64,000 bases of DNA from Synechococcus sp. CBW1002 (GTDB taxonomy: Bacteria; Cyanobacteriota; Cyanobacteriia; PCC-6307; Cyanobiaceae), in assembly GCF_015840915.1 (NCBI RefSeq), contig NZ_CP060398.1:806001-870000 (forward strand). Reading direction: 5' to 3'. The position numbers and the translations under genes are program-made. Positions 1-64,000 of this stretch are shown here, piece after piece. Positions within the stretch are counted from its first letter, which is position 1, and each line of letters opens with the position of its first letter. The notes below the pieces were generated by a model. The model made no database searches and was not told the origin of the DNA. It saw nothing but the letters and a program-made list of their open reading frames with translations.

Positions 1-308
1 GCCTTAGCTGTGTAGCCCGCAAAGCCGAGAAAGAACTGAATATAGGCGTTCTCTCTGATCTGATGGACTGTCTCTTCGTCGGTGAGCCCTAACTTCTGTT
101 TGATGTAGAGAGCACCAAAGGCCATTCTCACTGATTTGGCTGGAGCGCCAATTGTGGCGCTGAATTGAGGGGCATAGGTTTCTTCCAGCTCATCCCATGG
201 GATCAGCCCCTCCAGTTGAACCCAGCGATTCTCGGGATCAAGTGTGCCGCCAAATGGCAGGTGGAACTCCTTGATTGAGATCTGACCGTTATTGTGCCTC
301 CGGTACAT
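1..308 (-). CDS. DUF772-type transposase, amino-terminal part (runs off window)
   Basis: These are the first 102 residues of a transposase of the DUF772 type (IS5/IS1182-like). The ATG at 308-306 opens MYRRHNNGQ. The amino-terminal signatures of this family then follow without a break: FGGTLDPENRWVQL, IPWDELEETYA and GAPAKSVRMAFGALYIKQKL. The protein is clearly related to the IS-D transposase at 2531-9765 but not identical, so it comes from a sibling element. The catalytic DDE part lies beyond the edge. Nothing in the visible part is broken, so it may be functional. Confidence 0.7.
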   Translation of the reverse strand, partial: MYRRHNNGQISIKEFHLPFGGTLDPENRWVQLEGLIPWDELEETYAPQFSATIGAPAKSVRMAFGALYIKQKLGLTDEETVHQIRENAYIQFFLGFAGYTAK

Positions 309-424
309 ATGGAACGATCAGGAGTAAAGGCAATCACGGATTGCCTGATTCACGGCCACTTTAGCGGTTTCTCATGCTTGAGACCAGCTGCGGCGCAATG
401 GATCTGGATTTTTCAGGAGTCCCT
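1..424 (-). mobile_element. DUF772-type insertion sequence, 5' part, cut by window edge
   Basis: The element reads leftwards out of the window. Its outer end is at 424, where the reverse strand begins AGGGACTCCTGAAAAATCC. This resembles the IS-D end AGGGCTTCCTGAGAAAG seen at 2415. It is inserted into the carboxy-terminal remnant of an IS-D transposase (425-537). About 100 bp of leader separates the end from the transposase start at 308. The other end is outside the window, so no target duplication can be checked. Confidence 0.7.
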
Positions 425-537
425 CAGTAGCTGAAACAAGAAGGCAAAAAGAACCAAAAGAAGCCCCAGCAGCTTCTCGAGGTTCATTACCAGTACAGCC
501 AATGCAATGGCTGATCCTTGGGTGGCAGCGAGCTTCC
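425..537 (-). pseudogene. IS-D transposase, carboxy-terminal remnant
   Basis: The reverse strand reads KLAATQGSAIALAVLVMNLE and then a leucine-rich LLGLLLVLFAFLFQLL. This is nearly the same as the end of the IS-D transposase at 9590-9700. The remnant is cut on one side by the neighbouring DUF772 element (at 424) and on the other by IS-C (at 538). It is not functional. Confidence 0.8.
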
Positions 538-695
538 GGGACCTATCAGGGAAGTTGTCCGCTCGGGGTGCTGAGCTGAGCACCGAACTTGAGTGTACTG
601 CGGGTTGAGGTTCAGGGTCGCCGTGGCCGGGGTGTCGTTGTCATCGATGGCTGTCTTTGGTCGGGGTTGGGGCGTCCGGCCCCTGTTCGCGGCTG

Positions 696-731
696 TGTCC
701 GATGGCGCCCACCGAGGGGCGCCATCGGACA
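696..731. terminator. 14-bp perfect stem-loop downstream of IS-C orfB
   Basis: TGTCCGATGGCGCC (696-709) is followed by an 8-base loop and its exact complement (718-731). It lies just beyond the stop of the reverse-strand transposase. There is no T-run, so it may act as an mRNA-stabilising or attenuating hairpin rather than a simple terminator. IS-B has GC-rich palindromes at the same place (about 3659-3710). Confidence 0.4.
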
Positions 732-757
732 GCCACGGGGGCCTGGATTGTTGAGGG

Positions 758-1837
758 TCAAGTAGCGATAGGTTGCTGCGGACGGGGATGGTTGATGCTC
801 ACAACCTGTGGCTGGCTCCAGTCACGGATGTGACGACTCCAGCGCTGCGGATTCTTCTGCCGAGCTTCTTCGTAGGTCTTCTGCCGGATGGCACAGATCC
901 CATCGACCTGGCCGTAGTGCCGCTGATTGGGCGTCACGTACTTGATGCCGCTGTGCCGGTGCTCAGCGTTGTACCACTCGACAAAGCCATCCACCCAGGC
1001 TTTTACCGAGAGCAGTTCCCGGAAGCGCCGTAGCGGATAACTCTGGTGGTACTTCATGGTACGGAACCATGATTCAGCGTAGGCGTTGTCGTTGCTGACG
1101 CGCGGCCTGGAGAACGAGAGCGAAACACCCAGCTCCGCCATCTTGGCCGCCAAGGCGAATGAGCGCATGGGGGCGCCATTGTCCGAGTGCAGGACCGCAG
1201 CAGTCTCCTTGTTGATTCCTTCATCGCGGCAGACGCGATCAAAGAATGCGCTGGCGAGCACGCTGCATTCGCGCTCATGCACTTCCACTCCAAGGATGCG
1301 GCGGCTCCACACATCCATCACCATGTAGAGGTAGTAGAATTGACCCTTGACATGGCCGGGCAACAGGGTGATATCCCAGGCCAGCACTTGGTAAACTCCT
1401 GTTGCCTCCAGCACCGGGACTGGTCTTGGCTCGCGGGGAGAGCGGGCCCTGCCACGATGATTCAGCAGGCCTTCCTGCCGCATGATGCGATAGATCGTCG
1501 ACTCTGAACCCACATACATTCTCTCCTCAGCAAGAATGGCCACGATCTGAGCAGGCGCAAGATCGGCAAAGCGCGGATCATTGACGGAGTCAATCACCCG
1601 CTGCCGCTCTTTTGCCGTGAATCTGTGAGCCACTTCACGTGGGGCACCCTTGCGGCGGTCCACACTGAATCCCTGGCCGCTGATATCAAGCCCCCAGCGC
1701 CGCAGAGTGCGTGAACAGATGCCGATCAGATCAGCAACAGCCTTGATGGAAGCTCCTGCATTGAGGCCTTCATGGAGAAAGTCCATGGCTTTATTTCTCT
1801 GCTCTGACGGAATCAGGACTCCTCTTCTTGCAGCCAA
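758..1837 (-). CDS. IS-C OrfB, DDE transposase catalytic subunit
   Basis: This is the catalytic half of the IS-C transposase (retroviral-integrase fold). A helix-turn-helix-like stretch (KAVADLIGICSRTLRRWG) comes first. The triad is the Asp in AWDITLLPG, the Asp in LHSDNGAPMRS and the Glu in NDNAYAESWF, with 35 residues between the last two, as is usual for IS3-like enzymes. The frame overlaps the end of orfA by 25 bases and lies in the -1 frame. It is therefore probably made as an OrfAB fusion by frameshifting at A6G (1855-1849). It looks intact. Confidence 0.85.
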   Translation of the reverse strand: MAARRGVLIPSEQRNKAMDFLHEGLNAGASIKAVADLIGICSRTLRRWGLDISGQGFSVDRRKGAPREVAHRFTAKERQRVIDSVNDPRFADLAPAQIVAILAEERMYVGSESTIYRIMRQEGLLNHRGRARSPREPRPVPVLEATGVYQVLAWDITLLPGHVKGQFYYLYMVMDVWSRRILGVEVHERECSVLASAFFDRVCRDEGINKETAAVLHSDNGAPMRSFALAAKMAELGVSLSFSRPRVSNDNAYAESWFRTMKYHQSYPLRRFRELLSVKAWVDGFVEWYNAEHRHSGIKYVTPNQRHYGQVDGICAIRQKTYEEARQKNPQRWSRHIRDWSQPQVVSINHPRPQQPIAT

Positions 1838-2322
1838 AGCTGATCGAGCTTTTTTGACAGCATCAGCAATGTTGCCGCCTCCGAAAGAGCTTTTTCCTTC
1901 TTCTGCAACTCACGTTCAAGGCGCCGGATCTGGCGTGCCTGCTCCTGGTTTTTGCGCTGTAGATCCCTGTGGTCGGTCATGGTCGGCGCGCTGGGGCCAT
2001 TGGCATCCTCAGCGGCCTGGCGCCAGCGGGCAAGCTGTTTGGGGTAGAGGCCCCGCTCACGGCAGTAAGCGCCGAGATCGGGGCCGCTGAGGCCTGCGGC
2101 CTGGATCACGGCGGCCAGTTTGTCGGATGCGCCCCACTGCTCCGGCGGCTTGCTGGTGGCCGGCACCAGCTGGCCCTCTTTCTGCCACTGACTGCGCCAG
2201 TTGTAGAGGGTCTGGGTAGTGATGCCGGTGGAGCGAGCGATCTCGGCCACGCTCTCTCGGTTGGGCGGGCTCATGCGATTGCGGATCTCAGCCCGCACGG
2301 CCTGGTCATAAATCGGTTTCAT
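1813..2322 (-). CDS. IS-C OrfA, DNA-binding subunit
   Basis: A 169-residue protein. It has a helix-turn-helix near residues 20-50 (ESVAEIARSTGITTQTLYNW), a second such region around GLYPKQLARWRQ, and a charged coiled coil near the carboxy end (RRLERELQKKEKAL) that probably mediates dimer formation. The end of the gene contains A AAA AAG in the reading frame (1855-1849). This is the classic -1 slippery heptamer of IS3-type elements and leads into orfB. The start is the ATG at 2322. Confidence 0.85.
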   Translation of the reverse strand: MKPIYDQAVRAEIRNRMSPPNRESVAEIARSTGITTQTLYNWRSQWQKEGQLVPATSKPPEQWGASDKLAAVIQAAGLSGPDLGAYCRERGLYPKQLARWRQAAEDANGPSAPTMTDHRDLQRKNQEQARQIRRLERELQKKEKALSEAATLLMLSKKLDQLWLQEEES

Positions 2323-2667
2323 GGTCCTCGGTTTGGCCCCCTAGTGGATGGGTCAGACCGAGCGGACTTCTTTCCTGACGCAGGGGGCCTGGACTAAATG
2401 TGTCTAGAATAATTAGGGCTTCCTGAGAAAGAGCAAAGCGGCTGCGCCGCAGTGGATCCGAGCAGATTTCAACTGTAGAATGTGCTCAATTCGGCTCGAT
2501 ATCGCCGAAAAGCAGTCCAGAGTTTTCCACATGTATCGGCGCGAGCATCGTCATCAGCTCTCGTTTGAGGATTTCTTCTTGCCGTTTGGCGGCAAACTCT
2601 CTGGTGACAATCGCTGGATCAAGCTTGCTGAGCTCATTCCCTGGGATGAGCTGGAGGACGACTACGC

Positions 2668-2762
2668 GGCGCCTATCAGCAAAGATGTCCGCTCAGGGTA
2701 CTGATCTGAGTACCTCAGAAAGCCTACTCCGGATGGAGGATCATGGGCTTCGAGATCGGATG
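2668..2762 (-). mobile_element. IS-B left-end remnant (95 bp)
   Basis: The sequence from GGCGCCTATCAGCAAAGATG onward is the same as the left end of the full IS-B copies. It stops abruptly at 2762, where IS-A begins. The preceding ACGC (2664-2667) pairs with ACGC at 5376-5379, just after the right end of the next IS-B. The two outer ends are therefore those of one original IS-B insertion into IS-D. Confidence 0.85.
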
Positions 2763-2842
2763 TGAGGTGGTCTGGCTTTTCTGGACAGGCCCCATCGTTA
2801 ACCTCTGAGGCGGGGTACCGCCCCTGAAAGGGGCTCCCACCG

Positions 2843-3130
2843 ATGAGCAAGCGCCGCACCCACAGCCCCGAGTTCAAGGCCAGGGTCGCCATGGAGGCGA
2901 TCAGTGGCCGCAAGACGATCCAGGAGATCGCCGCCGACCACGCCATCCACCCGATCCAGGTGAGCCAGTGGAAGCGGCAGCTCCTGGACGGTGCCAGCGA
3001 GCTCTTCACCCGAGGCAAGAAGACCAAGGACAAGGAGGAGGGGCAGGCCAAGGAGGCGGAGCTGTTCCAGCAGATCGGACGGCTGCAGATGGAGCTGGAG
3101 TGGCTCAAAAAAAAGTCTCAACTGCTCTGA
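2843..3130 (+). CDS. IS-A OrfA, helix-turn-helix subunit (copy 1)
   Basis: A 95-residue IS3-type OrfA. It has a helix-turn-helix (TIQEIAADHAIHPIQVSQWK) and a leucine-zipper-like tail (ELFQQIGRLQMELEWLKKKS). A short hairpin, GCCCC-TGAAA-GGGGC (2820-2834), ends eight bases before the ATG. It may mask the ribosome site in read-through transcripts, a known way for insertion sequences to stay quiet. The frame runs through A8 (3107-3114) and ends 14 bases later. This copy can still make OrfA but not a full transposase. Confidence 0.75.
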   Translation: MSKRRTHSPEFKARVAMEAISGRKTIQEIAADHAIHPIQVSQWKRQLLDGASELFTRGKKTKDKEEGQAKEAELFQQIGRLQMELEWLKKKSQLL

Positions 3131-3524
3131 TGCCCGTGAACTGCGCAAGCTGGTCGATCACGACCACCCCGAGCTCAGCATCAGCAGGCAGTGTGCGCTG
3201 CTGGGGCTGCCTCGATCCACGCTGTACTACCGGCCGACACCGGTCCGTGTATCGACGCTGCGGATCATGGCCAGGATCGATGCTCTCTACCTGGAGGATC
3301 CCTGCAGCGGCAGCCGCCGGATGGTGGACTATCTGGCCCAAGATGGTATCCCGATCAGCCGAGATCGAGTGCGAAACCTCATGCGGCGCATGGGATTACG
3401 GGCGATCTACCAGAAGCCCCGGACGACGGTTCCAGGTGATCCGTCCGTGCGGTTCCCCTGCCTGGTGGACCTCACGCAGGTCACGTCGGTGGATCAGGTC
3501 TGGGCGACCGACATCACCTACATC
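3108..3524 (+). pseudogene. IS-A OrfB, truncated amino-terminal half (copy 1)
   Basis: The frame entered by dropping one A from the A8 run reads SLNCSDARELRKLVDHDHPE and continues to the first catalytic Asp (QVWATDITYI). It is then cut by IS-B. The second Asp and the Glu are lost, so it cannot act. Compare the whole copies at 6071 and 47692. Confidence 0.85.
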
Positions 3525-3745
3525 GGCGCCTATCAGCAAAGATGTCCGCTCAGGGTACTGATCTGAGTACCTCAGAAAGCCTACTCCGGATGGAGGATCA
3601 TGGGCTTCGAGATCGGATGTTGATCGTCATCGCGCGTTGATCAGGAGCGCAGGCTTGAGCGGCCGGCCCCCGGTCGGAGGCTGAGGCCGGCCCGCCTCTT
3701 GCGGGCGGTCCAACCACAACCCCCTGGGGCCTGGGTTTCTGATCT

Positions 3746-4804
3746 TCAAGCAGCGACAGTGTCCTGCGGTCTGGGATGGTTGACCCGCACGACTGTTGGC
3801 TGAGCCCAATCGCGAGGTGGCCTGGCCCAGCGGCGTGGATGTTGCGCACGCGCCTGCTCATAGGTCTGCTGACGGACTCTGCAGATCGCGTCAGCTTCTC
3901 CGTAGTGACGTTGATTGGGCGTCACATACTTGATGCCGCTGTGACGATGCTCAGCGTTGTACCAGTCAACAAAACCATCGACCCAGGCACGCACTGAGAG
4001 AAGATCCCGGAAACGACGCACTGGATAGCTCTGGTGATATTTCATGGTTCGGAACCATGACTCAACGTAGGCGTTGTCATTGCTCACCCGCGGCCGCGAG
4101 AATGACAGGGAGATGCCGAGCTCGGCCAGCTTGGCGGCCAAGGTGTAGGAGCGCATGGGTGCTCCGTTATCGGCGTGCAGGATCGTGGTCGACCCCGAGC
4201 TGATCCCTTCATCACGGCAGACACGATCAAAGAAGTGCTTGGCCAGTTCGCCGCATTCACGATCGTGCACCTCAACACCAAGGATGCGCCGGCTCCACAC
4301 ATCCATCACCATATAAAGGTAGTAGAACTGACCCTTCACAGGCCCCGGCAACAGGGTGATATCCCAGGCCAGCACTTGATGGATGCCCGTTGCCTCCAGC
4401 ACGGGTGGCTCTCTTGGCTCCCGCGGTGGGCGGCTCCTGCCGCGATGATTTAACAGGCCTTCCTGGCGCATGATGCGGTAAATCGTTGACTCCGATCCCA
4501 CGTAGACTCCCTCCTCGGCAAGGATCGCCACGATCTGACCAGGCGTGAGATCGGCAAAGCGTGGATCGTTGACAGTGGACAACACCTGTTGGCGCTCCTC
4601 CTCGCTGAAACGATGCATGACATGCCTGGACGCTCCCTTGCGTTGATCGCAGCTGAATCCCTGGGTCCGAATCATCAAGCCCCATCGCCTCAGCGTGCGT
4701 GTCGCCAGGCCGAAAAGATCAGCAATGGCCTTGGCCGAAAGGCCACGACTGATGCCTTCCTGTAGAAGCGCGACGATCGCACCGCGATCGCCAGACGGAA
4801 TCAA
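3746..4804 (-). CDS. IS-B OrfB, DDE transposase catalytic subunit (copy 2)
   Basis: A 352-residue integrase-fold transposase. The Asp-Asp-Glu residues lie in AWDITLLPG, LHADNGAPMRS and NDNAYVESWF. If translated separately it starts at TTG (4804-4802), which overlaps the orfA stop as TTGA. The more likely product is an OrfAB fusion by -1 slippage at A6G (4843-4837) in the end of orfA. It looks intact and is essentially the same as the copies at 12401 and 34956. Confidence 0.85.
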   Translation of the reverse strand: MIPSGDRGAIVALLQEGISRGLSAKAIADLFGLATRTLRRWGLMIRTQGFSCDQRKGASRHVMHRFSEEERQQVLSTVNDPRFADLTPGQIVAILAEEGVYVGSESTIYRIMRQEGLLNHRGRSRPPREPREPPVLEATGIHQVLAWDITLLPGPVKGQFYYLYMVMDVWSRRILGVEVHDRECGELAKHFFDRVCRDEGISSGSTTILHADNGAPMRSYTLAAKLAELGISLSFSRPRVSNDNAYVESWFRTMKYHQSYPVRRFRDLLSVRAWVDGFVDWYNAEHRHSGIKYVTPNQRHYGEADAICRVRQQTYEQARAQHPRRWARPPRDWAQPTVVRVNHPRPQDTVAA

Positions 4805-5310
4805 GGATCCTCGTCCGGTTGAAAGATCTGGTTGAACTTTTTTGAGAGCATCAACAACGTCGCCGCTTCTGTCAGTGCTTTTTCTTTCTTCTGCAATTCA
4901 CGCTCCAGCTGGCGATTCCGCCGGACCAGTTCCTGATTCTTGCGTTGCAGTTCCCGCTGATCAGCCATGCTCGGCGCGCTGGGGCCATTGGCATCCTCGG
5001 CGGCCTGGCGCCAACGGGCAACCTGCTTGGGGTACAGCCCCCGCTCCCTGCAGAACGACCCGAGCTCGCTTCCGTTCAGTCCTGCGGCCTGGATCACGGC
5101 TGCCAGCTTGTCGGCAGCGCTCCACTGCTCCGGCGGCCGGTTCGTGGCAGGCACCAGCTGGCCCTGCTTCTGCCACTGGCTCCGCCAGTTGTAGATGGTC
5201 TGCGCCGTGATCCCGGTGTCGCGGGCGATCTCAGCCACGCTCTCAAGGTTCGGAGGGCTCATCCGCAGGCGGACGGCTTCCCGCAGAGCGGCGTCATAGG
5301 GCGGTTGCAT
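4801..5310 (-). CDS. IS-B OrfA, DNA-binding subunit (copy 2)
   Basis: A 169-residue protein with a helix-turn-helix (SVAEIARDTGITAQTIYNWR), a second one around GLYPKQVARWRQ and a coiled-coil tail (NRQLERELQKKEKALTEAA). The frame A AAA AAG (4843-4837) near the end is the expected frameshift signal. The start is the ATG at 5310, about 65 bp inside the element end. Confidence 0.85.
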   Translation of the reverse strand: MQPPYDAALREAVRLRMSPPNLESVAEIARDTGITAQTIYNWRSQWQKQGQLVPATNRPPEQWSAADKLAAVIQAAGLNGSELGSFCRERGLYPKQVARWRQAAEDANGPSAPSMADQRELQRKNQELVRRNRQLERELQKKEKALTEAATLLMLSKKFNQIFQPDEDP

Positions 5311-6070
5311 AGTCGTCGGTTGGGCCCCCAGGTGGACGGGTCAAACCGAGCGGACTTCTTTGCTGACACTGGGGGACGCGTCGCAGTTCTGCAAAGGCTT
5401 TGGGGCACCTGCCAAGCCATTTCGAATGGCATTGGGTGCCCTGATCATCAAAGCTCGCATGGCGATCACAGACGAGGAGCTGGTTGAGCAACTCAAGGAA
5501 AATCCGTACCTGCAATTCTTCATTGGATTAGAAGCGTTCCAGTTCTCAGCACCGTTCGATCCATCGATGATGGTCTATTTCCGGAAGCGCCTGCCGGAGT
5601 CAGTGATCAACGACTGCAACGAACGGATCGTGCGCCATGGGCTGAATGTGATCCAGGCCGCAGATGCCGACGATGATCAAGGTGCAGACAAAGGTGGCGG
5701 TTCTTCCACGGGGCATGGCAGCAATGATCACACGTCTATGCCATCGGCCAACCAAGGCACACTCTTGATTGACGCCACATGCGCACCGGTTGACATCCGC
5801 TATCCGACTGATTTATCTCTGCTCAATGAAGCCAGAGAAGTTACAGAAAAACTGATTGATGCGATGCATCCGCCGATCAGAGAGGCGTTTGGCCAGAAGC
5901 CACGTACGCATCGAAAGAAAGCCCGTCAGCAGTTTTTGGCAGTGGCAAAGAAGAAGCGCCCTCGCATCAGCAAGATTCGAAGAGCGATTAAGCAGCAGCT
6001 CGGCCATCTTCAACGGAATCTTGGCAGTATTGATGCCCTGATCGCTTGCGGTGCCTGAGGTGGGTGCCTT

Positions 6071-6976
6071 TTATTGGACAGTTCCGGCCCCTGACATCGT
6101 TAACCCAGGACGGGTGGAACATGGTTCGGCCTCAGTGTAGACCGCGTGGGGAGTTTTGCCTCCAAGGGAACTGTGAGGTCTTACATGGCAATACCGCCAC
6201 AGGAAGCGGGCCAGGCTGATTTCAGCGTCCCAGCCATCGCTGTATGCCCGTAGGTAGACCTCCTCGTACTTGACAGTCCTCCACAGCCGTTCAACAAGGA
6301 TGTTGTCGTAGCACCGCTTTCTGCCGGACCAGCTGATCTGGATCCGCTCCCCTTTGAGTCTGGCCACAAAGTCAGCGGACGTGAACTGACAGCCTTGATC
6401 GGAGTGGAAGATCTCTGGCCTACGGCCGCCTCCCAAGGCCATCTCCAGGGCCTCCAGACAGAACTTCGTGTCAAGGCTGTTGGAGAGCCTCCAGCTGAGC
6501 ACATGCCTGGAATGGAGATCCATGATCGCCACCAGATAGAGGAACCCTTTCTGCAGAGGGATGTAGGTGATGTCGGTCGCCCAGACCTGATCCACCGACG
6601 TGACCTGCGTGAGGTCCACCAGGCAGGGGAACCGCACGGACGGATCACCTGGAACCGTCGTCCGGGGCTTCTGGTAGATCGCCCGTAATCCCATGCGCCG
6701 CATGAGGTTTCGCACTCGATCTCGGCTGATCGGGATACCATCTTGGGCCAGATAGTCCACCATCCGGCGGCTGCCGCTGCAGGGATCCTCCAGGTAGAGA
6801 GCATCGATCCTGGCCATGATCCGCAGCGTCGATACACGGACCGGTGTCGGCCGGTAGTACAGCGTGGATCGAGGCAGCCCCAGCAGCGCACACTGCCTGC
6901 TGATGCTGAGCTCGGGGTGGTCGTGATCGACCAGCTTGCGCAGTTCACGGGCATCAGAGCAGTTGAGACTTTTTTT
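6071..6976 (-). CDS. IS-A OrfB, DDE transposase catalytic subunit (copy 2)
   Basis: An IS3-family integrase-fold transposase with catalytic residues in VWATDITYI, IFHSDQGCQF and CYDNILVERLW. There are 35 residues between the second Asp and the Glu. No good start codon or ribosome site precedes it. It joins OrfA only if one base is lost in, or skipped at, the A8 tract at 6977-6970. The fused product would read EWLKKSLNCSDARELRKLV. The gene is complete and the copy probably mobile. Confidence 0.85.
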   Translation of the reverse strand, partial: KKSLNCSDARELRKLVDHDHPELSISRQCALLGLPRSTLYYRPTPVRVSTLRIMARIDALYLEDPCSGSRRMVDYLAQDGIPISRDRVRNLMRRMGLRAIYQKPRTTVPGDPSVRFPCLVDLTQVTSVDQVWATDITYIPLQKGFLYLVAIMDLHSRHVLSWRLSNSLDTKFCLEALEMALGGGRRPEIFHSDQGCQFTSADFVARLKGERIQISWSGRKRCYDNILVERLWRTVKYEEVYLRAYSDGWDAEISLARFLWRYCHVRPHSSLGGKTPHAVYTEAEPCSTRPGLTMSGAGTVQ

Positions 6977-7241
6977 TGAGCCACTCCAGCTCCATCTGCA
7001 GCCGTCCGATCTGCTGGAACAGCTCCGCCTCCTTGGCCTGCCCCTCCTCCTTGTCCTTGGTCTTCTTGCCTCGGGTGAAGAGCTCGCTGGCACCGTCCAG
7101 GAGCTGCCGCTTCCACTGGCTCACCTGGATCGGGTGGATGGCGTGGTCGGCGGCGATCTCCTGGATCGTCTTGCGGCCACTGATCGCCTCCATGGCGACC
7201 CTGGCCTTGAACTCGGGGCTGTGGGTGCGGCGCTTGCTCAT
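6954..7241 (-). CDS. IS-A OrfA, helix-turn-helix subunit (copy 2)
   Basis: The same 95-residue protein as copy 1: helix-turn-helix followed by a leucine-zipper-like helix. It ends shortly after the A8 run. Its start is preceded by the same CCCC/GGGG hairpin. On its own it may act as an inhibitor of transposition, as OrfA proteins of IS3 elements often do. That role is family knowledge, not something seen here. Confidence 0.8.
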   Translation of the reverse strand: MSKRRTHSPEFKARVAMEAISGRKTIQEIAADHAIHPIQVSQWKRQLLDGASELFTRGKKTKDKEEGQAKEAELFQQIGRLQMELEWLKKKSQLL

Positions 7242-7594
7242 CGGTGGGAGCCCCTTTCAGGGGCGGTACCCCGCCTCAGAGGTTAACGATGGGGCCTGTC
7301 CAGAAAAGCCAGACCACCTCAGCCTGCCTTTTGGCCGCAGGAAGACACTGGTATCACAAACTCTTGGTGGTCAGCGAGCTGATTCGCCAGCAGAAGATTC
7401 TCTACCACTCAGACAGCAGAAGCATCCCCAATTGGATCGTGAGCCTCTTCCAAGCTCACATCAGGCCCATAGTTCGTGGCAAAGCCAGATGTAATGTCGA
7501 ATTCGGAGCCAAGATCTCAATTTTAGTTACGGGTGATGGATTCACCTACCTAGACCGCTTGAGCTACGACCCCTACAACGAAGGAGAAGATCTA

Positions 7595-9310
7595 GTACCC
7601 GTTCAGGAGTCGGGACAGCTCGCAACGAACATCGGGCTTGCTGAACCCTTGACGGTGGCTTGATTCCTGGTTGCATCTCAGTAAGAGACTCCTTGCGATG
7701 ACCACCCCACCGGCCGGGATTTCAGAAGCCGATTGGGCCGCCACCCCGGTGGGAGTGAAGGCTGGATTTCTTGAGCTGGTCAGTCAGTGCCAGAGGCAGC
7801 AACAGGAGATCGAGCAGCTCCGCATCCAGCTCACCGCCCTGGCGACCGAACTGGCCCATCTGCGCGAGCGGATCGGCCGCAGCTCCCGCAATTCTTCCAA
7901 GCCTCCCTCCAGTGATGGCCAGGGGTTTAAGCCGCCCGAACGACGCAAGGGCAGTGGCCGCAAGCGCGGCGGCCAGCCGGGCCATCCCGGATCTGGGCCG
8001 GAGCTGCTGCCGATCGAGCGGGTGGATGAGGTGGTCGAGCACCACCCCCAGGCCTGCCGCCGCTGCGGCACGTTGCTACAGGGTCAGGATCCCGAGCCCT
8101 TGAGGCACCAGGTGATCGAGATTCCACCGATCACGCCTCTGGTGATCGAGCACCGGCTGCACCGCCTGGTCTGCCCCTGCTGTACCACCAGCACCTGTGC
8201 CTCGTTACCGGCGGAGGTGGAAGTAAGCCATTACGGTCCCCGGCTCAGTGCTCTGGTGGGTCTGCTGGGTAGTGCCTTCCCGTTGAGTTTCAGCAAGACC
8301 CAGGCGCTGCTGGATCAGCTGCTGGGGGTACAGATCAGCCGGGGAGCGATGGCCACTATCCGCCAGCGCTTGAGTGCAGCACTGGAGCAGCCCATGCAGG
8401 AGGCCCTTGCGTTTGCCCGTCAGCAGTCGGTGGTCTATGTCGATGAAACCGGTGCCCCCACCGGTAATGCCGATGGGGGCAACCCCGATGGCCGGCGCGG
8501 CTGGGAGTGGGTCATGGTGACCGCCATGGGGGTGACAGTGTTCTTGCAGAGCCTGAGCCGCTCGGCTGCCGCCGCGATCGACCTGCTCGGGAATGCCTTT
8601 GGCGGAATTGTGGTGAGCGACCGCTTCTCCGCCTACAACCATCTCCCGCTGGAGCAGCGCCAGCTGTGCTGGGCGCACGTGATCCGCGATCTCACTGCCA
8701 TCGCTGACCGTCAGGGCGCCAGCGGTGAGATTGGAGCGGAGCTGCTGGGCCTGCAGCAGCAGCTGTTTGCCCAGTGGCACCGCTACAAAGACGGAACGAT
8801 CGACTGGTCCACGTTGCAGCAGGGCTGTCGGCCGATCCGCCAGGCGTTTGTGGGCACGCTGCAGCGGGTTGTGGAGCTGGGCTGCCAGCGCGGCGAGCGA
8901 ACGCCGTGGGCCAAGACGGTGCGTACCTGCCATCAGTTGCTGCAAGTGAGCGATGGCCTCTGGACCTTCCTGGAGATTGAAGGGATCGAGCCCACCAACA
9001 ACGCAGCCGAGCGTGCCCTGCGCCATTCGGTGATTCAGCGCAAGATCAGCCATGGCGTCCAATCCCGCCAGGGTGCAATCTGCCGCAGCAGGTTGCTCAC
9101 GGTCACCACCAGCCTGCGGCAACAGGGCCGTGATATCTGGCAGTTCCTGGAGCAGGCCTTGATCGCCCATCATCGCGGCGGTGAGATGCCATCGCTGTTG
9201 CCGAATCCCTGAGCCGGCCGTCATCGATCGTGGTGTCTGTGGTCGCTTGGTGATCAGCGATCAAGGGCGGTGAATGCTGCGCGGCTGCGTCACGGCCCCT
9301 GAACGGATAC
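7595..9310 (+). mobile_element. IS66-family element of the transposase-only type, 1716 bp
   Basis: The terminal repeats are GTACCCGTTCAGG (left) and GTATCCGTTCAGG (right, reverse strand). They are bounded by a perfect 8-bp duplication AAGATCTA (7587-7594 and 9311-9318), the length expected for IS66. Only one gene is present, without the small tnpA and tnpB genes of classical IS66. This fits the ISBst12-like branch. It is inserted in the IS-D transposase gene. Confidence 0.9.
7698..9212 (+). CDS. IS66-family transposase (TnpC-like)
   Basis: A 504-residue transposase. In order it has an amino-terminal leucine-zipper region (QQEIEQLRIQLTALATELAH), a basic linker, a zinc-finger-like module with CRRCG and CPCC near residues 110-165, and a DDE catalytic domain. 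The acidic residues are in VYVDETGAP, VSDRFSAYN and NNAAERALRH. An in-frame ATG lies 27 bases upstream (7671), but 7698 starts directly before the conserved region and is preferred. The gene looks intact. Confidence 0.9.
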   Translation: MTTPPAGISEADWAATPVGVKAGFLELVSQCQRQQQEIEQLRIQLTALATELAHLRERIGRSSRNSSKPPSSDGQGFKPPERRKGSGRKRGGQPGHPGSGPELLPIERVDEVVEHHPQACRRCGTLLQGQDPEPLRHQVIEIPPITPLVIEHRLHRLVCPCCTTSTCASLPAEVEVSHYGPRLSALVGLLGSAFPLSFSKTQALLDQLLGVQISRGAMATIRQRLSAALEQPMQEALAFARQQSVVYVDETGAPTGNADGGNPDGRRGWEWVMVTAMGVTVFLQSLSRSAAAAIDLLGNAFGGIVVSDRFSAYNHLPLEQRQLCWAHVIRDLTAIADRQGASGEIGAELLGLQQQLFAQWHRYKDGTIDWSTLQQGCRPIRQAFVGTLQRVVELGCQRGERTPWAKTVRTCHQLLQVSDGLWTFLEIEGIEPTNNAAERALRHSVIQRKISHGVQSRQGAICRSRLLTVTTSLRQQGRDIWQFLEQALIAHHRGGEMPSLLPNP

Positions 9311-9823
9311 AAGATCTAAAGGCTCAAGCAAGAGCCTATCGCCGTCGTCATGGTCATTATCCAGAAGTGATCTGTGCCGATCAGATCTATCGGACTCGAG
9401 CGAACCGCGCTTTCTGTCAGCGTCATGGGATTCGCCTGAGTGGACCTCGCCTTGGTCGGCCCAAGAGCGATCCTGAGCTTGTGGCAGAAGAGAAGAGACA
9501 GTTTCTTGATGATCAACGGCAACGTAACGCGGTAGAAGGCAAAATCGGACAGGGGAAGCGGCGATTTGGATTGGGTTTGATTCGTGAGAAGCTCGCTGCC
9601 ACCCAAGGATCAGCCATTGCATTGGCTGTACTGGTGATGAACCTCGAGAAGCTGCTGGGGCTTCTTTTGGTCCTTTTTGCCTTCTTGTTTCAGCTACTGA
9701 TCGGCACTGAATCCATCCGAAGAGGCGAGGAGCGGCTCCTGAGCAATCAACCGGCTGCAGCCTGAGCAACACTCAGTGTTAGGGCGGGGCCTCCCCACTT
9801 TGCTGACCTAGGGCTGGTTCTTA

Positions 9824-9860
9824 CTTTCTCAGGAGGCCCTATTTCGGGCCTCCTGAGAAG
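9824..9860. repeat. Back-to-back ends of two IS-D copies forming a palindrome
   Basis: CTTTCTCAGGAGGCCC (right end of IS-D copy 1) and GGGCCTCCTGAGAAG (left end of copy 2) face each other across a few bases. They form a strong stem-loop. This head-to-tail arrangement of two insertion sequences brings their ends together and could form a junction promoter or terminator. That consequence is inference. Confidence 0.5.
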
Positions 9861-10154
9861 GGGCAAAGCGGCTGCGCCGCAGTGGATCCGAGCAGATTTC
9901 AACTGTAGAATGTGCCCAATTCGGCTCGATATCGCCGAAAAGCAGTCCAGAGTTTTCCGCATGTATCGGCGCGAGCATCGTCATCAGCTCTCGTTTGAGG
10001 ATTTCTTCTTGCCGTTTGGCGGCAAACTCTCTGGTGACAATCGCTGGATCAAGCTTGCTGAGCTCATTCCCTGGGATAAGCTGGAGGACGACTACGCGTC
10101 GCAGTTCTGCAAAGGCTTTGGGGCACCTGCCAAGCCATTTCGAATGGCATTGGG
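9846..10154 (+). mobile_element. IS-D copy 2, 5' fragment
   Basis: The leader and first part of the transposase are nearly the same as copy 1. The fragment ends at 10154, where IS-B copy 3 begins. The remainder is missing: the sequence beyond IS-B (13681 onward) is not IS-D. Confidence 0.8.
9961..10154 (+). pseudogene. IS-D transposase amino-terminal fragment
   Basis: It reads MYRREHRHQLSFEDFFLPFG and continues through YASQFCKGFGAPAKPFRMAL. It is then cut by the IS-B end. This uninterrupted stretch shows the original sequence at the site where copy 1 was hit by IS-B, and so confirms the ACGC target duplication there. Confidence 0.85.
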
Positions 10155-10171
10155 CCCCCAGTGTCAGCAAA

Positions 10172-10451
10172 CGAACCAGTACGCGCGTACGCCCTCGCGC
10201 CCGAAACACCCACGGCCAAGCCAGAGCGCCCTTGCCACTCTGGTCATGAGGACATCGGGCCATGGCCGATGACATCTTTGGAGGCCTGACCCCGAAAGCA
10301 AACGTGGCCTGGGATTCGAATTGCGCTCCCTGCCCTGGCGACGGCTCGACTGACCAATGAGTTAGTCGGCCGATCCCGATTAGGAATTTGCTGATTTTAG
10401 TGCGCGAATCCTGCCTGATGCCCTCCCGATCACCTAGTGAGTCCTTAAGCC
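10172..10451 (+). ncRNA. Candidate bridge RNA region of the IS110 element
   Basis: IS110-group elements such as IS621 encode a structured RNA upstream of the recombinase that pairs with both target and donor DNA. This 280-bp region has no open frame. It contains hairpins: CCAGAG/CTCTGG (10211-10233), CATCGG/CCGATG around GCCATGG (10253-10271) and CGACTGAC/GTTAGTCG (10347-10368). Short segments match the target and the element ends. GACATCTTTG (10271-10280) and AGCAAA (10297-10302) match the two sides of the target. TTAGGAA (10380-10386) equals the right end plus AA. The RNA limits are unknown and the assignment is inference from family knowledge. Confidence 0.5.
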
Positions 10452-11795
10452 ATGGGAGAACCAATTTCAGCAGGCAAGCGCCGAGCTCGTCTGAAAGTCA
10501 TTAACCCTCGTTCCGCTGGAATTGATGTCGGCAGTAGATTCCACGTTGTTGCTGTTCCTGTCGAGCTTGATCCGAATCCCGTCCGCAAGTTTTCAAGCTT
10601 CACAAAGGATCTAATCGCACTCGCCGAATGGCTGCTGGCAGTTGGAATTAGCACCATTGCCATGGAGTCCACTGGAATCTACTGGGTTCCGCTTTACGAG
10701 ATTCTCTCTGGCAAAGGCATTGACGTCTTTCTTGTTAATGCCAGGCACGCCAAGAATGTTCCGGGCCGCAAGACGGATATCAACGATGCACAATGGCTTC
10801 AGCAGCTCCACAGCTACGGCCTGGTGAGAGCAAGCTTTCGTCCAGACCAAAAAATCACAGAACTACGCTCATATCTGCGGCAGCGTGATCAACTTGTTCG
10901 ATACCGCTCGTCTCATCAGCAACACATCCAGAAGGCGCTGATGCTTATGAATCTTCAGCTTCATCATGTTGTCAGAGATATCAGCGGACTAACCGGTAGG
11001 CGAATCATCGATGCCATACTTTCAGGTGAGAGGGACCCCGAAAGACTCGCTTCTCTCCGAGACAGACGCTGCAAGGAGAGCGCGGCAACAATTGCGGCTG
11101 CTCTTGAGGGGAACTACCAAGACGATCACTTGTTCTCTTTGAAGATCGCAGTTGAGCTCTTTGACACCTATTCAGAGAAGATCAGGGCCTGCGAGCTTGC
11201 GGCACAATCATTGATGACAGAGCTTGCCGGCTCGGACTATCAAGATCCAGGCAGTCAACCTGGGGATTGGAAGATATGCGGACATGGCTTTGCATTTAAC
11301 CCAACCCACCTAATTCAAGCCTTGTCAGGCCACAATCTTCTAAGGCTTCCGGGATTAGGACCAACAACAGTTCTCACGCTCATTAGTGAGTGTGGGTTGG
11401 ACATGAAGCGCTGGCCCAGTGCCCAGCATTTTGTGTCATGGCTGGGACTCAGTCCTCAGAACAGGATCTCAGGGGGAAAGGTACTTTCTTCACGAACACG
11501 ACAGGGCACTACGCGAGCAGGTAGTGCCTTTTGGATGGCTGCCGTACCGCTGGGAAGAACGAATACTGCACTGGGTGCTTTTCAACGTCGTCTGGCAGCA
11601 CGTGCCGGAAAGAGTAAAGCATTAATTGCTACTGCCCGAAAGCTTGCCATTCTTTACTACAAGACGCTCCGTGATGGTTTGGTATATCAGGATCCCGGTG
11701 CTGCCGCATATCAGGAGGAATCAAGGGATCGTCAGATTCGTGGTCTCCAGCGACGCGCCATTGCCCTTGGTTTTCAACTTGTTGCCTCTGCTTGA
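10452..11795 (+). CDS. IS110-family recombinase (DEDD transposase)
   Basis: A 447-residue recombinase. The amino-terminal RuvC-like DEDD domain shows Asp in GIDVGSRFHVV, Glu in AMESTGIYWVP and two Asp in DINDAQWLQQL. The carboxy-terminal Tnp20 domain (from about residue 295) has the helix-hairpin motif LLRLPGLGPTTVLTLISECG and WLGLSPQNRISGGKV, with a conserved serine. It works with a bridge RNA in the characterised members of the family. ATG at 10452 is the only plausible start. The gene is intact. Codon use and GC are lower than in the housekeeping genes, suggesting recent arrival. Confidence 0.92.
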   Translation: MGEPISAGKRRARLKVINPRSAGIDVGSRFHVVAVPVELDPNPVRKFSSFTKDLIALAEWLLAVGISTIAMESTGIYWVPLYEILSGKGIDVFLVNARHAKNVPGRKTDINDAQWLQQLHSYGLVRASFRPDQKITELRSYLRQRDQLVRYRSSHQQHIQKALMLMNLQLHHVVRDISGLTGRRIIDAILSGERDPERLASLRDRRCKESAATIAAALEGNYQDDHLFSLKIAVELFDTYSEKIRACELAAQSLMTELAGSDYQDPGSQPGDWKICGHGFAFNPTHLIQALSGHNLLRLPGLGPTTVLTLISECGLDMKRWPSAQHFVSWLGLSPQNRISGGKVLSSRTRQGTTRAGSAFWMAAVPLGRTNTALGAFQRRLAARAGKSKALIATARKLAILYYKTLRDGLVYQDPGAAAYQEESRDRQIRGLQRRAIALGFQLVASA

Positions 11796-11894
11796 GGTGT
11801 GGTCAGTCAGCCGAGATCCCTGTTGGCCGTTGGTGTTTCTTAGGAAGAAGTCCGCTCGGTTTGACCCGTCCACCTGGGGGCCCAACCGACGACT

Positions 11895-12404
11895 ATGCAA
11901 CCGCCCTATGACGCCGCTCTGCGGGAAGCCGTCCGCCTGCGGATGAGCCCTCCGAACCTTGAGAGCGTGGCTGAGATCGCCCGCGACACCGGGATCACGG
12001 CGCAGACCATCTACAACTGGCGGAGCCAGTGGCAGAAGCAGGGCCAGCTGGTGCCTGCCACGAACCGGCCGCCGGAGCAGTGGAGCGCTGCCGACAAGCT
12101 GGCAGCCGTGATCCAGGCCGCAGGACTGAACGGAAGCGAGCTCGGGTCGTTCTGCAGGGAGCGGGGGCTGTACCCCAAGCAGGTTGCCCGTTGGCGCCAG
12201 GCCGCCGAGGATGCCAATGGCCCCAGCGCGCCGAGCATGGCTGATCAGCGGGAACTGCAACGCAAGAATCAGGAACTGGTCCGGCGGAATCGCCAGCTGG
12301 AGCGTGAATTGCAGAAGAAAGAAAAAGCACTGACAGAAGCGGCGACGTTGTTGATGCTCTCAAAAAAGTTCAACCAGATCTTTCAACCGGACGAGGATCC
12401 TTGA
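11895..12404 (+). CDS. IS-B OrfA (copy 3)
   Basis: It encodes the same 169-residue DNA-binding protein as copy 2, with helix-turn-helix and coiled coil, and A6G at its end. The gene itself is undamaged, although the element end in front of it is split by the IS110 insertion. Confidence 0.8.
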   Translation: MQPPYDAALREAVRLRMSPPNLESVAEIARDTGITAQTIYNWRSQWQKQGQLVPATNRPPEQWSAADKLAAVIQAAGLNGSELGSFCRERGLYPKQVARWRQAAEDANGPSAPSMADQRELQRKNQELVRRNRQLERELQKKEKALTEAATLLMLSKKFNQIFQPDEDP

Positions 12405-13459
12405 TTCCGTCTGGCGATCGCGGTGCGATCGTCGCGCTTCTACAGGAAGGCATCAGTCGTGGCCTTTCGGCCAAGGCCATTGCTGATCTTTTCGGCCTGG
12501 CGACACGCACGCTGAGGCGATGGGGCTTGATGATTCGGACCCAGGGATTCAGCTGCGATCAACGCAAGGGAGCGTCCAGGCATGTCATGCATCGTTTCAG
12601 CGAGGAGGAGCGCCAACAGGTGTTGTCCACTGTCAACGATCCACGCTTTGCCGATCTCACGCCTGGTCAGATCGTGGCGATCCTTGCCGAGGAGGGAGTC
12701 TACGTGGGATCGGAGTCAACGATTTACCGCATCATGCGCCAGGAAGGCCTGTTAAATCATCGCGGCAGGAGCCGCCCACCGCGGGAGCCAAGAGAGCCAC
12801 CCGTGCTGGAGGCAACGGGCATCCATCAAGTGCTGGCCTGGGATATCACCCTGTTGCCGGGGCCTGTGAAGGGTCAGTTCTACTACCTTTATATGGTGAT
12901 GGATGTGTGGAGCCGGCGCATCCTTGGTGTTGAGGTGCACGATCGTGAATGCGGCGAACTGGCCAAGCACTTCTTTGATCGTGTCTGCCGTGATGAAGGG
13001 ATCAGCTCGGGGTCGACCACGATCCTGCACGCCGATAACGGAGCACCCATGCGCTCCTACACCTTGGCCGCCAAGCTGGCCGAGCTCGGCATCTCCCTGT
13101 CATTCTCGCGGCCGCGGGTGAGCAATGACAACGCCTACGTTGAGTCATGGTTCCGAACCATGAAATATCACCAGAGCTATCCAGTGCGTCGTTTCCGGGA
13201 TCTTCTCTCAGTGCGTGCCTGGGTCGATGGTTTTGTTGACTGGTACAACGCTGAGCATCGTCACAGCGGCATCAAGTATGTGACGCCCAATCAACGTCAC
13301 TACGGAGAAGCTGACGCGATCTGCAGAGTCCGTCAGCAGACCTATGAGCAGGCGCGTGCGCAACATCCACGCCGCTGGGCCAGGCCACCTCGCGATTGGG
13401 CTCAGCCAACAGTCGTGCGGGTCAACCATCCCAGACCGCAGGACACTGTCGCTGCTTGA
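12401..13459 (+). CDS. IS-B OrfB, DDE transposase (copy 3)
   Basis: A complete 352-residue catalytic subunit with the full Asp-Asp-Glu set. It begins at TTG overlapping the OrfA stop and can be reached by -1 slippage. The protein could still act in trans on other IS-B copies even though its own element has a broken terminus. Confidence 0.8.
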   Translation: MIPSGDRGAIVALLQEGISRGLSAKAIADLFGLATRTLRRWGLMIRTQGFSCDQRKGASRHVMHRFSEEERQQVLSTVNDPRFADLTPGQIVAILAEEGVYVGSESTIYRIMRQEGLLNHRGRSRPPREPREPPVLEATGIHQVLAWDITLLPGPVKGQFYYLYMVMDVWSRRILGVEVHDRECGELAKHFFDRVCRDEGISSGSTTILHADNGAPMRSYTLAAKLAELGISLSFSRPRVSNDNAYVESWFRTMKYHQSYPVRRFRDLLSVRAWVDGFVDWYNAEHRHSGIKYVTPNQRHYGEADAICRVRQQTYEQARAQHPRRWARPPRDWAQPTVVRVNHPRPQDTVAA

Positions 13460-13680
13460 AGATCAGAAACCCAGGCCCCAGGGGGTTGTGGTTGGACCGC
13501 CCGCAAGAGGCGGGCCGGCCTCAGCCTCCGACCGGGGGCCGGCCGCTCAAGCCTGCGCTCCTGATCAACGCGCGATGACGATCAACATCCGATCTCGAAG
13601 CCCATGATCCTCCATCCGGAGTAGGCTTTCTGAGGTACTCAGATCAGTACCCTGAGCGGACATCTTTGCTGATAGGCGCC

Positions 13681-13878
13681 GAGGCCTCTCTGGAAAAGGG
13701 CGGATGGCAAACCGGCCAGTAGAGAGAACTTGAAGCGAAAGAAGCTTGATCCAATGCCCCACCAACCACGCCACTTACCTCAGGGTTATTCATTTCAACA
13801 AGGGTACGCCTGAGCACAAATCAACTGCGGGTGCAGCGCGCGTCCGAAAAACCTGATCAAGAGCGCAGTTCCTGCTAC
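13681..13878. other. Non-coding stretch between IS-B and the small gene
   Basis: No convincing gene or RNA is seen. The sequence is not related to IS-D, so it marks the right-hand side of a rearrangement at IS-B copy 3. Local GC is moderate. Confidence 0.4.
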
Positions 13879-14181
13879 CTAATCCAGCTCCCGGATATGG
13901 ATCAATTCCTGAGGCTCCTGAATGTCCGCGGGGCAGTTCGGTGCCTTCTGGCGCACGACTTCCTCCGCGACACGCTTCAGGATGTCACGGCGGCGATCGG
14001 CAGCCCAGGGGTGGCATGCGTGCCAGTGGTCAGCAGACTCCCCCCAAATCAGAGCGACGCTGTCGCTGCTGCCCAGCTCAGAGTAAAACGTCAGACTCCC
14101 TGTCGGCTCGTGATAGGCAATGGCACCGCAACGCCCTGTCTCACGAATCTCCACGCGCCAGGGTCGCAGCCAGTCAGACAT
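13879..14181 (-). CDS. Conserved-looking small protein of unknown function (100 aa)
   Basis: The 100-residue frame has the balanced composition of a real protein, with segments such as GAIAYHEPTGSLTFYSELGS, WHACHPWAADRRRDILKRVA and EEVVRQKAPNCPADI. It probably forms a small mixed alpha/beta fold: a strand-rich first half, then a helix. I recall similar tryptophan- and arginine-containing short proteins annotated only as hypothetical. No motif points to a reaction. It lies just outside the tRNA-Val island. The start is ATG at 14181. Confidence 0.55.
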   Translation of the reverse strand: MSDWLRPWRVEIRETGRCGAIAYHEPTGSLTFYSELGSSDSVALIWGESADHWHACHPWAADRRRDILKRVAEEVVRQKAPNCPADIQEPQELIHIRELD

Positions 14182-14352
14182 CGGGATAACCCCGGTTCCA
14201 GGATGCGGTCGCTGTCAATCACCTGAGAAGAGGCCGATGATCCGATGCTCGGCGGGACTACCCGCTGTGCGAGGGAGGAAATCGGTGCGCAAGCAAGCCC
14301 AACGCGGAAACCGTTTGCAGGAAGGGCTTTGGAAGATTTTTCAAGCGGTGAC

Positions 14353-14408
14353 TGAGATGCGCGATGCCGGGTTCGAACCAGCGACATCCTGCTTTTAAGG
14401 CAGGCGCT
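14353..14408 (-). repeat. Outer attachment-site repeat: 3' end of tRNA-Val
   Basis: These 56 bp match 19462-19517, the 3' two-thirds of the tRNA-Val gene, with a single mismatch (14395). The orientation is the same. Beyond 14408 the tRNA similarity stops, so no functional tRNA is encoded here. The arrangement is that of the distal att site left when an element integrates at a tRNA 3' end. Confidence 0.85.
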
Positions 14409-14696
14409 TTCTCTAGTTGCGGCAAGGGATCTGAGGCCATTTCTGGGCATCTGTGCGTAGATCTGTGCGTACAGCCTGTGCAGCGGGTGTCCTCCCGTGC
14501 GCACGGGCACCTGCGTCCCGTCTCCGTGGCTCGGCTCCGCGGTACTGAGGCTGGGCCCCAGGCGCATTCAGCGGAGGCCCACCGGCTGATCTCCGCGTCG
14601 GGTTCAGAGCCGGAGAGCAGACCGAGGTCTGCTGCCGTTCTCGCTGGCATGGCCTGATCAAGCGAAGGGCTGCGCGCTCACCTTGGCTCAGGCTCC
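14409..14696. other. Left end of the tRNA island, non-coding
   Basis: No gene is supported here. The region carries the direct repeats CTGTGCGTA (14451-14459 and 14463-14471) described separately. It otherwise has only GC-rich palindromes such as CCGTGCGCACGG. Confidence 0.5.
14451..14471 (+). repeat. Paired CTGTGCGTA repeats, possible integrase arm sites
   Basis: CTGTGCGTA occurs twice with a 12-bp period (spacer GAT), about 45 bp inside the outer att repeat. The counterpart at the other end of the island (19364-19384) has CTGTGCGCA twice, also with a 12-bp period, on the opposite strand. Tyrosine integrases bind such repeated arm sites near att. The role is inferred. Confidence 0.55.
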
Positions 14697-16331
14697 TCAG
14701 GACTCTCGTCTCTGCTGCGGTGAGGCTGCAATCATCACCACCCGATCACGGCCCTGCTCCTTGGCCGCATACATGGCGGCGTCAGCGCGGGCGATCAAGG
14801 CATCGAGCGACTCATCCGGCTGCGCCACGGCCACACCCACGCTGATGCTCACCTGCAGGTCGCCCGCCTGCGTCGGTACGGGCACATGGGCTGCAAGCCG
14901 CAGCTTCTCGGCAATGGCCTTGGCATCCTCGGGGCCATGGAGGTCAGTGAGCACCACCATCAGCTCATCGCCGCCGATGCGGGCGGCAAGATCGGTGGAT
15001 CGCAGACAGGAGCGCACCCGGATCCCGATCTCCTGCAGCACGGCATCGCCGGCCTGGTGGCCATGGATGTCGTTCACGTTCTTGAACCGGTCCAGGTCGC
15101 AGAAGAGCACTGCCAGCTTCTCGCCCCGGCGCTGGTGGCGAGCCATGAGGCGCTCAATCTGCCGGAACATCTCCTCCCGGTTGAACAGAGCGGTGAGGCT
15201 GTCGGTGCCGGCGCGGCGCAGCAACTCCTGTTCCTTGGCGACCTCCGTGTCGATGAGGCGGAAGGAGGCAATAAAGCCATCCATCCGACCCTTGGCGTCT
15301 CGGAAGGCACTGGCGTGGGTCTCGGCCCAGTGCCAGTGCCCATCCTTGGCACGCACACGATCGCGGGCCACGACCGTTTTTCCGGCCCGCAGACGCTCAA
15401 GATTCGCCTGGTACTGCTTCGCTGACCCGCGGTGTTCGAGGAAGTCGGTGCCGCGATGCCCGATCCACTCCTCGGGCCGCCAGCCCAGCACGGCGGTGAG
15501 TGAGGGCGACACCCAGCGCAGGGTGCCATTGGGGGCGATCTGGATCACCACGTCGGCGGCGTTCTCCGAAAGGAGACGGAACCGTTCCTCGGATCGCACC
15601 AGGTCCTGCTGGGCATGGATCTGATCGGTGATGTCGATGGCCTGGCCGATGAAGAAGTCCACCCGTCCATCGGGCCGGCGCACGCAGGACACGCTGACGT
15701 CCATCCAGCGGATGCTGACATCGCTGCGCAGGTAGCGCTTGCGGATCCGATAGCTGTCGCGCCGGTTGGCCTGGATCTCCTGCAGCAGCTGCTCCTCCCT
15801 GGCGATGTCATCGGAGTGGGTGACATCACGCCAGTGGATGGCGAGCGGGCGCTCTGGATCGAGGCCGAGCATCTCGCAGAGGGCTCTGTTCAGGCGGATC
15901 AGCCGACCATCGGCGTCCGAAAGGGCCACCCCAGCGGGGGCGGCATCAAAGGTGAGCCTGAGGATCTGCTCCTCGCGGTGGCGCTGCTCCAGCTCGCGGG
16001 TGCGCTGGTCGGAGAGCCACACCGCCGCGGCGGTGACGGCGCTGAGCCCCAGCAGCCGGGAGGCGAAATCGATGGAGAAGGGCTCTCCCCTCGTGTGGGC
16101 GGAGGCGATCGCCAGGACATAGGCCCCGACGATCAACGGGAGCATCTGGCGAGGCGCTGCGATGCTCGCCGAGAGCACCACCACGAAGAAATAGAACGTA
16201 AGCAGCGGAACGCTGCTCGGCAGCAGCAGATCCAGCAGAAAGATCCCGACCATCACCAGAGCCAGCCCCCAGAGCTTGGCGCGGCTCCCCGCGGCTTCTG
16301 GTGCGGCAGTGGTAGGGAGAAGGGCGATCAC
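14697..16331 (-). CDS. Membrane PAS-PAS-GGDEF diguanylate cyclase
   Basis: Probably synthesises cyclic di-GMP. From the GTG at 16331 the protein has about 545 residues. It has three hydrophobic helices (LWGLALVMVGIFLLDLLLP, PLLTFYFFVVVLSASIAA, LPLIVGAYVLAIASA), then two PAS domains and a GGDEF domain. The active-site loop reads RIGGDEL, and the inhibitory site RSTD precedes it by five residues. The last position is Leu instead of Phe, which is tolerated in some active enzymes. The frame stays open upstream to 16586, but that part has no protein-like character, so the later start is chosen. It is cargo of the tRNA-Val island. Confidence 0.85.
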   Translation of the reverse strand: MIALLPTTAAPEAAGSRAKLWGLALVMVGIFLLDLLLPSSVPLLTFYFFVVVLSASIAAPRQMLPLIVGAYVLAIASAHTRGEPFSIDFASRLLGLSAVTAAAVWLSDQRTRELEQRHREEQILRLTFDAAPAGVALSDADGRLIRLNRALCEMLGLDPERPLAIHWRDVTHSDDIAREEQLLQEIQANRRDSYRIRKRYLRSDVSIRWMDVSVSCVRRPDGRVDFFIGQAIDITDQIHAQQDLVRSEERFRLLSENAADVVIQIAPNGTLRWVSPSLTAVLGWRPEEWIGHRGTDFLEHRGSAKQYQANLERLRAGKTVVARDRVRAKDGHWHWAETHASAFRDAKGRMDGFIASFRLIDTEVAKEQELLRRAGTDSLTALFNREEMFRQIERLMARHQRRGEKLAVLFCDLDRFKNVNDIHGHQAGDAVLQEIGIRVRSCLRSTDLAARIGGDELMVVLTDLHGPEDAKAIAEKLRLAAHVPVPTQAGDLQVSISVGVAVAQPDESLDALIARADAAMYAAKEQGRDRVVMIAASPQQRRES

Positions 16332-16516
16332 GAATCGCAGGAACTGGGGATGCGGCCGCCGGGTTGGTAGCAACGTACCGGTGGGAGCGCTCGGACGATC
16401 ACGATGTAACCGAGTCCCTGGGGCGGTGCGGCCTGTCCGTTCTGAAGGTCTGGTGGATGCAGCACACCGGATGGCGCCGTTGCAGATTTCCTCTGGGCAT
16501 CGGGGGATGGTCTCAG
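16332..16516. other. Gap between the GGDEF gene and the PLD remnant
   Basis: No RNA or regulatory site was recognised. It probably contains the GGDEF promoter. Confidence 0.3.
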
Positions 16517-16723
16517 CTAGAGCGCTACGAACAACCGATTGGCCACCAGGCGTCTGAAGTGGTCGCTGACCGTGCTGGCCCTCCACGGATCCCTCACGAG
16601 CCAGCCAGCCTCGAAGTTGTGGCGCTGGGCGGTCTCGCTGAATTTGGCGCTGGTCACCAGAGCGCTGGCTCGATCGGTGCCGCCATCGGCGGCAACCACC
16701 CTATCCAGCCAGTGCCCGCTCAA
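16517..16723 (-). pseudogene. Carboxy-terminal piece of the PLD-like gene (frameshifted)
   Basis: The frame reads ALVTSAKFSETAQRHNFEAG and WLVRDPWRASTVSDHFRRL. This resembles the end of an HKD (phospholipase D-like) domain, where ALVTSANFT and RNIEAG are typical. It lies in the +1 frame relative to the PLD-like gene and overlaps its stop. The two may be one gene broken by a single indel near 16705, or this may be a remnant of a second PLD gene. Confidence 0.5.
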
Positions 16724-17519
16724 ACCCTTGGCGGCTCAGATCCGTTCCTTCTTCCCCAAGACAGGCGGCCTCGGCCATGGCACGGGGGAACAAGGGTCTG
16801 TTGGCCAACTCGGGGAAGGCCTCAACACTGCTCCGGCAGAGGCTGGCCAGGTAAGAAAGGGTGGCGTCGTGATCCTTGTTCTGCCAGAGCCGCAGGAAGT
16901 GGCGCTCCTTGGCATCCACGCGGCGCTGGTCACCGCTCCAGCTGCAGAACACATCAAAGGTTTCGTAGTTGGTGCTCCAGCCATTCGGGGTCTCATTGAT
17001 GCTGCCGGTGAAGGCCAGCCGATCCCCATGGCGATCTTCCACGACCCCTTCCTTGGCGTGGAAGATCGCCCCATCACTGCTGATCTGACCTTCCTGCGAG
17101 GGCAGGCCAACGCGAATCTCCAGATGCCCCTTCTGCACCAGCCAGGCGAGCAGCTCAGCGGCCAGATCGGTAACGCTGCCGTCGCCTGGGGTCACGCCCT
17201 TGAATGGGAACTGCTTGGTGAGCTGTTGCTCCAGCAGGTGGGAAGGGCTCAGGCCTGTGGCCAGGGCCTGAAGATCGGCCGAGCTCATGAAGAAGCCTGT
17301 GATCAGGCGCATCTGGCCACGGCCGCGGCCATCGGGGGAGGCCAGCACGAGTTGTTCCACTCCATCAAGGACCTGCAGCAGGGAGCGGCTGGAGAAGTAG
17401 CCGGTGATTCGCCAGTAGCGCACGGCCTCCTGCAGCACCGGGCGGTAGAACCCCTCCAGGAGGTTGTCCTGGGAGCTCGTGAAGCTGTCCTGCCAGCCGT
17501 GATCCTTCAGGCCGGTCAT
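16701..17519 (-). CDS. PLD-like domain protein of the helicase-associated type
   Basis: A 272-residue protein resembling the PLD-type domain at the amino end of SNF2-like helicases in defence loci. YRPVLQEAVRYWRITGYFSS, GQMRLITGFFMSSADLQAL and an HxK-type site (IFHAKEG followed by AFTGSINET) are visible. It stands alone here without any helicase domain, and a further HKD-like piece follows in another frame (16517-16723). The protein may therefore be truncated by a frameshift. It overlaps the HEPN gene by 4 bp (ATGA), so it is translated as part of the MNT-HEPN operon. Nuclease activity is possible but unproven. Confidence 0.6.
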   Translation of the reverse strand: MTGLKDHGWQDSFTSSQDNLLEGFYRPVLQEAVRYWRITGYFSSRSLLQVLDGVEQLVLASPDGRGRGQMRLITGFFMSSADLQALATGLSPSHLLEQQLTKQFPFKGVTPGDGSVTDLAAELLAWLVQKGHLEIRVGLPSQEGQISSDGAIFHAKEGVVEDRHGDRLAFTGSINETPNGWSTNYETFDVFCSWSGDQRRVDAKERHFLRLWQNKDHDATLSYLASLCRSSVEAFPELANRPLFPRAMAEAACLGEEGTDLSRQGFERALAG

Positions 17520-17899
17520 GGCGTGGAGCGAACGACCTCAGCCACATGGTCCACAAGCGCCACGGCTTGTTGGTGCCAGAGCTGGCGATCGAGTTCCATG
17601 GACTCGGGTTCGGCGTCGTAGCGGAACTGCACAGCGAAGGCCGTGAAGGCCTCCAGCGGCAGGAATCCCTCTACAGACTCACCTGCATCGGCAAGCCGAC
17701 CGAACAGGGAGGTGAGGTTGTGGATGAAGGGCGGGTCATCTCCAAGGCTGAGAAGCCATGCCTTGAGCGCTTTCTCCACGGCCTGTTGGATCTGGAAGCC
17801 CCAGTTCGCTTCGGCAATGGAGGTGTCCTGAAGGACCTCAGCCGCCTTCAGATCGCGGCGGGCGATCCGCAGCATGGCCTCGGCGTCAGGGTTGGCCAT
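17516..17899 (-). CDS. HEPN-domain protein, toxin of a HEPN/MNT pair
   Basis: A 127-residue all-helical HEPN protein. Signatures are MLRIARRDLKAAEVL at the start and FQIQQAVEKALKAWLLSLG in the middle. DDPPFIHNLTSL holds the position of the R-x4-6-H RNase motif. The histidine is present, but the usual arginine is not clearly there, so RNase activity is uncertain. It follows the nucleotidyltransferase gene with a 14-bp overlap and overlaps the PLD-like gene by 4 bp. In this family the MNT partner neutralises HEPN, often by adding nucleotides to it. Confidence 0.8.
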   Translation of the reverse strand: MANPDAEAMLRIARRDLKAAEVLQDTSIAEANWGFQIQQAVEKALKAWLLSLGDDPPFIHNLTSLFGRLADAGESVEGFLPLEAFTAFAVQFRYDAEPESMELDRQLWHQQAVALVDHVAEVVRSTP

Positions 17900-18236
17900 G
17901 CAGCAGCCTTCCCTCGCGATAAGCGCGAGCGATCACATGGCTGAGCCATTGACGCCGCTCTTCCACCTGGCTCTGGGAATACAGCAACAGGTCCACGGGA
18001 ATGCGGTGGTGACTGAGCTTGCGCCACAGCCTGCCCAGGGTGTCGAAGCGGTTGTGCTGAGCCAGCCAGCTGTCGCTGGCGGTGATCAACAGGTCCACAT
18101 CGGAGTCGGAACCTGCATCACCCCGGGCGCGGGAGCCGAACAGCCGCACCTCTGCCCCCGGGATCTCCTGGCGGATCTCGGCAGCCATCTGCTGCAGCTG
18201 GGTTTCGCTGATGGCGTAGGTGGGGGCTGTGGTCAT
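17886..18236 (-). CDS. MNT-type nucleotidyltransferase, antitoxin of a HEPN/MNT pair
   Basis: A 116-residue minimal nucleotidyltransferase. The motif is complete: LFGSRARGDAGSDSDVDLL (Gly-Ser, then Asp-x-Asp). Downstream helices contain RFDTLGRLWRKLSHHRIPVD. It is translated together with the HEPN gene. Its expected role is to modify or bind the HEPN toxin. It carries the module inside the tRNA-Val island, a common site for such pairs. Confidence 0.85.
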   Translation of the reverse strand: MTTAPTYAISETQLQQMAAEIRQEIPGAEVRLFGSRARGDAGSDSDVDLLITASDSWLAQHNRFDTLGRLWRKLSHHRIPVDLLLYSQSQVEERRQWLSHVIARAYREGRLLHGQP

Positions 18237-18253
18237 GGCTGTTCCTCCACAGT

Positions 18254-18439
18254 TCAGGGTGCTTCGGCCAGCTCAGCAAGCACCAGTTCCAGCTGCTTGG
18301 GCGCTGGCACCTGCTCAGCCAGTGCCAGGCGGCGCAGGTTCTCCAGGGCTTCGAAGTCTGACGCGGCAGGAGCCGCGGTCTTCACAGGATCGAAGCCTGT
18401 GTAGCGCGAGGAACTCGGCGCGGGGGCAACAGAGGTCAT
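18254..18439 (-). CDS. Small ORF upstream of the MNT-HEPN operon (61 aa)
   Basis: A short frame 17 bp before the MNT start, on the same strand. Its second half looks helical (DFEALENLRRLALAEQ, PKQLELVLAELAEAP). It could be a leader gene or a small third component of the operon. No family is recognised. It is listed because of spacing and strand only. Confidence 0.35.
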   Translation of the reverse strand: MTSVAPAPSSSRYTGFDPVKTAAPAASDFEALENLRRLALAEQVPAPKQLELVLAELAEAP

Positions 18440-19461
18440 AGATGGTTGGCGGGGCCATGCCGATGTGCTGCCGAAACATGAGCAGGCCTAGAAAGCATGA
18501 CGCAGACGGGAGAGGCGTGCAGAGGTCTGAGAAGGACTGCAGGATCTACCGAGTGCCTCTATGCGGTAGGTGCATAGGTTCAACCTCAATCTCGCCTCAT
18601 CTGTCTCAACGCAGTCCCGCTTAGCTGTCTGAAGGGATCCGAATGCCGCCCGGTCCTTGGCGTCTCTGGACTCGATCTTGCCCAGGTTGAGCTCCAGCTC
18701 CAAGAGCTGTCGCAACTGACCGAACCATCGAGGCCCCAGGCTCCCCCTGCATCGCCTGATCCGCTTCTGGTGGTTAAGCGCCTGGCTCACCAGCTCCGAG
18801 CTGGCCGAGCTGCTGGGTGTCTCGCTCACCGCTCCAGATCCTGAGGACTGGGTAGAACGCTTCCCCCGTCCTGGCTTCCTGGTGGAGACAGCGAAGCCCA
18901 TCGGCAGAGGTTCTGGAGGCTCTACCTCGATGGCCTCGCTGCCCCGGTCAGATCCCCGGGTGGCGTCCCCCTTCCTACAGACCCTTCAGTCGCTCCGCCT
19001 GCTTCTGCTCTTGCGTAAGCAGGCGAATGGCCTCTGCACGGCGGAGATCGCTCTCACCAGCAGCAGTCATCAGGTCGGCGCACTAGCCCGCCGAGCGGGC
19101 CGCCCAGCCCAGCATCGGCAGGCCGGCGGCGGCTCAGCGCTCTGGTCGGACGCCGCTCGAGTCTTGTGACGCACAAAGAGGCGTCCAGCATCGCGAAACT
19201 TGGCAAGCAAACGCCACTTTCTGGCCTGTAAGGCCACAGGGGGACCGTTATGGACCATTGGACACGAGCCATGGCTCTGCCCCTCGAAACCTGAACATCT
19301 CTTTCGGAGCGAAGGGCTCCTGGCTGCTCGCCATGAGTGCCTGCCTTCTGCGCCTTGCGCATGTGCGCACAGCCGTGCGCACAGAAGCTGTTTCAAGCAG
19401 TATCAAGCCCCATTAAGCGGATCGGGCCATTCCGGCTAATCCCTGTTCAGGACTGAAGAAT
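18440..19461. other. About 1 kb without a supported gene at the right end of the island
   Basis: Open frames here lack protein-like character. A 31-codon frame on the reverse strand (19070-18975: MTAAGESDLRRAEAIRLLTQ) looks helical but cannot be judged. The right arm repeats lie at 19364-19384. An integrase gene might have been expected here, but no tyrosine recombinase motif is seen on either strand. Confidence 0.4.
19364..19384 (-). repeat. Paired CTGTGCGCA repeats, possible integrase arm sites
   Basis: Read on the reverse strand, CTGTGCGCA occurs twice with 12-bp period and a 3-bp spacer, about 80 bp from the tRNA 3' end. It mirrors the pair at 14451-14471 (CTGTGCGTA), in opposite orientation, as arm sites at the two ends of an integrated element would. 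Confidence 0.55.
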
Positions 19462-19538
<77 letters not shown>

Positions 19539-19614
19539 GTCTCTCCATTGTGCCTGCTGCCGGTTCGCCTGCCGCCGGTGAGAGGATGGGCCTCTGGCCA
19601 GCCGGGCAGAGGAT

Positions 19615-19869
19615 GTGAAGGGAGAGGACGCCAAGCGCAAGACCCGCATCCGTGCGCTGGAGAGGAAAGTCCGTCTCGAGCAGGCCTGGTTCACCTTCCG
19701 GCGGGCCAGTGTGGTGATCGGGTTCGCCGGCCTGCTGTTGCTCCTCTTCCTGGTCGGCTCCTGGCTCACCAGCGGACCGAGCGGCGAGGACCAGATCGAT
19801 CGGGAGAGCGTCGACACCTGCGTGCAGCAGCAGCAGCACAGCTCCGGCAATATTGATCTCTGCTATTGA
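19615..19869 (+). CDS. Small single-pass membrane protein (84 aa)
   Basis: A GTG-started frame beginning 76 bp from tRNA-Val on the opposite strand. A basic amino end (KRKTRIRALERKVRLEQAW) is followed by one membrane helix (SVVIGFAGLLLLLFLVGSWL). A short acidic, glutamine-rich tail contains two cysteines (DTCVQQQQH and IDLCY). The tail probably faces the outside. The function is unknown. Confidence 0.55.
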   Translation: MKGEDAKRKTRIRALERKVRLEQAWFTFRRASVVIGFAGLLLLLFLVGSWLTSGPSGEDQIDRESVDTCVQQQQHSSGNIDLCY

Positions 19870-19929
19870 GCGCTTGTCCACTGAGCCCTCGATCCGTGAA
19901 CTCAGGCTGGCCCCCATGAAGACTCCGCC

Positions 19930-20934
19930 ATGGTGATCGACGTTCAGGCCACCCTGCCGGACGACCAGCGTCAGGCGATCGGGAAGGCCGGGCTGGCCGC
20001 CCTGATGACCATGGCCCGCCTGCGCGGCACACCATCGGCCAAGGCCATGGCCGCGATCCGGGGCGTTCGCGATCACCTCCTGCACCTCGATCTGGCACTG
20101 GAGACCCTGCCGGACATCGATCCAGAAGCCCTGGCCGCCCGGGTGAATGGCGTGAATCCGGATCCCCAGTGGCGCGAGCGCATCCTGCGGGGCATGACCC
20201 TGGTGGCCCTGTTCGATGGCACGCCCACACAGCAGCAGCTGGACCTGCTGGAGCGCTCCGCCCAGTGTCTGAACGTGGATCCGGGCCCGGTACGCACCTT
20301 CCAGCAGGTGATGGAGCACCAGGCCTGGCTGGTGCGCCTCGATGTGGCCCGGCGCGGCTTCATCCCCCAGGCCTTCAAGGCCATGTGGCGCCAGGAGGGG
20401 CTATCCGCCGCCCTGGCCAGCGCCCGGGTGCTGCTCGGCCAGGAGGATCGGGCCATGGCCGAGCGCTACCGGCAGCTGCGGAGCTACCCGGAAGGCAGTT
20501 TCGGGCTGGCCTACGCCAACTTCATCGACCGCAACGGCTTCCAGTTCCCCGGTGAGCACGGCGGGCCACCACCGCCGGTGATGCACCACGACTGCTGCCA
20601 CGTGCTGGGGGGCTATGGCACCACCCCCGCCGAGGAGGGCGCGGTGCTCGGCTTCCAGGCGGGCTTCGAGAAGGTGGACCCCTTCTATCTGCTGATGTTC
20701 GCCCTGGCGGAATTCGAGCTCGGCATCGGCGCCTCGCCCTTTGTGCCGGCCGGGCGCGGCCAGCTCGATGTGGATCGGATCTTCGCGGGCCTCGAGCACG
20801 GCTCCCACGTGAGCGTGGACCTGTTGGCCGGCATCGATCCCTGGGACCACTTCGCCGCCCCTCTCGAGCAGGTGCGCCAGCGGTTCAACGTGCTGCCGCG
20901 GGGCCGCGCCCCGGAAGAACTGTCCCAGGCCTGA
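19930..20934 (+). CDS. TerB-like plus Coq4-like two-domain protein
   Basis: A 334-residue protein. The amino half (about 10-130) is helical and resembles TerB/tellurite-resistance folds (MTLVALFDGTPTQQQLDLLE). The carboxy half contains HHDCCHVLGGYGTTPAEEG. This fits the H-D-x2-H-x11-E metal motif of Coq4 proteins, which act in quinone biosynthesis. The Coq4 family name is inferred from this motif and the surrounding helices. The substrate is unknown. Cyanobacteria make plastoquinone and phylloquinone rather than ubiquinone, so a direct Coq4 role should not be assumed. ATG at 19930 is the natural start. Confidence 0.65.
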   Translation: MVIDVQATLPDDQRQAIGKAGLAALMTMARLRGTPSAKAMAAIRGVRDHLLHLDLALETLPDIDPEALAARVNGVNPDPQWRERILRGMTLVALFDGTPTQQQLDLLERSAQCLNVDPGPVRTFQQVMEHQAWLVRLDVARRGFIPQAFKAMWRQEGLSAALASARVLLGQEDRAMAERYRQLRSYPEGSFGLAYANFIDRNGFQFPGEHGGPPPPVMHHDCCHVLGGYGTTPAEEGAVLGFQAGFEKVDPFYLLMFALAEFELGIGASPFVPAGRGQLDVDRIFAGLEHGSHVSVDLLAGIDPWDHFAAPLEQVRQRFNVLPRGRAPEELSQA

Positions 20935-20984
20935 ACAGCCTGCACACTGAGCAACCGGCACACCGACGGGAACACGACCGGTTC

Positions 20985-21479
20985 ATGGCCAGCGGCACCG
21001 ACCACGACCGCACCACCTGCCTGCTGAGCCTGCCCTTCGGGTTGCTGTGGTGGCCGCTGCTGGGAATCATGGGTGTGGCAACGGCCAGCCTGGCGTTCCT
21101 GGTGGGCGGGCTGTGGCTGTCGCCGGATCTGGACACCCGCTCCAATGCCACCCGCCGCTGGGGCCTGCTGCGCTGGTTGTGGTGGCCCTACCGGCGGGGT
21201 CTGTCGCACCGTTCCCTGATCTCCCACAGCCCCCTGATCGGCACCGGCGGGCGGCTGCTCTACCTGGCGGCCTGGATCCTGCTGCTGAGCCTGCTGCTGC
21301 AGCCGCTCGGCAGTCCAGCGCCGGCCAGCCTGCTGCAGGCCTCTGCGCGGCTCTGGCACGACCAACGGCCCCTGCTGCTCACCGCCCTGATCGGCCTGGA
21401 GGCGAGCAGCTGGCTGCATCTTCTGCAGGACGGCGACCCGATCCCGCGCCTGCCACGGATCCTGCGCCGCAGGAGATGA
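20985..21479 (+). CDS. DUF2227-like membrane-associated metal-binding protein
   Basis: 164 residues with several hydrophobic helices (FGLLWWPLLGIMGVATASLA, LLYLAAWILLLSLLLQPL). Conserved polar signatures are present: LSPDLDT, RGLSHRSLISHSPLIG and SWLHLLQDGDPI. Asp and His in these motifs probably bind a metal, as proposed for DUF2227/YdjM-like membrane proteins. The function is unknown. The gene lies between the Coq4-like gene and mazG, all on the same strand. Confidence 0.7.
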   Translation: MASGTDHDRTTCLLSLPFGLLWWPLLGIMGVATASLAFLVGGLWLSPDLDTRSNATRRWGLLRWLWWPYRRGLSHRSLISHSPLIGTGGRLLYLAAWILLLSLLLQPLGSPAPASLLQASARLWHDQRPLLLTALIGLEASSWLHLLQDGDPIPRLPRILRRRR

Positions 21480-21512
21480 GAGGGTTTGGGCGGACCTCCC
21501 CGCCCCCTCGTG

Positions 21513-22457
21513 ATGCGCCCCGATCCCCTGTCGTGCCCGCCGGGCTCCGGCGCCGCCCCTGACCCGAGCGACAGCCTGGCCGCCCTGGCGGAGCTGATCG
21601 CGGTGGTGGATCAGCTGCGGGATCCGGAGCACGGCTGCCCCTGGGATCTGGAGCAGACCCACGCCTCCCTGGTGCCCTACGTGCTCGAGGAGGCCCATGA
21701 GGTGGCGGATGCCATCCGCCACGGCGACGACCGGCATCTGGAGGAGGAACTGGGGGATCTGCTGCTGCAGGTGGTGCTGCACGCCCGCATCGCCAGCGAA
21801 GCGGAGCGCTTTGATCTGGCGGGGATCGCCCGGGGCATCAGCGCCAAGCTGGTGCGCCGCCACCCCCACGTGTTCGAACCACCGGCCGACCCTGCCGCCG
21901 GCAACCGGGGATCAGGCGGCGACAGCGCCGCCGTGACGCGCACCTGGGAGGCGATCAAGGCCCAGGAAGCGGCCACCACCTCGGCCAGCCCCCTGAGTGA
22001 TCGCCTGGCCGCCAAGGTGCGTGGCCTCCCCGCCCTGGCCGGCGCCATGACGATTTCGAAGAAGGCCGCCGTGGCCGGCTTCGAATGGGACGACCTGCAC
22101 GGCGTCTGGACCAAAGTGCACGAAGAGCTTGACGAGCTCAAGGAGGCGGTGGAGGAGGCCCGCAACAGCGGCGATCGGACCCATGCCCAGGAAGAACTGG
22201 GAGACGTGCTGTTCACCCTGGTGAATGTGGCCCGCTGGTGCGGCATCGACCCGGAGGAAGGCCTGGCCGGCACCAACCACCGCTTCCTCGATCGCTTCTC
22301 CCGGGTGGAGGCAGCCCTGGGCGGTGATCTGCGGGGGCGGAGCCTGCAGGAGCTGGAGGGCCTATGGCGGCAGGCCAAGGCCGAGATCCGAGCTGAAGCC
22401 GCGGCAGACCTCACGGCCAACTCCGCTTCAGACTCCGATGCCGGCCGCCAAGGCTGA
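21513..22457 (+). CDS. mazG: Nucleoside triphosphate pyrophosphohydrolase MazG
   Basis: Hydrolyses (d)NTPs to NMP and pyrophosphate, removing aberrant nucleotides. MazG-fold helices with metal-binding residues are visible in LRDPEHGCPWDLEQTHASL, YVLEEAHEVADAIRHGD and LEEELGDLLLQVVLHARIAS. The second MazG repeat carries FEWDDLHGVWTKVHEELDEL and QEELGDVLFTLVNVARW. The protein has about 314 residues from the ATG at 21513. A TTG at 21486 is also in frame, but it adds only nine atypical residues. Confidence 0.93.
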   Translation: MRPDPLSCPPGSGAAPDPSDSLAALAELIAVVDQLRDPEHGCPWDLEQTHASLVPYVLEEAHEVADAIRHGDDRHLEEELGDLLLQVVLHARIASEAERFDLAGIARGISAKLVRRHPHVFEPPADPAAGNRGSGGDSAAVTRTWEAIKAQEAATTSASPLSDRLAAKVRGLPALAGAMTISKKAAVAGFEWDDLHGVWTKVHEELDELKEAVEEARNSGDRTHAQEELGDVLFTLVNVARWCGIDPEEGLAGTNHRFLDRFSRVEAALGGDLRGRSLQELEGLWRQAKAEIRAEAAADLTANSASDSDAGRQG

Positions 22458-22491
22458 GGGGTGCGCTGCGGCCTCAGCTCCGGACTGCAGT

Positions 22492-22938
22492 TCACTCCTC
22501 CGGCAAGCGCTGCCGGCGTTGGCCCTTGAGGGCACCGCGCTGCTTCTTGGCGGCCAGGCGCCGCTCCACCGAGCCGCGGCTGGGCCGCGTGGCACGCCGC
22601 GGCGGCGGCGGCGGCGCCATGGCCTGCTGCAGCAGCTCCACCAGACGCTGCCGCGCCGCCACCCGGTTCTGCCACTGGGAACGGTGCTCAGAGGCCGTGA
22701 TCACCACCGCCCCCTCCACCAGGCGCCCCTCCAGACGACGCAGGGCGCGGGCCTTCTGCAGAGGCGGCACGGCAGCGGACGTGGCCAGGGGGAACACCAG
22801 CTCCACGCGTGAATCGGTGGTATTCACGTTCTGACCACCGGGCCCGGAGGAGCGGGAGAAGCGCCAGCTCAGGTCCGCCGCCGGGATCAGCACCGCCGCC
22901 GTGACGCGCAGATCACCACTGGGCTGTTGGCCTGGCAT
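22492..22938 (-). CDS. arfB: Ribosome-rescue peptidyl-tRNA hydrolase ArfB-like
   Basis: A class-I release-factor-like protein of about 148 residues without codon-recognition domains. The catalytic loop SSGPGGQNVNTTDSRVEL contains GGQ. The tail is basic and proline/arginine-rich (RRATRPSRGSVERRLAAKKQ). This matches ArfB/YaeJ, whose tail enters the empty mRNA channel of stalled ribosomes. It converges with mazG. A start seven codons upstream (22959) is possible, but MPGQQPSGDLRV is more usual. Confidence 0.9.
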   Translation of the reverse strand: MPGQQPSGDLRVTAAVLIPAADLSWRFSRSSGPGGQNVNTTDSRVELVFPLATSAAVPPLQKARALRRLEGRLVEGAVVITASEHRSQWQNRVAARQRLVELLQQAMAPPPPPRRATRPSRGSVERRLAAKKQRGALKGQRRQRLPEE

Positions 22939-23032
22939 GTGTTCAGGATGACAGGACACCTGCCAGAGACAGCGAGGTGAAACATGGATGCTGTGTAACC
23001 GTACGGAGATTCACTCCGGGCGGCCCCACCCC

Positions 23033-23884
23033 ATGGCGAACCCCAAAACCTGGATCGACGAGATCTTTGATGGCGTGCGCTACGGCCTGGCCGGCCGTGT
23101 ACTCGCAGAAGAGCAGTCGCCCTACCAGCTGGTGACGATCATCGAGAGCGAGCGCTATGGCAAGGGCCTGCTGCTGGATGGCTGCTGGATGACCGCCGAG
23201 CGGCAGGAGCGGCACTACCACGAGGCGATCGTGCATCCGGCCCTGTGCGGCGCCGCGTCGATCGAGCGGGTGCTGGTGATCGGCGGCGGCGATGGCGGCA
23301 CCGCCCGCGAGTGCCTCCGCCACACCGGCGTGCAGCACCTCGACATGGTGGAAATCGACGGGCTGGTGGTGGAGTGGAGCCAGCAGTACCTGCCCTCGAT
23401 CGGAGGCGGCTGCTGGAGCGACCCCCGCTTCCACCTCACCGTGGGCGATGGCATCGCCTGGGCCGCCAACGCGCCGCCGGCCAGCTACGACGTGGTGATC
23501 GTGGATGGCTCCGATCCCGCCGGCCCGGCCGAGGGCCTGTTCAATCGGGCCTTCTTCGAGCACTGCCGCCGCATCCTCAAACCCGGCGGCGTGTTCGCCA
23601 CCCAGAGCGAATCCCCCGAGGCCTTCCGGCAGGTGCACCTCGACACCGTGGGCCTGCTTCGCGAGGTGTTCGGCCACGCCGATCCGATGTACGGCTGGGT
23701 GCCGATGTATCCGAGCGGCTGGTGGAGCTGGACCTTCGCCGCCCTCGATGGCCGCCGCTATCTGGAGTCGGATCCGGCGCGCGCCGCGGCCATCGGCGAG
23801 GGCTGTGAGATCTGGTCGCCCCGCTGGCAACGTGGGGCCTTCGACGCCATCCCCGCAGGCATCGAGCGCGCCCTGAACGCATGA
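23033..23884 (+). CDS. speE: Spermidine synthase
   Basis: Transfers an aminopropyl group from decarboxylated S-adenosylmethionine to putrescine. The Rossmann-like signature [20 protein letters not shown], the acidic end of the next strand (MVEIDGLVV) and the gate-keeper segment [16 protein letters not shown] are present. It has about 283 residues from the ATG at 23033. The frame opens earlier (22988), but that extension is not family-like. It overlaps speB by ATGA, so the two polyamine genes are co-translated. Confidence 0.95.
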
Positions 23885-24762
23885 AAAGCCTCTTTGTCAC
23901 GGATTTGTTTGACACCGATGGCGCCATCTACATGGCCAGCCGCCGCGATCCCGCCGGCTGCCGCGTGGGGTTGTTCGGCGTGCCCTACGACGGCACCACC
24001 TCCTTCCGCCCCGGCACCCGTTTCGGGCCTGCGGCGATCCGCGAGGTGAGCAGCGGCCTCGAGACCTACTGCCCCCAGTTGGACCTGGATCTGGATGATC
24101 TGGCCTTCGCCGACTTCGGGGCCCTGGAGATCCCCTTCGGGGCCCCGGAACCGGTGGTGGCCGCGGTGCGGCGGGGTACGGAACACCTGCTGAGCCTCGG
24201 CCTGCGGCCCCTGATGCTGGGCGGCGAGCACTCGATCAGTTCCGGTGCCGTGGGCGCCGTGGCGGCCCACCAGCCGGATCTGGTGCTGGTGCAGCTCGAT
24301 GCCCATGCCGATCTGCGCCACAGCTGGCTCGGCAGCCAGCACAGCCATGCCTGTGCCATGCGCCGCTGCCTGGAAGTGTTGCCCAGCCAGCAGCTGCTGC
24401 AGATCGCCATCCGCAGCGGCACCCGCGATGAATTCAGCGAGCTGCACCAGAGCGGCCGGCTGGTGGCGATCGAGCGGATGGCCGCAGCACTGCACCCGCT
24501 GCGCGGCCGCCCCCTCTATCTCACCGTGGATCTGGACTGGTTCGATCCCGCCGTGATGGCCGGTACCGGCACTCCCGAACCCGGCGGCTTCCTCTGGAGC
24601 GACTTCGCCGCCCTGGTGGACGAACTCCGCCACCACAACCTGGTGGCAGCGGATGTGGTGGAGCTGGCCCCCCAGCTCGATCCCAGCGGGGTGAGCAGCG
24701 TGCTGGCCGCCAAGGTGTGCCGCAGCCTGCTGTTGCTGCTGGGCCGGACAGCCGGCCACTGA
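23881..24762 (+). CDS. speB: Agmatinase
   Basis: A manganese ureohydrolase turning agmatine into putrescine and urea. The metal ligands are in [27 protein letters not shown] and [13 protein letters not shown], with the usual spacing of this family. There are 293 residues. It directly follows speE, so the two enzymes supply and use putrescine. The urea released may feed nitrogen metabolism; a urea transporter lies at the right end of this window. Confidence 0.95.
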
Positions 24763-24778
24763 TCGCAGCCCGCTGGAG

Positions 24779-25186
24779 TCAGTAGCAACAGGTGCCGCTG
24801 GTGCGCTGCTCCCGCAGGCGATCGTGCTGCTGACCCAGGAGCATCACCGCCAGGGTGGGGTGGTTATGCAGCAGGTTGAGGAAGCGGAGCCGCTCCAGAC
24901 GCAGCACTTCCACCGGGGTGCGCGCGATGGCATCGTTACGGAAGGCAATCTGTCGCCACATGATCTCCTGGTAACTGAACAGCTCACCAGGCCTGTAGCA
25001 GAGCCGATTCCCCTGCTCGTCCACCAGCTCCACGATGCCGCGGCGCACGGCATAAATCGCATCGGCCATCCGACCGCGCGTAAAGATGTGGGCCCCGGTG
25101 GGGAAGGTGAAGATCTCGCAATCGACCTGATCTGCCATCAGGGCGATCGGAGAGGGAGCAGCGGGTGTCGTGACCAATCTGGTCAC
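24779..25186 (-). CDS. Cyclic-nucleotide-binding domain protein without DNA-binding domain
   Basis: 135 residues covering one CRP/FNR-type sensor domain: FPTGAHIFTRGRMADAIYAV, IVELVDEQGNRLCYRPGELF and RTPVEVLRLERLRFLNLL. The phosphate-binding cassette of true cAMP receptors (RGELAL-like) is not seen, so ligand binding is uncertain. There is no helix-turn-helix after the dimerisation helix. The protein may be a stand-alone sensor or an inhibitor by heterodimer formation. It faces speB. Confidence 0.75.
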   Translation of the reverse strand: MTRLVTTPAAPSPIALMADQVDCEIFTFPTGAHIFTRGRMADAIYAVRRGIVELVDEQGNRLCYRPGELFSYQEIMWRQIAFRNDAIARTPVEVLRLERLRFLNLLHNHPTLAVMLLGQQHDRLREQRTSGTCCY

Positions 25187-25313
25187 CTCCTGGTTGAAAG
25201 GTTCTGATGATTACATTCCTACATCCGCAGGCGCCACAACGGCAGCGGAGAACACCAAGCAAAGATCTTGAACGGGCCGATCAGGGCTTTCGGAGGCTGC
25301 AGTCTGCCCAGCT
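25187..25313. other. Short intergenic region, probable promoter of the cNMP-domain gene
   Basis: AT-richer bases around 25196-25225 precede the reverse-strand gene. No defined motif is recognised. Confidence 0.3.
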
Positions 25314-25586
25314 TCAGGCTTCCAGCCTCTGGGACTCGTCAGGCTCCATGGACAGACAGAGCTGGCGGCTGGGGACATGGCTGAAGCGTGTCGCCATGCC
25401 GGACGAACCTGCGCCCTCAGGGCCCATGCCGGGCAACCGGGGTGGACGGGCTGTCCAGTGATGGCACCAGAGGTCTCCGGACAGATCGGGATGGATGGAC
25501 AGGCGACGCAGCTTGCACCAGCCCATCTCATCGCCACGGGGAGGCGTGCAGTGGCGACAGCTGCGGCAGCTGGAACGCTGACCCAT
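25314..25586 (-). CDS. Small cysteine-rich protein (90 aa), putative zinc binder
   Basis: The first 45 residues carry a dense set of Cys and His: SSCRSCRHCTPP, GWCKLRRLSIHPDLSGDLWC and HHWTARPPRLP. The spacing suggests one small zinc site. The rest is low-complexity. No family name is certain. The cysteine pattern and the conserved-looking WCHHWTARPPRLP argue that it is a real gene. It stands alone between two opposite promoters, antisense to the sequence leading to gcvT. Confidence 0.5.
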   Translation of the reverse strand: MGQRSSCRSCRHCTPPRGDEMGWCKLRRLSIHPDLSGDLWCHHWTARPPRLPGMGPEGAGSSGMATRFSHVPSRQLCLSMEPDESQRLEA

Positions 25587-25790
25587 CGGAAACCCATCAA
25601 GGGGCCCAAGGTAAAGAGGTCACGGAAGGATCGCCAGGCAAACAGCCCGAATCCTCCACTTTCCTTCAGCAAGTCAACCCTGCAGGAGGTCGATCCGTAC
25701 AGCATCGAAGCAGACATCTCCCTGGGGAAGACCGCGGCTGCTCTCCAGCAACTGCTCTCCATAGGATCCGGCCAACGCTGCACTCCCTCC
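25587..25790. other. Leader region before gcvT
   Basis: About 200 bp on the gcvT side. I looked for the glycine-riboswitch core and did not find it. The frame of gcvT is open upstream to 25377, but the translated part has no GcvT character, so it is treated as untranslated leader. Confidence 0.4.
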
Positions 25791-26939
25791 ATGGCCGCCC
25801 CCGCCACCGATCCGTTGCAACGCACGCCCCTGTTCGAAGCTGCCCGCGACGCCGGGGGGCGGATGGTGGCCTTCGCCGGCTGGGAGATGGCTGTGCAGTT
25901 CGGCGGACTGGTGCAGGAGCACACGGCCGTGCGCCAGCGCTGCGGCCTGTTCGACATCTCCCACATGGGGGTGCTCACCCTGCGGGGCGACGGGGTGAAA
26001 GACGCGCTCCAGACCCTGGTGCCGACCGATCTGTTTCGCATCGGCCCCGGCGAAGCCTGTTACACCGTGCTGCTCAACGAGGCGGGCGGCATCCTCGATG
26101 ATCTGATTGCCTACGACTGCGGCCAGGTGGCCGGCGAGGGCGGCAGCAGGGGCGAGCTGGTGCTGGTGATCAATGCCGCCTGCATCGACGCCGACACCGC
26201 CTGGCTGCGCCGCCACCTCGAGCCGCAGGGGGTGACTCTCGCCGACCGCAAGGGCGACGGGGTGCTGCTGGCCCTCCAGGGCCCGGAGGCACCGGCGCGG
26301 CTGGAGGCCCTCAGCGGCGCCGATCTCTCCGGCCTGCCCCGCTTCGGCCATCGGCAGATCCTGCTGTCCGGCGCCGCCACCGGAGCGGCCGCCGGCGCCC
26401 CCGTGTTCGTGGCCCGCACCGGCTACACCGGCGAAGACGGCTTCGAACTGCTGCTGGATCGCCAGGCCGGCCTCGCCCTCTGGCAACAGCTGCTGGCCGA
26501 GGGGGTGGAGCCCTGCGGCCTCGGGGCCCGCGACACCCTGCGCCTGGAGGCGGCCATGCACCTCTACGGCAACGACATGGATGCAACCACCACACCCCTG
26601 GAGGCCGGCCTCGGCTGGCTGGTGCACCTGGAGATGCCCAAGCCCTTCATCGGGCGGCAGGCCCTGGAGCGGCAGACAGCGGAAGGCGTTGGGCGGCGGC
26701 TGGTGGGCCTGGAGCTGCAGGGGCGTGCCATCGCCCGCCACGGCTACCCGGTGCTGTGTAACGGCGAGCCGGTGGGGGAGATCACCAGCGGCAGCTGGTC
26801 GCCCACGCTGGGCAAGGCGATCGCCCTGGCGTCGGTGCCGGTTGGCTCCGCCCGCCTCGGCACGGAGCTGGCGGTGGAGATCCGCGGGCGCGAGGAGCCA
26901 GCGCTGGTGGTACGGCGGCCGTTTCTTCGGCGGGGTTGA
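25791..26939 (+). CDS. gcvT: Aminomethyltransferase, T protein of the glycine cleavage system
   Basis: Transfers the methylene group from H-protein-bound aminomethyl to tetrahydrofolate, releasing ammonia. The signatures are complete: RTPLFEAARDAGGRMVAFAG, VRQRCGLFDISHMG, RTGYTGEDGFELLL and GARDTLRLEAAMHLYG. It has 382 residues, a normal length. It needs folate, which fits the next genes. The stop overlaps the folK start (TTGA). A 22-codon remnant of a second gcvT is present at 49251. Confidence 0.95.
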   Translation: MAAPATDPLQRTPLFEAARDAGGRMVAFAGWEMAVQFGGLVQEHTAVRQRCGLFDISHMGVLTLRGDGVKDALQTLVPTDLFRIGPGEACYTVLLNEAGGILDDLIAYDCGQVAGEGGSRGELVLVINAACIDADTAWLRRHLEPQGVTLADRKGDGVLLALQGPEAPARLEALSGADLSGLPRFGHRQILLSGAATGAAAGAPVFVARTGYTGEDGFELLLDRQAGLALWQQLLAEGVEPCGLGARDTLRLEAAMHLYGNDMDATTTPLEAGLGWLVHLEMPKPFIGRQALERQTAEGVGRRLVGLELQGRAIARHGYPVLCNGEPVGEITSGSWSPTLGKAIALASVPVGSARLGTELAVEIRGREEPALVVRRPFLRRG

Positions 26940-27460
26940 GGGTGGCCTGGACGGAGCGGGCCGATCCACCACGGCAGGCCGCCATCGCCCTGGGCAGCAA
27001 CCTGGGCGACTGCCGCGCCACCCTGGAGGGCGCCCTGGTGGAGCTGGATGCCAGCCCCGGCATCCGCCTGCTGCGTCGCTCCGCCTGGTACCGCAGCGCA
27101 CCGGTGGGGCCGCCGCAACCCGACTATCTCAACGGCTGCGCCGTGCTGGAGGTGCTCCTGTCGCCGGAGGCGCTGCTCGATCGGCTGCTGGAAACGGAGA
27201 CCCGATTCGGGCGGGTGCGGGCCGAGCGTTGGGGGCCGCGCACCCTCGACCTCGACCTGATCCTGCTCAGCGACCTGCGCCTGGATGGCGAGCGCCTGCA
27301 GCTCCCCCATCCGCGCATGCGGGAGAGAGCCTTCGTTCTGGTGCCGCTGGCGGAGATCGCGCCCGACTGGATCGATCCGCTGACGGGCCTCAACGTGGCG
27401 GCCCTGGCCCGGCAGCTGCCGGACGACGGCGGCCTGGAGCGGCTGGCGCTGCAGAGCTGA
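26936..27460 (+). CDS. folK: 6-hydroxymethyl-dihydropterin pyrophosphokinase
   Basis: Activates 6-hydroxymethyl-7,8-dihydropterin with ATP in folate synthesis. Motifs are IALGSNLGDCRATLEGAL, the metal-binding GPRTLDLDLILL and the closing HPRMRERAFVLVPLAEIAP. There are 174 residues if the TTG at 26936 is used; GTG at 26942 is an alternative. It overlaps gcvT at the start and the GpgS gene at the end (TGATG), so the operon is translationally coupled. Confidence 0.92.
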   Translation: MRVAWTERADPPRQAAIALGSNLGDCRATLEGALVELDASPGIRLLRRSAWYRSAPVGPPQPDYLNGCAVLEVLLSPEALLDRLLETETRFGRVRAERWGPRTLDLDLILLSDLRLDGERLQLPHPRMRERAFVLVPLAEIAPDWIDPLTGLNVAALARQLPDDGGLERLALQS

Positions 27461-28731
27461 TGAGCGACTTCTTCCAGAACGGCATCGTCACCACCCTCCA
27501 CGACCTGGGGGGACGCAGCGAGGCCTCTCTGGCGGCTGCGGTGGCGGAGCAGGCGCAGCGCCTGCCGCTCACCCTGGTGCTGCCCTGTCTGCACGCCGAG
27601 CTGCGGGGTCCGGCCCTGGAGCCGTTCGTGCGCCAGCTGGCCACCATTCCCTGGCTGAACGAGATCGTGATCGGCCTCGATCGGGCCGATGCCGCTGGAT
27701 TCCGCGAGGCCCTCGCCCTGTTCAGCCAGCTGCCCCAGCCGCACCACCTGATCTGGAACGATGGCCCCCGGGTCACCGCACTGATCAAAGACCTGGGGCA
27801 TCAGCAGCTGGCGCCGGCGGAACGGGGCAAGGGCCACAACATCTGGCTCTGCCTGGGCCTGGTCCAGGCCCTCGGGCGGGCCGAGGTGGTGGCCCTGCAC
27901 GATTGCGATGTGGTGAGCTTCACGCCGCGGATGCTGGCCCGGCTCGTCTATCCGCTGCTGCATCCCGACAGCGGTTTCGTGTTCGCCAAGGCCTACTACC
28001 CGCGGATCAGCGCTGGGGTGATGTATGGGCGGGTCAGCCGCCTGTTCGTCACCCCCCTGCTGCGGGCCCTGCGGCGCTGCCTGCCCCCCAGCCGCTACCT
28101 GGAGTTTCTCGACAGCTTCCGCTACCCGCTCGCCGGCGAGTGCGCCATGCGGTGGAGCGCGGCACGGCGTCTGCATCTGCCCAGCGACTGGGGAATGGAA
28201 ATCGGCGTGCTCACCGAGATGTTCCGCGATCACTCCACCCGCCAGCTCTGCCAGGTGGACATCGCCGAGGCCTACGACCACAAGCATCAGCCGTTTCCGC
28301 CCGAAACCGATCACAAGGCCGATCACGAGACCGATCACGGCGGTGGCGGCAGTGGCCTCGGGCGGATGGGCCGCGACATCGCCCTGGGGCTGTTCCGCGG
28401 GCTGGCGGCCCAGGGCCAGGTGCTCGATCTGGCGCTCGTGCGCAGTCTCGCGACCGCCTATCAGCGGATCGTGCTGGATCTGCTCGATTCCCACGCCGCC
28501 GACGCCGCCCTCAACGGCCTGCGGCTCGATCGCGGCGAGGAGACCCGCGCCGTCTCCTTCTTCGCCGCCTGCCTGCTGGAGGCCGGGCGGAGTTTCGTGC
28601 AGGAGGATCAGCTCTCCCGGCTCACTCCCACCTGGGATGAGGTGAGCCAGCGCAGGCCCGAGGTCCTGTCGAGGCTGGCAGCGGCGGTGGCGGCCGACCG
28701 GGCCGACCGGGCCGACCATGCTGGCGCCTGA
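27460..28731 (+). CDS. gpgS: Glucosyl-3-phosphoglycerate synthase
   Basis: A GT-A glycosyltransferase making glucosyl-3-phosphoglycerate, the first step to the compatible solute glucosylglycerate. Signatures are LTLVLPCLHAEL, the metal-binding ALHDCDVVSFTP, FAKAYYPRISAGVMYGRVSR and YPLAGECAMRW. There are 423 residues. Two low-complexity inserts come from short DNA repeats: a His/Asp stretch near 285 and three ADR units at the carboxy end. Starts at ATG 27460, overlapping the folK stop. No glucosylglycerate phosphatase gene was recognised next to it. Confidence 0.88.
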   Translation: MSDFFQNGIVTTLHDLGGRSEASLAAAVAEQAQRLPLTLVLPCLHAELRGPALEPFVRQLATIPWLNEIVIGLDRADAAGFREALALFSQLPQPHHLIWNDGPRVTALIKDLGHQQLAPAERGKGHNIWLCLGLVQALGRAEVVALHDCDVVSFTPRMLARLVYPLLHPDSGFVFAKAYYPRISAGVMYGRVSRLFVTPLLRALRRCLPPSRYLEFLDSFRYPLAGECAMRWSAARRLHLPSDWGMEIGVLTEMFRDHSTRQLCQVDIAEAYDHKHQPFPPETDHKADHETDHGGGGSGLGRMGRDIALGLFRGLAAQGQVLDLALVRSLATAYQRIVLDLLDSHAADAALNGLRLDRGEETRAVSFFAACLLEAGRSFVQEDQLSRLTPTWDEVSQRRPEVLSRLAAAVAADRADRADHAGA

Positions 28732-28750
28732 GCCCCCCAGCTTCGCCTTG

Positions 28751-29521
28751 ATGAGCACGCCCCATCCCCGCACCCTGCTCGGCGTGATCAACCTCTCGCC
28801 GGAATCGATGGTGAGCGACTCGGTGGTGGCGGGCACGGAGCAGCTCCTGCAACGGGCCGCCTGGTTGCACAGCCAGGGCTGCGCCGTGCTCGATCTGGGT
28901 GCCCGCTCGATCACGCCGACGGCGGCGATGATCGACGACGCCGAAGAACAGCGGCGGCTGCTGCCCGCCCTGGGCCGGCTGCTGCAGGAGGGCTATCGGG
29001 TGTCGGTGGACACCTGGAGTTCGCAGACGGTGCGCGTCGCCCTGGAGGCCGGCGCCACCGCCATCAATTTCACCGGCGCAGACATCGAGCCCTCGGCCCT
29101 GGCGGCGGTGGCGGCAGCCGGCGCCTCATTGATGCTCACCTACATGCCCTATGGCGACGCCTACCGCATGCGCACTGCCACTCCGGTGCCCTACCGGTTG
29201 CAGGGGCTGCTCGATCACCTCGACCCGCGGGTGGAGCAGGCCCGGGCCGCCGGCGTGGGTGAGGTGATCATCGATCCCAACCTCGGCATCATCCACCCCG
29301 CCACCGACGATGTCGGCAAGATCCAGCTGCAGAACAGCGTGCTCTGGAACCTGGATGTGCTGCGCAAGCTGGGCTGCCCGATCCTGCTCTACGCCGCCCG
29401 CAAGCCCGAGCGGCTGGCGCGCATCCTGTTCGCCTCGAATGTGCTCTTCGCCGGCGCCGACTGGATCCGCACCCACCATCCCGACATGATCCAGGCACTG
29501 CTGACGGCGGCGACGCCATGA
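28751..29521 (+). CDS. Dihydropteroate-synthase-like protein (FolP2-type)
   Basis: A TIM-barrel protein of the DHPS family, 256 residues. The family pattern is recognisable: GVINLSPESMVSDSV, AVLDLGARSITPTAAM and FAGADWIRTHHPDM. Key DHPS residues are changed, however: the pterin loop STRPG is replaced by SITPT and the IND motif by INFTG. I recall that mycobacterial FolP2 (Rv1207) lies beside gpgS (Rv1208) and lacks DHPS activity. The same pairing here suggests a non-folate or accessory role. A start 11 codons upstream, inside gpgS, is possible. Confidence 0.75.
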   Translation: MSTPHPRTLLGVINLSPESMVSDSVVAGTEQLLQRAAWLHSQGCAVLDLGARSITPTAAMIDDAEEQRRLLPALGRLLQEGYRVSVDTWSSQTVRVALEAGATAINFTGADIEPSALAAVAAAGASLMLTYMPYGDAYRMRTATPVPYRLQGLLDHLDPRVEQARAAGVGEVIIDPNLGIIHPATDDVGKIQLQNSVLWNLDVLRKLGCPILLYAARKPERLARILFASNVLFAGADWIRTHHPDMIQALLTAATP

Positions 29522-30252
29522 GCGACCTGCCCCTGCACGGCCGGGTGGCCCTGGTCACCGGTGGCGGGCGCCGCACCGGCCGGGCGATCGCCCTGGCCCT
29601 GGCGGGCGCTGGCGCCGATGTGGTGGTCCATTACCGGCACAGCGAAGCCGAGGCCCGTGAGGCGGTGGAGCAGGTGGAGCGGCTGGGGCGGCGCGGCCTG
29701 GCCCTGGCGGCTGATCTGGCGGATGCTGAAGCCACCGCAACCGCCTTCGCCACAGCGGTGGAGCGGCTGGGGCGGCTCGACATCCTGGTGAACAACGCGG
29801 CCGGCATCGTCTGGAAGCCGCTGGGGGAGATGGATGTGGCCGACTGGCATCGCAGCATCGACGACACCCTCCACATCACTTACCACGCCTGCCGTGCCGC
29901 CCTGCCATGGATGCGCCACCAGGGGTACGGCCGCATCGTCAACCTGATTGATGTCGACGCCGATGCGCTGATGGCGGTGCCGATGGTCACCCCCTACAAG
30001 ATCGGCAAGACCGGCGTGCTGCAGCTCAGCCGCACACTGGCCGTCACGGAGGCTCCGTACGGCATCACGGTCAACGGCGTTTCACCCGGCACCCTGGAGA
30101 ACTCGGAGCGCAAGCCGCCGCTCGAACGAATCCCGGCCGGCCGCTACGGCAGAACCGAGGAGGTGGCGCGGGCGGTGCTGTTCCTGGCCGATCCGGCCAG
30201 CGGCTACATCACCGGAAGCAACATCAAGGTCTCAGGCGGTTATCTGATCTGA
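29518..30252 (+). CDS. SDR oxidoreductase resembling pteridine reductase/FolM
   Basis: 244 residues with an NAD(P) Rossmann motif VTGGGRRTGRAIALAL. The TGxxRRxG form with two arginines is typical for NADPH and for PTR1/FolM-like members. The catalytic pair is Y-x3-K in TPYKIGKTGVLQ. The usual serine is replaced in NLIDVDADAL by an aspartate, as in PTR1. This suggests reduction of a pterin or dihydropterin, but SDR substrates are hard to predict. It overlaps the FolP-like gene by ATGA and closes the operon, overlapping the Nudix gene end-to-end by 21 bp. Confidence 0.75.
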   Translation: MSDLPLHGRVALVTGGGRRTGRAIALALAGAGADVVVHYRHSEAEAREAVEQVERLGRRGLALAADLADAEATATAFATAVERLGRLDILVNNAAGIVWKPLGEMDVADWHRSIDDTLHITYHACRAALPWMRHQGYGRIVNLIDVDADALMAVPMVTPYKIGKTGVLQLSRTLAVTEAPYGITVNGVSPGTLENSERKPPLERIPAGRYGRTEEVARAVLFLADPASGYITGSNIKVSGGYLI

Positions 30253-30738
30253 CGTGACCTGATCTGACACGAGCTGATCTGTCGTGACCTGATCCGACAT
30301 GACCTGTTCAGCCATCACCGCGTAGTGATCAGACATGTCCGCGTCCAGATAGCTTTGGATTAATCGGCGCGTGAAGCTGTTGAGCGGATAATCGAGCGCC
30401 TGCTGTGGGGATACCCAGGCCCATTCGGCGATCTCGTGATTAGGGCTGACGGCGGTTGTGGCGCTGAAGGCGTAGTAGTTGATCAACATGAAGTGCACAG
30501 GACGGTGGAATTGTGCATCTTCCACGGCTTCCTGCAGCAGGGCGAACTGCACGGACGCCAGCTCCAGGCCAACCTCCTCCCGCAATTCACGCCGCAGTGC
30601 GCTGTCGAGGGTTTCACCCCATTCCACCTTTCCGCCGGGCACGCCCCAGCTTCCGCGCCACTTGAGCGTGCGCACAATCAGCACACGCAGGCATGGCCCT
30701 GTGACCAAGGCGCCGACGGTGGGAATGGGGTAAACCAT
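30232..30738 (-). CDS. Nudix hydrolase with repeat-derived tail
   Basis: A nucleotide-diphosphate-linked hydrolase. The complete Nudix box GKVEWGETLDSALRRELREE-VGL is present. Probable start is MVYPIPTVGALV (30738); an earlier ATG at 30762 is also in frame. The last 25 residues (SDQVTTDQLVSDQVTSDQ) come from a short DNA repeat that also covers the end of the opposing SDR gene. The substrate is unknown. Confidence 0.85.
   Translation of the reverse strand: MVYPIPTVGALVTGPCLRVLIVRTLKWRGSWGVPGGKVEWGETLDSALRRELREEVGLELASVQFALLQEAVEDAQFHRPVHFMLINYYAFSATTAVSPNHEIAEWAWVSPQQALDYPLNSFTRRLIQSYLDADMSDHYAVMAEQVMSDQVTTDQLVSDQVTSDQITA
30249..30306. repeat. Imperfect tandem repeat of about 10-20 bp
   Basis: Variants of GTGACCTGATCTGACA recur (TGACCTGATCTGACAC, GAGCTGATCTGTCG, TGACCTGATCCGACA, TGACCTG). 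The repeat encodes the tail of the Nudix protein and lies over the SDR stop codon. It probably expanded by slippage. Confidence 0.7.
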
Positions 30739-30812
30739 GGTCCCCGCTGACACCGCGGCCACGCTACCGCCACTGCATCGCGGACAGGATCCCGTGGCAG
30801 GAACGCATCACC

Positions 30813-32417
30813 TCATGGGCGCAGCATCGGCACGGTGACCCGGCGTGATAAAGCGATCAGAACCGTGACCAGAACCAGCATCAGCAGGATCAGCCAGCCC
30901 ATCCCATGCAGCACACTCATGATCGCCTCAATCGTGGGAGTGGCATTCCTGCCGATGACTGTCATCAGCAGCTGCCTGGAGATGCCGTACTGGCCCTCCA
31001 GCACCTCACGACCATGGCCGCTGGCCACAAGTCGGGAGATGGTTTGGATCACCGCGTCAGATAAGGGCAGGGTCTTGAGCTGCTGCTCAAGCGTGCTGCG
31101 GAAGGTGCCGAGCAGCACATTCACCGCCAGAGCTGAACCCAACGACCAGGCAGAGGTGGCCAGAACGTGACGCACCGCTTCCAGATTGGCCAGCAATGGC
31201 TTATCGGTCATGGCTGTGATCGTGGAGGCGAGCCCCACCCTCACGAACGTGAGAAAGAACGAGAAGGATGCCGTCGCTGAGGCAATCACCAGGATGGGCA
31301 CCTGGGATGGAGCCATCACGAAGGTGATCGGCAAGATCAGACAGCCCAGCAGGCCCAGTCCAACGCTCCTGGCCATGCCGATCCGGGAACTGACAGCAGC
31401 GAACACAAAGGAGCTGGCAATTCCCGCCAGGCTGGCCAGGGTCATCCAGGCTGAGATACTGGCGAGATCAAGCTGATAGCGAATCGCCAGAAAGCGATCG
31501 GCGCAGTATCGGTAGTCAATTGAGAATAGTGCCGCCAGAGCCAGAAGCAGCAGACCAATTCTTGGGTTGATCAGAAATCTGAATCCGCCGGCGATCGAGC
31601 CTGATCGCCGCAGGGACATGGCCGTGAGCATCATCAGGGCGATGATCAGAGCCATGCCGGCAGGCACCCAGGTCGGCTGGAACGCGTGGATGATCGGCAG
31701 CGTGCTGATCAGGGACGCGCAGCCTCCTGCAGCCAGCAGGACGATCCAGTCACTGGCCTGGACCTGGGCGTGCTGGGCAGCCGCTTCGCGTCTGTCGGGG
31801 CGGACGAAAACCTGCAGCAGCAGCAGCGTCAGCAGGAACAGACCTCCCCACAGCCCGCCGATCACGACAGCACTGTTCTCGGTCCGCACCAGGATCCAGC
31901 TGTTGAGGATCGGCGAGGCCACAAAGGCCAGGCTGTTGGCCAGCGTGTTGGCCGCGACGAGCACAGAAATCTGCTGCGCATCAGCGGCGCCACCGCAGAG
32001 CATGGCGAAAGAAGAAACCCGCACGCAGCCGTCGGCACAGCCCATCAGAACCAGCCCGATGGCGAGCGTGACCAGGCCCGCATGGCCTGCCAGCAGCAAG
32101 CAGCCTGCAATCCAGAGGGCAAGGCCGGCAGCCAGGCAGCGTTTCGCGCCAAGCAAGCGGCAGAGCGTGCTGGCACAGAAGACGATCAGCAGGCCGCTGG
32201 CGATCGCTGTGCAACGCAGCAGGTTGACCTGAGCTGTGGTGATGCCGAGCTGCGGCTGCAGATCCAGCAGCACAAACAAGATGCCGATCACGGAAAAGGT
32301 GCTGACCAGCGTGGCCAGCAGGCTGACGCCGATCGGCGCCAGTTCTCCCGGGGGCAGCCATGGGTGGAGAGGTCCCGGCCGCTTGGCCATCGACAGGCTC
32401 GTGTCTGCGCCGATCAT
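30813..32417 (-). CDS. MFS transporter, 14-helix type
   Basis: A 534-residue membrane protein with about 14 hydrophobic segments, resembling DHA2-type drug/proton antiporters. Segments such as IGVSLLATLVSTFSVIGILF, LTLAIGLVLMGCADGCVRVS and PILVIASATASFSFFLTFVR alternate with short loops. A soluble helix-rich region near 420-480 precedes the last pair of helices. The substrate is not predictable. MAKRPGPLHPW (32390) is an alternative start. It faces the broken aspS leader. Confidence 0.8.
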   Translation of the reverse strand: MIGADTSLSMAKRPGPLHPWLPPGELAPIGVSLLATLVSTFSVIGILFVLLDLQPQLGITTAQVNLLRCTAIASGLLIVFCASTLCRLLGAKRCLAAGLALWIAGCLLLAGHAGLVTLAIGLVLMGCADGCVRVSSFAMLCGGAADAQQISVLVAANTLANSLAFVASPILNSWILVRTENSAVVIGGLWGGLFLLTLLLLQVFVRPDRREAAAQHAQVQASDWIVLLAAGGCASLISTLPIIHAFQPTWVPAGMALIIALMMLTAMSLRRSGSIAGGFRFLINPRIGLLLLALAALFSIDYRYCADRFLAIRYQLDLASISAWMTLASLAGIASSFVFAAVSSRIGMARSVGLGLLGCLILPITFVMAPSQVPILVIASATASFSFFLTFVRVGLASTITAMTDKPLLANLEAVRHVLATSAWSLGSALAVNVLLGTFRSTLEQQLKTLPLSDAVIQTISRLVASGHGREVLEGQYGISRQLLMTVIGRNATPTIEAIMSVLHGMGWLILLMLVLVTVLIALSRRVTVPMLRP

Positions 32418-32569
32418 CCCAGCCGTTTTCCGGGATCGTCTGGAACCAGCACCACCGTCACTGATGGTGAGCCACGAGCTGATGCAGCGGCCTGATGTCC
32501 CGGCCTGATGCCCTGGTCAGCGGAGACCAGGCCCCATGGGAAAATCCGCGATTCCCCAGCAACTTCACC
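32418..32569 (+). promoter_or_regulatory. Leader of the broken aspS copy 1
   Basis: The last 40 bp (CCATGGGAAAATCCGCGATTCCCC) are almost the same as the sequence before the intact aspS copy 2 (51578-51611). The two aspS 5' ends are therefore homologous beyond the coding region and share control elements. No -10/-35 pair is assigned with confidence. Confidence 0.45.
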
Positions 32570-32629
32570 ATGCGCAGCCACGGGTGCGGCGACCTGCGTG
32601 CCGACCACGCCGGCCAGGACGTGCAGCTC
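32570..32629 (+). pseudogene. aspS: First 20 codons of aspS copy 1, cut off by the IS256 nest
   Basis: [20 protein letters not shown] matches the amino end of aspS copy 2 ([20 protein letters not shown]). The match stops after the CAGCTC at 32624-32629. About 15 unrelated bases follow, then the terminal repeat of the IS256-type element. The rest of the gene resumes at about 37353. Confidence 0.85.
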
Positions 32630-33902
32630 AGCAGCGTCCCGTGGAGTGGTGTAACTCAGGAGGAGCAGTCCCGGCGTAGCCGGGACTGACGGCTCGCCTC
32701 CCTCAGTTCTCTGTTATGGCAATGGGTGGGCCGGTCTGTGACCCTGTTCGGAGCACTACCACCAAACCGAACACAGACCATGACCCTTTCCCATAGTGGC
32801 GCCTCCGAGCTGAGACAGCTCATGGAGGGCACCACCGCTGGCGCGTTGATCCCGGAGATCGTGCGTCGGGGCTTTCAGGACCTGCTGGAGGCCGAGGTTT
32901 CCGCGCTCACCGGAGCCCAACTCCACGAGCGTTGCCCCGATCAGCGCTCTACGCACCGCAACGGCTACCGCAGGCGACTGCTCACCACCCAGGTGGGCGA
33001 CCTGACCCTGGCCATCCCAAAGCTGAGGCAGGGCAGCTTCTTGCCCGACTGGCTGGCGCCCCGACGGCGGATCGACAAGGCCCTCTACGCCGTGGTGATG
33101 GAGGCCTACACCGGCGGCATCTCCACCCGCAAAGTCGACGCCCTGGTGGAGGCTCTGGGCGGCGACTTTGCGGCATCTCCAAATCGGAAGTGAGTCGCAT
33201 CTGCCAGGGCCTTGATGAGCAGGTCAAAGCCTTTCTGGGCCGGCCACTGGAGCATGCCAGCTTCCCCTACGTCTACCTCGACGCGACCTACCTTCACGGC
33301 CGTCTGGGCCGCAACATGCAGGTGGTCTCCCGGGCGGTGGTGGTGGCGATCGGGATCAATGCCCTCGGCTACCGCGAGGTACTGGGAATCGCCGTGGGCG
33401 ACAGCGAAGCCGAGGGCTTCTGGCGCCAGTTCCTGGGCTCACTCAAAGAGCGTGGCCTGACTGGCACGCGGCTGGTGATTTCGGATGCCCACCTGGGGCT
33501 GACAGCCGCGATCAAGCGCATGTTCCAGGGCAGCAGCTGGCAGCGGTGCCGAGTGCACTTCCTGCGCAACCTCCTGAGTCATGTCCCAAAGGTTGGCCAG
33601 GACATGGTGGCGGCGGCGATGAAAGCGGTGTTCGTGATCCAGAAGCCTGAGCAGGTCAGAGCCCACTGGCAGCAGGTCACCGAGATGCTGCGCAAGCAGT
33701 TCCCCGGCGCCGTGCCCGTGATGGAAGACGCCCGGGACGACGTGCTGGCCTTCCTGCACTTCCCCCAGGAGCACTGGCGCAAGATCTGGAGCACCAACCC
33801 GCTCGAGCGCCTCAACAAGGAGTGAGGTGGTCTGGCTTTTCTGGACAGGCCCCATCGTTAACCTCTGAGGCGGGGTACCGCCCCTGAAAGGGGCTCCCAC
33901 CG

Positions 33903-34190
33903 ATGAGCAAGCGCCGCGCCCACAGCCCCGAGTTCAAGGCCAGGGTCGCCATGGAGGCGATCAGTGGCCGCAAGACGATCCAGGAGATCGCCGCCGACCA
34001 CGCCATCCACCCGATCCAGGTGAGCCAGTGGAAGCGGCAGCTCCTGGACGGTGCCAGCGAGCTCTTCACCCGAGGCAAGAAGACCAAGGACAAGGAGGAG
34101 GGGCAGGCCAAGGAGGCGGAGCTGTTCCAGCAGATCGGACGGCTGCAGATGGAGCTGGAGTGGCTCAAAAAAAAGTCTCAACTGCTCTGA
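33903..34190 (+). CDS. IS-A OrfA (copy 3)
   Basis: The same 95-residue helix-turn-helix protein, with one substitution near the start (RAHSPEF instead of RTHSPEF) shared with copy 4. Copies 3 and 4 are therefore closer to each other than to copies 1 and 2. The A8 run at its end is conserved. Confidence 0.75.
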   Translation: MSKRRAHSPEFKARVAMEAISGRKTIQEIAADHAIHPIQVSQWKRQLLDGASELFTRGKKTKDKEEGQAKEAELFQQIGRLQMELEWLKKKSQLL

Positions 34191-34955
34191 TGCCCGTGAA
34201 CTGCGCAAGCTGGTCGATCACGACCACCCCGAGCTCAGCATCAGCAGGCAGTGTGCGCTGCTGGGGCTGCCTCGATCCACGCTGTACTACCGGCCGACAC
34301 CGGTCCGTGTATCGACGCTGCGGATCATGGCCAGGATCGATGCTCTCTACCTGGAGGATCCCTGCAGCGGCAGCCGCCGGATGGTGGACTATCTGGCCCA
34401 AGATGGTATCCCGATCAGCCGAGATCGAGTGCGAAACCTCATGCGGCGCATGGGATTACGGGCGATCTACCAGAAGCCCCGGACGACGGTTCCAGGTGAT
34501 CCGTCCGTGCGGTTCCCCTGCCTGGTGGACCTCACGCAGGTCACGTCGGTGGATCAGGTCTGGGCGACCGACATCACCTACATCCCTCTGCAGAAAGGGT
34601 TCCTCTATCTGGTGGCGATCATGGATCTCCATTCCAGGCATGTGCTCAGCTGGAGGCTCTCCAACAGCCTTGACACGAAGTTCTGTCTGGAGGCCCTGGA
34701 GATGGCCTTGGGAGGCGGCCGTAGGCCAGAGATCGGCGCCTATCAGCAAAGATGTCCGCTCAGGGTACTGATCTGAGTACCTCAGAAAGCCTACTCCGGA
34801 TGGAGGATCATGGGCTTCGAGATCGGATGTTGATCGTCATCGCGCGTTGATCAGGAGCGCAGGCTTGAGCGGCCGGCCCCCGGTCGGAGGCTGAGGCCGG
34901 CCCGCCTCTTGCGGGCGGTCCAACCACAACCCCCTGGGGCCTGGGTTTCTGATCT

Positions 34956-36014
34956 TCAAGCAGCGACAGTGTCCTGCGGTCTGGGATGGTTGACCCGCAC
35001 GACTGTTGGCTGAGCCCAATCGCGAGGTGGCCTGGCCCAGCGGCGTGGATGTTGCGCACGCGCCTGCTCATAGGTCTGCTGACGGACTCTGCAGATCGCG
35101 TCAGCTTCTCCGTAGTGACGTTGATTGGGCGTCACATACTTGATGCCGCTGTGACGATGCTCAGCGTTGTACCAGTCAACAAAACCATCGACCCAGGCAC
35201 GCACTGAGAGAAGATCCCGGAAACGACGCACTGGATAGCTCTGGTGATATTTCATGGTTCGGAACCATGACTCAACGTAGGCGTTGTCATTGCTCACCCG
35301 CGGCCGCGAGAATGACAGGGAGATGCCGAGCTCGGCCAGCTTGGCGGCCAAGGTGTAGGAGCGCATGGGTGCTCCGTTATCGGCGTGCAGGATCGTGGTC
35401 GACCCCGAGCTGATCCCTTCATCACGGCAGACACGATCAAAGAAGTGCTTGGCCAGTTCGCCGCATTCACGATCGTGCACCTCAACGCCAAGGATGCGCC
35501 GGCTCCACACATCCATCACCATATAAAGGTAGTAGAATTGACCCTTCACAGGCCCCGGCAACAGGGTGATATCCCAGGCCAGCACTTGATGGATGCCCGT
35601 TGCCTCCAGCACGGGTGGCTCTCTTGGCTCCCGCGGTGGGCGGCTCCTGCCGCGATGATTTAACAGGCCTTCCTGGCGCATGATGCGGTAAATCGTTGAC
35701 TCCGATCCCACGTAGACTCCCTCCTCGGCAAGGATCGCCACGATCTGACCAGGCGTGAGATCGGCAAAGCGTGGATCGTTGACAGTGGACAACACCTGTT
35801 GGCGCTCCTCCTCGCTGAAACGATGCATGACATGCCTGGACGCTCCCTTGCGTTGATCGCAGCTGAATCCCTGGGTCCGAATCATCAAGCCCCATCGCCT
35901 CAGCGTGCGTGTCGCCAGGCCGAAAAGATCAGCAATGGCCTTGGCCGAAAGGCCACGACTGATGCCTTCCTGTAGAAGCGCGACGATCGCACCGCGATCG
36001 CCAGACGGAATCAA
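34956..36014 (-). CDS. IS-B OrfB, DDE transposase (copy 4)
   Basis: A complete catalytic subunit, essentially the same as copies 2 and 3, with all three acidic residues. Only silent changes are seen (for example near 35487). TTG start overlapping the OrfA stop, or frameshift product. Confidence 0.85.
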   Translation of the reverse strand: MIPSGDRGAIVALLQEGISRGLSAKAIADLFGLATRTLRRWGLMIRTQGFSCDQRKGASRHVMHRFSEEERQQVLSTVNDPRFADLTPGQIVAILAEEGVYVGSESTIYRIMRQEGLLNHRGRSRPPREPREPPVLEATGIHQVLAWDITLLPGPVKGQFYYLYMVMDVWSRRILGVEVHDRECGELAKHFFDRVCRDEGISSGSTTILHADNGAPMRSYTLAAKLAELGISLSFSRPRVSNDNAYVESWFRTMKYHQSYPVRRFRDLLSVRAWVDGFVDWYNAEHRHSGIKYVTPNQRHYGEADAICRVRQQTYEQARAQHPRRWARPPRDWAQPTVVRVNHPRPQDTVAA

Positions 36015-36520
36015 GGATCCTCGTCCGGTTGAAAGATCTGGTTGAACTTTTTTGAGAGCATCAACAACGTCGCCGCTTCTGTCAGTGCTTTTTCTTTCTT
36101 CTGCAATTCACGCTCCAGCTGGCGATTCCGCCGGACCAGTTCCTGATTCTTGCGTTGCAGTTCCCGCTGATCAGCCATGCTCGGCGCGCTGGGGCCATTG
36201 GCATCCTCGGCGGCCTGGCGCCAACGGGCAACCTGCTTGGGGTACAGCCCCCGCTCCCTGCAGAACGACCCGAGCTCGCTTCCGTTCAGTCCTGCGGCCT
36301 GGATCACGGCTGCCAGCTTGTCGGCAGCGCTCCACTGCTCCGGCGGCCGGTTCGTGGCAGGCACCAGCTGGCCCTGCTTCTGCCACTGGCTCCGCCAGTT
36401 GTAGATGGTCTGCGCCGTGATCCCGGTGTCGCGGGCGATCTCAGCCACGCTCTCAAGGTTCGGAGGGCTCATCCGCAGGCGGACGGCTTGCCGCAGAGCG
36501 GCGTCATAGGGCGGTTGCAT
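36011..36520 (-). CDS. IS-B OrfA (copy 4)
   Basis: Same as the other OrfA copies except for ALRQAV instead of ALREAV near the start. It ends in the A6G frameshift signal. Since both genes and both ends are intact, copy 4 is the likeliest autonomous IS-B here. Confidence 0.85.
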   Translation of the reverse strand: MQPPYDAALRQAVRLRMSPPNLESVAEIARDTGITAQTIYNWRSQWQKQGQLVPATNRPPEQWSAADKLAAVIQAAGLNGSELGSFCRERGLYPKQVARWRQAAEDANGPSAPSMADQRELQRKNQELVRRNRQLERELQKKEKALTEAATLLMLSKKFNQIFQPDEDP

Positions 36521-37246
36521 AGTCGTCGGTTGGGCCCCCAGGTGGACGGGTCAAACCGAGCGGACTTCTTTGCTGACACTGGGGGGATCTTCCACTCCGA
36601 TCAAGGCTGTCAGTTCACGTCCGCTGACTTTGTGGCCAGACTCAAAGGGGAGCGGATCCAGATCAGCTGGTCCGGCAGAAAGCGGTGCTACGACAACATC
36701 CTTGTTGAACGGCTGTGGAGGACTGTCAAGTACGAGGAGGTCTACCTACGGGCATACAGCGATGGCTGGGACGCTGAAATCAGCCTGGCCCGCTTCCTGT
36801 GGCGGTATTGCCATGTAAGACCTCACAGTTCCCTTGGAGGCAAAACTCCCCACGCGGTCTACACTGAGGCCGAACCATGTTCCACCCGTCCTGGGTTAAC
36901 GATGTCAGGGGCCGGAACTGTCCAATAAAAGGCACCCACCTCAGAGATCAAACGCCGCACCAACGTGGTCGGCATCTTCCCCAATGACGCCGCGATCGTG
37001 CGGTTGGTGGGCAGTCAGCTGCTGGAGCAGCAGGAGGAATGGCAGCTGGAGCGCCGCCGCTTCTTCTCCGAGGCCACCATGGCCAAAATCCCCGAGCTCG
37101 AGGAAATGTTGAAGCCCACCGATGGTGATCCGGCCAAGCGGGCGGCAGTAGCCATGAGCTGAAACGCACCAACTCCTTCCTCGATCTACACGAATCCCCT
37201 CGATCGCTGAGTTGCACATTCAGCGATCAGGGTTCATAGTGGAACG

Positions 37247-39133
37247 ATGGAGCTGCGCAATCAGCTCCCAAGCAGTCATCCCCTGACTGCTCCTGATCAC
37301 CCTCCTGAAAGGGTCACAGGACCTCCTGAGTTACACCACTCGCAGGGGCGCTACCTGCAGCTCTGCGGCTGGGTGGACCGGCGCCGCGATCACGGCGGCG
37401 TGATCTTCATCGACCTGCGCGACCGCAGCGGCACCGTGCAGATCACGGTGGACCCCGACCTGGGAGCCGATGCCTTCGCGGTGGCCGAGCACCTGCGCAA
37501 CGAAACCGTGATCCAGGTGGCGGGCACCGTGCGCGCCCGGCCCGGTGAATCGCTCAACGAGAAGCTGGCCACGGGCGCGGTGGAGGTGCTGGCCGCCACC
37601 ATCTCGGTGCTCAATTCCGTCAAGGGGAATCTGCCCTTCCCGGTCTCGGTGCACGACGAGGAGAACACCCGCGAGGAGCTGCGGCTGCGCCACCGCTACC
37701 TGGATCTGCGTCGCGAGCGCATGAACGGCAACCTGCGCCTGCGCGCCCAGACCATCCAGGCCGCCCGCCGTTTCCTCGAAGACCAGGGCTTCATCGAGGT
37801 GGAAACGCCGGTGCTGACCCGCTCCACCCCCGAGGGCGCCCGCGACTACCTGGTGCCCTCCCGTGTCTGCGGCGGTGAATGGTTCGCCCTGCCCCAATCG
37901 CCCCAGCTGTTCAAGCAGCTGCTGATGGTGGGCGGCATCGAGCGCTACTACCAAGTGGCCCGCTGCTTCCGCGACGAAGACCTGCGCGCCGATCGCCAGC
38001 CGGAATTCACCCAGCTGGACATGGAAATGAGCTTCATGGACCAGGAGCAGATCCTCGAGCTCAACGAATCCCTGATCGCTTCCATCTGGAAAACCGTGAA
38101 GGGCGTGGAGCTGCCCCGCCCCTTCCCGCGCCTCACCTGGCATGACGCCATGGAGCGCTACGGCACCGACCGCCCCGACACCCGCTACGGCATGGAGCTC
38201 ACCAACGTGAGCGACCTGGTGGCCGACATGGGCTTCAAGGTGTTCAGTGGCGCCGTGGCCGCCGGCGGTTCGGTGAAGTGCATTGCCGTGCCCGGCGGCA
38301 ATGACGCCGTGAGCAACGTGCGGATCAAGCCCGGCGGCGATGTGTTCAGCGAGGCCCAGAAAGCCGGTGCCGGCGGCCTGGCCTTCATCCGCGTGCGCGA
38401 GGGCGGCGAGATCGACACGATCGGCGCCATCAAAGACAACCTCTCCGAGGAGAAGAAAGCCGAGCTGCTGCAGCGCACCGGCGCCGAGCCCGGCACCCTG
38501 ATCCTGTTCGGCGCCGGCGACACCGCCACGGTGAACAAGGCCCTCGATCGGGTGCGCCAATACCTGGCCCGCGAGCTGGGCATGGTGAAGCCCGACAGCG
38601 AGAACGACAGCTGGAACTTCCTCTGGGTGGTGGATTTCCCGATGTTTGAGTTCAACGCCGACGAGAACCGCTACGAGGCGCTGCACCACCCCTTCTGCGC
38701 CCCCAACACAGACGACCTGGGCAACGACCCATCCGCCTGGGCCGACACCCTGCCGGGCGCCCGCGCCCAGGCCTACGACCTGGTGCTCAACGGCCTGGAG
38801 CTGGGCGGCGGCTCCCTGCGCATCCACGATTCCGCCCTGCAGCGCCAGGTGCTCCAAACCGTTGGCCTCCCCCTGGAGGAAGCCAATCAGCAGTTCGGCT
38901 TCCTGATGGAAGCGCTCGACATGGGCGCCCCGCCGCACGGCGGCCTGGCCTTTGGTCTTGATCGCATGGTGATGCTGCTGGCCGGTGAGGAATCCATCCG
39001 CGACACCATCGCCTTCCCCAAGACCCAGCAGGCCCGCTGCCTGATGACCGGCGCCCCCGGCGGTGTGGCCGCCAAGCAGCTCGAGGAGCTGCATGTGGCC
39101 AGCACCTGGGTGGACGAGGACGCCGAGGGATAG
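37247..39133 (+). CDS. aspS: Aspartyl-tRNA synthetase, copy 1, with IS-derived amino end
   Basis: A class II synthetase charging tRNA-Asp (the bacterial type may also charge tRNA-Asn). The anticodon-binding OB fold ([20 protein letters not shown]) and catalytic motifs [40 protein letters not shown] and [20 protein letters not shown] are intact to the stop. The first 20 native residues are missing: they sit at 32570. The open frame instead begins inside the IS256 end and adds about 34 foreign residues before [12 protein letters not shown]. Whether it is expressed or folds is unknown. An intact aspS exists at 51612, so this copy may be dispensable. Confidence 0.8.
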
Positions 39134-39204
39134 CGCGCTGGTCTGGGCGGGAATGTTGAGCTGCTGCAGCGTGCCTCCACATCATCCCGGAGCAAATGGA
39201 CAAG

Positions 39205-39222
39205 GCGGATTTTTCAATCCGC
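39205..39222 (+). terminator. Possible terminator of aspS copy 1
   Basis: GCGGATT-TTTC-AATCCGC forms a 7-bp perfect stem. It stands between aspS copy 1 and the oppositely oriented Cache-domain gene, where both transcripts end. No long T-run follows. Confidence 0.4.
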
Positions 39223-39299
39223 TCTCCGTTCTCGCTCAAGGGGGCTTTGACCCCAAGTCGTCGTCGAAGAAAACACTGAGAAAGGAAAGCCGTTCGTTG

Positions 39300-40316
39300 C
39301 TAAACGGTCCGTGACCCTCTAAGACGCGCCAGTAGGAAACAGACGAAAAGCACCGAAGCATTGCCGATCACAAAGACACCACTCGCGATGCGACGTGCGG
39401 GCGCGAAGGTGATCGACTGGGGCGCCTCAACCATCAACGCCATACGCAACGAAGGGATCCAGCGATAGGCCCCCAGGACGGGCACACCATGGGCATCCAA
39501 ATATGCACCACTGCCGGAGAAACCATCCATCGCACGAAGGATTGCGGTGCTGGACAAGGGGGGGAGCAACCTGTCTTTCCGAGGGATAGAGGGCGCAAGT
39601 CCATTGGAGCGCTCGGCGTGAACTTCGGTGATGGTGCCGAATCCCGTCTGTCCAACCAACGTGACCGAAACGTCGCCCGAGCGAGAATCTTGGCGGACGC
39701 GCCGCATTAAGACGCCTAGATCCAGACCAGCAGCGAGCACTCCCAAACGCCTTTTGGATCGACAGTCAGTGATGCGATCATCAACAGGGCCAGCGCACAA
39801 GGGCAACGCCAGAGTGATGGCAGGCAGGCCAGTCCCTCCATCTGTATATAAGTTGTAGGGCTTGGTTTCCAGCTCATGCGGATGCAAGAGCGTGGTGGTA
39901 TTCGCTAGAGGACGATAATAACCGAGCAGTCCAGGTTGGGTTGAATACACGATAATGCCACCATTGGAAAGCAATGACGTCGACACCCGCAAGGATGAGG
40001 TCGCGCGGAATGCAGCGTCCAAGGTCAACTCAGCCGGCGAGGGCGGCGCGGCACGGGAACGACGTGGGGCCGCCAGCACGTCACGACCGGCCTCAAGGAC
40101 GGTTTTGTCTCCAAGCTGCTGGCGCAGGGAACTCCGCTGATCGATCAGCCAGGCATCCACACGCCTCATCCGATCATCAGCAATAGCATCAAGATGATGC
40201 AACTCAGAACGACCAAGCCGTGCAGCGTAGAACTGATAAACAGTTAACGTTGCAATACCGACAAAGAAACATGCCCCGAGGCCAACACGTAGCAGCGATC
40301 GATCTATTGCCACCAT
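39300..40316 (-). CDS. Orphan Cache-domain membrane protein
   Basis: 338 residues: one helix near residues 8-30 (GLGACFFVGIATLTVYQFYA), then an extracytoplasmic domain of about 270 residues resembling double-Cache sensors (LGYYRPLANTTTLLHPHELE, LGVLAAGLDLGVLMRRVRQ), then a second helix (SGVFVIGNASVLFVCFLL). The protein ends only a few residues after this helix, so no output domain is present. It may be a truncated sensor or may signal through a partner such as the RsbU-type protein at the head of the operon. Its start overlaps the solute-binding gene by 13 bp. Confidence 0.65.
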   Translation of the reverse strand: MVAIDRSLLRVGLGACFFVGIATLTVYQFYAARLGRSELHHLDAIADDRMRRVDAWLIDQRSSLRQQLGDKTVLEAGRDVLAAPRRSRAAPPSPAELTLDAAFRATSSLRVSTSLLSNGGIIVYSTQPGLLGYYRPLANTTTLLHPHELETKPYNLYTDGGTGLPAITLALPLCAGPVDDRITDCRSKRRLGVLAAGLDLGVLMRRVRQDSRSGDVSVTLVGQTGFGTITEVHAERSNGLAPSIPRKDRLLPPLSSTAILRAMDGFSGSGAYLDAHGVPVLGAYRWIPSLRMALMVEAPQSITFAPARRIASGVFVIGNASVLFVCFLLARLRGSRTV

Positions 40317-41659
40317 TTTTGAAAAATCACTCCAATGGCCTTCATCGCATCATCTGCCGCTTGGGCAACAGGCAAGCGTTTCTCAGCGACGGCTTGGATT
40401 GCCTTCCCCCAGATCATTTGATTCATGACCTCGCTATAGGCAGGATTAAGGACATTCAAAGGAAGCTGCGTATGACGCAAAGATTCGCGAGCAACACGAA
40501 GATGCGGATCATCGGAGCCGGCCCAATCCGACTGATTCCACAATGACTTGAGCACAGGAAGAAAACGACCACTAGCGCCCTTCAGGAGCGTAGCAACATT
40601 TGCAGGACGGACCAAATAAGAGATGAAGCTCTCAGCCTCTCGATAACGAGGCGAATCAGCAAATATCACCACAGAATTCATCCTCGGAATAGCATTCATT
40701 GGCCTGCCACTGAGCGTCTTAGGCCAAGCTGTGCTCTTGAGACGCTTGACATACGTGAGCTCATCCGACATCTGAGAACCCGGTATTGACAACGTAGGAT
40801 TAGCGGTCATAAGAGACAAGCTGCTCAGAAAACTGATATTGTTGTCAGCATCAGACCAGTCCACTGCCTCGGGCGGCACGAATCCATCTCGGTATTGATC
40901 GGTATAGTCTGACAAAGCAGACACTACCTTTTTGTGAAGACCAAGATCATCAATCATGAGCTTCCCTGAAGCGTCGACAAGATTGGCACCATGAGCTTGG
41001 AGAAAGTACTCAAAGATCTCAGTTGTATCGTTTGCCAAGGGTGACATCGGCAACCCAATGCCGTAAACGTCAGCAAAACCACGACGCCTCAATCGCCCCT
41101 GTGCTTCGGACCACAAAGACCAGAACGCCTCCCAGTCGCCGGGAATACCAACACCCATCTGCGCTTCAGCAAGGAGATCCTCCCAATAGTGGATATTTGC
41201 AAACTGCATCGAGATTGGCATCCCGACGACAGACGACTGATTAGTTCGCTGATTCCTATAGGTGACGGAACGCAGAACGCCGGGTAAAAAGTCTGCTTCT
41301 AGGGGGTCAACAATCCGACTTTGATCGGCAAGCAAGCCCTGTCTCGCCAGCTGGGGCAGCGCCATACTGCTCAAACCATAGCCATATAAAATGTCTGGAT
41401 GAGGGCCACCTCGACCTGCAGCGATAGCTCGAGCAACGATTTCCGTCTCGTTAAAAAAGCTGAGCTTGACATCAGCACGGCTTTGTTCCTTCCAGCGATT
41501 AACAATCAGCTCGATCGCGTCCGCTTCTTCAGGGTAGTAACCCTCTGTCCACCAAATCTCAAGCGGCCTATTTGAGGAACCACCAATCATCGAAGTACGT
41601 CCACAGGCTGCAAGCAACGCAGACGTCGTACCGGTGATCAGAAAACTACGACGTTTCAT
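40304..41659 (-). CDS. Extracellular solute-binding lipoprotein (ABC sugar-binding type)
   Basis: About 451 residues from MKRRSFLITG. The lipobox LLAAC follows a twin-arginine-like KRRSF, so export as a lipoprotein is likely, perhaps by Tat. The rest looks like family-1 binding proteins for sugars or polyols: LEIWWTEGYYPEEADAIELI, GGPHPDILYGYGLSSMALPQ and PMNAIPRMNSVVIFADSPRY. No ABC permease or ATPase gene lies nearby. It may therefore act as a periplasmic sensor partner rather than for transport. An upstream start (41719) exists but adds a non-signal extension. Confidence 0.8.
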   Translation of the reverse strand: MKRRSFLITGTTSALLAACGRTSMIGGSSNRPLEIWWTEGYYPEEADAIELIVNRWKEQSRADVKLSFFNETEIVARAIAAGRGGPHPDILYGYGLSSMALPQLARQGLLADQSRIVDPLEADFLPGVLRSVTYRNQRTNQSSVVGMPISMQFANIHYWEDLLAEAQMGVGIPGDWEAFWSLWSEAQGRLRRRGFADVYGIGLPMSPLANDTTEIFEYFLQAHGANLVDASGKLMIDDLGLHKKVVSALSDYTDQYRDGFVPPEAVDWSDADNNISFLSSLSLMTANPTLSIPGSQMSDELTYVKRLKSTAWPKTLSGRPMNAIPRMNSVVIFADSPRYREAESFISYLVRPANVATLLKGASGRFLPVLKSLWNQSDWAGSDDPHLRVARESLRHTQLPLNVLNPAYSEVMNQMIWGKAIQAVAEKRLPVAQAADDAMKAIGVIFQKWWQ

Positions 41660-41750
41660 CAATGGGGGAGCCGTGTGAAAGAAATGTACGGAACGTGCAG
41701 CATGGCTGGCTGCTTGCATGAAGCAATTATCACGAGTCTGAGCGGACTTG

Positions 41751-42752
41751 TCACCATGTAGTCAGAACCGACACCCACACGGGGAGCAGGAGCATGAGCA
41801 GCAATGTACTCAGAGCCAAGGCTGCTACAACTCGATCACGGGTGAGTCCATAGCGCTCAGCCAAGACGAGAGTGGCGAAGCCACAGGGCATAGAGGCCTG
41901 TAAAACGAGCACAAGGCGAGGAGGTCCTTCAACACCAACGCAGGTCAGAGCTGCAGCAACAACCACAGGCACAAAAATCATTTTGATGGCAACAGGTTGG
42001 ATTGCCAGCCGCAGATGACTGAATCTAACGAGTTGCTGAAGGCGCATCCCCATAACAACAAGGCACAACATGATTGAAGACCATGCCAGGCCACTCAGGA
42101 CTTGAGAAAATAGTTGATTGAATTCGACCGTCTTCAATCCCAAGCCAAGGACAAAAGCGAATAGACTCGGATTAGTCAAGAGTTCACGCGTCGCAGTTCG
42201 CAAACGCTGCTCTCTTGTAAGGTCCGCTTTGGAGTCCCAGCTCGCGATCAACAAACCGAGACCATACGAGGCGAAGAATGTCCCCAACACATCATACAGC
42301 ACCGCCCAGCTAAAATATGCTTCGCCAAGCTGAGGCAAAAGCAAAACAATCGGTATACCAAGATAGCTCGTATTACCAAGATAACTGAGCAAGAGAAATG
42401 AAGCTCGATCCTTCTGGTCACGCACCCGTTGCGTGACAGTCAACACAAGAACAGCCACTGAGATTGCCAACCCCATTGCGCACCATGCGACAATGGGAGC
42501 CAATAGAATCTCGAGAGAGAAGCCAGCACTTCTAACAAAGTTAACGATACATATCGGTATTCCGATATGGAAAAGATACCTTCCAAATGCATTGGCCAGG
42601 CTCCGCTGCGGGGTGGATGAACGGTGCCAGTTGGAGGGCAGAAAACGAGAAGATGCACCAATACCAGCACTCAGCAGAACACCAATCAGAATCGCAGAAA
42701 AGATTGGTAGATAGACAGAATGCAGGAGTTGAAGCAGAAAGTGAATGCTCAT
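41751..42752 (-). CDS. AEC-family permease (auxin-efflux-carrier type)
   Basis: A 333-residue membrane protein with about ten helices in two halves. Family features include SYLGNTSYLGIPIVLLLPQL and PPRLVLVLQASMPCGFATLV with the Asn/Pro/Gly-rich kinks of the crossover. Bacterial AEC members often carry malate, malonate or other organic acids. The link with a LarA-like enzyme suggests a 2-hydroxyacid, but this is inference. It overlaps the LarA-like gene by 4 bp. Confidence 0.85.
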   Translation of the reverse strand: MSIHFLLQLLHSVYLPIFSAILIGVLLSAGIGASSRFLPSNWHRSSTPQRSLANAFGRYLFHIGIPICIVNFVRSAGFSLEILLAPIVAWCAMGLAISVAVLVLTVTQRVRDQKDRASFLLLSYLGNTSYLGIPIVLLLPQLGEAYFSWAVLYDVLGTFFASYGLGLLIASWDSKADLTREQRLRTATRELLTNPSLFAFVLGLGLKTVEFNQLFSQVLSGLAWSSIMLCLVVMGMRLQQLVRFSHLRLAIQPVAIKMIFVPVVVAAALTCVGVEGPPRLVLVLQASMPCGFATLVLAERYGLTRDRVVAALALSTLLLMLLLPVWVSVLTTW

Positions 42753-44563
42753 GAAAGAGGCTCTAGGAGAATGGGATTCTGAATAAACCCGCAGAAACCT
42801 TTCCTGGCGTGACCACGCAACAGTTGATGAGCCGTATAGCAGCTTTGAAGAGCCTGGGAGGGAGACTGCTGGCGTAGATCAACCCCTGAGACTCCCAGCA
42901 AATCAAGCCTGAAAGGAGGATCTGGAGGCAACTCCTCAAACCAGGCAGGAGACTTCAAACAACGCAAATCGGGACTAAGCATTTCGATATAGGCGATAAC
43001 CGCTGGATTGTCTGTAGCGATCACAAAACGCTCGAACCGCTGAAGAATCAATAAAAAACGAAGAGCCCGCTGTCCTCCTTCCGCGAACGCATATGCCGAC
43101 AAAGACCCCCTCCAATCAGATGCTTCATGCTGCACAGCGGACCAATTCGCTGCCATACAATGAGCCATGAGCGAACGAATACGACGCCCCAAAATCCCTG
43201 GAATATCCTTATAGCGATTTAGTCGCATGTACATTTTCTTCTGCACCTCGATGCATTGATTATTGGCAGTCCCGAGTGACTGAACATGCTGAGCTAGCTT
43301 GCTGAGGGACAGGAGAAAGTCGTCTTGAATACTCATTAGCCGAAGATAACAATACCAACGTGTAAGTACGCGATTTCTCGACTGTTTCATCAATCGTGCT
43401 GTGCAACCTGGTTGCTTGGTCAGTAGCATGAGCTCCGCCTGAATACACTCAGCCAAAACATCGAGATGTCGCTTGGTACCACGATTTCCAATACCATCTG
43501 CATTGGCGACTTCATGGCAAGTGTTGAACAAGAATGCGGTGCGCAGAGGAGAAGACCGGCTTAAGACAGGATGTCTAGGATGATCAGCGGCACACAGCAA
43601 ATGAAGACTACGGCAACCTGCGAGTAAATCAGTCGACTTGCTGATTTCTGGATCTGAGATGACAAAATCCAGGGGCTTACCAACTCGGCATGTACGCTCT
43701 TGATGGAGTTGAGATGTAAGCACAACGCGCTCAGCATCCTTTTCTCCAATCCAAACACCATGTACAGCAGAATCTGAAGGCTCCAGACAGACAACCGAGA
43801 AGCCAAGAGGTGGCACACCCAAGTGAGAAGACAGGAGAGCCTGTATAATGGCCTTAGCGTAATAGTCAAGCAGTTGAACAAATCGACTATCTATCAATCG
43901 CCTCTTGACTGCTGAATCCGTTAACACATGGATATCATGCGTATGATGAATAATAGATTGATTGCCCAATCCAATCACTAGCATTTTATGAAGTCCACCA
44001 CTACCGCTTCGCGACTCGTAAGGATGAAGCTCAGTATTTCCTGCAACGACAATGAGATGGCTCTCCCATAGGACAGAGGGCAGATCTAATCGCAACGTTC
44101 CCGGACCGATCCACGCGGGCTTTGCAACATTCAAGGATCTTGAAGGAAGTGGCTGCAATGTGGTCTGCTCAAGGATCGGAATCGAACGCTGTTGCAACGC
44201 AAGCAAGCGATCGACGCCGAGCAGATTGCCAATACGTTCTAGGCCCATTGGCGGATGACTACCAAGGCCAAATACCACAGTCAACGATAGATCGGGTCGG
44301 CTATCGACAAGAGCAAGCAGAGTGTCGATAGCCAGATGGGAAGCCTCAGATCTACGCGTGTGATCAGGCAAAACAAGAAGGACTCGCTTTTCTCCTGCCT
44401 TTAGCGAAGACAGTCGTACCGATAGTGCGTGGCGTAAGCGCTTCCTGATCTGCAGAGGATGAACTTCTTCTCGTTCACCCGCTCGAGGAAGCAAGAGTTC
44501 CGAATCGCGAGGCAAATCAACCGAATAGGCCGGGAAACTTTGCAGCGATACCGGGATACTCAT
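42749..44563 (-). CDS. LarA-like protein (lactate racemase / nickel-pincer superfamily)
   Basis: 604 residues, longer than LarA (about 425). Motifs of LarA are in order: LPDHTRRS (Asp67, Arg70), FGLGSHPPM (His103), GNTELHPYESRSGSGGLHKM (His180, Lys193) and IIHHTHDIHV (His209). The spacings Asp to His (36) and Lys to last His (16) are the same as I recall for LarA, where Lys184 holds the nickel-pincer nucleotide. A carboxy-terminal region of about 200 residues has no known domain. It probably isomerises a 2-hydroxyacid, but the substrate is unknown, and larB, larC and larE are not in the window. It overlaps genes on both sides by 4 bp. Confidence 0.7.
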   Translation of the reverse strand: MSIPVSLQSFPAYSVDLPRDSELLLPRAGEREEVHPLQIRKRLRHALSVRLSSLKAGEKRVLLVLPDHTRRSEASHLAIDTLLALVDSRPDLSLTVVFGLGSHPPMGLERIGNLLGVDRLLALQQRSIPILEQTTLQPLPSRSLNVAKPAWIGPGTLRLDLPSVLWESHLIVVAGNTELHPYESRSGSGGLHKMLVIGLGNQSIIHHTHDIHVLTDSAVKRRLIDSRFVQLLDYYAKAIIQALLSSHLGVPPLGFSVVCLEPSDSAVHGVWIGEKDAERVVLTSQLHQERTCRVGKPLDFVISDPEISKSTDLLAGCRSLHLLCAADHPRHPVLSRSSPLRTAFLFNTCHEVANADGIGNRGTKRHLDVLAECIQAELMLLTKQPGCTARLMKQSRNRVLTRWYCYLRLMSIQDDFLLSLSKLAQHVQSLGTANNQCIEVQKKMYMRLNRYKDIPGILGRRIRSLMAHCMAANWSAVQHEASDWRGSLSAYAFAEGGQRALRFLLILQRFERFVIATDNPAVIAYIEMLSPDLRCLKSPAWFEELPPDPPFRLDLLGVSGVDLRQQSPSQALQSCYTAHQLLRGHARKGFCGFIQNPILLEPLS

Positions 44564-46623
44564 CTCAACACTCGTGGTTTCGTGAATCGCATGACCATCA
44601 GCGTCATATCATCGAACTGATCGGCATCGTTAATATGTTCGGACACATTTGTCTTGATCTCCGAAGCGATTTGATCGGCCGTTAAGGAATCAGACATTGC
44701 CAGCAGCATCGATTCGAGCCGATCCATTCCAAATGGATCGCCAGAGGGCGAGCGCGCATCAATGATGCCGTCTGAAAAAATAACGAGCACATCACCCGGA
44801 TCGAGCTGAACATCTCGTAGCTCATACGTTGCGCCCTGGAAGAGGCCCATCGCTGGACCTTTGGCATCCAGCCTTAAACAATGATCACCCTTCCTGAGCA
44901 AGGGGGTTTCATGACCAGCAGATACATAGCGAAGCCGGCCAGTGTCTGACGCGAAACATGCCAAGAACATCGTGGCAAACATGAAGGTTTCACCATGGTT
45001 CTTCGCCATATAGTTATTGACCAGTGAAACAACCTCAGAAAGCGGCGTGTTCGAGGGGCCATGAATTGACTCTTGACTCAGCCCATAACGAACCAGTGTC
45101 CTAAAGACACTCATGAACAAGGCTGATGCAACTCCTTTGTCGCAAACATCCGCGACTGCAAGATAGCAAAGATCATCAATCGCCAGAGCATCGAACCAAT
45201 CAGCACCAATCTCATAAGCAGGGAGAAAATAAGCTGACAGCTCTACGCCCTCAACGACCGGAAGAGACTCAACAATAAAGCTTTTTTGAATCGTCTTAGC
45301 TGTCTCTAGCTGTTGATCAGTGACAGCATGAGCCAATGCCTGCTCCAGCAGTTTTTGAAGCTGACCGCCTGTTTGGTTAATACTGGAGTAGAGCTCGCCA
45401 AGCTCGCCTGGATAAACCTCATCGAGGTGGGCATTAAAGTCTCCTGTACTGATGGCTTTGATCGCCTTGCCAGCATCCTTAATGGGACGCGAGACTCGCC
45501 CGCAGGCAAAAGAAATCGCTAGGGCTGTCACAATAACTGTGACAAGCTGAGCGATAATAAGATTTCTCAGGTTGCGCATGACAGGCGCGAGTATCGTTTC
45601 ACGATCGACCACAGTTACGCTCAGCCATTCCGACGAGACTGGCAGCACTAACATATAGAAGGGTATTCCATGAACTTCAACAAGGCGAAATTTATCCTGG
45701 CCAAGAGATTCTTTCGCCAGCTTGACAAATGGCGCCCAGGAGCTACTCGCCACTCGCTGTGGAGACAAAAGCGAAAGATGGCTATATCTTGCGCCTGAAT
45801 TCACAGGGAACACAAGATTCCCGCTCTTATTGAGCAAGAAGAATGAGTGCCCTCGGTATTTGCCGACATGTGGCTCAATGGAACCAACAGGTGTGCCGGC
45901 TTGTGTCAGCTCGGATTCAGACCCAACCAATAAAAGCCCAGAATCTTCACCCAGCTTCGACAGCGGAATACAGAATGAAAGAATGCCCTGAACCAAAGCA
46001 TCATCGTTTAGACCATAAACAGGCTGATTAGCCTGAAGGCAAGCATCGAGGCGTCCGTTCGATTGCACTGATGAAACTTTAAAATTGAAGCGCCCAGCGC
46101 GAGCATCCCGGAAACCTGGATCCTGAAGAATGCGCTTTTGTTGTAGCGGAATATTGATGACCTGCTCTGAGGCCGAGACAAGCGATCCATCAGCCTCCCA
46201 TAGTCGCCAGTTCCTCAAGGGGGTTAGCGGGTAGATCGGAGACAGGATCCGTGAAGCCTGCTGCTGATTCATTGAACGAATCGCAGGCGATAGGCTTAGG
46301 GAGCGAAGCATCAGACCCACATCTTTTTCCCATGCATGGAAAAATCGATCTAGTGTTTTCGCACGCCGCATCTGATTGGCTTGCTGCTCTGCGACCATAC
46401 GATCAGCAGCAAAAACAAACAATATGGTGTTCCCAATACCAAAACAGATCACCATTGGGACAACCACACGGGTTGTCAAGCGAAAATTCAGACTATTGAC
46501 AATGGCTTTGGCACGACCCTGTAAACCCCGACAGCGCATGAGAAGCCGCGAATAGATCATGACAAGAAATATGGGCGCCTCGAAAAATCCCAATTCCTCG
46601 TGGATGAGCCGAGTGAGACTCAT
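44560..46623 (-). CDS. Transmembrane sensor with HAMP and RsbU/SpoIIE-type PP2C phosphatase
   Basis: 687 residues. The first helix is VVPMVICFGIGNTILFVFAA, followed by a large extracytoplasmic Cache-like domain, a second helix (LIIAQLVTVIVTALAISFA), HAMP (SRPIKDAGKAIKAISTGDF) and a PP2C phosphatase. The metal-binding residues lie in EIGADWFDAL, VADVCDKGVASALFM, LVIFSDGIIDARS and FDDMTLMVM. Such enzymes dephosphorylate an anti-sigma-factor antagonist, but none is encoded here. It leads the operon and overlaps the LarA-like gene by 4 bp. It probably senses the transported or bound compound. Confidence 0.85.
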   Translation of the reverse strand: MSLTRLIHEELGFFEAPIFLVMIYSRLLMRCRGLQGRAKAIVNSLNFRLTTRVVVPMVICFGIGNTILFVFAADRMVAEQQANQMRRAKTLDRFFHAWEKDVGLMLRSLSLSPAIRSMNQQQASRILSPIYPLTPLRNWRLWEADGSLVSASEQVINIPLQQKRILQDPGFRDARAGRFNFKVSSVQSNGRLDACLQANQPVYGLNDDALVQGILSFCIPLSKLGEDSGLLLVGSESELTQAGTPVGSIEPHVGKYRGHSFFLLNKSGNLVFPVNSGARYSHLSLLSPQRVASSSWAPFVKLAKESLGQDKFRLVEVHGIPFYMLVLPVSSEWLSVTVVDRETILAPVMRNLRNLIIAQLVTVIVTALAISFACGRVSRPIKDAGKAIKAISTGDFNAHLDEVYPGELGELYSSINQTGGQLQKLLEQALAHAVTDQQLETAKTIQKSFIVESLPVVEGVELSAYFLPAYEIGADWFDALAIDDLCYLAVADVCDKGVASALFMSVFRTLVRYGLSQESIHGPSNTPLSEVVSLVNNYMAKNHGETFMFATMFLACFASDTGRLRYVSAGHETPLLRKGDHCLRLDAKGPAMGLFQGATYELRDVQLDPGDVLVIFSDGIIDARSPSGDPFGMDRLESMLLAMSDSLTADQIASEIKTNVSEHINDADQFDDMTLMVMRFTKPRVLR

Positions 46624-47297
46624 TTCACAGCCTGAGTCATCCCGGCCTGGAAGTCCCGGAGAGGACGATTTTTCGAGGTGCCCATATATGAATGCTTGAC
46701 GCGAAGAGCTTGCCTTCCAATCCTAAGGCACTCTCAGAAAAATGCCACACCTCAAGGGAGTATTAGAAACTCCCAGCTCAATATCGACAAGAGAAAGCTG
46801 GACCACGCATTGACTTGATCCACATGCGGCAGGCATACCGATTGCTCTTTCCTTTCAATGCACCAGATACAGGTCGACAAAATATCAAGCTGTAACAGAT
46901 GCTGGCAACCGTGATTTAGCAAACAAGGCAAGGCAAAGAATCGGCATGCTGCTATCGCTAGCTACTCTCTGGGCTTATTGGACAGTCATGGCCTAGGTTG
47001 CCAGAAGTAACCTGCAAAAGAGGGCCGATGCCTAAAAGCTATTCCGATTAGTTAACAGCAAATCTCTAGGGCTTGTTGCTCGAAAAGTGCGGCCTGACCC
47101 GCGATCACCTGCACACCATAAGGTCCAATCCAAAACAGCTCTCCGCACCAGTCCATCGACACTAATTCACGCAAAACCCATGACTAGTCGACTTTTTCTT
47201 GGCAGCTATGGCCACTTACGGAGACCGGCATTGACCGACAAAGCGATGCAGGCGCAGTGATTAACTTGACGATTAGGACTTCCAGGTGATCCCAGCA
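46624..47297. other. Upstream region of the LarA-like operon, non-coding
   Basis: About 670 bp at lower GC without a supported gene. It should hold the operon promoter. No clear -10/-35 pair, operator repeat or RNA structure can be assigned by eye. Confidence 0.4.
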
Positions 47298-47558
47298 AAA
47301 CAACCTCTAAGAGGAGAACAAGGCCGAGCTAACAATCCCCCTTGGCACCCCTAAGGCAGGCGGGCTCGTGAACGACCCGGCCGCCTGGACCGACACCGTG
47401 CCCACCACCTGCGCCCAAGGCCTACGACCTGCACCTGGAGGAATCCAACCAGCAGTTCGTCTTCCTGATCGAAGCGCTCAACATGGGCGGACGGCGAGCA
47501 GAGCCTTGAGCACAGTGGTCTCAACCGCATGGTGATGCCGATGGCGGGCAAAAACCAA
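47298..47558 (+). pseudogene. aspS: Third, decayed aspS remnant
   Basis: Nucleotide-level similarity to aspS copy 1: AACCTCTAAGAGGAGAACAA resembles 38439-38458, and GAACGACCCGGCCGCCTGG resembles 38724-38741. GAGGAATCCAACCAGCAGTT resembles 38877-38896, and CAACCGCATGGTGATGC resembles 38959-38975. Large internal deletions and frameshifts separate the blocks. It is oriented like the other aspS copies. Confidence 0.75.
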
Positions 47559-47691
47559 GGGGGCTGATCCCCAAACGAGCGTGCAATCCCGAACAGAAAC
47601 GTGGGATTTGAGGGTGGATCTCAATTGAGACTGGATTGTTGGGGGGCTGTTCCAGGCCAAGCCTGTGCCCAAGGGCTGAGGTGGGTGCCTT

Positions 47692-48597
47692 TTATTGGAC
47701 AGTTCCGGCCCCTGACATCGTTAACCCAGGACGGGTGGAACATGGTTCGGCCTCAGTGTAGACCGCGTGGGGAGTTTTGCCTCCAAGGGAACTGTGAGGT
47801 CTTACATGGCAATACCGCCACAGGAAGCGGGCCAGGCTGATTTCAGCGTCCCAGCCATCGCTGTATGCCCGTAGGTAGACCTCCTCGTACTTGACAGTCC
47901 TCCACAGCCGTTCAACAAGGATGTTGTCGTAGCACCGCTTTCTGCCGGACCAGCTGATCTGGATCCGCTCCCCTTTGAGTCTGGCCACAAAGTCAGCGGA
48001 CGTGAACTGACAGCCTTGATCGGAGTGGAAGATCTCTGGCCTACGGCCGCCTCCCAAGGCCATCTCCAGGGCCTCCAGACAGAACTTCGTGTCAAGGCTG
48101 TTGGAGAGCCTCCAGCTGAGCACATGCCTGGAATGGAGATCCATGATCGCCACCAGATAGAGGAACCCTTTCTGCAGAGGGATGTAGGTGATGTCGGTCG
48201 CCCAGACCTGATCCACCGACGTGACCTGCGTGAGGTCCACCAGGCAGGGGAACCGCACGGACGGATCACCTGGAACCGTCGTCCGGGGCTTCTGGTAGAT
48301 CGCCCGTAATCCCATGCGCCGCATGAGGTTTCGCACTCGATCTCGGCTGATCGGGATACCATCTTGGGCCAGATAGTCCACCATCCGGCGGCTGCCGCTG
48401 CAGGGATCCTCCAGGTAGAGAGCATCGATCCTGGCCATGATCCGCAGCGTCGATACACGGACCGGTGTCGGCCGGTAGTACAGCGTGGATCGAGGCAGCC
48501 CCAGCAGCGCACACTGCCTGCTGATGCTGAGCTCGGGGTGGTCGTGATCGACCAGCTTGCGCAGTTCACGGGCATCAGAGCAGTTGAGACTTTTTTT
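47692..48597 (-). CDS. IS-A OrfB, DDE transposase (copy 4)
   Basis: A complete catalytic subunit, the same protein as copy 2, entered by a shift at the A8 run (48598-48591). All three catalytic acids are present. With both ends and both genes intact, this element should be mobile. Confidence 0.85.
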   Translation of the reverse strand, partial: KKSLNCSDARELRKLVDHDHPELSISRQCALLGLPRSTLYYRPTPVRVSTLRIMARIDALYLEDPCSGSRRMVDYLAQDGIPISRDRVRNLMRRMGLRAIYQKPRTTVPGDPSVRFPCLVDLTQVTSVDQVWATDITYIPLQKGFLYLVAIMDLHSRHVLSWRLSNSLDTKFCLEALEMALGGGRRPEIFHSDQGCQFTSADFVARLKGERIQISWSGRKRCYDNILVERLWRTVKYEEVYLRAYSDGWDAEISLARFLWRYCHVRPHSSLGGKTPHAVYTEAEPCSTRPGLTMSGAGTVQ

Positions 48598-48862
48598 TGA
48601 GCCACTCCAGCTCCATCTGCAGCCGTCCGATCTGCTGGAACAGCTCCGCCTCCTTGGCCTGCCCCTCCTCCTTGTCCTTGGTCTTCTTGCCTCGGGTGAA
48701 GAGCTCGCTGGCACCGTCCAGGAGCTGCCGCTTCCACTGGCTCACCTGGATCGGGTGGATGGCGTGGTCGGCGGCGATCTCCTGGATCGTCTTGCGGCCA
48801 CTGATCGCCTCCATGGCGACCCTGGCCTTGAACTCGGGGCTGTGGGCGCGGCGCTTGCTCAT
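48575..48862 (-). CDS. IS-A OrfA (copy 4)
   Basis: A 95-residue helix-turn-helix subunit with the RAHSPEF variant shared with copy 3. The CCCC/GGGG hairpin precedes the start. Confidence 0.8.
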   Translation of the reverse strand: MSKRRAHSPEFKARVAMEAISGRKTIQEIAADHAIHPIQVSQWKRQLLDGASELFTRGKKTKDKEEGQAKEAELFQQIGRLQMELEWLKKKSQLL

Positions 48863-48945
48863 CGGTGGGAGCCCCTTTCAGGGGCGGTACCCCGCCTCAG
48901 AGGTTAACGATGGGGCCTGTCCAGAAAAGCCAGACCACCTCAGGC

Positions 48946-49250
48946 CCTCCCAGCCCCAAGCCATCATCCGGCAGTCGGCGCGGCAGCACCGATCTGGTGC
49001 GCCTGTACCTGCAGGACATCGGCCGCGTTGACCTGCTCAGCCACGAGGAGGAACTCACCCTCGCCCGCCAGGTGCAGCGTCGGGAACGCCTGCTGCGCGA
49101 GCGCAAACGCCTGGCGGCAACCGCGGCGGAGCTAGCCGATCTGATCGCCCTGGAAGACGATCGCCAACGGCTGGCCTCGCAGCTAGGCCACTGGCCTGCA
49201 GTGCAGCAGTGGGCCGAGCATCAGGGCTGCACAGTGCCGGAGCTGCGGGA
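48946..49250 (+). pseudogene. Sigma-70 family factor, amino-terminal fragment
   Basis: The sequence TDLVRLYLQDIGRVDLLSHE is the region 1.2 signature of cyanobacterial group 1/2 sigma factors. EELTLARQVQRRERLLRERK and a segment ending VPELREW follow. Regions 2-4 are absent. The frame runs directly into a gcvT remnant, so the fragment is the product of an illegitimate junction. IS-A lies just before it, so the true start of the gene is also lost or displaced. Confidence 0.75.
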
Positions 49251-49319
49251 GTGGAGATCCGCGGCCGCCACGAACCAGCCACGGTGGTGCGGCGGCCCTT
49301 CTACCGGGGGGGCGCGTAG
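49251..49319 (+). pseudogene. gcvT: Last 22 codons of a second gcvT
   Basis: VEIRGRHEPATVVRRPFYRG-GA then stop matches the end of the intact GcvT (VEIRGREEPALVVRRPFLRRG). The frame differs from that of the sigma fragment. It suggests that a gcvT-aspS neighbourhood once stood here as well. Confidence 0.8.
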
Positions 49320-49364
49320 GGGACAGGCCAGGAGGAGTGCTCCCGGCCTGTCAGACCGTTCACC

Positions 49365-50111
49365 TCAGTTCACAGTCACCAGGCCGGTCGCCAGATCGAA
49401 ATAGGCGCTACGGATCGTCAGAGCGCCGGAGGCTTGCGCCTGCTTGAGCACCGCACTGCGGGCAGGTAGCAAGCCGGCGGCGTAGCGGGCATTGCCCTGC
49501 ACCGCCTGGCTGAGGCTGTCGCCGCTCACGAGGCTGGCCCGGATCGGCTTGACCAGACCTTCCAGCAGCGGCGTGAGCGGATCGCTGCCCATGGCGGCCT
49601 TGACAGCACCGCAGTTGCTGTGGCCCAGCACCACGATCAGCGGCACCTTGAGAACACTCACGGCATATTCCATCGAGGCAACGGCGTCATCAAAGGCGGT
49701 GTTGCCGGCGCAGCGCACCTGGAACAGCTCCCCGGAACCCGAAGCGAAAACGAACTCTGGCGCCACACGGGCATCGGCGCAACTCAGAAGGGCAGCCCAG
49801 GGGCGCTGGCCCTCGTTGAGCGCCTGTGGGTTGATCTGACAGCCGCCGTAGAAGAATTCGGTTTTGAGCTTCAATCGCTTAACAGGGTCGCTCTCGCGGC
49901 TCATTGCCTGCCAGGCCCTGCTGAAGCCACGGTTGCGCTCCAGAAGCGCTTCCAGGGGGTCTCCGGGAGGGTCACAGACCTGCAGTTCCCCGAGCAGGGC
50001 CTGACTTTCAGGTTGAGCCGCTGTGGCAGGGCCCTGGGCGAACCGACTCAGCGCCATTGCTCCTGCTGCTGTTCCAGAAAGCTGCAACAGGCTGCGGCGA
50101 GATAAAGCCAT
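49365..50111 (-). CDS. Beta-class carbonic anhydrase with Tat signal peptide
   Basis: Interconverts CO2 and bicarbonate. Zinc ligands are the Cys in SCADARVAPE and His and Cys in VLGHSNCGAV, with Asp-Arg of the ADAR dyad. The amino end MALSRRSLLQLSGTAAGAMA has a twin-arginine motif and hydrophobic core, so the enzyme is exported to the periplasm folded with its zinc. It has about 248 residues from 50111; the frame extends upstream to 50177. A periplasmic enzyme would act outside the carboxysome, in CO2 supply or leak recovery. Confidence 0.88.
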   Translation of the reverse strand: MALSRRSLLQLSGTAAGAMALSRFAQGPATAAQPESQALLGELQVCDPPGDPLEALLERNRGFSRAWQAMSRESDPVKRLKLKTEFFYGGCQINPQALNEGQRPWAALLSCADARVAPEFVFASGSGELFQVRCAGNTAFDDAVASMEYAVSVLKVPLIVVLGHSNCGAVKAAMGSDPLTPLLEGLVKPIRASLVSGDSLSQAVQGNARYAAGLLPARSAVLKQAQASGALTIRSAYFDLATGLVTVN

Positions 50112-50287
50112 GGTGAAACGGGAGCCTGCGTGCACGGCGACGAAACTCCCCGGAACCCTATGAGAAGCGCTGAGCATGCTCGGCTATCGCTGAATGAATT
50201 CCAAATCGTGCGCCCCTCTGCTGGGCCCCTGCCCGCCGCGACGGTGGAGCGCAGGGGCGCGCGACAGCCGCGGAGGCTATTCCGACA

Positions 50288-51529
50288 CAGGGCTGATTGA
50301 AAGTCCGTCACAAGTGCGCTCGGCAGGGCTGCGACCATTGGGTTTGGTCGGCGGGAATGGATCCCTTCTTTGCCAGAACCCTCTCCTGCCAATGCCTCTG
50401 CCGACCTGATCAGTTTTCTGCAGGCGATCCCCGAGGGACGGATGCGCCGTGGGGTGCGCTTCCCCCAATGGTTTCTGCTCCTGGTGGCGGTGCTCGGGAT
50501 CTTGAGCGGCTGCCAGAGCCTGCGGGATCTGGAGCGCTTTGCCATCCGCCATCACGCTGCGCTGAACCAGGCGTTGGGGCTTGAGCTCAGGCGGCCTCCC
50601 ACGGATTCCACCTTCCGCTATCTGTTCCTGCAGGTGGATGTGGCCGAAATCTGCCGGCAGCTGCAGGTCTGGATGATCGCCCAGATCCCCGGTGGTGCAA
50701 CGGGTCTGGATCAACTGGTGTGCGATGGCAAGACCCTGCGGGGCTCGATCGTCGCGACCGAGGTCGGCGGCGGGGCCTTCATTGCCCAGGTGAGCCTCTA
50801 CTCCAAGGCGCTCGGGGCGGCGATTGCTCAGGCCACCTATGACACCCGCGAGAACCACGAGCGCGCGGTTCTGCGGGAGCTGCTCTCCACCATGGATCTG
50901 GAGGGCGTCTTGATCCAGGCCGACGCGCTCCACACGCAGAAACCGTTTTTCGGCAGCTCACGGAGCAGGGGGCCGACTTCCTCTTGACGGTGAAAGCGAA
51001 CCAACGGACCCTCCACCGCCAGATCAGCGAGCAGTTCCTCTACTCCCGCAAGATCCCTTTCACGGCAACGGTTTCAGAGCAGGGTCACGGGCGCGACACC
51101 ACCTGGACACTCAGGGCCAAACAGGCTCCTGACTTCATCACCGAGGCCTGGCCCGGCAGCAGCTGGATCGTCGAAGTGGTCGTCAGCGGCAAGCGTGCCG
51201 GCAAGCCCTCCCTCCAGAGACACCTCTTTCTGACCAGTCTGCGCACCACGCCAAAAGCCTTGCTGCAGCTGGTGAGAGACCGATGGTGCATTGAATGCTG
51301 GCACTGGCTCCGCGACACCCAGCTCCATGAGGATGCCCACCGCTATGGCGGCCCCGGTGCAGCGGTGCTGGCCACGCTGCGCACCCTGGCCCTGAACCTG
51401 CTCGGGCTCCACGGCCACCACTCGGTGAGAGCTGGACTGGCCGCGGTGGCCCATGACATCGCCAAGCTGCTCGCCATGGCTGGGATCAGGCCGGGATGGG
51501 TGTCTTGATCAGACTTTCAATCAGCCCTG
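50288..51529 (+). mobile_element. ISAs1-family insertion sequence, about 1242 bp
   Basis: Inverted ends CAGGGCTGATTGAAAGTC are on both sides, bounded by a perfect 10-bp duplication TATTCCGACA (50278-50287 and 51530-51539). The length and duplication fit ISAs1. It lies between the carbonic anhydrase and aspS copy 2, before the aspS promoter region. Confidence 0.9.
50370..51508 (+). pseudogene. ISAs1-family transposase with one frameshift
   Basis: The first part (50370-50955) has the family start AIPEGRMRRGVRFPQWFLLL and the catalytic-domain stretch QLVCDGKTLRGSI. ADALHTQKPFF follows. The frame is then off by one base near 50955. It continues in another frame as RQLTEQGADFLLTVKANQRT to GIRPGWVS. 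One missing C near GTTTTTCGG explains it. Whether this is a real mutation or an assembly error cannot be told here. Confidence 0.8.
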
Positions 51530-51611
51530 TATTCCGACAGGTCTGCACCGATCCAGGGGAGGCCAACACGGGGTTCCATGGGAAAATCCCCGATTCCCCA
51601 GCGAATTCACC

Positions 51612-53435
<1,824 letters not shown>

Positions 53436-53531
53436 CGGCAGGGCCCGGCAAGCTCTGGAGGGGTCCAGCCGGGAGCCCCATGAGATCAGAATTCAGAGGC
53501 CCTGCTCGGGGCCACCGTTGGAGGTTGGGCC

Positions 53532-53747
53532 ATGTCCCTCGATCAGCTGAAGGCCTTTCTCGGCAGGGTGCAGGACGATCCAGGTCTGCGGGCGGCGGTG
53601 CAGGCGGCCGCCACCGCCGATGACGTGGCCCAGATCGGCGCCGGCCTGGGGTATGTCTTCTCCGGCGATGAGCTGTTGCGGCTCTCCGGCAAAAAAGTGG
53701 GGCGGGTCACCGTGACCAAGCAGGACATCCCCGGCGAATACAACTGA
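53532..53747 (+). CDS. Nif11-like leader peptide family protein
   Basis: A 71-residue protein starting [20 protein letters not shown] and continuing [23 protein letters not shown], the typical Nif11 domain. Such domains serve as leaders of ribosomal natural products or as stand-alone small proteins. No double-Gly cleavage site, Cys-rich core or modification enzyme is seen here. It is therefore an orphan, ending [18 protein letters not shown]. The function is unknown. Confidence 0.8.
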
Positions 53748-53895
53748 ACCGCTGCCCAGAGACACGACCGAGCCGTTCAACGACCGAGCGGCCGGCCGGT
53801 GGCGATCCGGCGCCGTGCGGCGTCCGTTCCTACAACGGGAGGGCCCCCGCCCCAGGCTTCCCCGGCCCCCTGCCAGACCTTCGCCTCCCTCGGCC

Positions 53896-54387
53896 ATGAC
53901 CACAGCTTCCAGCAACCCAGCGATCGACATCGGCATCCCTGAAGCCACGCGGCGGCAGATCGCCGACGAGCTCGGCCGCCTGCTGGCCGACAGCTACGTG
54001 CTCTACGGCAAGACCCATGGCTTCCACTGGAATGTGACCGGGCCGATGTTCAACACGCTCCACCTGATGTTCATGGACCAGTACACGGAGCTCTGGACCG
54101 CCCTGGACGTGATCGCCGAACGCATCCGCGCCCTCGGCTTCCCCGCCCCGTTCGGTGGCGCCACCTTCGCCGGCCTGGCCTCGATCGCCGAAACCGAGGG
54201 AGTGCCGCCGGCCCTGGCGATGGTGCGGGAGCTGGTGAGCGGCCATGAGGCCGTGGCCCGTACTGCCCGCAAGGTGTTTGCGGTGGCCGACGAGGCCAAC
54301 GACCAGCCCACCGCAGACCTGCTCACCCAACGGCTGCAGATCCACGAGAAGACCGCCTGGATGCTGCGCAGCCTGCTGGAGGGCTGA
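53896..54387 (+). CDS. dps: Dps-family ferritin-like protein
   Basis: A DNA-protection/iron-storage protein of the dodecameric Dps type, 163 residues. Ferroxidase residues are in [20 protein letters not shown] and [20 protein letters not shown]. The carboxy end [18 protein letters not shown] is typical. It oxidises Fe2+ with peroxide and limits oxidative damage. ATG at 53896 is preferred; an open extension to 53815 exists. Lies between the Nif11 gene and pyrG. Confidence 0.92.
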
Positions 54388-54452
54388 CCCCTCTTTTCTG
54401 AGCGAGGGTGGCCCTTGCGGCGGAAGGGGCGTGTCGTGAACCGATACATTGA

Positions 54453-56914
<2,462 letters not shown>

Positions 56915-56935
56915 TCACACCCTGCAGACCGAGCC

Positions 56936-57496
56936 TCAGAGCACCTGAGCAGGCCGCTGACGCTTCTCTGCCTTCCAGAGGCGCCAGCGCACCTCCAGAT
57001 CGGCGGGGGCATAGAGCACGATCGGCAGGCTGGCGTTGTAAGGCACCACAAAGGGCTTGCCGCCGCCCAGGGTCACGAAGGCCTGCTGCGGCTTCTCGTT
57101 GGGCGGGCAGGCCATCAGGGTCGAGGCCACCGGCCCGGGAGCCGTGACCCGATAGATGGTGTAGCCCCAGCCCTTCAGCGACTCGGCCTTGATCGAGCCG
57201 CCTAGGCGTCGATGGTTGCAGTCCACCTCCATCGTGCGCCCCACCATCAGCTCCACCCGCCAGTCGGCCGGGTGGGGGGAGAGGGCGGGATCGGGGGAGG
57301 GCTGCAGCAGGCCCGGCAGCTGGATCACCCAGCGGCGCTCACCGGCCGCAGCGGCAGGGAAGGGCTTGAGATCGAGGCGGGGGATGGCCCGTGCCGCGCC
57401 CTGCCCAGCCAGGAGAACCCCCAAGGCCAGGCCAGCGAAGGCCATCCGGGCGATCGGAGTTACCGGTACCGGAGCCTGGAAACCCGTCATCGACAT
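56936..57496 (-). CDS. eco: Ecotin, periplasmic serine protease inhibitor
   Basis: About 186 residues with a signal peptide (MAFAGLALGVLLAGQGAARA). Ecotin signatures follow in order: VELMVGRTMEVDCNHRRLGG, LKGWGYTIYRV, the inhibitory loop STLMACPPNEKPQQAF and PYNASLPIVLYAPADLEVRW. The two cysteines (VDCN and MACP) that make the loop disulfide are present. The P1 position is Leu where E. coli has Met. Ecotin blocks trypsin-like and elastase-like proteases of predators or hosts. It is antisense to the queE-queC pair, interrupting it. Confidence 0.9.
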   Translation of the reverse strand: MSMTGFQAPVPVTPIARMAFAGLALGVLLAGQGAARAIPRLDLKPFPAAAAGERRWVIQLPGLLQPSPDPALSPHPADWRVELMVGRTMEVDCNHRRLGGSIKAESLKGWGYTIYRVTAPGPVASTLMACPPNEKPQQAFVTLGGGKPFVVPYNASLPIVLYAPADLEVRWRLWKAEKRQRPAQVL

Positions 57497-57651
57497 CCAT
57501 GAGGCGCTATCCCCATCCTGAAGGGCGCCGGCCCTTTGGGGCAGCTTCCGCCTTCGGACTGCCACCAACAGGCAGATAGATCCAGGCGTGCGGGCAAGCA
57601 CCGGCGCGGCCGGATCCGCCAGTATTCCTGCACGCTCCTGCCTCCGCCGCC

Positions 57652-58371
57652 TTGCGCGCCGCCGCTTCCCCTGATTCCCCGCCTCACACGGATCCCCGGC
57701 CCCTGACCGTGGCTCTGCTGTCCGGCGGCCTCGATTCGGCCACCGCCACCGCCCTGGCCCTGGAAGCAGGCCACCGCGTGATCGGGCTGTCCTTCGACTA
57801 CGGCCAGCGCCATCGCCGCGAACTCGAGGCCGCCAGCGCCGTGGCGCGCAGCCTCGGGCTGGAGGAGCACCACACGATCAGCGTCAACCTGGCGGCCTGG
57901 GGCGGCTCAGCCCTCACCGATCTGGCCATGGCCGTGCCCAGCGGCGGCGTGGAGGAGGGCGTGATCCCATCCACGTATGTGCCAGGCCGCAACACCGTGT
58001 TCATCGCCCTGGGGCTGAGCCTGGCCGAAGCCCGGGGTGCCCAGCGGCTGGCCCTGGGCGTGAACGCGGTCGACTATTCCGGCTATCCCGACTGCCGGCC
58101 CGACTACCTGGAGGCTTTCCAGCACCTGGCCGACCTGGCCAGCAAGGCGGGGCGCCAGGGCCGCGGCATCCAGCTCTGGGCGCCGCTGGTGCAATGGAGC
58201 AAGACGCGCATCGTGCAGGAAGCCCTGCGGCTCGGGGTGCCGATCGCGGCCACCTGGAGCTGCTACAGCGGCGGCAACGCCCCCTGCGGGATGTGCGACA
58301 GCTGCCGCATCCGCGATGCCGCCCTGATCGAGGCCGGCCGCCCCGACCTCGCCAGCCACCAGGCCCCGTGA
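57652..58371 (+). CDS. queC: 7-cyano-7-deazaguanine (preQ0) synthase
   Basis: An ATP-dependent enzyme forming preQ0 from 7-carboxy-7-deazaguanine. The PP-loop [16 protein letters not shown] and [12 protein letters not shown] are at the amino end. The zinc site [15 protein letters not shown] is near the end. There are 239 residues if the TTG at 57652 is used; no ATG precedes the PP-loop, so the exact start is uncertain. The stop overlaps the pabB start (GTGA). Confidence 0.95.
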
Positions 58372-59798
58372 TCGAGCCTTTCACGGGCTGGCGGGCCAGC
58401 GGTGGGCTGCAGCGCCGCACCATTGCCTGGCGGGATCCGGCGGTGGTGGTTCAGGCGCTGGCGGAACAGCACGGCCAGGACGGCCTGGTCTGGCTCGATG
58501 GCGACGGCACCGCCCTGGGGCGCCGCAGTCTGGTGGGCCTGGCGCCGCTGGAGGTGGTGAGCTGCCGCGGCCTGCCGGGTGAGCCCGGCGCCCGGGATCC
58601 GTTCGCGGCGCTGGCGGCGATGGTGGACGGCGGCGGCCACTGGATGGGCTGGTTGTCGTACGAGGCCGGCGGCTGGGTGGAGACCGGCGAAGCCTGGCGA
58701 TCTCCGGCCATGGCCCAACTCTGGGCCGCCCGCCACGATCCGGTGCTGGAGTTCGACGCGGCCGCAGGCTGTTTGCGGCTCAAGGGCCACGATGGCGCGC
58801 GGCTGGCGGCGATGACCGCAGCGATCGAGGCCCTGGCCCCAACACCCCCCCAGGCAAGCGCAACACAAGCACCAATCGCAGCCCCTGCAATACGCGCAGC
58901 CATGGCTCACCCGGCGCCACCGGAGCCCGGCCTGCGGCTGGAGAACTGGCGCTGGCACACCGATGGGCCGGCCTTTGCCGCCGGCGTGGAGCGCATCCGC
59001 GACTGGATCGCCGCCGGGGATCTGTTCCAGGCCAATCTCACCGCCTGCTGCGAGCAGGAGCTGACGGGCCGCGTCGATGTCCTGGCGCTCTACCAACGGC
59101 TGCGGCGGAGCTGCCCGGCGCCCTTCGGTGGGCTGGCGATTGCAGCGGGAACCGAGGGGAGCAACCCGGCCCAGACCCCTGTGGAGGCCATCCTCTCGGC
59201 CTCACCGGAGCGCTTCCTGCAGGTAAGCGCCAGCGGTCTGGTGGAAAGCCGGCCGATCAAGGGCACCCGGCCGCGGCACCACGACCCGGCGATCGACGCG
59301 GATGCCGCCGCTGATCTGGTCAGCAGCGCCAAGGACCGGGCCGAGAACGTGATGATCGTCGACCTGCTGCGCAACGACCTGGGCCGGGTGTGCGTGCCGG
59401 GCTCGATCCAGGTACCCCAGCTGGTGGGCCTGGAAAGCTACGCGCAGGTGCATCACCTCACCTCGGTGGTGCAGGGTCAGCTGCGCGCCGGGCTGGGAGT
59501 TGTGGACCTGCTCCGGGCCTGCTGGCCGGGCGGCTCGATCACAGGGGCACCGAAAGTGCGGGCCTGCCGGCGGCTGCATGGGCTCGAACCGGTGCCGCGC
59601 GGGCCCTACTGCGGCTCCCTGTTCCGCCTCGCCCACGACGGCAGCTTCGACAGCAGCATCCTGATCCGTTCGCTGTTCCTGCAGGGCCGCACCCTGCGGG
59701 CCCATGCCGGCTGCGGCATCGTGGCCGATTCCGACCCCCACGATGAGGCGGAGGAGCTGGGCTGGAAGCTGGGGCCCCTGCTGGAGGCCCTGGCGTGA
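58368..59798 (+). CDS. pabB: Aminodeoxychorismate synthase component I
   Basis: A chorismate-using enzyme of para-aminobenzoate synthesis, 476 residues. The catalytic region has [20 protein letters not shown], then [14 protein letters not shown]. The Lys of PIKGT distinguishes it from anthranilate synthase (PIAGT). [18 protein letters not shown] and [20 protein letters not shown] complete the family motifs. No PabA (glutaminase) is fused or adjacent. GTG start at 58368 overlaps queC. Confidence 0.92.
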
Positions 59799-60652
59799 TC
59801 AGCCCACCTGAGTCAACCAGCCTCCCGGCCGTGATCGCCTGGATCGATATCCCCAGCCCCCAGGGCTCCTGGGGCCATCCTGACGAGCTGGCCCTGCCCC
59901 TCAGCGACCGGGGGCTGCTGCTCGCCGATGGCCTGTTTGAGACGCTGCTGATCGAAGCCGGCCAACCCCATCTGCTGAGCGCCCATCTGGACCGCTGGCA
60001 CCGCTCCGCTGCGCTGCTGGGCCTGGCACCGCCGCCCAATCAGGCGCGCCTGGTTCCCCTGATCACTGAGGCCGTGACGCGCAGCGGCATCACCAGCGGT
60101 GCCCTGCGGCTCAACTGGACACGGGGCAGCAGCGGCCGTGGCCTCGCCGTGCCGCTGCACAGCACCCACCGCTTCTGGCTCAGCCTCAGCGCCGCAACGG
60201 CCTGCTTCGAACCCGTGCACGTGATCGTGAGCCCCAGCGAAACCCGCAGCGCCACCAGCCTGCTGAGCCGCTGCAAGACCTTCGCCTATGGCTCCGCCAT
60301 CCAGGCCCGCCGCCAGGCCGCTGCCTCAGGCGCCGACGACGCCCTGCTGCCCAGCAGCTCCGGCGGGTTGTGTTGCGGCACCAGCGCCAATCTGCTGCTG
60401 CGGCGCGGCGGTCGCTGGCTCACACCACCGCTGAGCAGCGGCTGCCTGCCCGGGGTGATGCGCCAGCAGGCGCTCCGCCATGGCCTGGCCAAGGAAAGGC
60501 CGATCAGCGAACAGGATCTGGTCAGAGGTGACGGCGCCCTGCTGCTGAACAGCCTTGGCTGCAGGCCGATCAGCCAGGTCGGAGCCAAGCCATTGCCAAG
60601 CGTGAGTCAGGTGAAGCAGTTCTGGCGCCAACTCCTGTCTCCAGCGCGTTAA
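59795..60652 (+). CDS. pabC: Aminodeoxychorismate lyase (PLP fold type IV)
   Basis: Releases pyruvate from aminodeoxychorismate to give para-aminobenzoate. 285 residues. Signatures: LSDRGLLLADGLFETLLIEA, the Schiff-base lysine in SRCKTFAYGSAIQARRQA, GADDALLPSSSGGLCCGTSA and GCLPGVMRQQAL. A branched-chain aminotransferase-like alternative is less likely because pabB is directly upstream with a 4-bp overlap. Confidence 0.88.
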   Translation: MISPPESTSLPAVIAWIDIPSPQGSWGHPDELALPLSDRGLLLADGLFETLLIEAGQPHLLSAHLDRWHRSAALLGLAPPPNQARLVPLITEAVTRSGITSGALRLNWTRGSSGRGLAVPLHSTHRFWLSLSAATACFEPVHVIVSPSETRSATSLLSRCKTFAYGSAIQARRQAAASGADDALLPSSSGGLCCGTSANLLLRRGGRWLTPPLSSGCLPGVMRQQALRHGLAKERPISEQDLVRGDGALLLNSLGCRPISQVGAKPLPSVSQVKQFWRQLLSPAR

Positions 60653-60747
60653 CGGATCGAGTCAGTGAGACTGAGTCTGCTGTGATCCGAATCGGAATCC
60701 GGCCCAGAATCAGCCCACGGTGCCGCTGCAATCAGACGCTCAGAAAT

Positions 60748-61503
60748 TCAGACGCTCAGGAAGCGATCAATCACCTGCTTGCTGAGTTCTTCTGTGGGTC
60801 CACTGGCCACCACACCACCCTTCTGCATGGCGTAATACCAATCCGCCTGGCGAACGAAGTGGAGGTGCTGCTCCACCAGCAACACGCTGATGCCGGTGGT
60901 TTCAATGATGCGTCGCACGGCCCGTTCGATATCCAGCACCACTGAGGGTTGGATGCCTTCGGTGGGCTCATCGAGCAGCAGCAGCTTGGGCTTGCCCAGC
61001 AGAGCGCGGGCGATCGCCAGCTGCTGCTGCTGGCCACCGGAGAGGTCACCACCGCGGCGGGCCAGGAACTTCTCCAGCACCGGGAACAGCTCAAACACCA
61101 GCGGGTCGATGTGGCGATGCTGCGCCAGACCTCCCGGCCGAGCCTCCATGCCGAGCAGCAGGTTTTCCCGCACCGTGAGCTGGGGGATGATCTCCCGCCC
61201 CTGGGGCACGTAGCCGATGCCGGCCCGGGCCCGTTGGTGGGGCGGCAGACGCGAGACCTCCCGATCCTCCAGCTCCACCGAGCCAGAACGCTGCCGCAAC
61301 AGGCCCACCACGGTCTTGAGAAGAGTGGTCTTGCCGACACCATTGCGGCCGATCAGGCAGACCATCTGACCCGATCTGACGCTGAGATCAACATTGCGCA
61401 GGATGTGACTCTCGCCGTAGTACACATTCAGGCCCTGCACTTCCAGCAGGGGGCCGGAGGCGGTGGCCGAGGCGGCCGGCTGGGTGAGGGGGCTGGTGGT
61501 CAT
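60748..61503 (-). CDS. urtE: Urea ABC transporter, ATPase UrtE
   Basis: A 251-residue branched-chain-amino-acid-type ATPase. It has Walker A IGRNGVGKTTLLK, Q-loop GYVPQGREIIPQL, signature LSGGQQQQLAIARALL and Walker B KLLLLDEPTEGIQPS. The closing segment QADWYYAMQKGGVVASGPTE is typical of UrtE. It is last in the operon, 76 bp after urtD. The system imports urea at low concentration and is usually NtcA-controlled in cyanobacteria; the promoter lies outside the window. Confidence 0.93.
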   Translation of the reverse strand: MTTSPLTQPAASATASGPLLEVQGLNVYYGESHILRNVDLSVRSGQMVCLIGRNGVGKTTLLKTVVGLLRQRSGSVELEDREVSRLPPHQRARAGIGYVPQGREIIPQLTVRENLLLGMEARPGGLAQHRHIDPLVFELFPVLEKFLARRGGDLSGGQQQQLAIARALLGKPKLLLLDEPTEGIQPSVVLDIERAVRRIIETTGISVLLVEQHLHFVRQADWYYAMQKGGVVASGPTEELSKQVIDRFLSV

Positions 61504-61579
61504 CAGGGGTAGGCGGAACGGCGTGACTGAACGGCGTGATCAAACAGCCGAAGAGGAATGAAGGAAGGGGAACTGGCGT

Positions 61580-62365
61580 TCAGGCGGCTTCGGTGTCGCT
61601 ACCGAGGTACACCTCGATCACACGGGGATCGCTCTGCACCTCATCCATCGATCCCTCACAGAGCACATGACCTTCATGCAGCACCGTGACGGGGGCCTGC
61701 AGATCGCGGATGAACTCCATGTCATGCTCGATCACCAGCACGGTGTGGGCACCGGCCAGCTGGCGCAGGAGTGCGGCGGTGAGCTCGGTTTCCTCATCGG
61801 TGAGGCCGGCCACCGGCTCATCCACCAGCAAGACCTGGGGATCCTGGGCCACAAGCATGGCGATCTCGAGCCACTGCTTCTGACCGTGGGACAAGCCCCC
61901 GGCCTTCTGATGGGCGTAGGGATGCAGGCCCACCACCTCGAGCAGCTCCTGCACCCGATCACGGGCGGTGGCGTCGAGCCGCCCGAATAACAGATCAAAA
62001 GGTGAGGCGCGGCGGCTGACCGCGAGCTCGAGATTGCGACGGGGCGTGAGGTTCTGATACACCCGTGGCGTCTGGAACTTGCGGCCGATGCCGAGCCGGG
62101 CGATGCGATGTTCCGGCAGCCCGACCAGCGAACGGCCACGGAAGAACACATCCCCCTTGGTGGGACGCACCTTGCCGGTGATCACATCGAGAAAGGTGGT
62201 CTTTCCGGCACCGTTGGGGCCGATCACGGCCCGCAGATCACCAGGAGCCAGTGACAGATTGAGATCATTGAGGGCCCAGAAGCCGTCAAAACTGACGCTC
62301 ACCTGGCGCAGTTCCAGCAGAGGCGTGGCTGAATCCAAAACAGGAGCGGAAGCGGCGGAACTCAT
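61580..62365 (-). CDS. urtD: Urea ABC transporter, ATPase UrtD
   Basis: 261 residues: Walker A IGPNGAGKTTFLDVI, a UrtD/LivG-type helical segment RIARLGIGRKFQTPRVYQNL, signature LSHGQKQWLEIAMLVAQDP and Walker B VLLVDEPVAGLTDEET. The LSHGQ variant with Trp after it is characteristic of UrtD. Its ATG overlaps the urtC stop by 4 bp. Confidence 0.94.
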   Translation of the reverse strand: MSSAASAPVLDSATPLLELRQVSVSFDGFWALNDLNLSLAPGDLRAVIGPNGAGKTTFLDVITGKVRPTKGDVFFRGRSLVGLPEHRIARLGIGRKFQTPRVYQNLTPRRNLELAVSRRASPFDLLFGRLDATARDRVQELLEVVGLHPYAHQKAGGLSHGQKQWLEIAMLVAQDPQVLLVDEPVAGLTDEETELTAALLRQLAGAHTVLVIEHDMEFIRDLQAPVTVLHEGHVLCEGSMDEVQSDPRVIEVYLGSDTEAA

Positions 62366-63555
62366 GGGGAACCTCCGGGGGTTGGATCGGATTGGACAGC
62401 CTCGGCTTCAGCCTGAACAGCAGGATCGAAATCGATCTCGGGATAGGTGGGGGCCAGGGGGGCAATTCCCAGCATGGCCAGGATCCTGGCTGGGCCTCCC
62501 TGGGTCCACCACCCCACCAGACCATCGGGCAGGGCTGTGACCACGAGCAGAAACAGACCACCCTGGATGAAGAGCCAGGTTTCAGGCAACTGCTCACTGA
62601 TCAGGCTCTTGGCATAGTTGATCAGCACCGCACCGAGCACCGCACCGATCAAGGTGCCGCGGCCACCTACCGCCACCCAGATCACCATCTCGATCGAGAA
62701 GGGCACCGCCATGTACTGAGGGCTGATGATTCCAGACTGCACCGTGTACAAAGCACCGCTGACTCCGGCCATCGCACCGGCGATGGCGAACACCAGGGTT
62801 TTATAGGCCGTGGGGTTGTAGCCGGTGAAGCGCAAGCGCGGTTCATCGTCGCGGATGGCGATCAGGGCGTCACCGAAACGGCCGCGGGTGAGCCAGCGGC
62901 AGAGGAACCAACTGAGCACCACCAGCAGCAACGTGACCCAGAACAGATTGCGCTGCATCGCATCACTGCCCACCAGGGCCCCGAAGATGCGCGCGGTATC
63001 GGTTTTGAGTCCATTGGTGCCGTTGATCAACTTCTGCTGACCGTTGAAGAAGTTGAAGAAAACCAGCAGGGCCGCCTGGGTGAGGATCGAGAAGTAGACC
63101 CCCTTGATCCGGTTGCGGAACACCAGAAAACCGAGCACTCCCGCCACCAGGGCCGGCAGGATCCAGAGGCAGAAAAAGGTGAAGACGGCTGAATTGAAGG
63201 GCTGCCAGAACGCCGGCAACTCCTTGACGCCGTAGAGCCCGAAGAATTCAGGCAGCTGGCCGGGCTGCAGCGATGTGAGCTGCAGATGCATACCCAGGGC
63301 ATAACCGCCCAGAGCAAAGAAGATGCCCTGCCCAAGGCTGAGCATACCGGTGAAGCCCCAGATCAGATCGATGCCGAGGGCCACGATGCCCAGGGAGAGG
63401 AAGCGGCCTAAAAGGTTGAGCCGGAAGGGCGGAAGCACCGAAGGCAGAATCAGGGCCGCCGCAATCAGAAGGATCCAGGGCAGCCAGCGGCGCACGAAAC
63501 CTGAGGGGCTGCCGCCGCCGGCAGATGTCAAGGCTGAGGTGGAAGGACTTGCCAT
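62362..63555 (-). CDS. urtC: Urea ABC transporter, permease UrtC
   Basis: A 397-residue LivM-type permease with about ten helices. Typical stretches are LGIVALGIDLIWGFTGMLSL, GQGIFFALGGYALGMHLQL and TVQSGIISPQYMAVPFSIEM. WVAVGGRGTLIGAVLGAVLI carries the ATPase-contact loop. The carboxy tail is long and acidic (PEIDFDPAVQAEAEAVQ). It follows urtB after three bases. Confidence 0.93.
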   Translation of the reverse strand: MASPSTSALTSAGGGSPSGFVRRWLPWILLIAAALILPSVLPPFRLNLLGRFLSLGIVALGIDLIWGFTGMLSLGQGIFFALGGYALGMHLQLTSLQPGQLPEFFGLYGVKELPAFWQPFNSAVFTFFCLWILPALVAGVLGFLVFRNRIKGVYFSILTQAALLVFFNFFNGQQKLINGTNGLKTDTARIFGALVGSDAMQRNLFWVTLLLVVLSWFLCRWLTRGRFGDALIAIRDDEPRLRFTGYNPTAYKTLVFAIAGAMAGVSGALYTVQSGIISPQYMAVPFSIEMVIWVAVGGRGTLIGAVLGAVLINYAKSLISEQLPETWLFIQGGLFLLVVTALPDGLVGWWTQGGPARILAMLGIAPLAPTYPEIDFDPAVQAEAEAVQSDPTPGGSP

Positions 63556-63558
63556 GGT

Positions 63559-64000
63559 TCAGGCCTCCACCAGGCGGCCCTTCGGTGGGAAGAGACCCGC
63601 CGGACGGAACTGGAGGAACACCACCACGAGGGCAAACACCATCACCTTGGCCATGGAGGTGGTGGCGAAGAAGGTGACCACCTCATTGAGACCTGCCGGC
63701 ATCGCAGGCCAGACCAGCAGGAGGGAACCGGAGCCAATCACATAACTGAGCACGCCGATCCCCAGGGCCGCCACAACGGTGCCGAGCAACTTGCCCACAC
63801 CACCAAGCACCACCACCATGAAACAGTCGACGATGTAATTACCGCCCAGGTTGGGACCCACCGAACCCAGCAGGGTGACAGCCACCCCGGCGACGCCAGC
63901 CAGCCCGGATCCCACCAGGAAGGTGAGAGCATCCACCTTTTCGGTTGGAATGCCGAGGCAATCACTCATCGGCCGGTTCTGGGTCACGGCGCGGATCCGC
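63559..64000 (-). CDS. urtB: Urea ABC transporter, permease UrtB, carboxy-terminal part
   Basis: A LivH-type permease cut by the window edge; at least 147 residues are visible. RAVTQNRPMSDCLGIPTEKV, DALTFLVGSGLAGVAGVAVT and VLGGVGKLLGTVVAALGIGV match the end of UrtB. It reads FRPAGLFPPKGRLVEA at the stop, directly before urtC. Confidence 0.93.
   Translation of the reverse strand, partial: RIRAVTQNRPMSDCLGIPTEKVDALTFLVGSGLAGVAGVAVTLLGSVGPNLGGNYIVDCFMVVVLGGVGKLLGTVVAALGIGVLSYVIGSGSLLLVWPAMPAGLNEVVTFFATTSMAKVMVFALVVVFLQFRPAGLFPPKGRLVEA

Follow-up and report, generated by a model that had tools for sequence, protein, structure and literature searches.

What might a cyanobacterium do with a LarA-like protein whose gene lies among genes for a permease, a binding lipoprotein and two sensor proteins? 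The question is raised by a five-gene cassette in the 64,000-nucleotide stretch analyzed here (the window), which is part of a complete cyanobacterial genome of 3.85 Mb. It touches on a published puzzle, namely that cyanobacteria make the nickel-pincer nucleotide (NPN) without having LarA (PMC11796402), with which the genome counts reported below are consistent.

The original prediction, made from the letters of the DNA, had placed five genes on one strand in a segment lower in GC than its flanks, and both points were borne out. The segment is filled by five long ORFs on the minus strand (Table 1), transcribed in the order SpoIIE-type phosphatase/HAMP, Lar_N protein, AEC permease, solute-binding lipoprotein and dCache-type protein, and its GC content is 47-53% across most of the cassette compared with ~59-70% in the surroundings. 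The genes had also been described as mostly overlapping by 4-13 bp. This holds at three junctions (4 bp for phosphatase/LarA-like, 4 bp for LarA-like/AEC and 13 bp for lipoprotein/Cache) but not at the fourth: the start of the lipoprotein gene is best set at 41659 (MKRRSFLITGTTSALLAAC), where several relatives begin and which is followed by an RR motif and a lipobox (a twin-arginine-like lipoprotein signal), so that a gap of ~91 bp separates it from the AEC gene.

Table 1. Genes and subfeatures of the cassette in window coordinates
Feature	Position	Strand	Evidence
RsbU/SpoIIE-type phosphatase, 687 aa	44560..46623	-	Pfam SpoIIE 7.6e-43, HAMP 3.8e-08
LarA-like protein, 604 aa	42749..44563	-	Lar_N 2.8e-09; AF2 model; invariant key residues
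Helical insertion of the LarA-like protein, approximate, residues ~361-500	43064..43483	-	model secondary structure; ~410/604 residues align to LarA
AEC (auxin efflux carrier family) permease, 333 aa	41751..42752	-	Mem_trans 2.4e-21; TIGR00946 5.1e-28, under its cut-off
Solute-binding lipoprotein, oligosaccharide-type fold	40304..41659 (ORF as first called 40304-41719)	-	relatives match SBP_bac_8 6.6e-24 and SBP_bac_1; profile match YcjN 6.5e-14
dCache-type extracytoplasmic sensor protein without output domain, 338 aa	39300..40316	-	relatives match dCache_1 3.5e-08

A divergent LarA-type fold and its predicted cofactor site

The AlphaFold model of the LarA-like protein, built with 11 sequences (pLDDT 85, pTM 0.86), has the two-domain fold of LarA according to both VIA and Foldseek. 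Compared with solved LarA structures it gave VIA Z scores of 25.5 (9eia) and 24.6 (5huq) over 407-412 residues, with an rmsd of 2.9 over 412 residues for 5huq, and Foldseek E values of 1e-10 to 6.5e-13 for all LarA entries. The strong structural matches were LarA-family entries only, the next unrelated rows having Z scores below 7.

Six residues of the window protein, D67, R70, H103, H180, K193 and H209, correspond to D72, R75, H108, H174, K184 and H200 of LarA, whose roles have been described (PMC11770544, PMC7583248). The counterparts of the NPN-binding residues (D72, R75, K184 and H200) also line up with Mar2 and a canonical LarA homologue. All six are invariant in all copies (11/11 aligned), among them the lysine and the histidines on whose retention in homologues the original prediction had leaned. 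Since the homologues are ~30-36% identical to the window protein and only ~13% of positions are invariant, full conservation of the key residues is unlikely to have arisen by chance.

The claim that these residues keep LarA spacing stood in part: the R75-H108 (33) and K184-H200 (16) spacings are preserved, but the H174-K184 spacing is 13, against 10 in LarA, and that of H108-H174 varies. One profile alignment puts an invariant arginine, R318, at the site of LarA K298 and A315 at that of Q295, both of which contact the substrate in LarA. With these two apparent replacements and the wider H174-K184 spacing, the chemistry may differ from that of LarA. The 200-residue extension announced by the original prediction took another form in the structure prediction: there are ~190 residues more than in LarA, mainly in one helical insertion inside the C-terminal domain and not in a tail.

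None of the named NCBIfam LarA subfamilies (LAR, MAR, LarAH10, hexonate, 14/15/16) was reached, with best scores of 28-45 bits against cut-offs of 400-740. The LarA-type fold and the invariant key residues, combined with scores this far under the subfamily cut-offs, place the protein, as far as sequence and model can tell, in a divergent LarA-fold group with a full predicted NPN site. With the LarA superfamily (LarA 5huq, Mar2 6d6z, Isosphaera LarA 9eia) it shares the fold over its whole length, the six residue equivalents and the presence of cofactor genes in the genome. In addition to the differences in insertion, spacing, subfamily score and probable Arg for K298, the cassette proteins are 604-777 aa long, have a variable loop and are encoded next to AEC, SBP and sensor genes rather than lar genes.

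The cofactor genes larB, larC and larE, on which the original prediction depended, were all found elsewhere in the window genome. LarC, however, was present in 15/15 and LarB in 9/9 cyanobacteria tested, with or without a cassette; we therefore downgraded their presence as support for the LarA-like assignment and treat it as weak, non-discriminating evidence.

Distribution and inheritance of the cassette

Homologues were found by protein search in 5/399 genomes of the order and 6/386 of the phylum (window included), and Lar_N proteins in 9/292 genomes of the phylum. A profile found the LarA-like family in 8/377 genomes (~2%), counting one relic and one canonical LarA. The 11 loci from the profile scan were all cyanobacterial, in a scan that used only two peptide patterns and thus documents presence in this phylum rather than absence outside it. 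A single-protein scan of genome contigs and a plasmid search gave no match.

The order LarA-like, AEC, SBP, Cache recurs in Synechococcus lacustris (L021), UW140-type Synechococcus (L022, L024), the genome G452 (L025), Synechocystis salina (L026/L037), two further Synechocystis species (L027, L057), Microcystis (L029/L041) and a Leptolyngbyaceae MAG (L038). Of the five-gene order sought in other genomes, four genes are therefore found in the same arrangement, and the fifth, the signalling gene, is present in altered form; it varies between carriers and is absent in S. lacustris. The pairwise distance matrices of the four proteins correlate at 0.93-0.97, LarA-AEC being the tightest pair. In all four gene trees the window groups with the two freshwater Synechococcus, and the three Synechocystis that carry the cassette stay together; the deeper branches differ somewhat. 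Shared order in distant cyanobacteria and largely agreeing trees make the four-gene cassette a real unit.

The unit is not always complete. One Synechocystis (L028) has only the LarA-like and AEC genes side by side, with SBP and Cache not adjacent, and two Leptolyngbyaceae (L039, L040) have the LarA-like gene without adjacent AEC, SBP or Cache, which suggests that some family members function with no sensing genes linked to them. In the genome G713 (L080, 8420-13324) the AEC gene is lost and only a 33-residue remnant of the LarA-like gene is left, next to an IS-type gene; SBP and Cache remain. The S. lacustris cassette (L021, 4496-16019) is flanked by ureF and ureG-type genes, which belong to urease, a nickel enzyme. 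In a 9.4 Mb cyanobacterium (G719; L081, 6961-8217), a glucuronate isomerase and a LacI-like regulator adjoin a canonical LarA homologue, which was rejected as a member of the cassette family: it belongs to a different group and is another kind of NPN enzyme.

In the window, the segment with the cassette has been inserted at aspS. The sister genome G273 has the order MFS, aspS, dps-type, pyrG without a cassette, and relatives have a single aspS. The window has two full-length copies, at 37247-39133 and ~51550-53435 (91.1% and 92.4% identical to the aspS of the sister), and between them lie the cassette, an aspS relic (47292-47545), an IS3-type element and a beta-carbonic anhydrase gene. The suggestion that the cassette had moved in as a unit agrees with this comparison; that it sits between two aspS relics does not, the first of these being a full-length gene.

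Several further features of this region were observed. In aspS copy 1, the first 36 codons (37247-37354) are an interspersed repeat with five more copies in the genome at 95-100% identity; the reading start of this aspS copy falls in foreign sequence. In addition, ~100 bp of the aspS start region recur at ~32535-32635, which looks as though an IS cluster had separated copy 1 from its own start. Near-identical copies of the IS3-type element occupy 47676-48943, 6055-7322 and 33823-34734. The beta-carbonic anhydrase gene (49365-50177), on the inserted segment between the cassette and aspS copy 2, encodes a signal-like N-terminus.

The low GC, the IS copies around the cassette and its insertion relative to the sister genome could also be read as signs that unrelated genes were joined by chance through transfer on an IS-rich island. 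This reading is contradicted by the recurrence of the same order in several families of distant cyanobacteria, with trees that largely agree, and we regard it as hardly credible.

Exchangeable signalling genes and the icfG cluster

The window phosphatase consists of a membrane sensor domain (~40-360), a HAMP domain (376-423) and a SpoIIE phosphatase domain (487-680), and its sequence contains the Asp motifs for metal binding, ADVCDKG, FSDG and FDD. The window genome contains three HATPase_c_2 genes of RsbW-type kinases over the cut-off, none of them in the cassette. In UW140-type Synechococcus the place of the phosphatase is taken by a class III adenylate/guanylate cyclase; over 393 residues, its sensor half and that of the window phosphatase share 33% identity. 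The Microcystis cassette includes a dCache histidine kinase, with a sensor homologous to the cassette Cache protein, as well as a response regulator-SpoIIE protein, and in G452 a gene for a double cNMP-binding protein is directly upstream.

In three Synechocystis genomes (L026, L027, L057) the cassette lies directly behind genes for an IcfG-like phosphatase and an anti-sigma kinase of 143-151 aa, with glgX and two antagonists upstream, which is the gene order of the icfG cluster. The signalling output is thus swappable (phosphatase, cyclase, histidine kinase, IcfG plus anti-sigma kinase) beside constant metabolic genes. The window resembles the icfG (slr1860-slr1861) cluster in that a membrane SpoIIE phosphatase adjoins the cassette; it differs in having no slr1861-type anti-sigma kinase, antagonists or glgX beside it, and the sensor halves of the two phosphatases are not alike by BLAST. 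In PCC 6803, SigC and the responses to carbon and glucose are under the control of icfG cluster products (PMC12329169). No mention of a LarA-like gene was found in the published icfG work searched.

Just after the cassette in L027 there is a TrpD-like gene. Combined with the numbering of PCC 6803, which we take to be slr1860 for icfG, slr1861 for the kinase and slr1867 for trpD, this gene order suggests that the cassette genes of PCC 6803 are probably slr1862-slr1865, with slr1862 as the LarA-like gene. In the literature slr1865 appears as a hypothetical gene with homologues in other Synechocystis strains; no mention of slr1862 or slr1863 was found in the literature searched.

LarB, LarC and LarE of Synechocystis make active NPN, and a 2024 paper considered the NPN user of this genus likely to be a protein of non-LarA fold (PMC11796402). 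A LarA-fold candidate is encoded in 4/5 of the Synechocystis genomes examined here, in three of them directly behind icfG. On sequence and model evidence, the family is a candidate LarA-fold NPN client for Synechocystis and the other carriers. We rejected it as the NPN user of all cyanobacteria because, present in only 8/377 genomes, it leaves ~98% unexplained.

Proposed function and alternatives

The lipoprotein had been called a binding protein without ABC partners, and indeed no ABC permease or ATPase gene is adjacent to it in the window or in any other SBP-bearing locus. Its model matches oligosaccharide-binding proteins with VIA Z scores of 26-29; with a mean pLDDT of 68, these fold matches were used only together with the sequence evidence. 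By profile and fold (model confidence being modest) its nearest solved relatives are oligosaccharide-binding proteins, and it has the fold and Pfam family of the family 1 members YcjN, Lin1841/5ysd and SmoF. It differs from them in lacking the adjacent ABC genes and in having as partner a carrier of another class. Mem_trans covers most of this permease, as in AEC carriers of the MleP/MdcF type (TIGR00946), although it scores under the TIGR00946 cut-off. AEC carriers are known for organic acids. No description of an AEC carrier paired with a LarA-like enzyme was found in the literature searched.

We propose that the genes form a cassette, patchy in its distribution, for sensing and using a sugar-derived 2-hydroxyacid, a reading to which we give about an even chance. 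The LarA-like protein would be loaded with NPN from housekeeping LarB, LarE and LarC and would invert a 2-hydroxyacid at C2 through proton-coupled hydride transfer, with H103 and H180 as predicted acid-base residues, K193 as the cofactor tether and H209 as the nickel ligand. Passage of this acid, or of its epimer, through the inner membrane would fall to the AEC protein. The sugar-binding-type lipoprotein and the dCache protein may together act as a periplasmic receptor feeding a membrane sensor with interchangeable output; in the window, the SpoIIE phosphatase would act on the partner-switching (anti-sigma antagonist) proteins of the cell. Our best guess for the substrate, the weakest step of the proposal, is a sugar acid or another 2-hydroxyacid, as a sugar-derived 2-hydroxyacid fits both the oligosaccharide-type binding protein and the organic-acid carrier.

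The direction of transport assumed here could be the reverse, since AEC proteins may export. The permease might then release a 2-hydroxyacid epimerized by the LarA-like enzyme, in overflow or exchange, while the sensors read its outside level as feedback on carbon metabolism. The AEC family does include exporters, the LarA-AEC pair is the tightest of the cassette and persists alone in L028, and the Synechocystis copies sit with carbon-status regulators. A binding lipoprotein, however, usually marks uptake or sensing of scarce solutes, and no biosynthetic gene is linked, and we consider export unlikely. Less probable still is a purely regulatory role, in which the LarA-like protein binds the cofactor or a hydroxyacid without turnover and signals through its helical insertion to the AEC or partner-switching proteins. 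The large family-specific insertion, the apparent replacement of K298 by R and of Q295 by A, and the frequent presence of signalling genes alongside would suit such a role; it accounts poorly for cofactor and acid-base residues that are all invariant in proteins ~30% identical, and for the enzyme being kept without any partner in L039 and L040.

Within the sense-and-use proposal, a more specific version can be put forward tentatively, as somewhat likelier to be wrong than right: the proteins would form a LarA subfamily not recognized before and would serve as the client that uses NPN in Synechocystis (in PCC 6803 probably slr1862). They would be built into the icfG carbon-status switch, with a sugar-acid substrate sensed outside the cell by the binding protein and by dCache receptors that signal to sigma-factor partner switching or cAMP.

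For the cassette family, the comparison means that the metabolic genes were retained as the sensor output changed between phosphatase, cyclase and histidine kinase. Nearly all cyanobacteria can make a nickel cofactor whose user has long been missing, and the comparison also provides a concrete LarA-fold candidate for this role. As a LarA-fold protein with all the predicted cofactor residues is encoded behind icfG in Synechocystis species, the question of the NPN client becomes directly testable in a laboratory strain, for which co-expression tools are already available, and if the proposal is true, the icfG carbon switch would gain a possible ligand and a metabolic partner.
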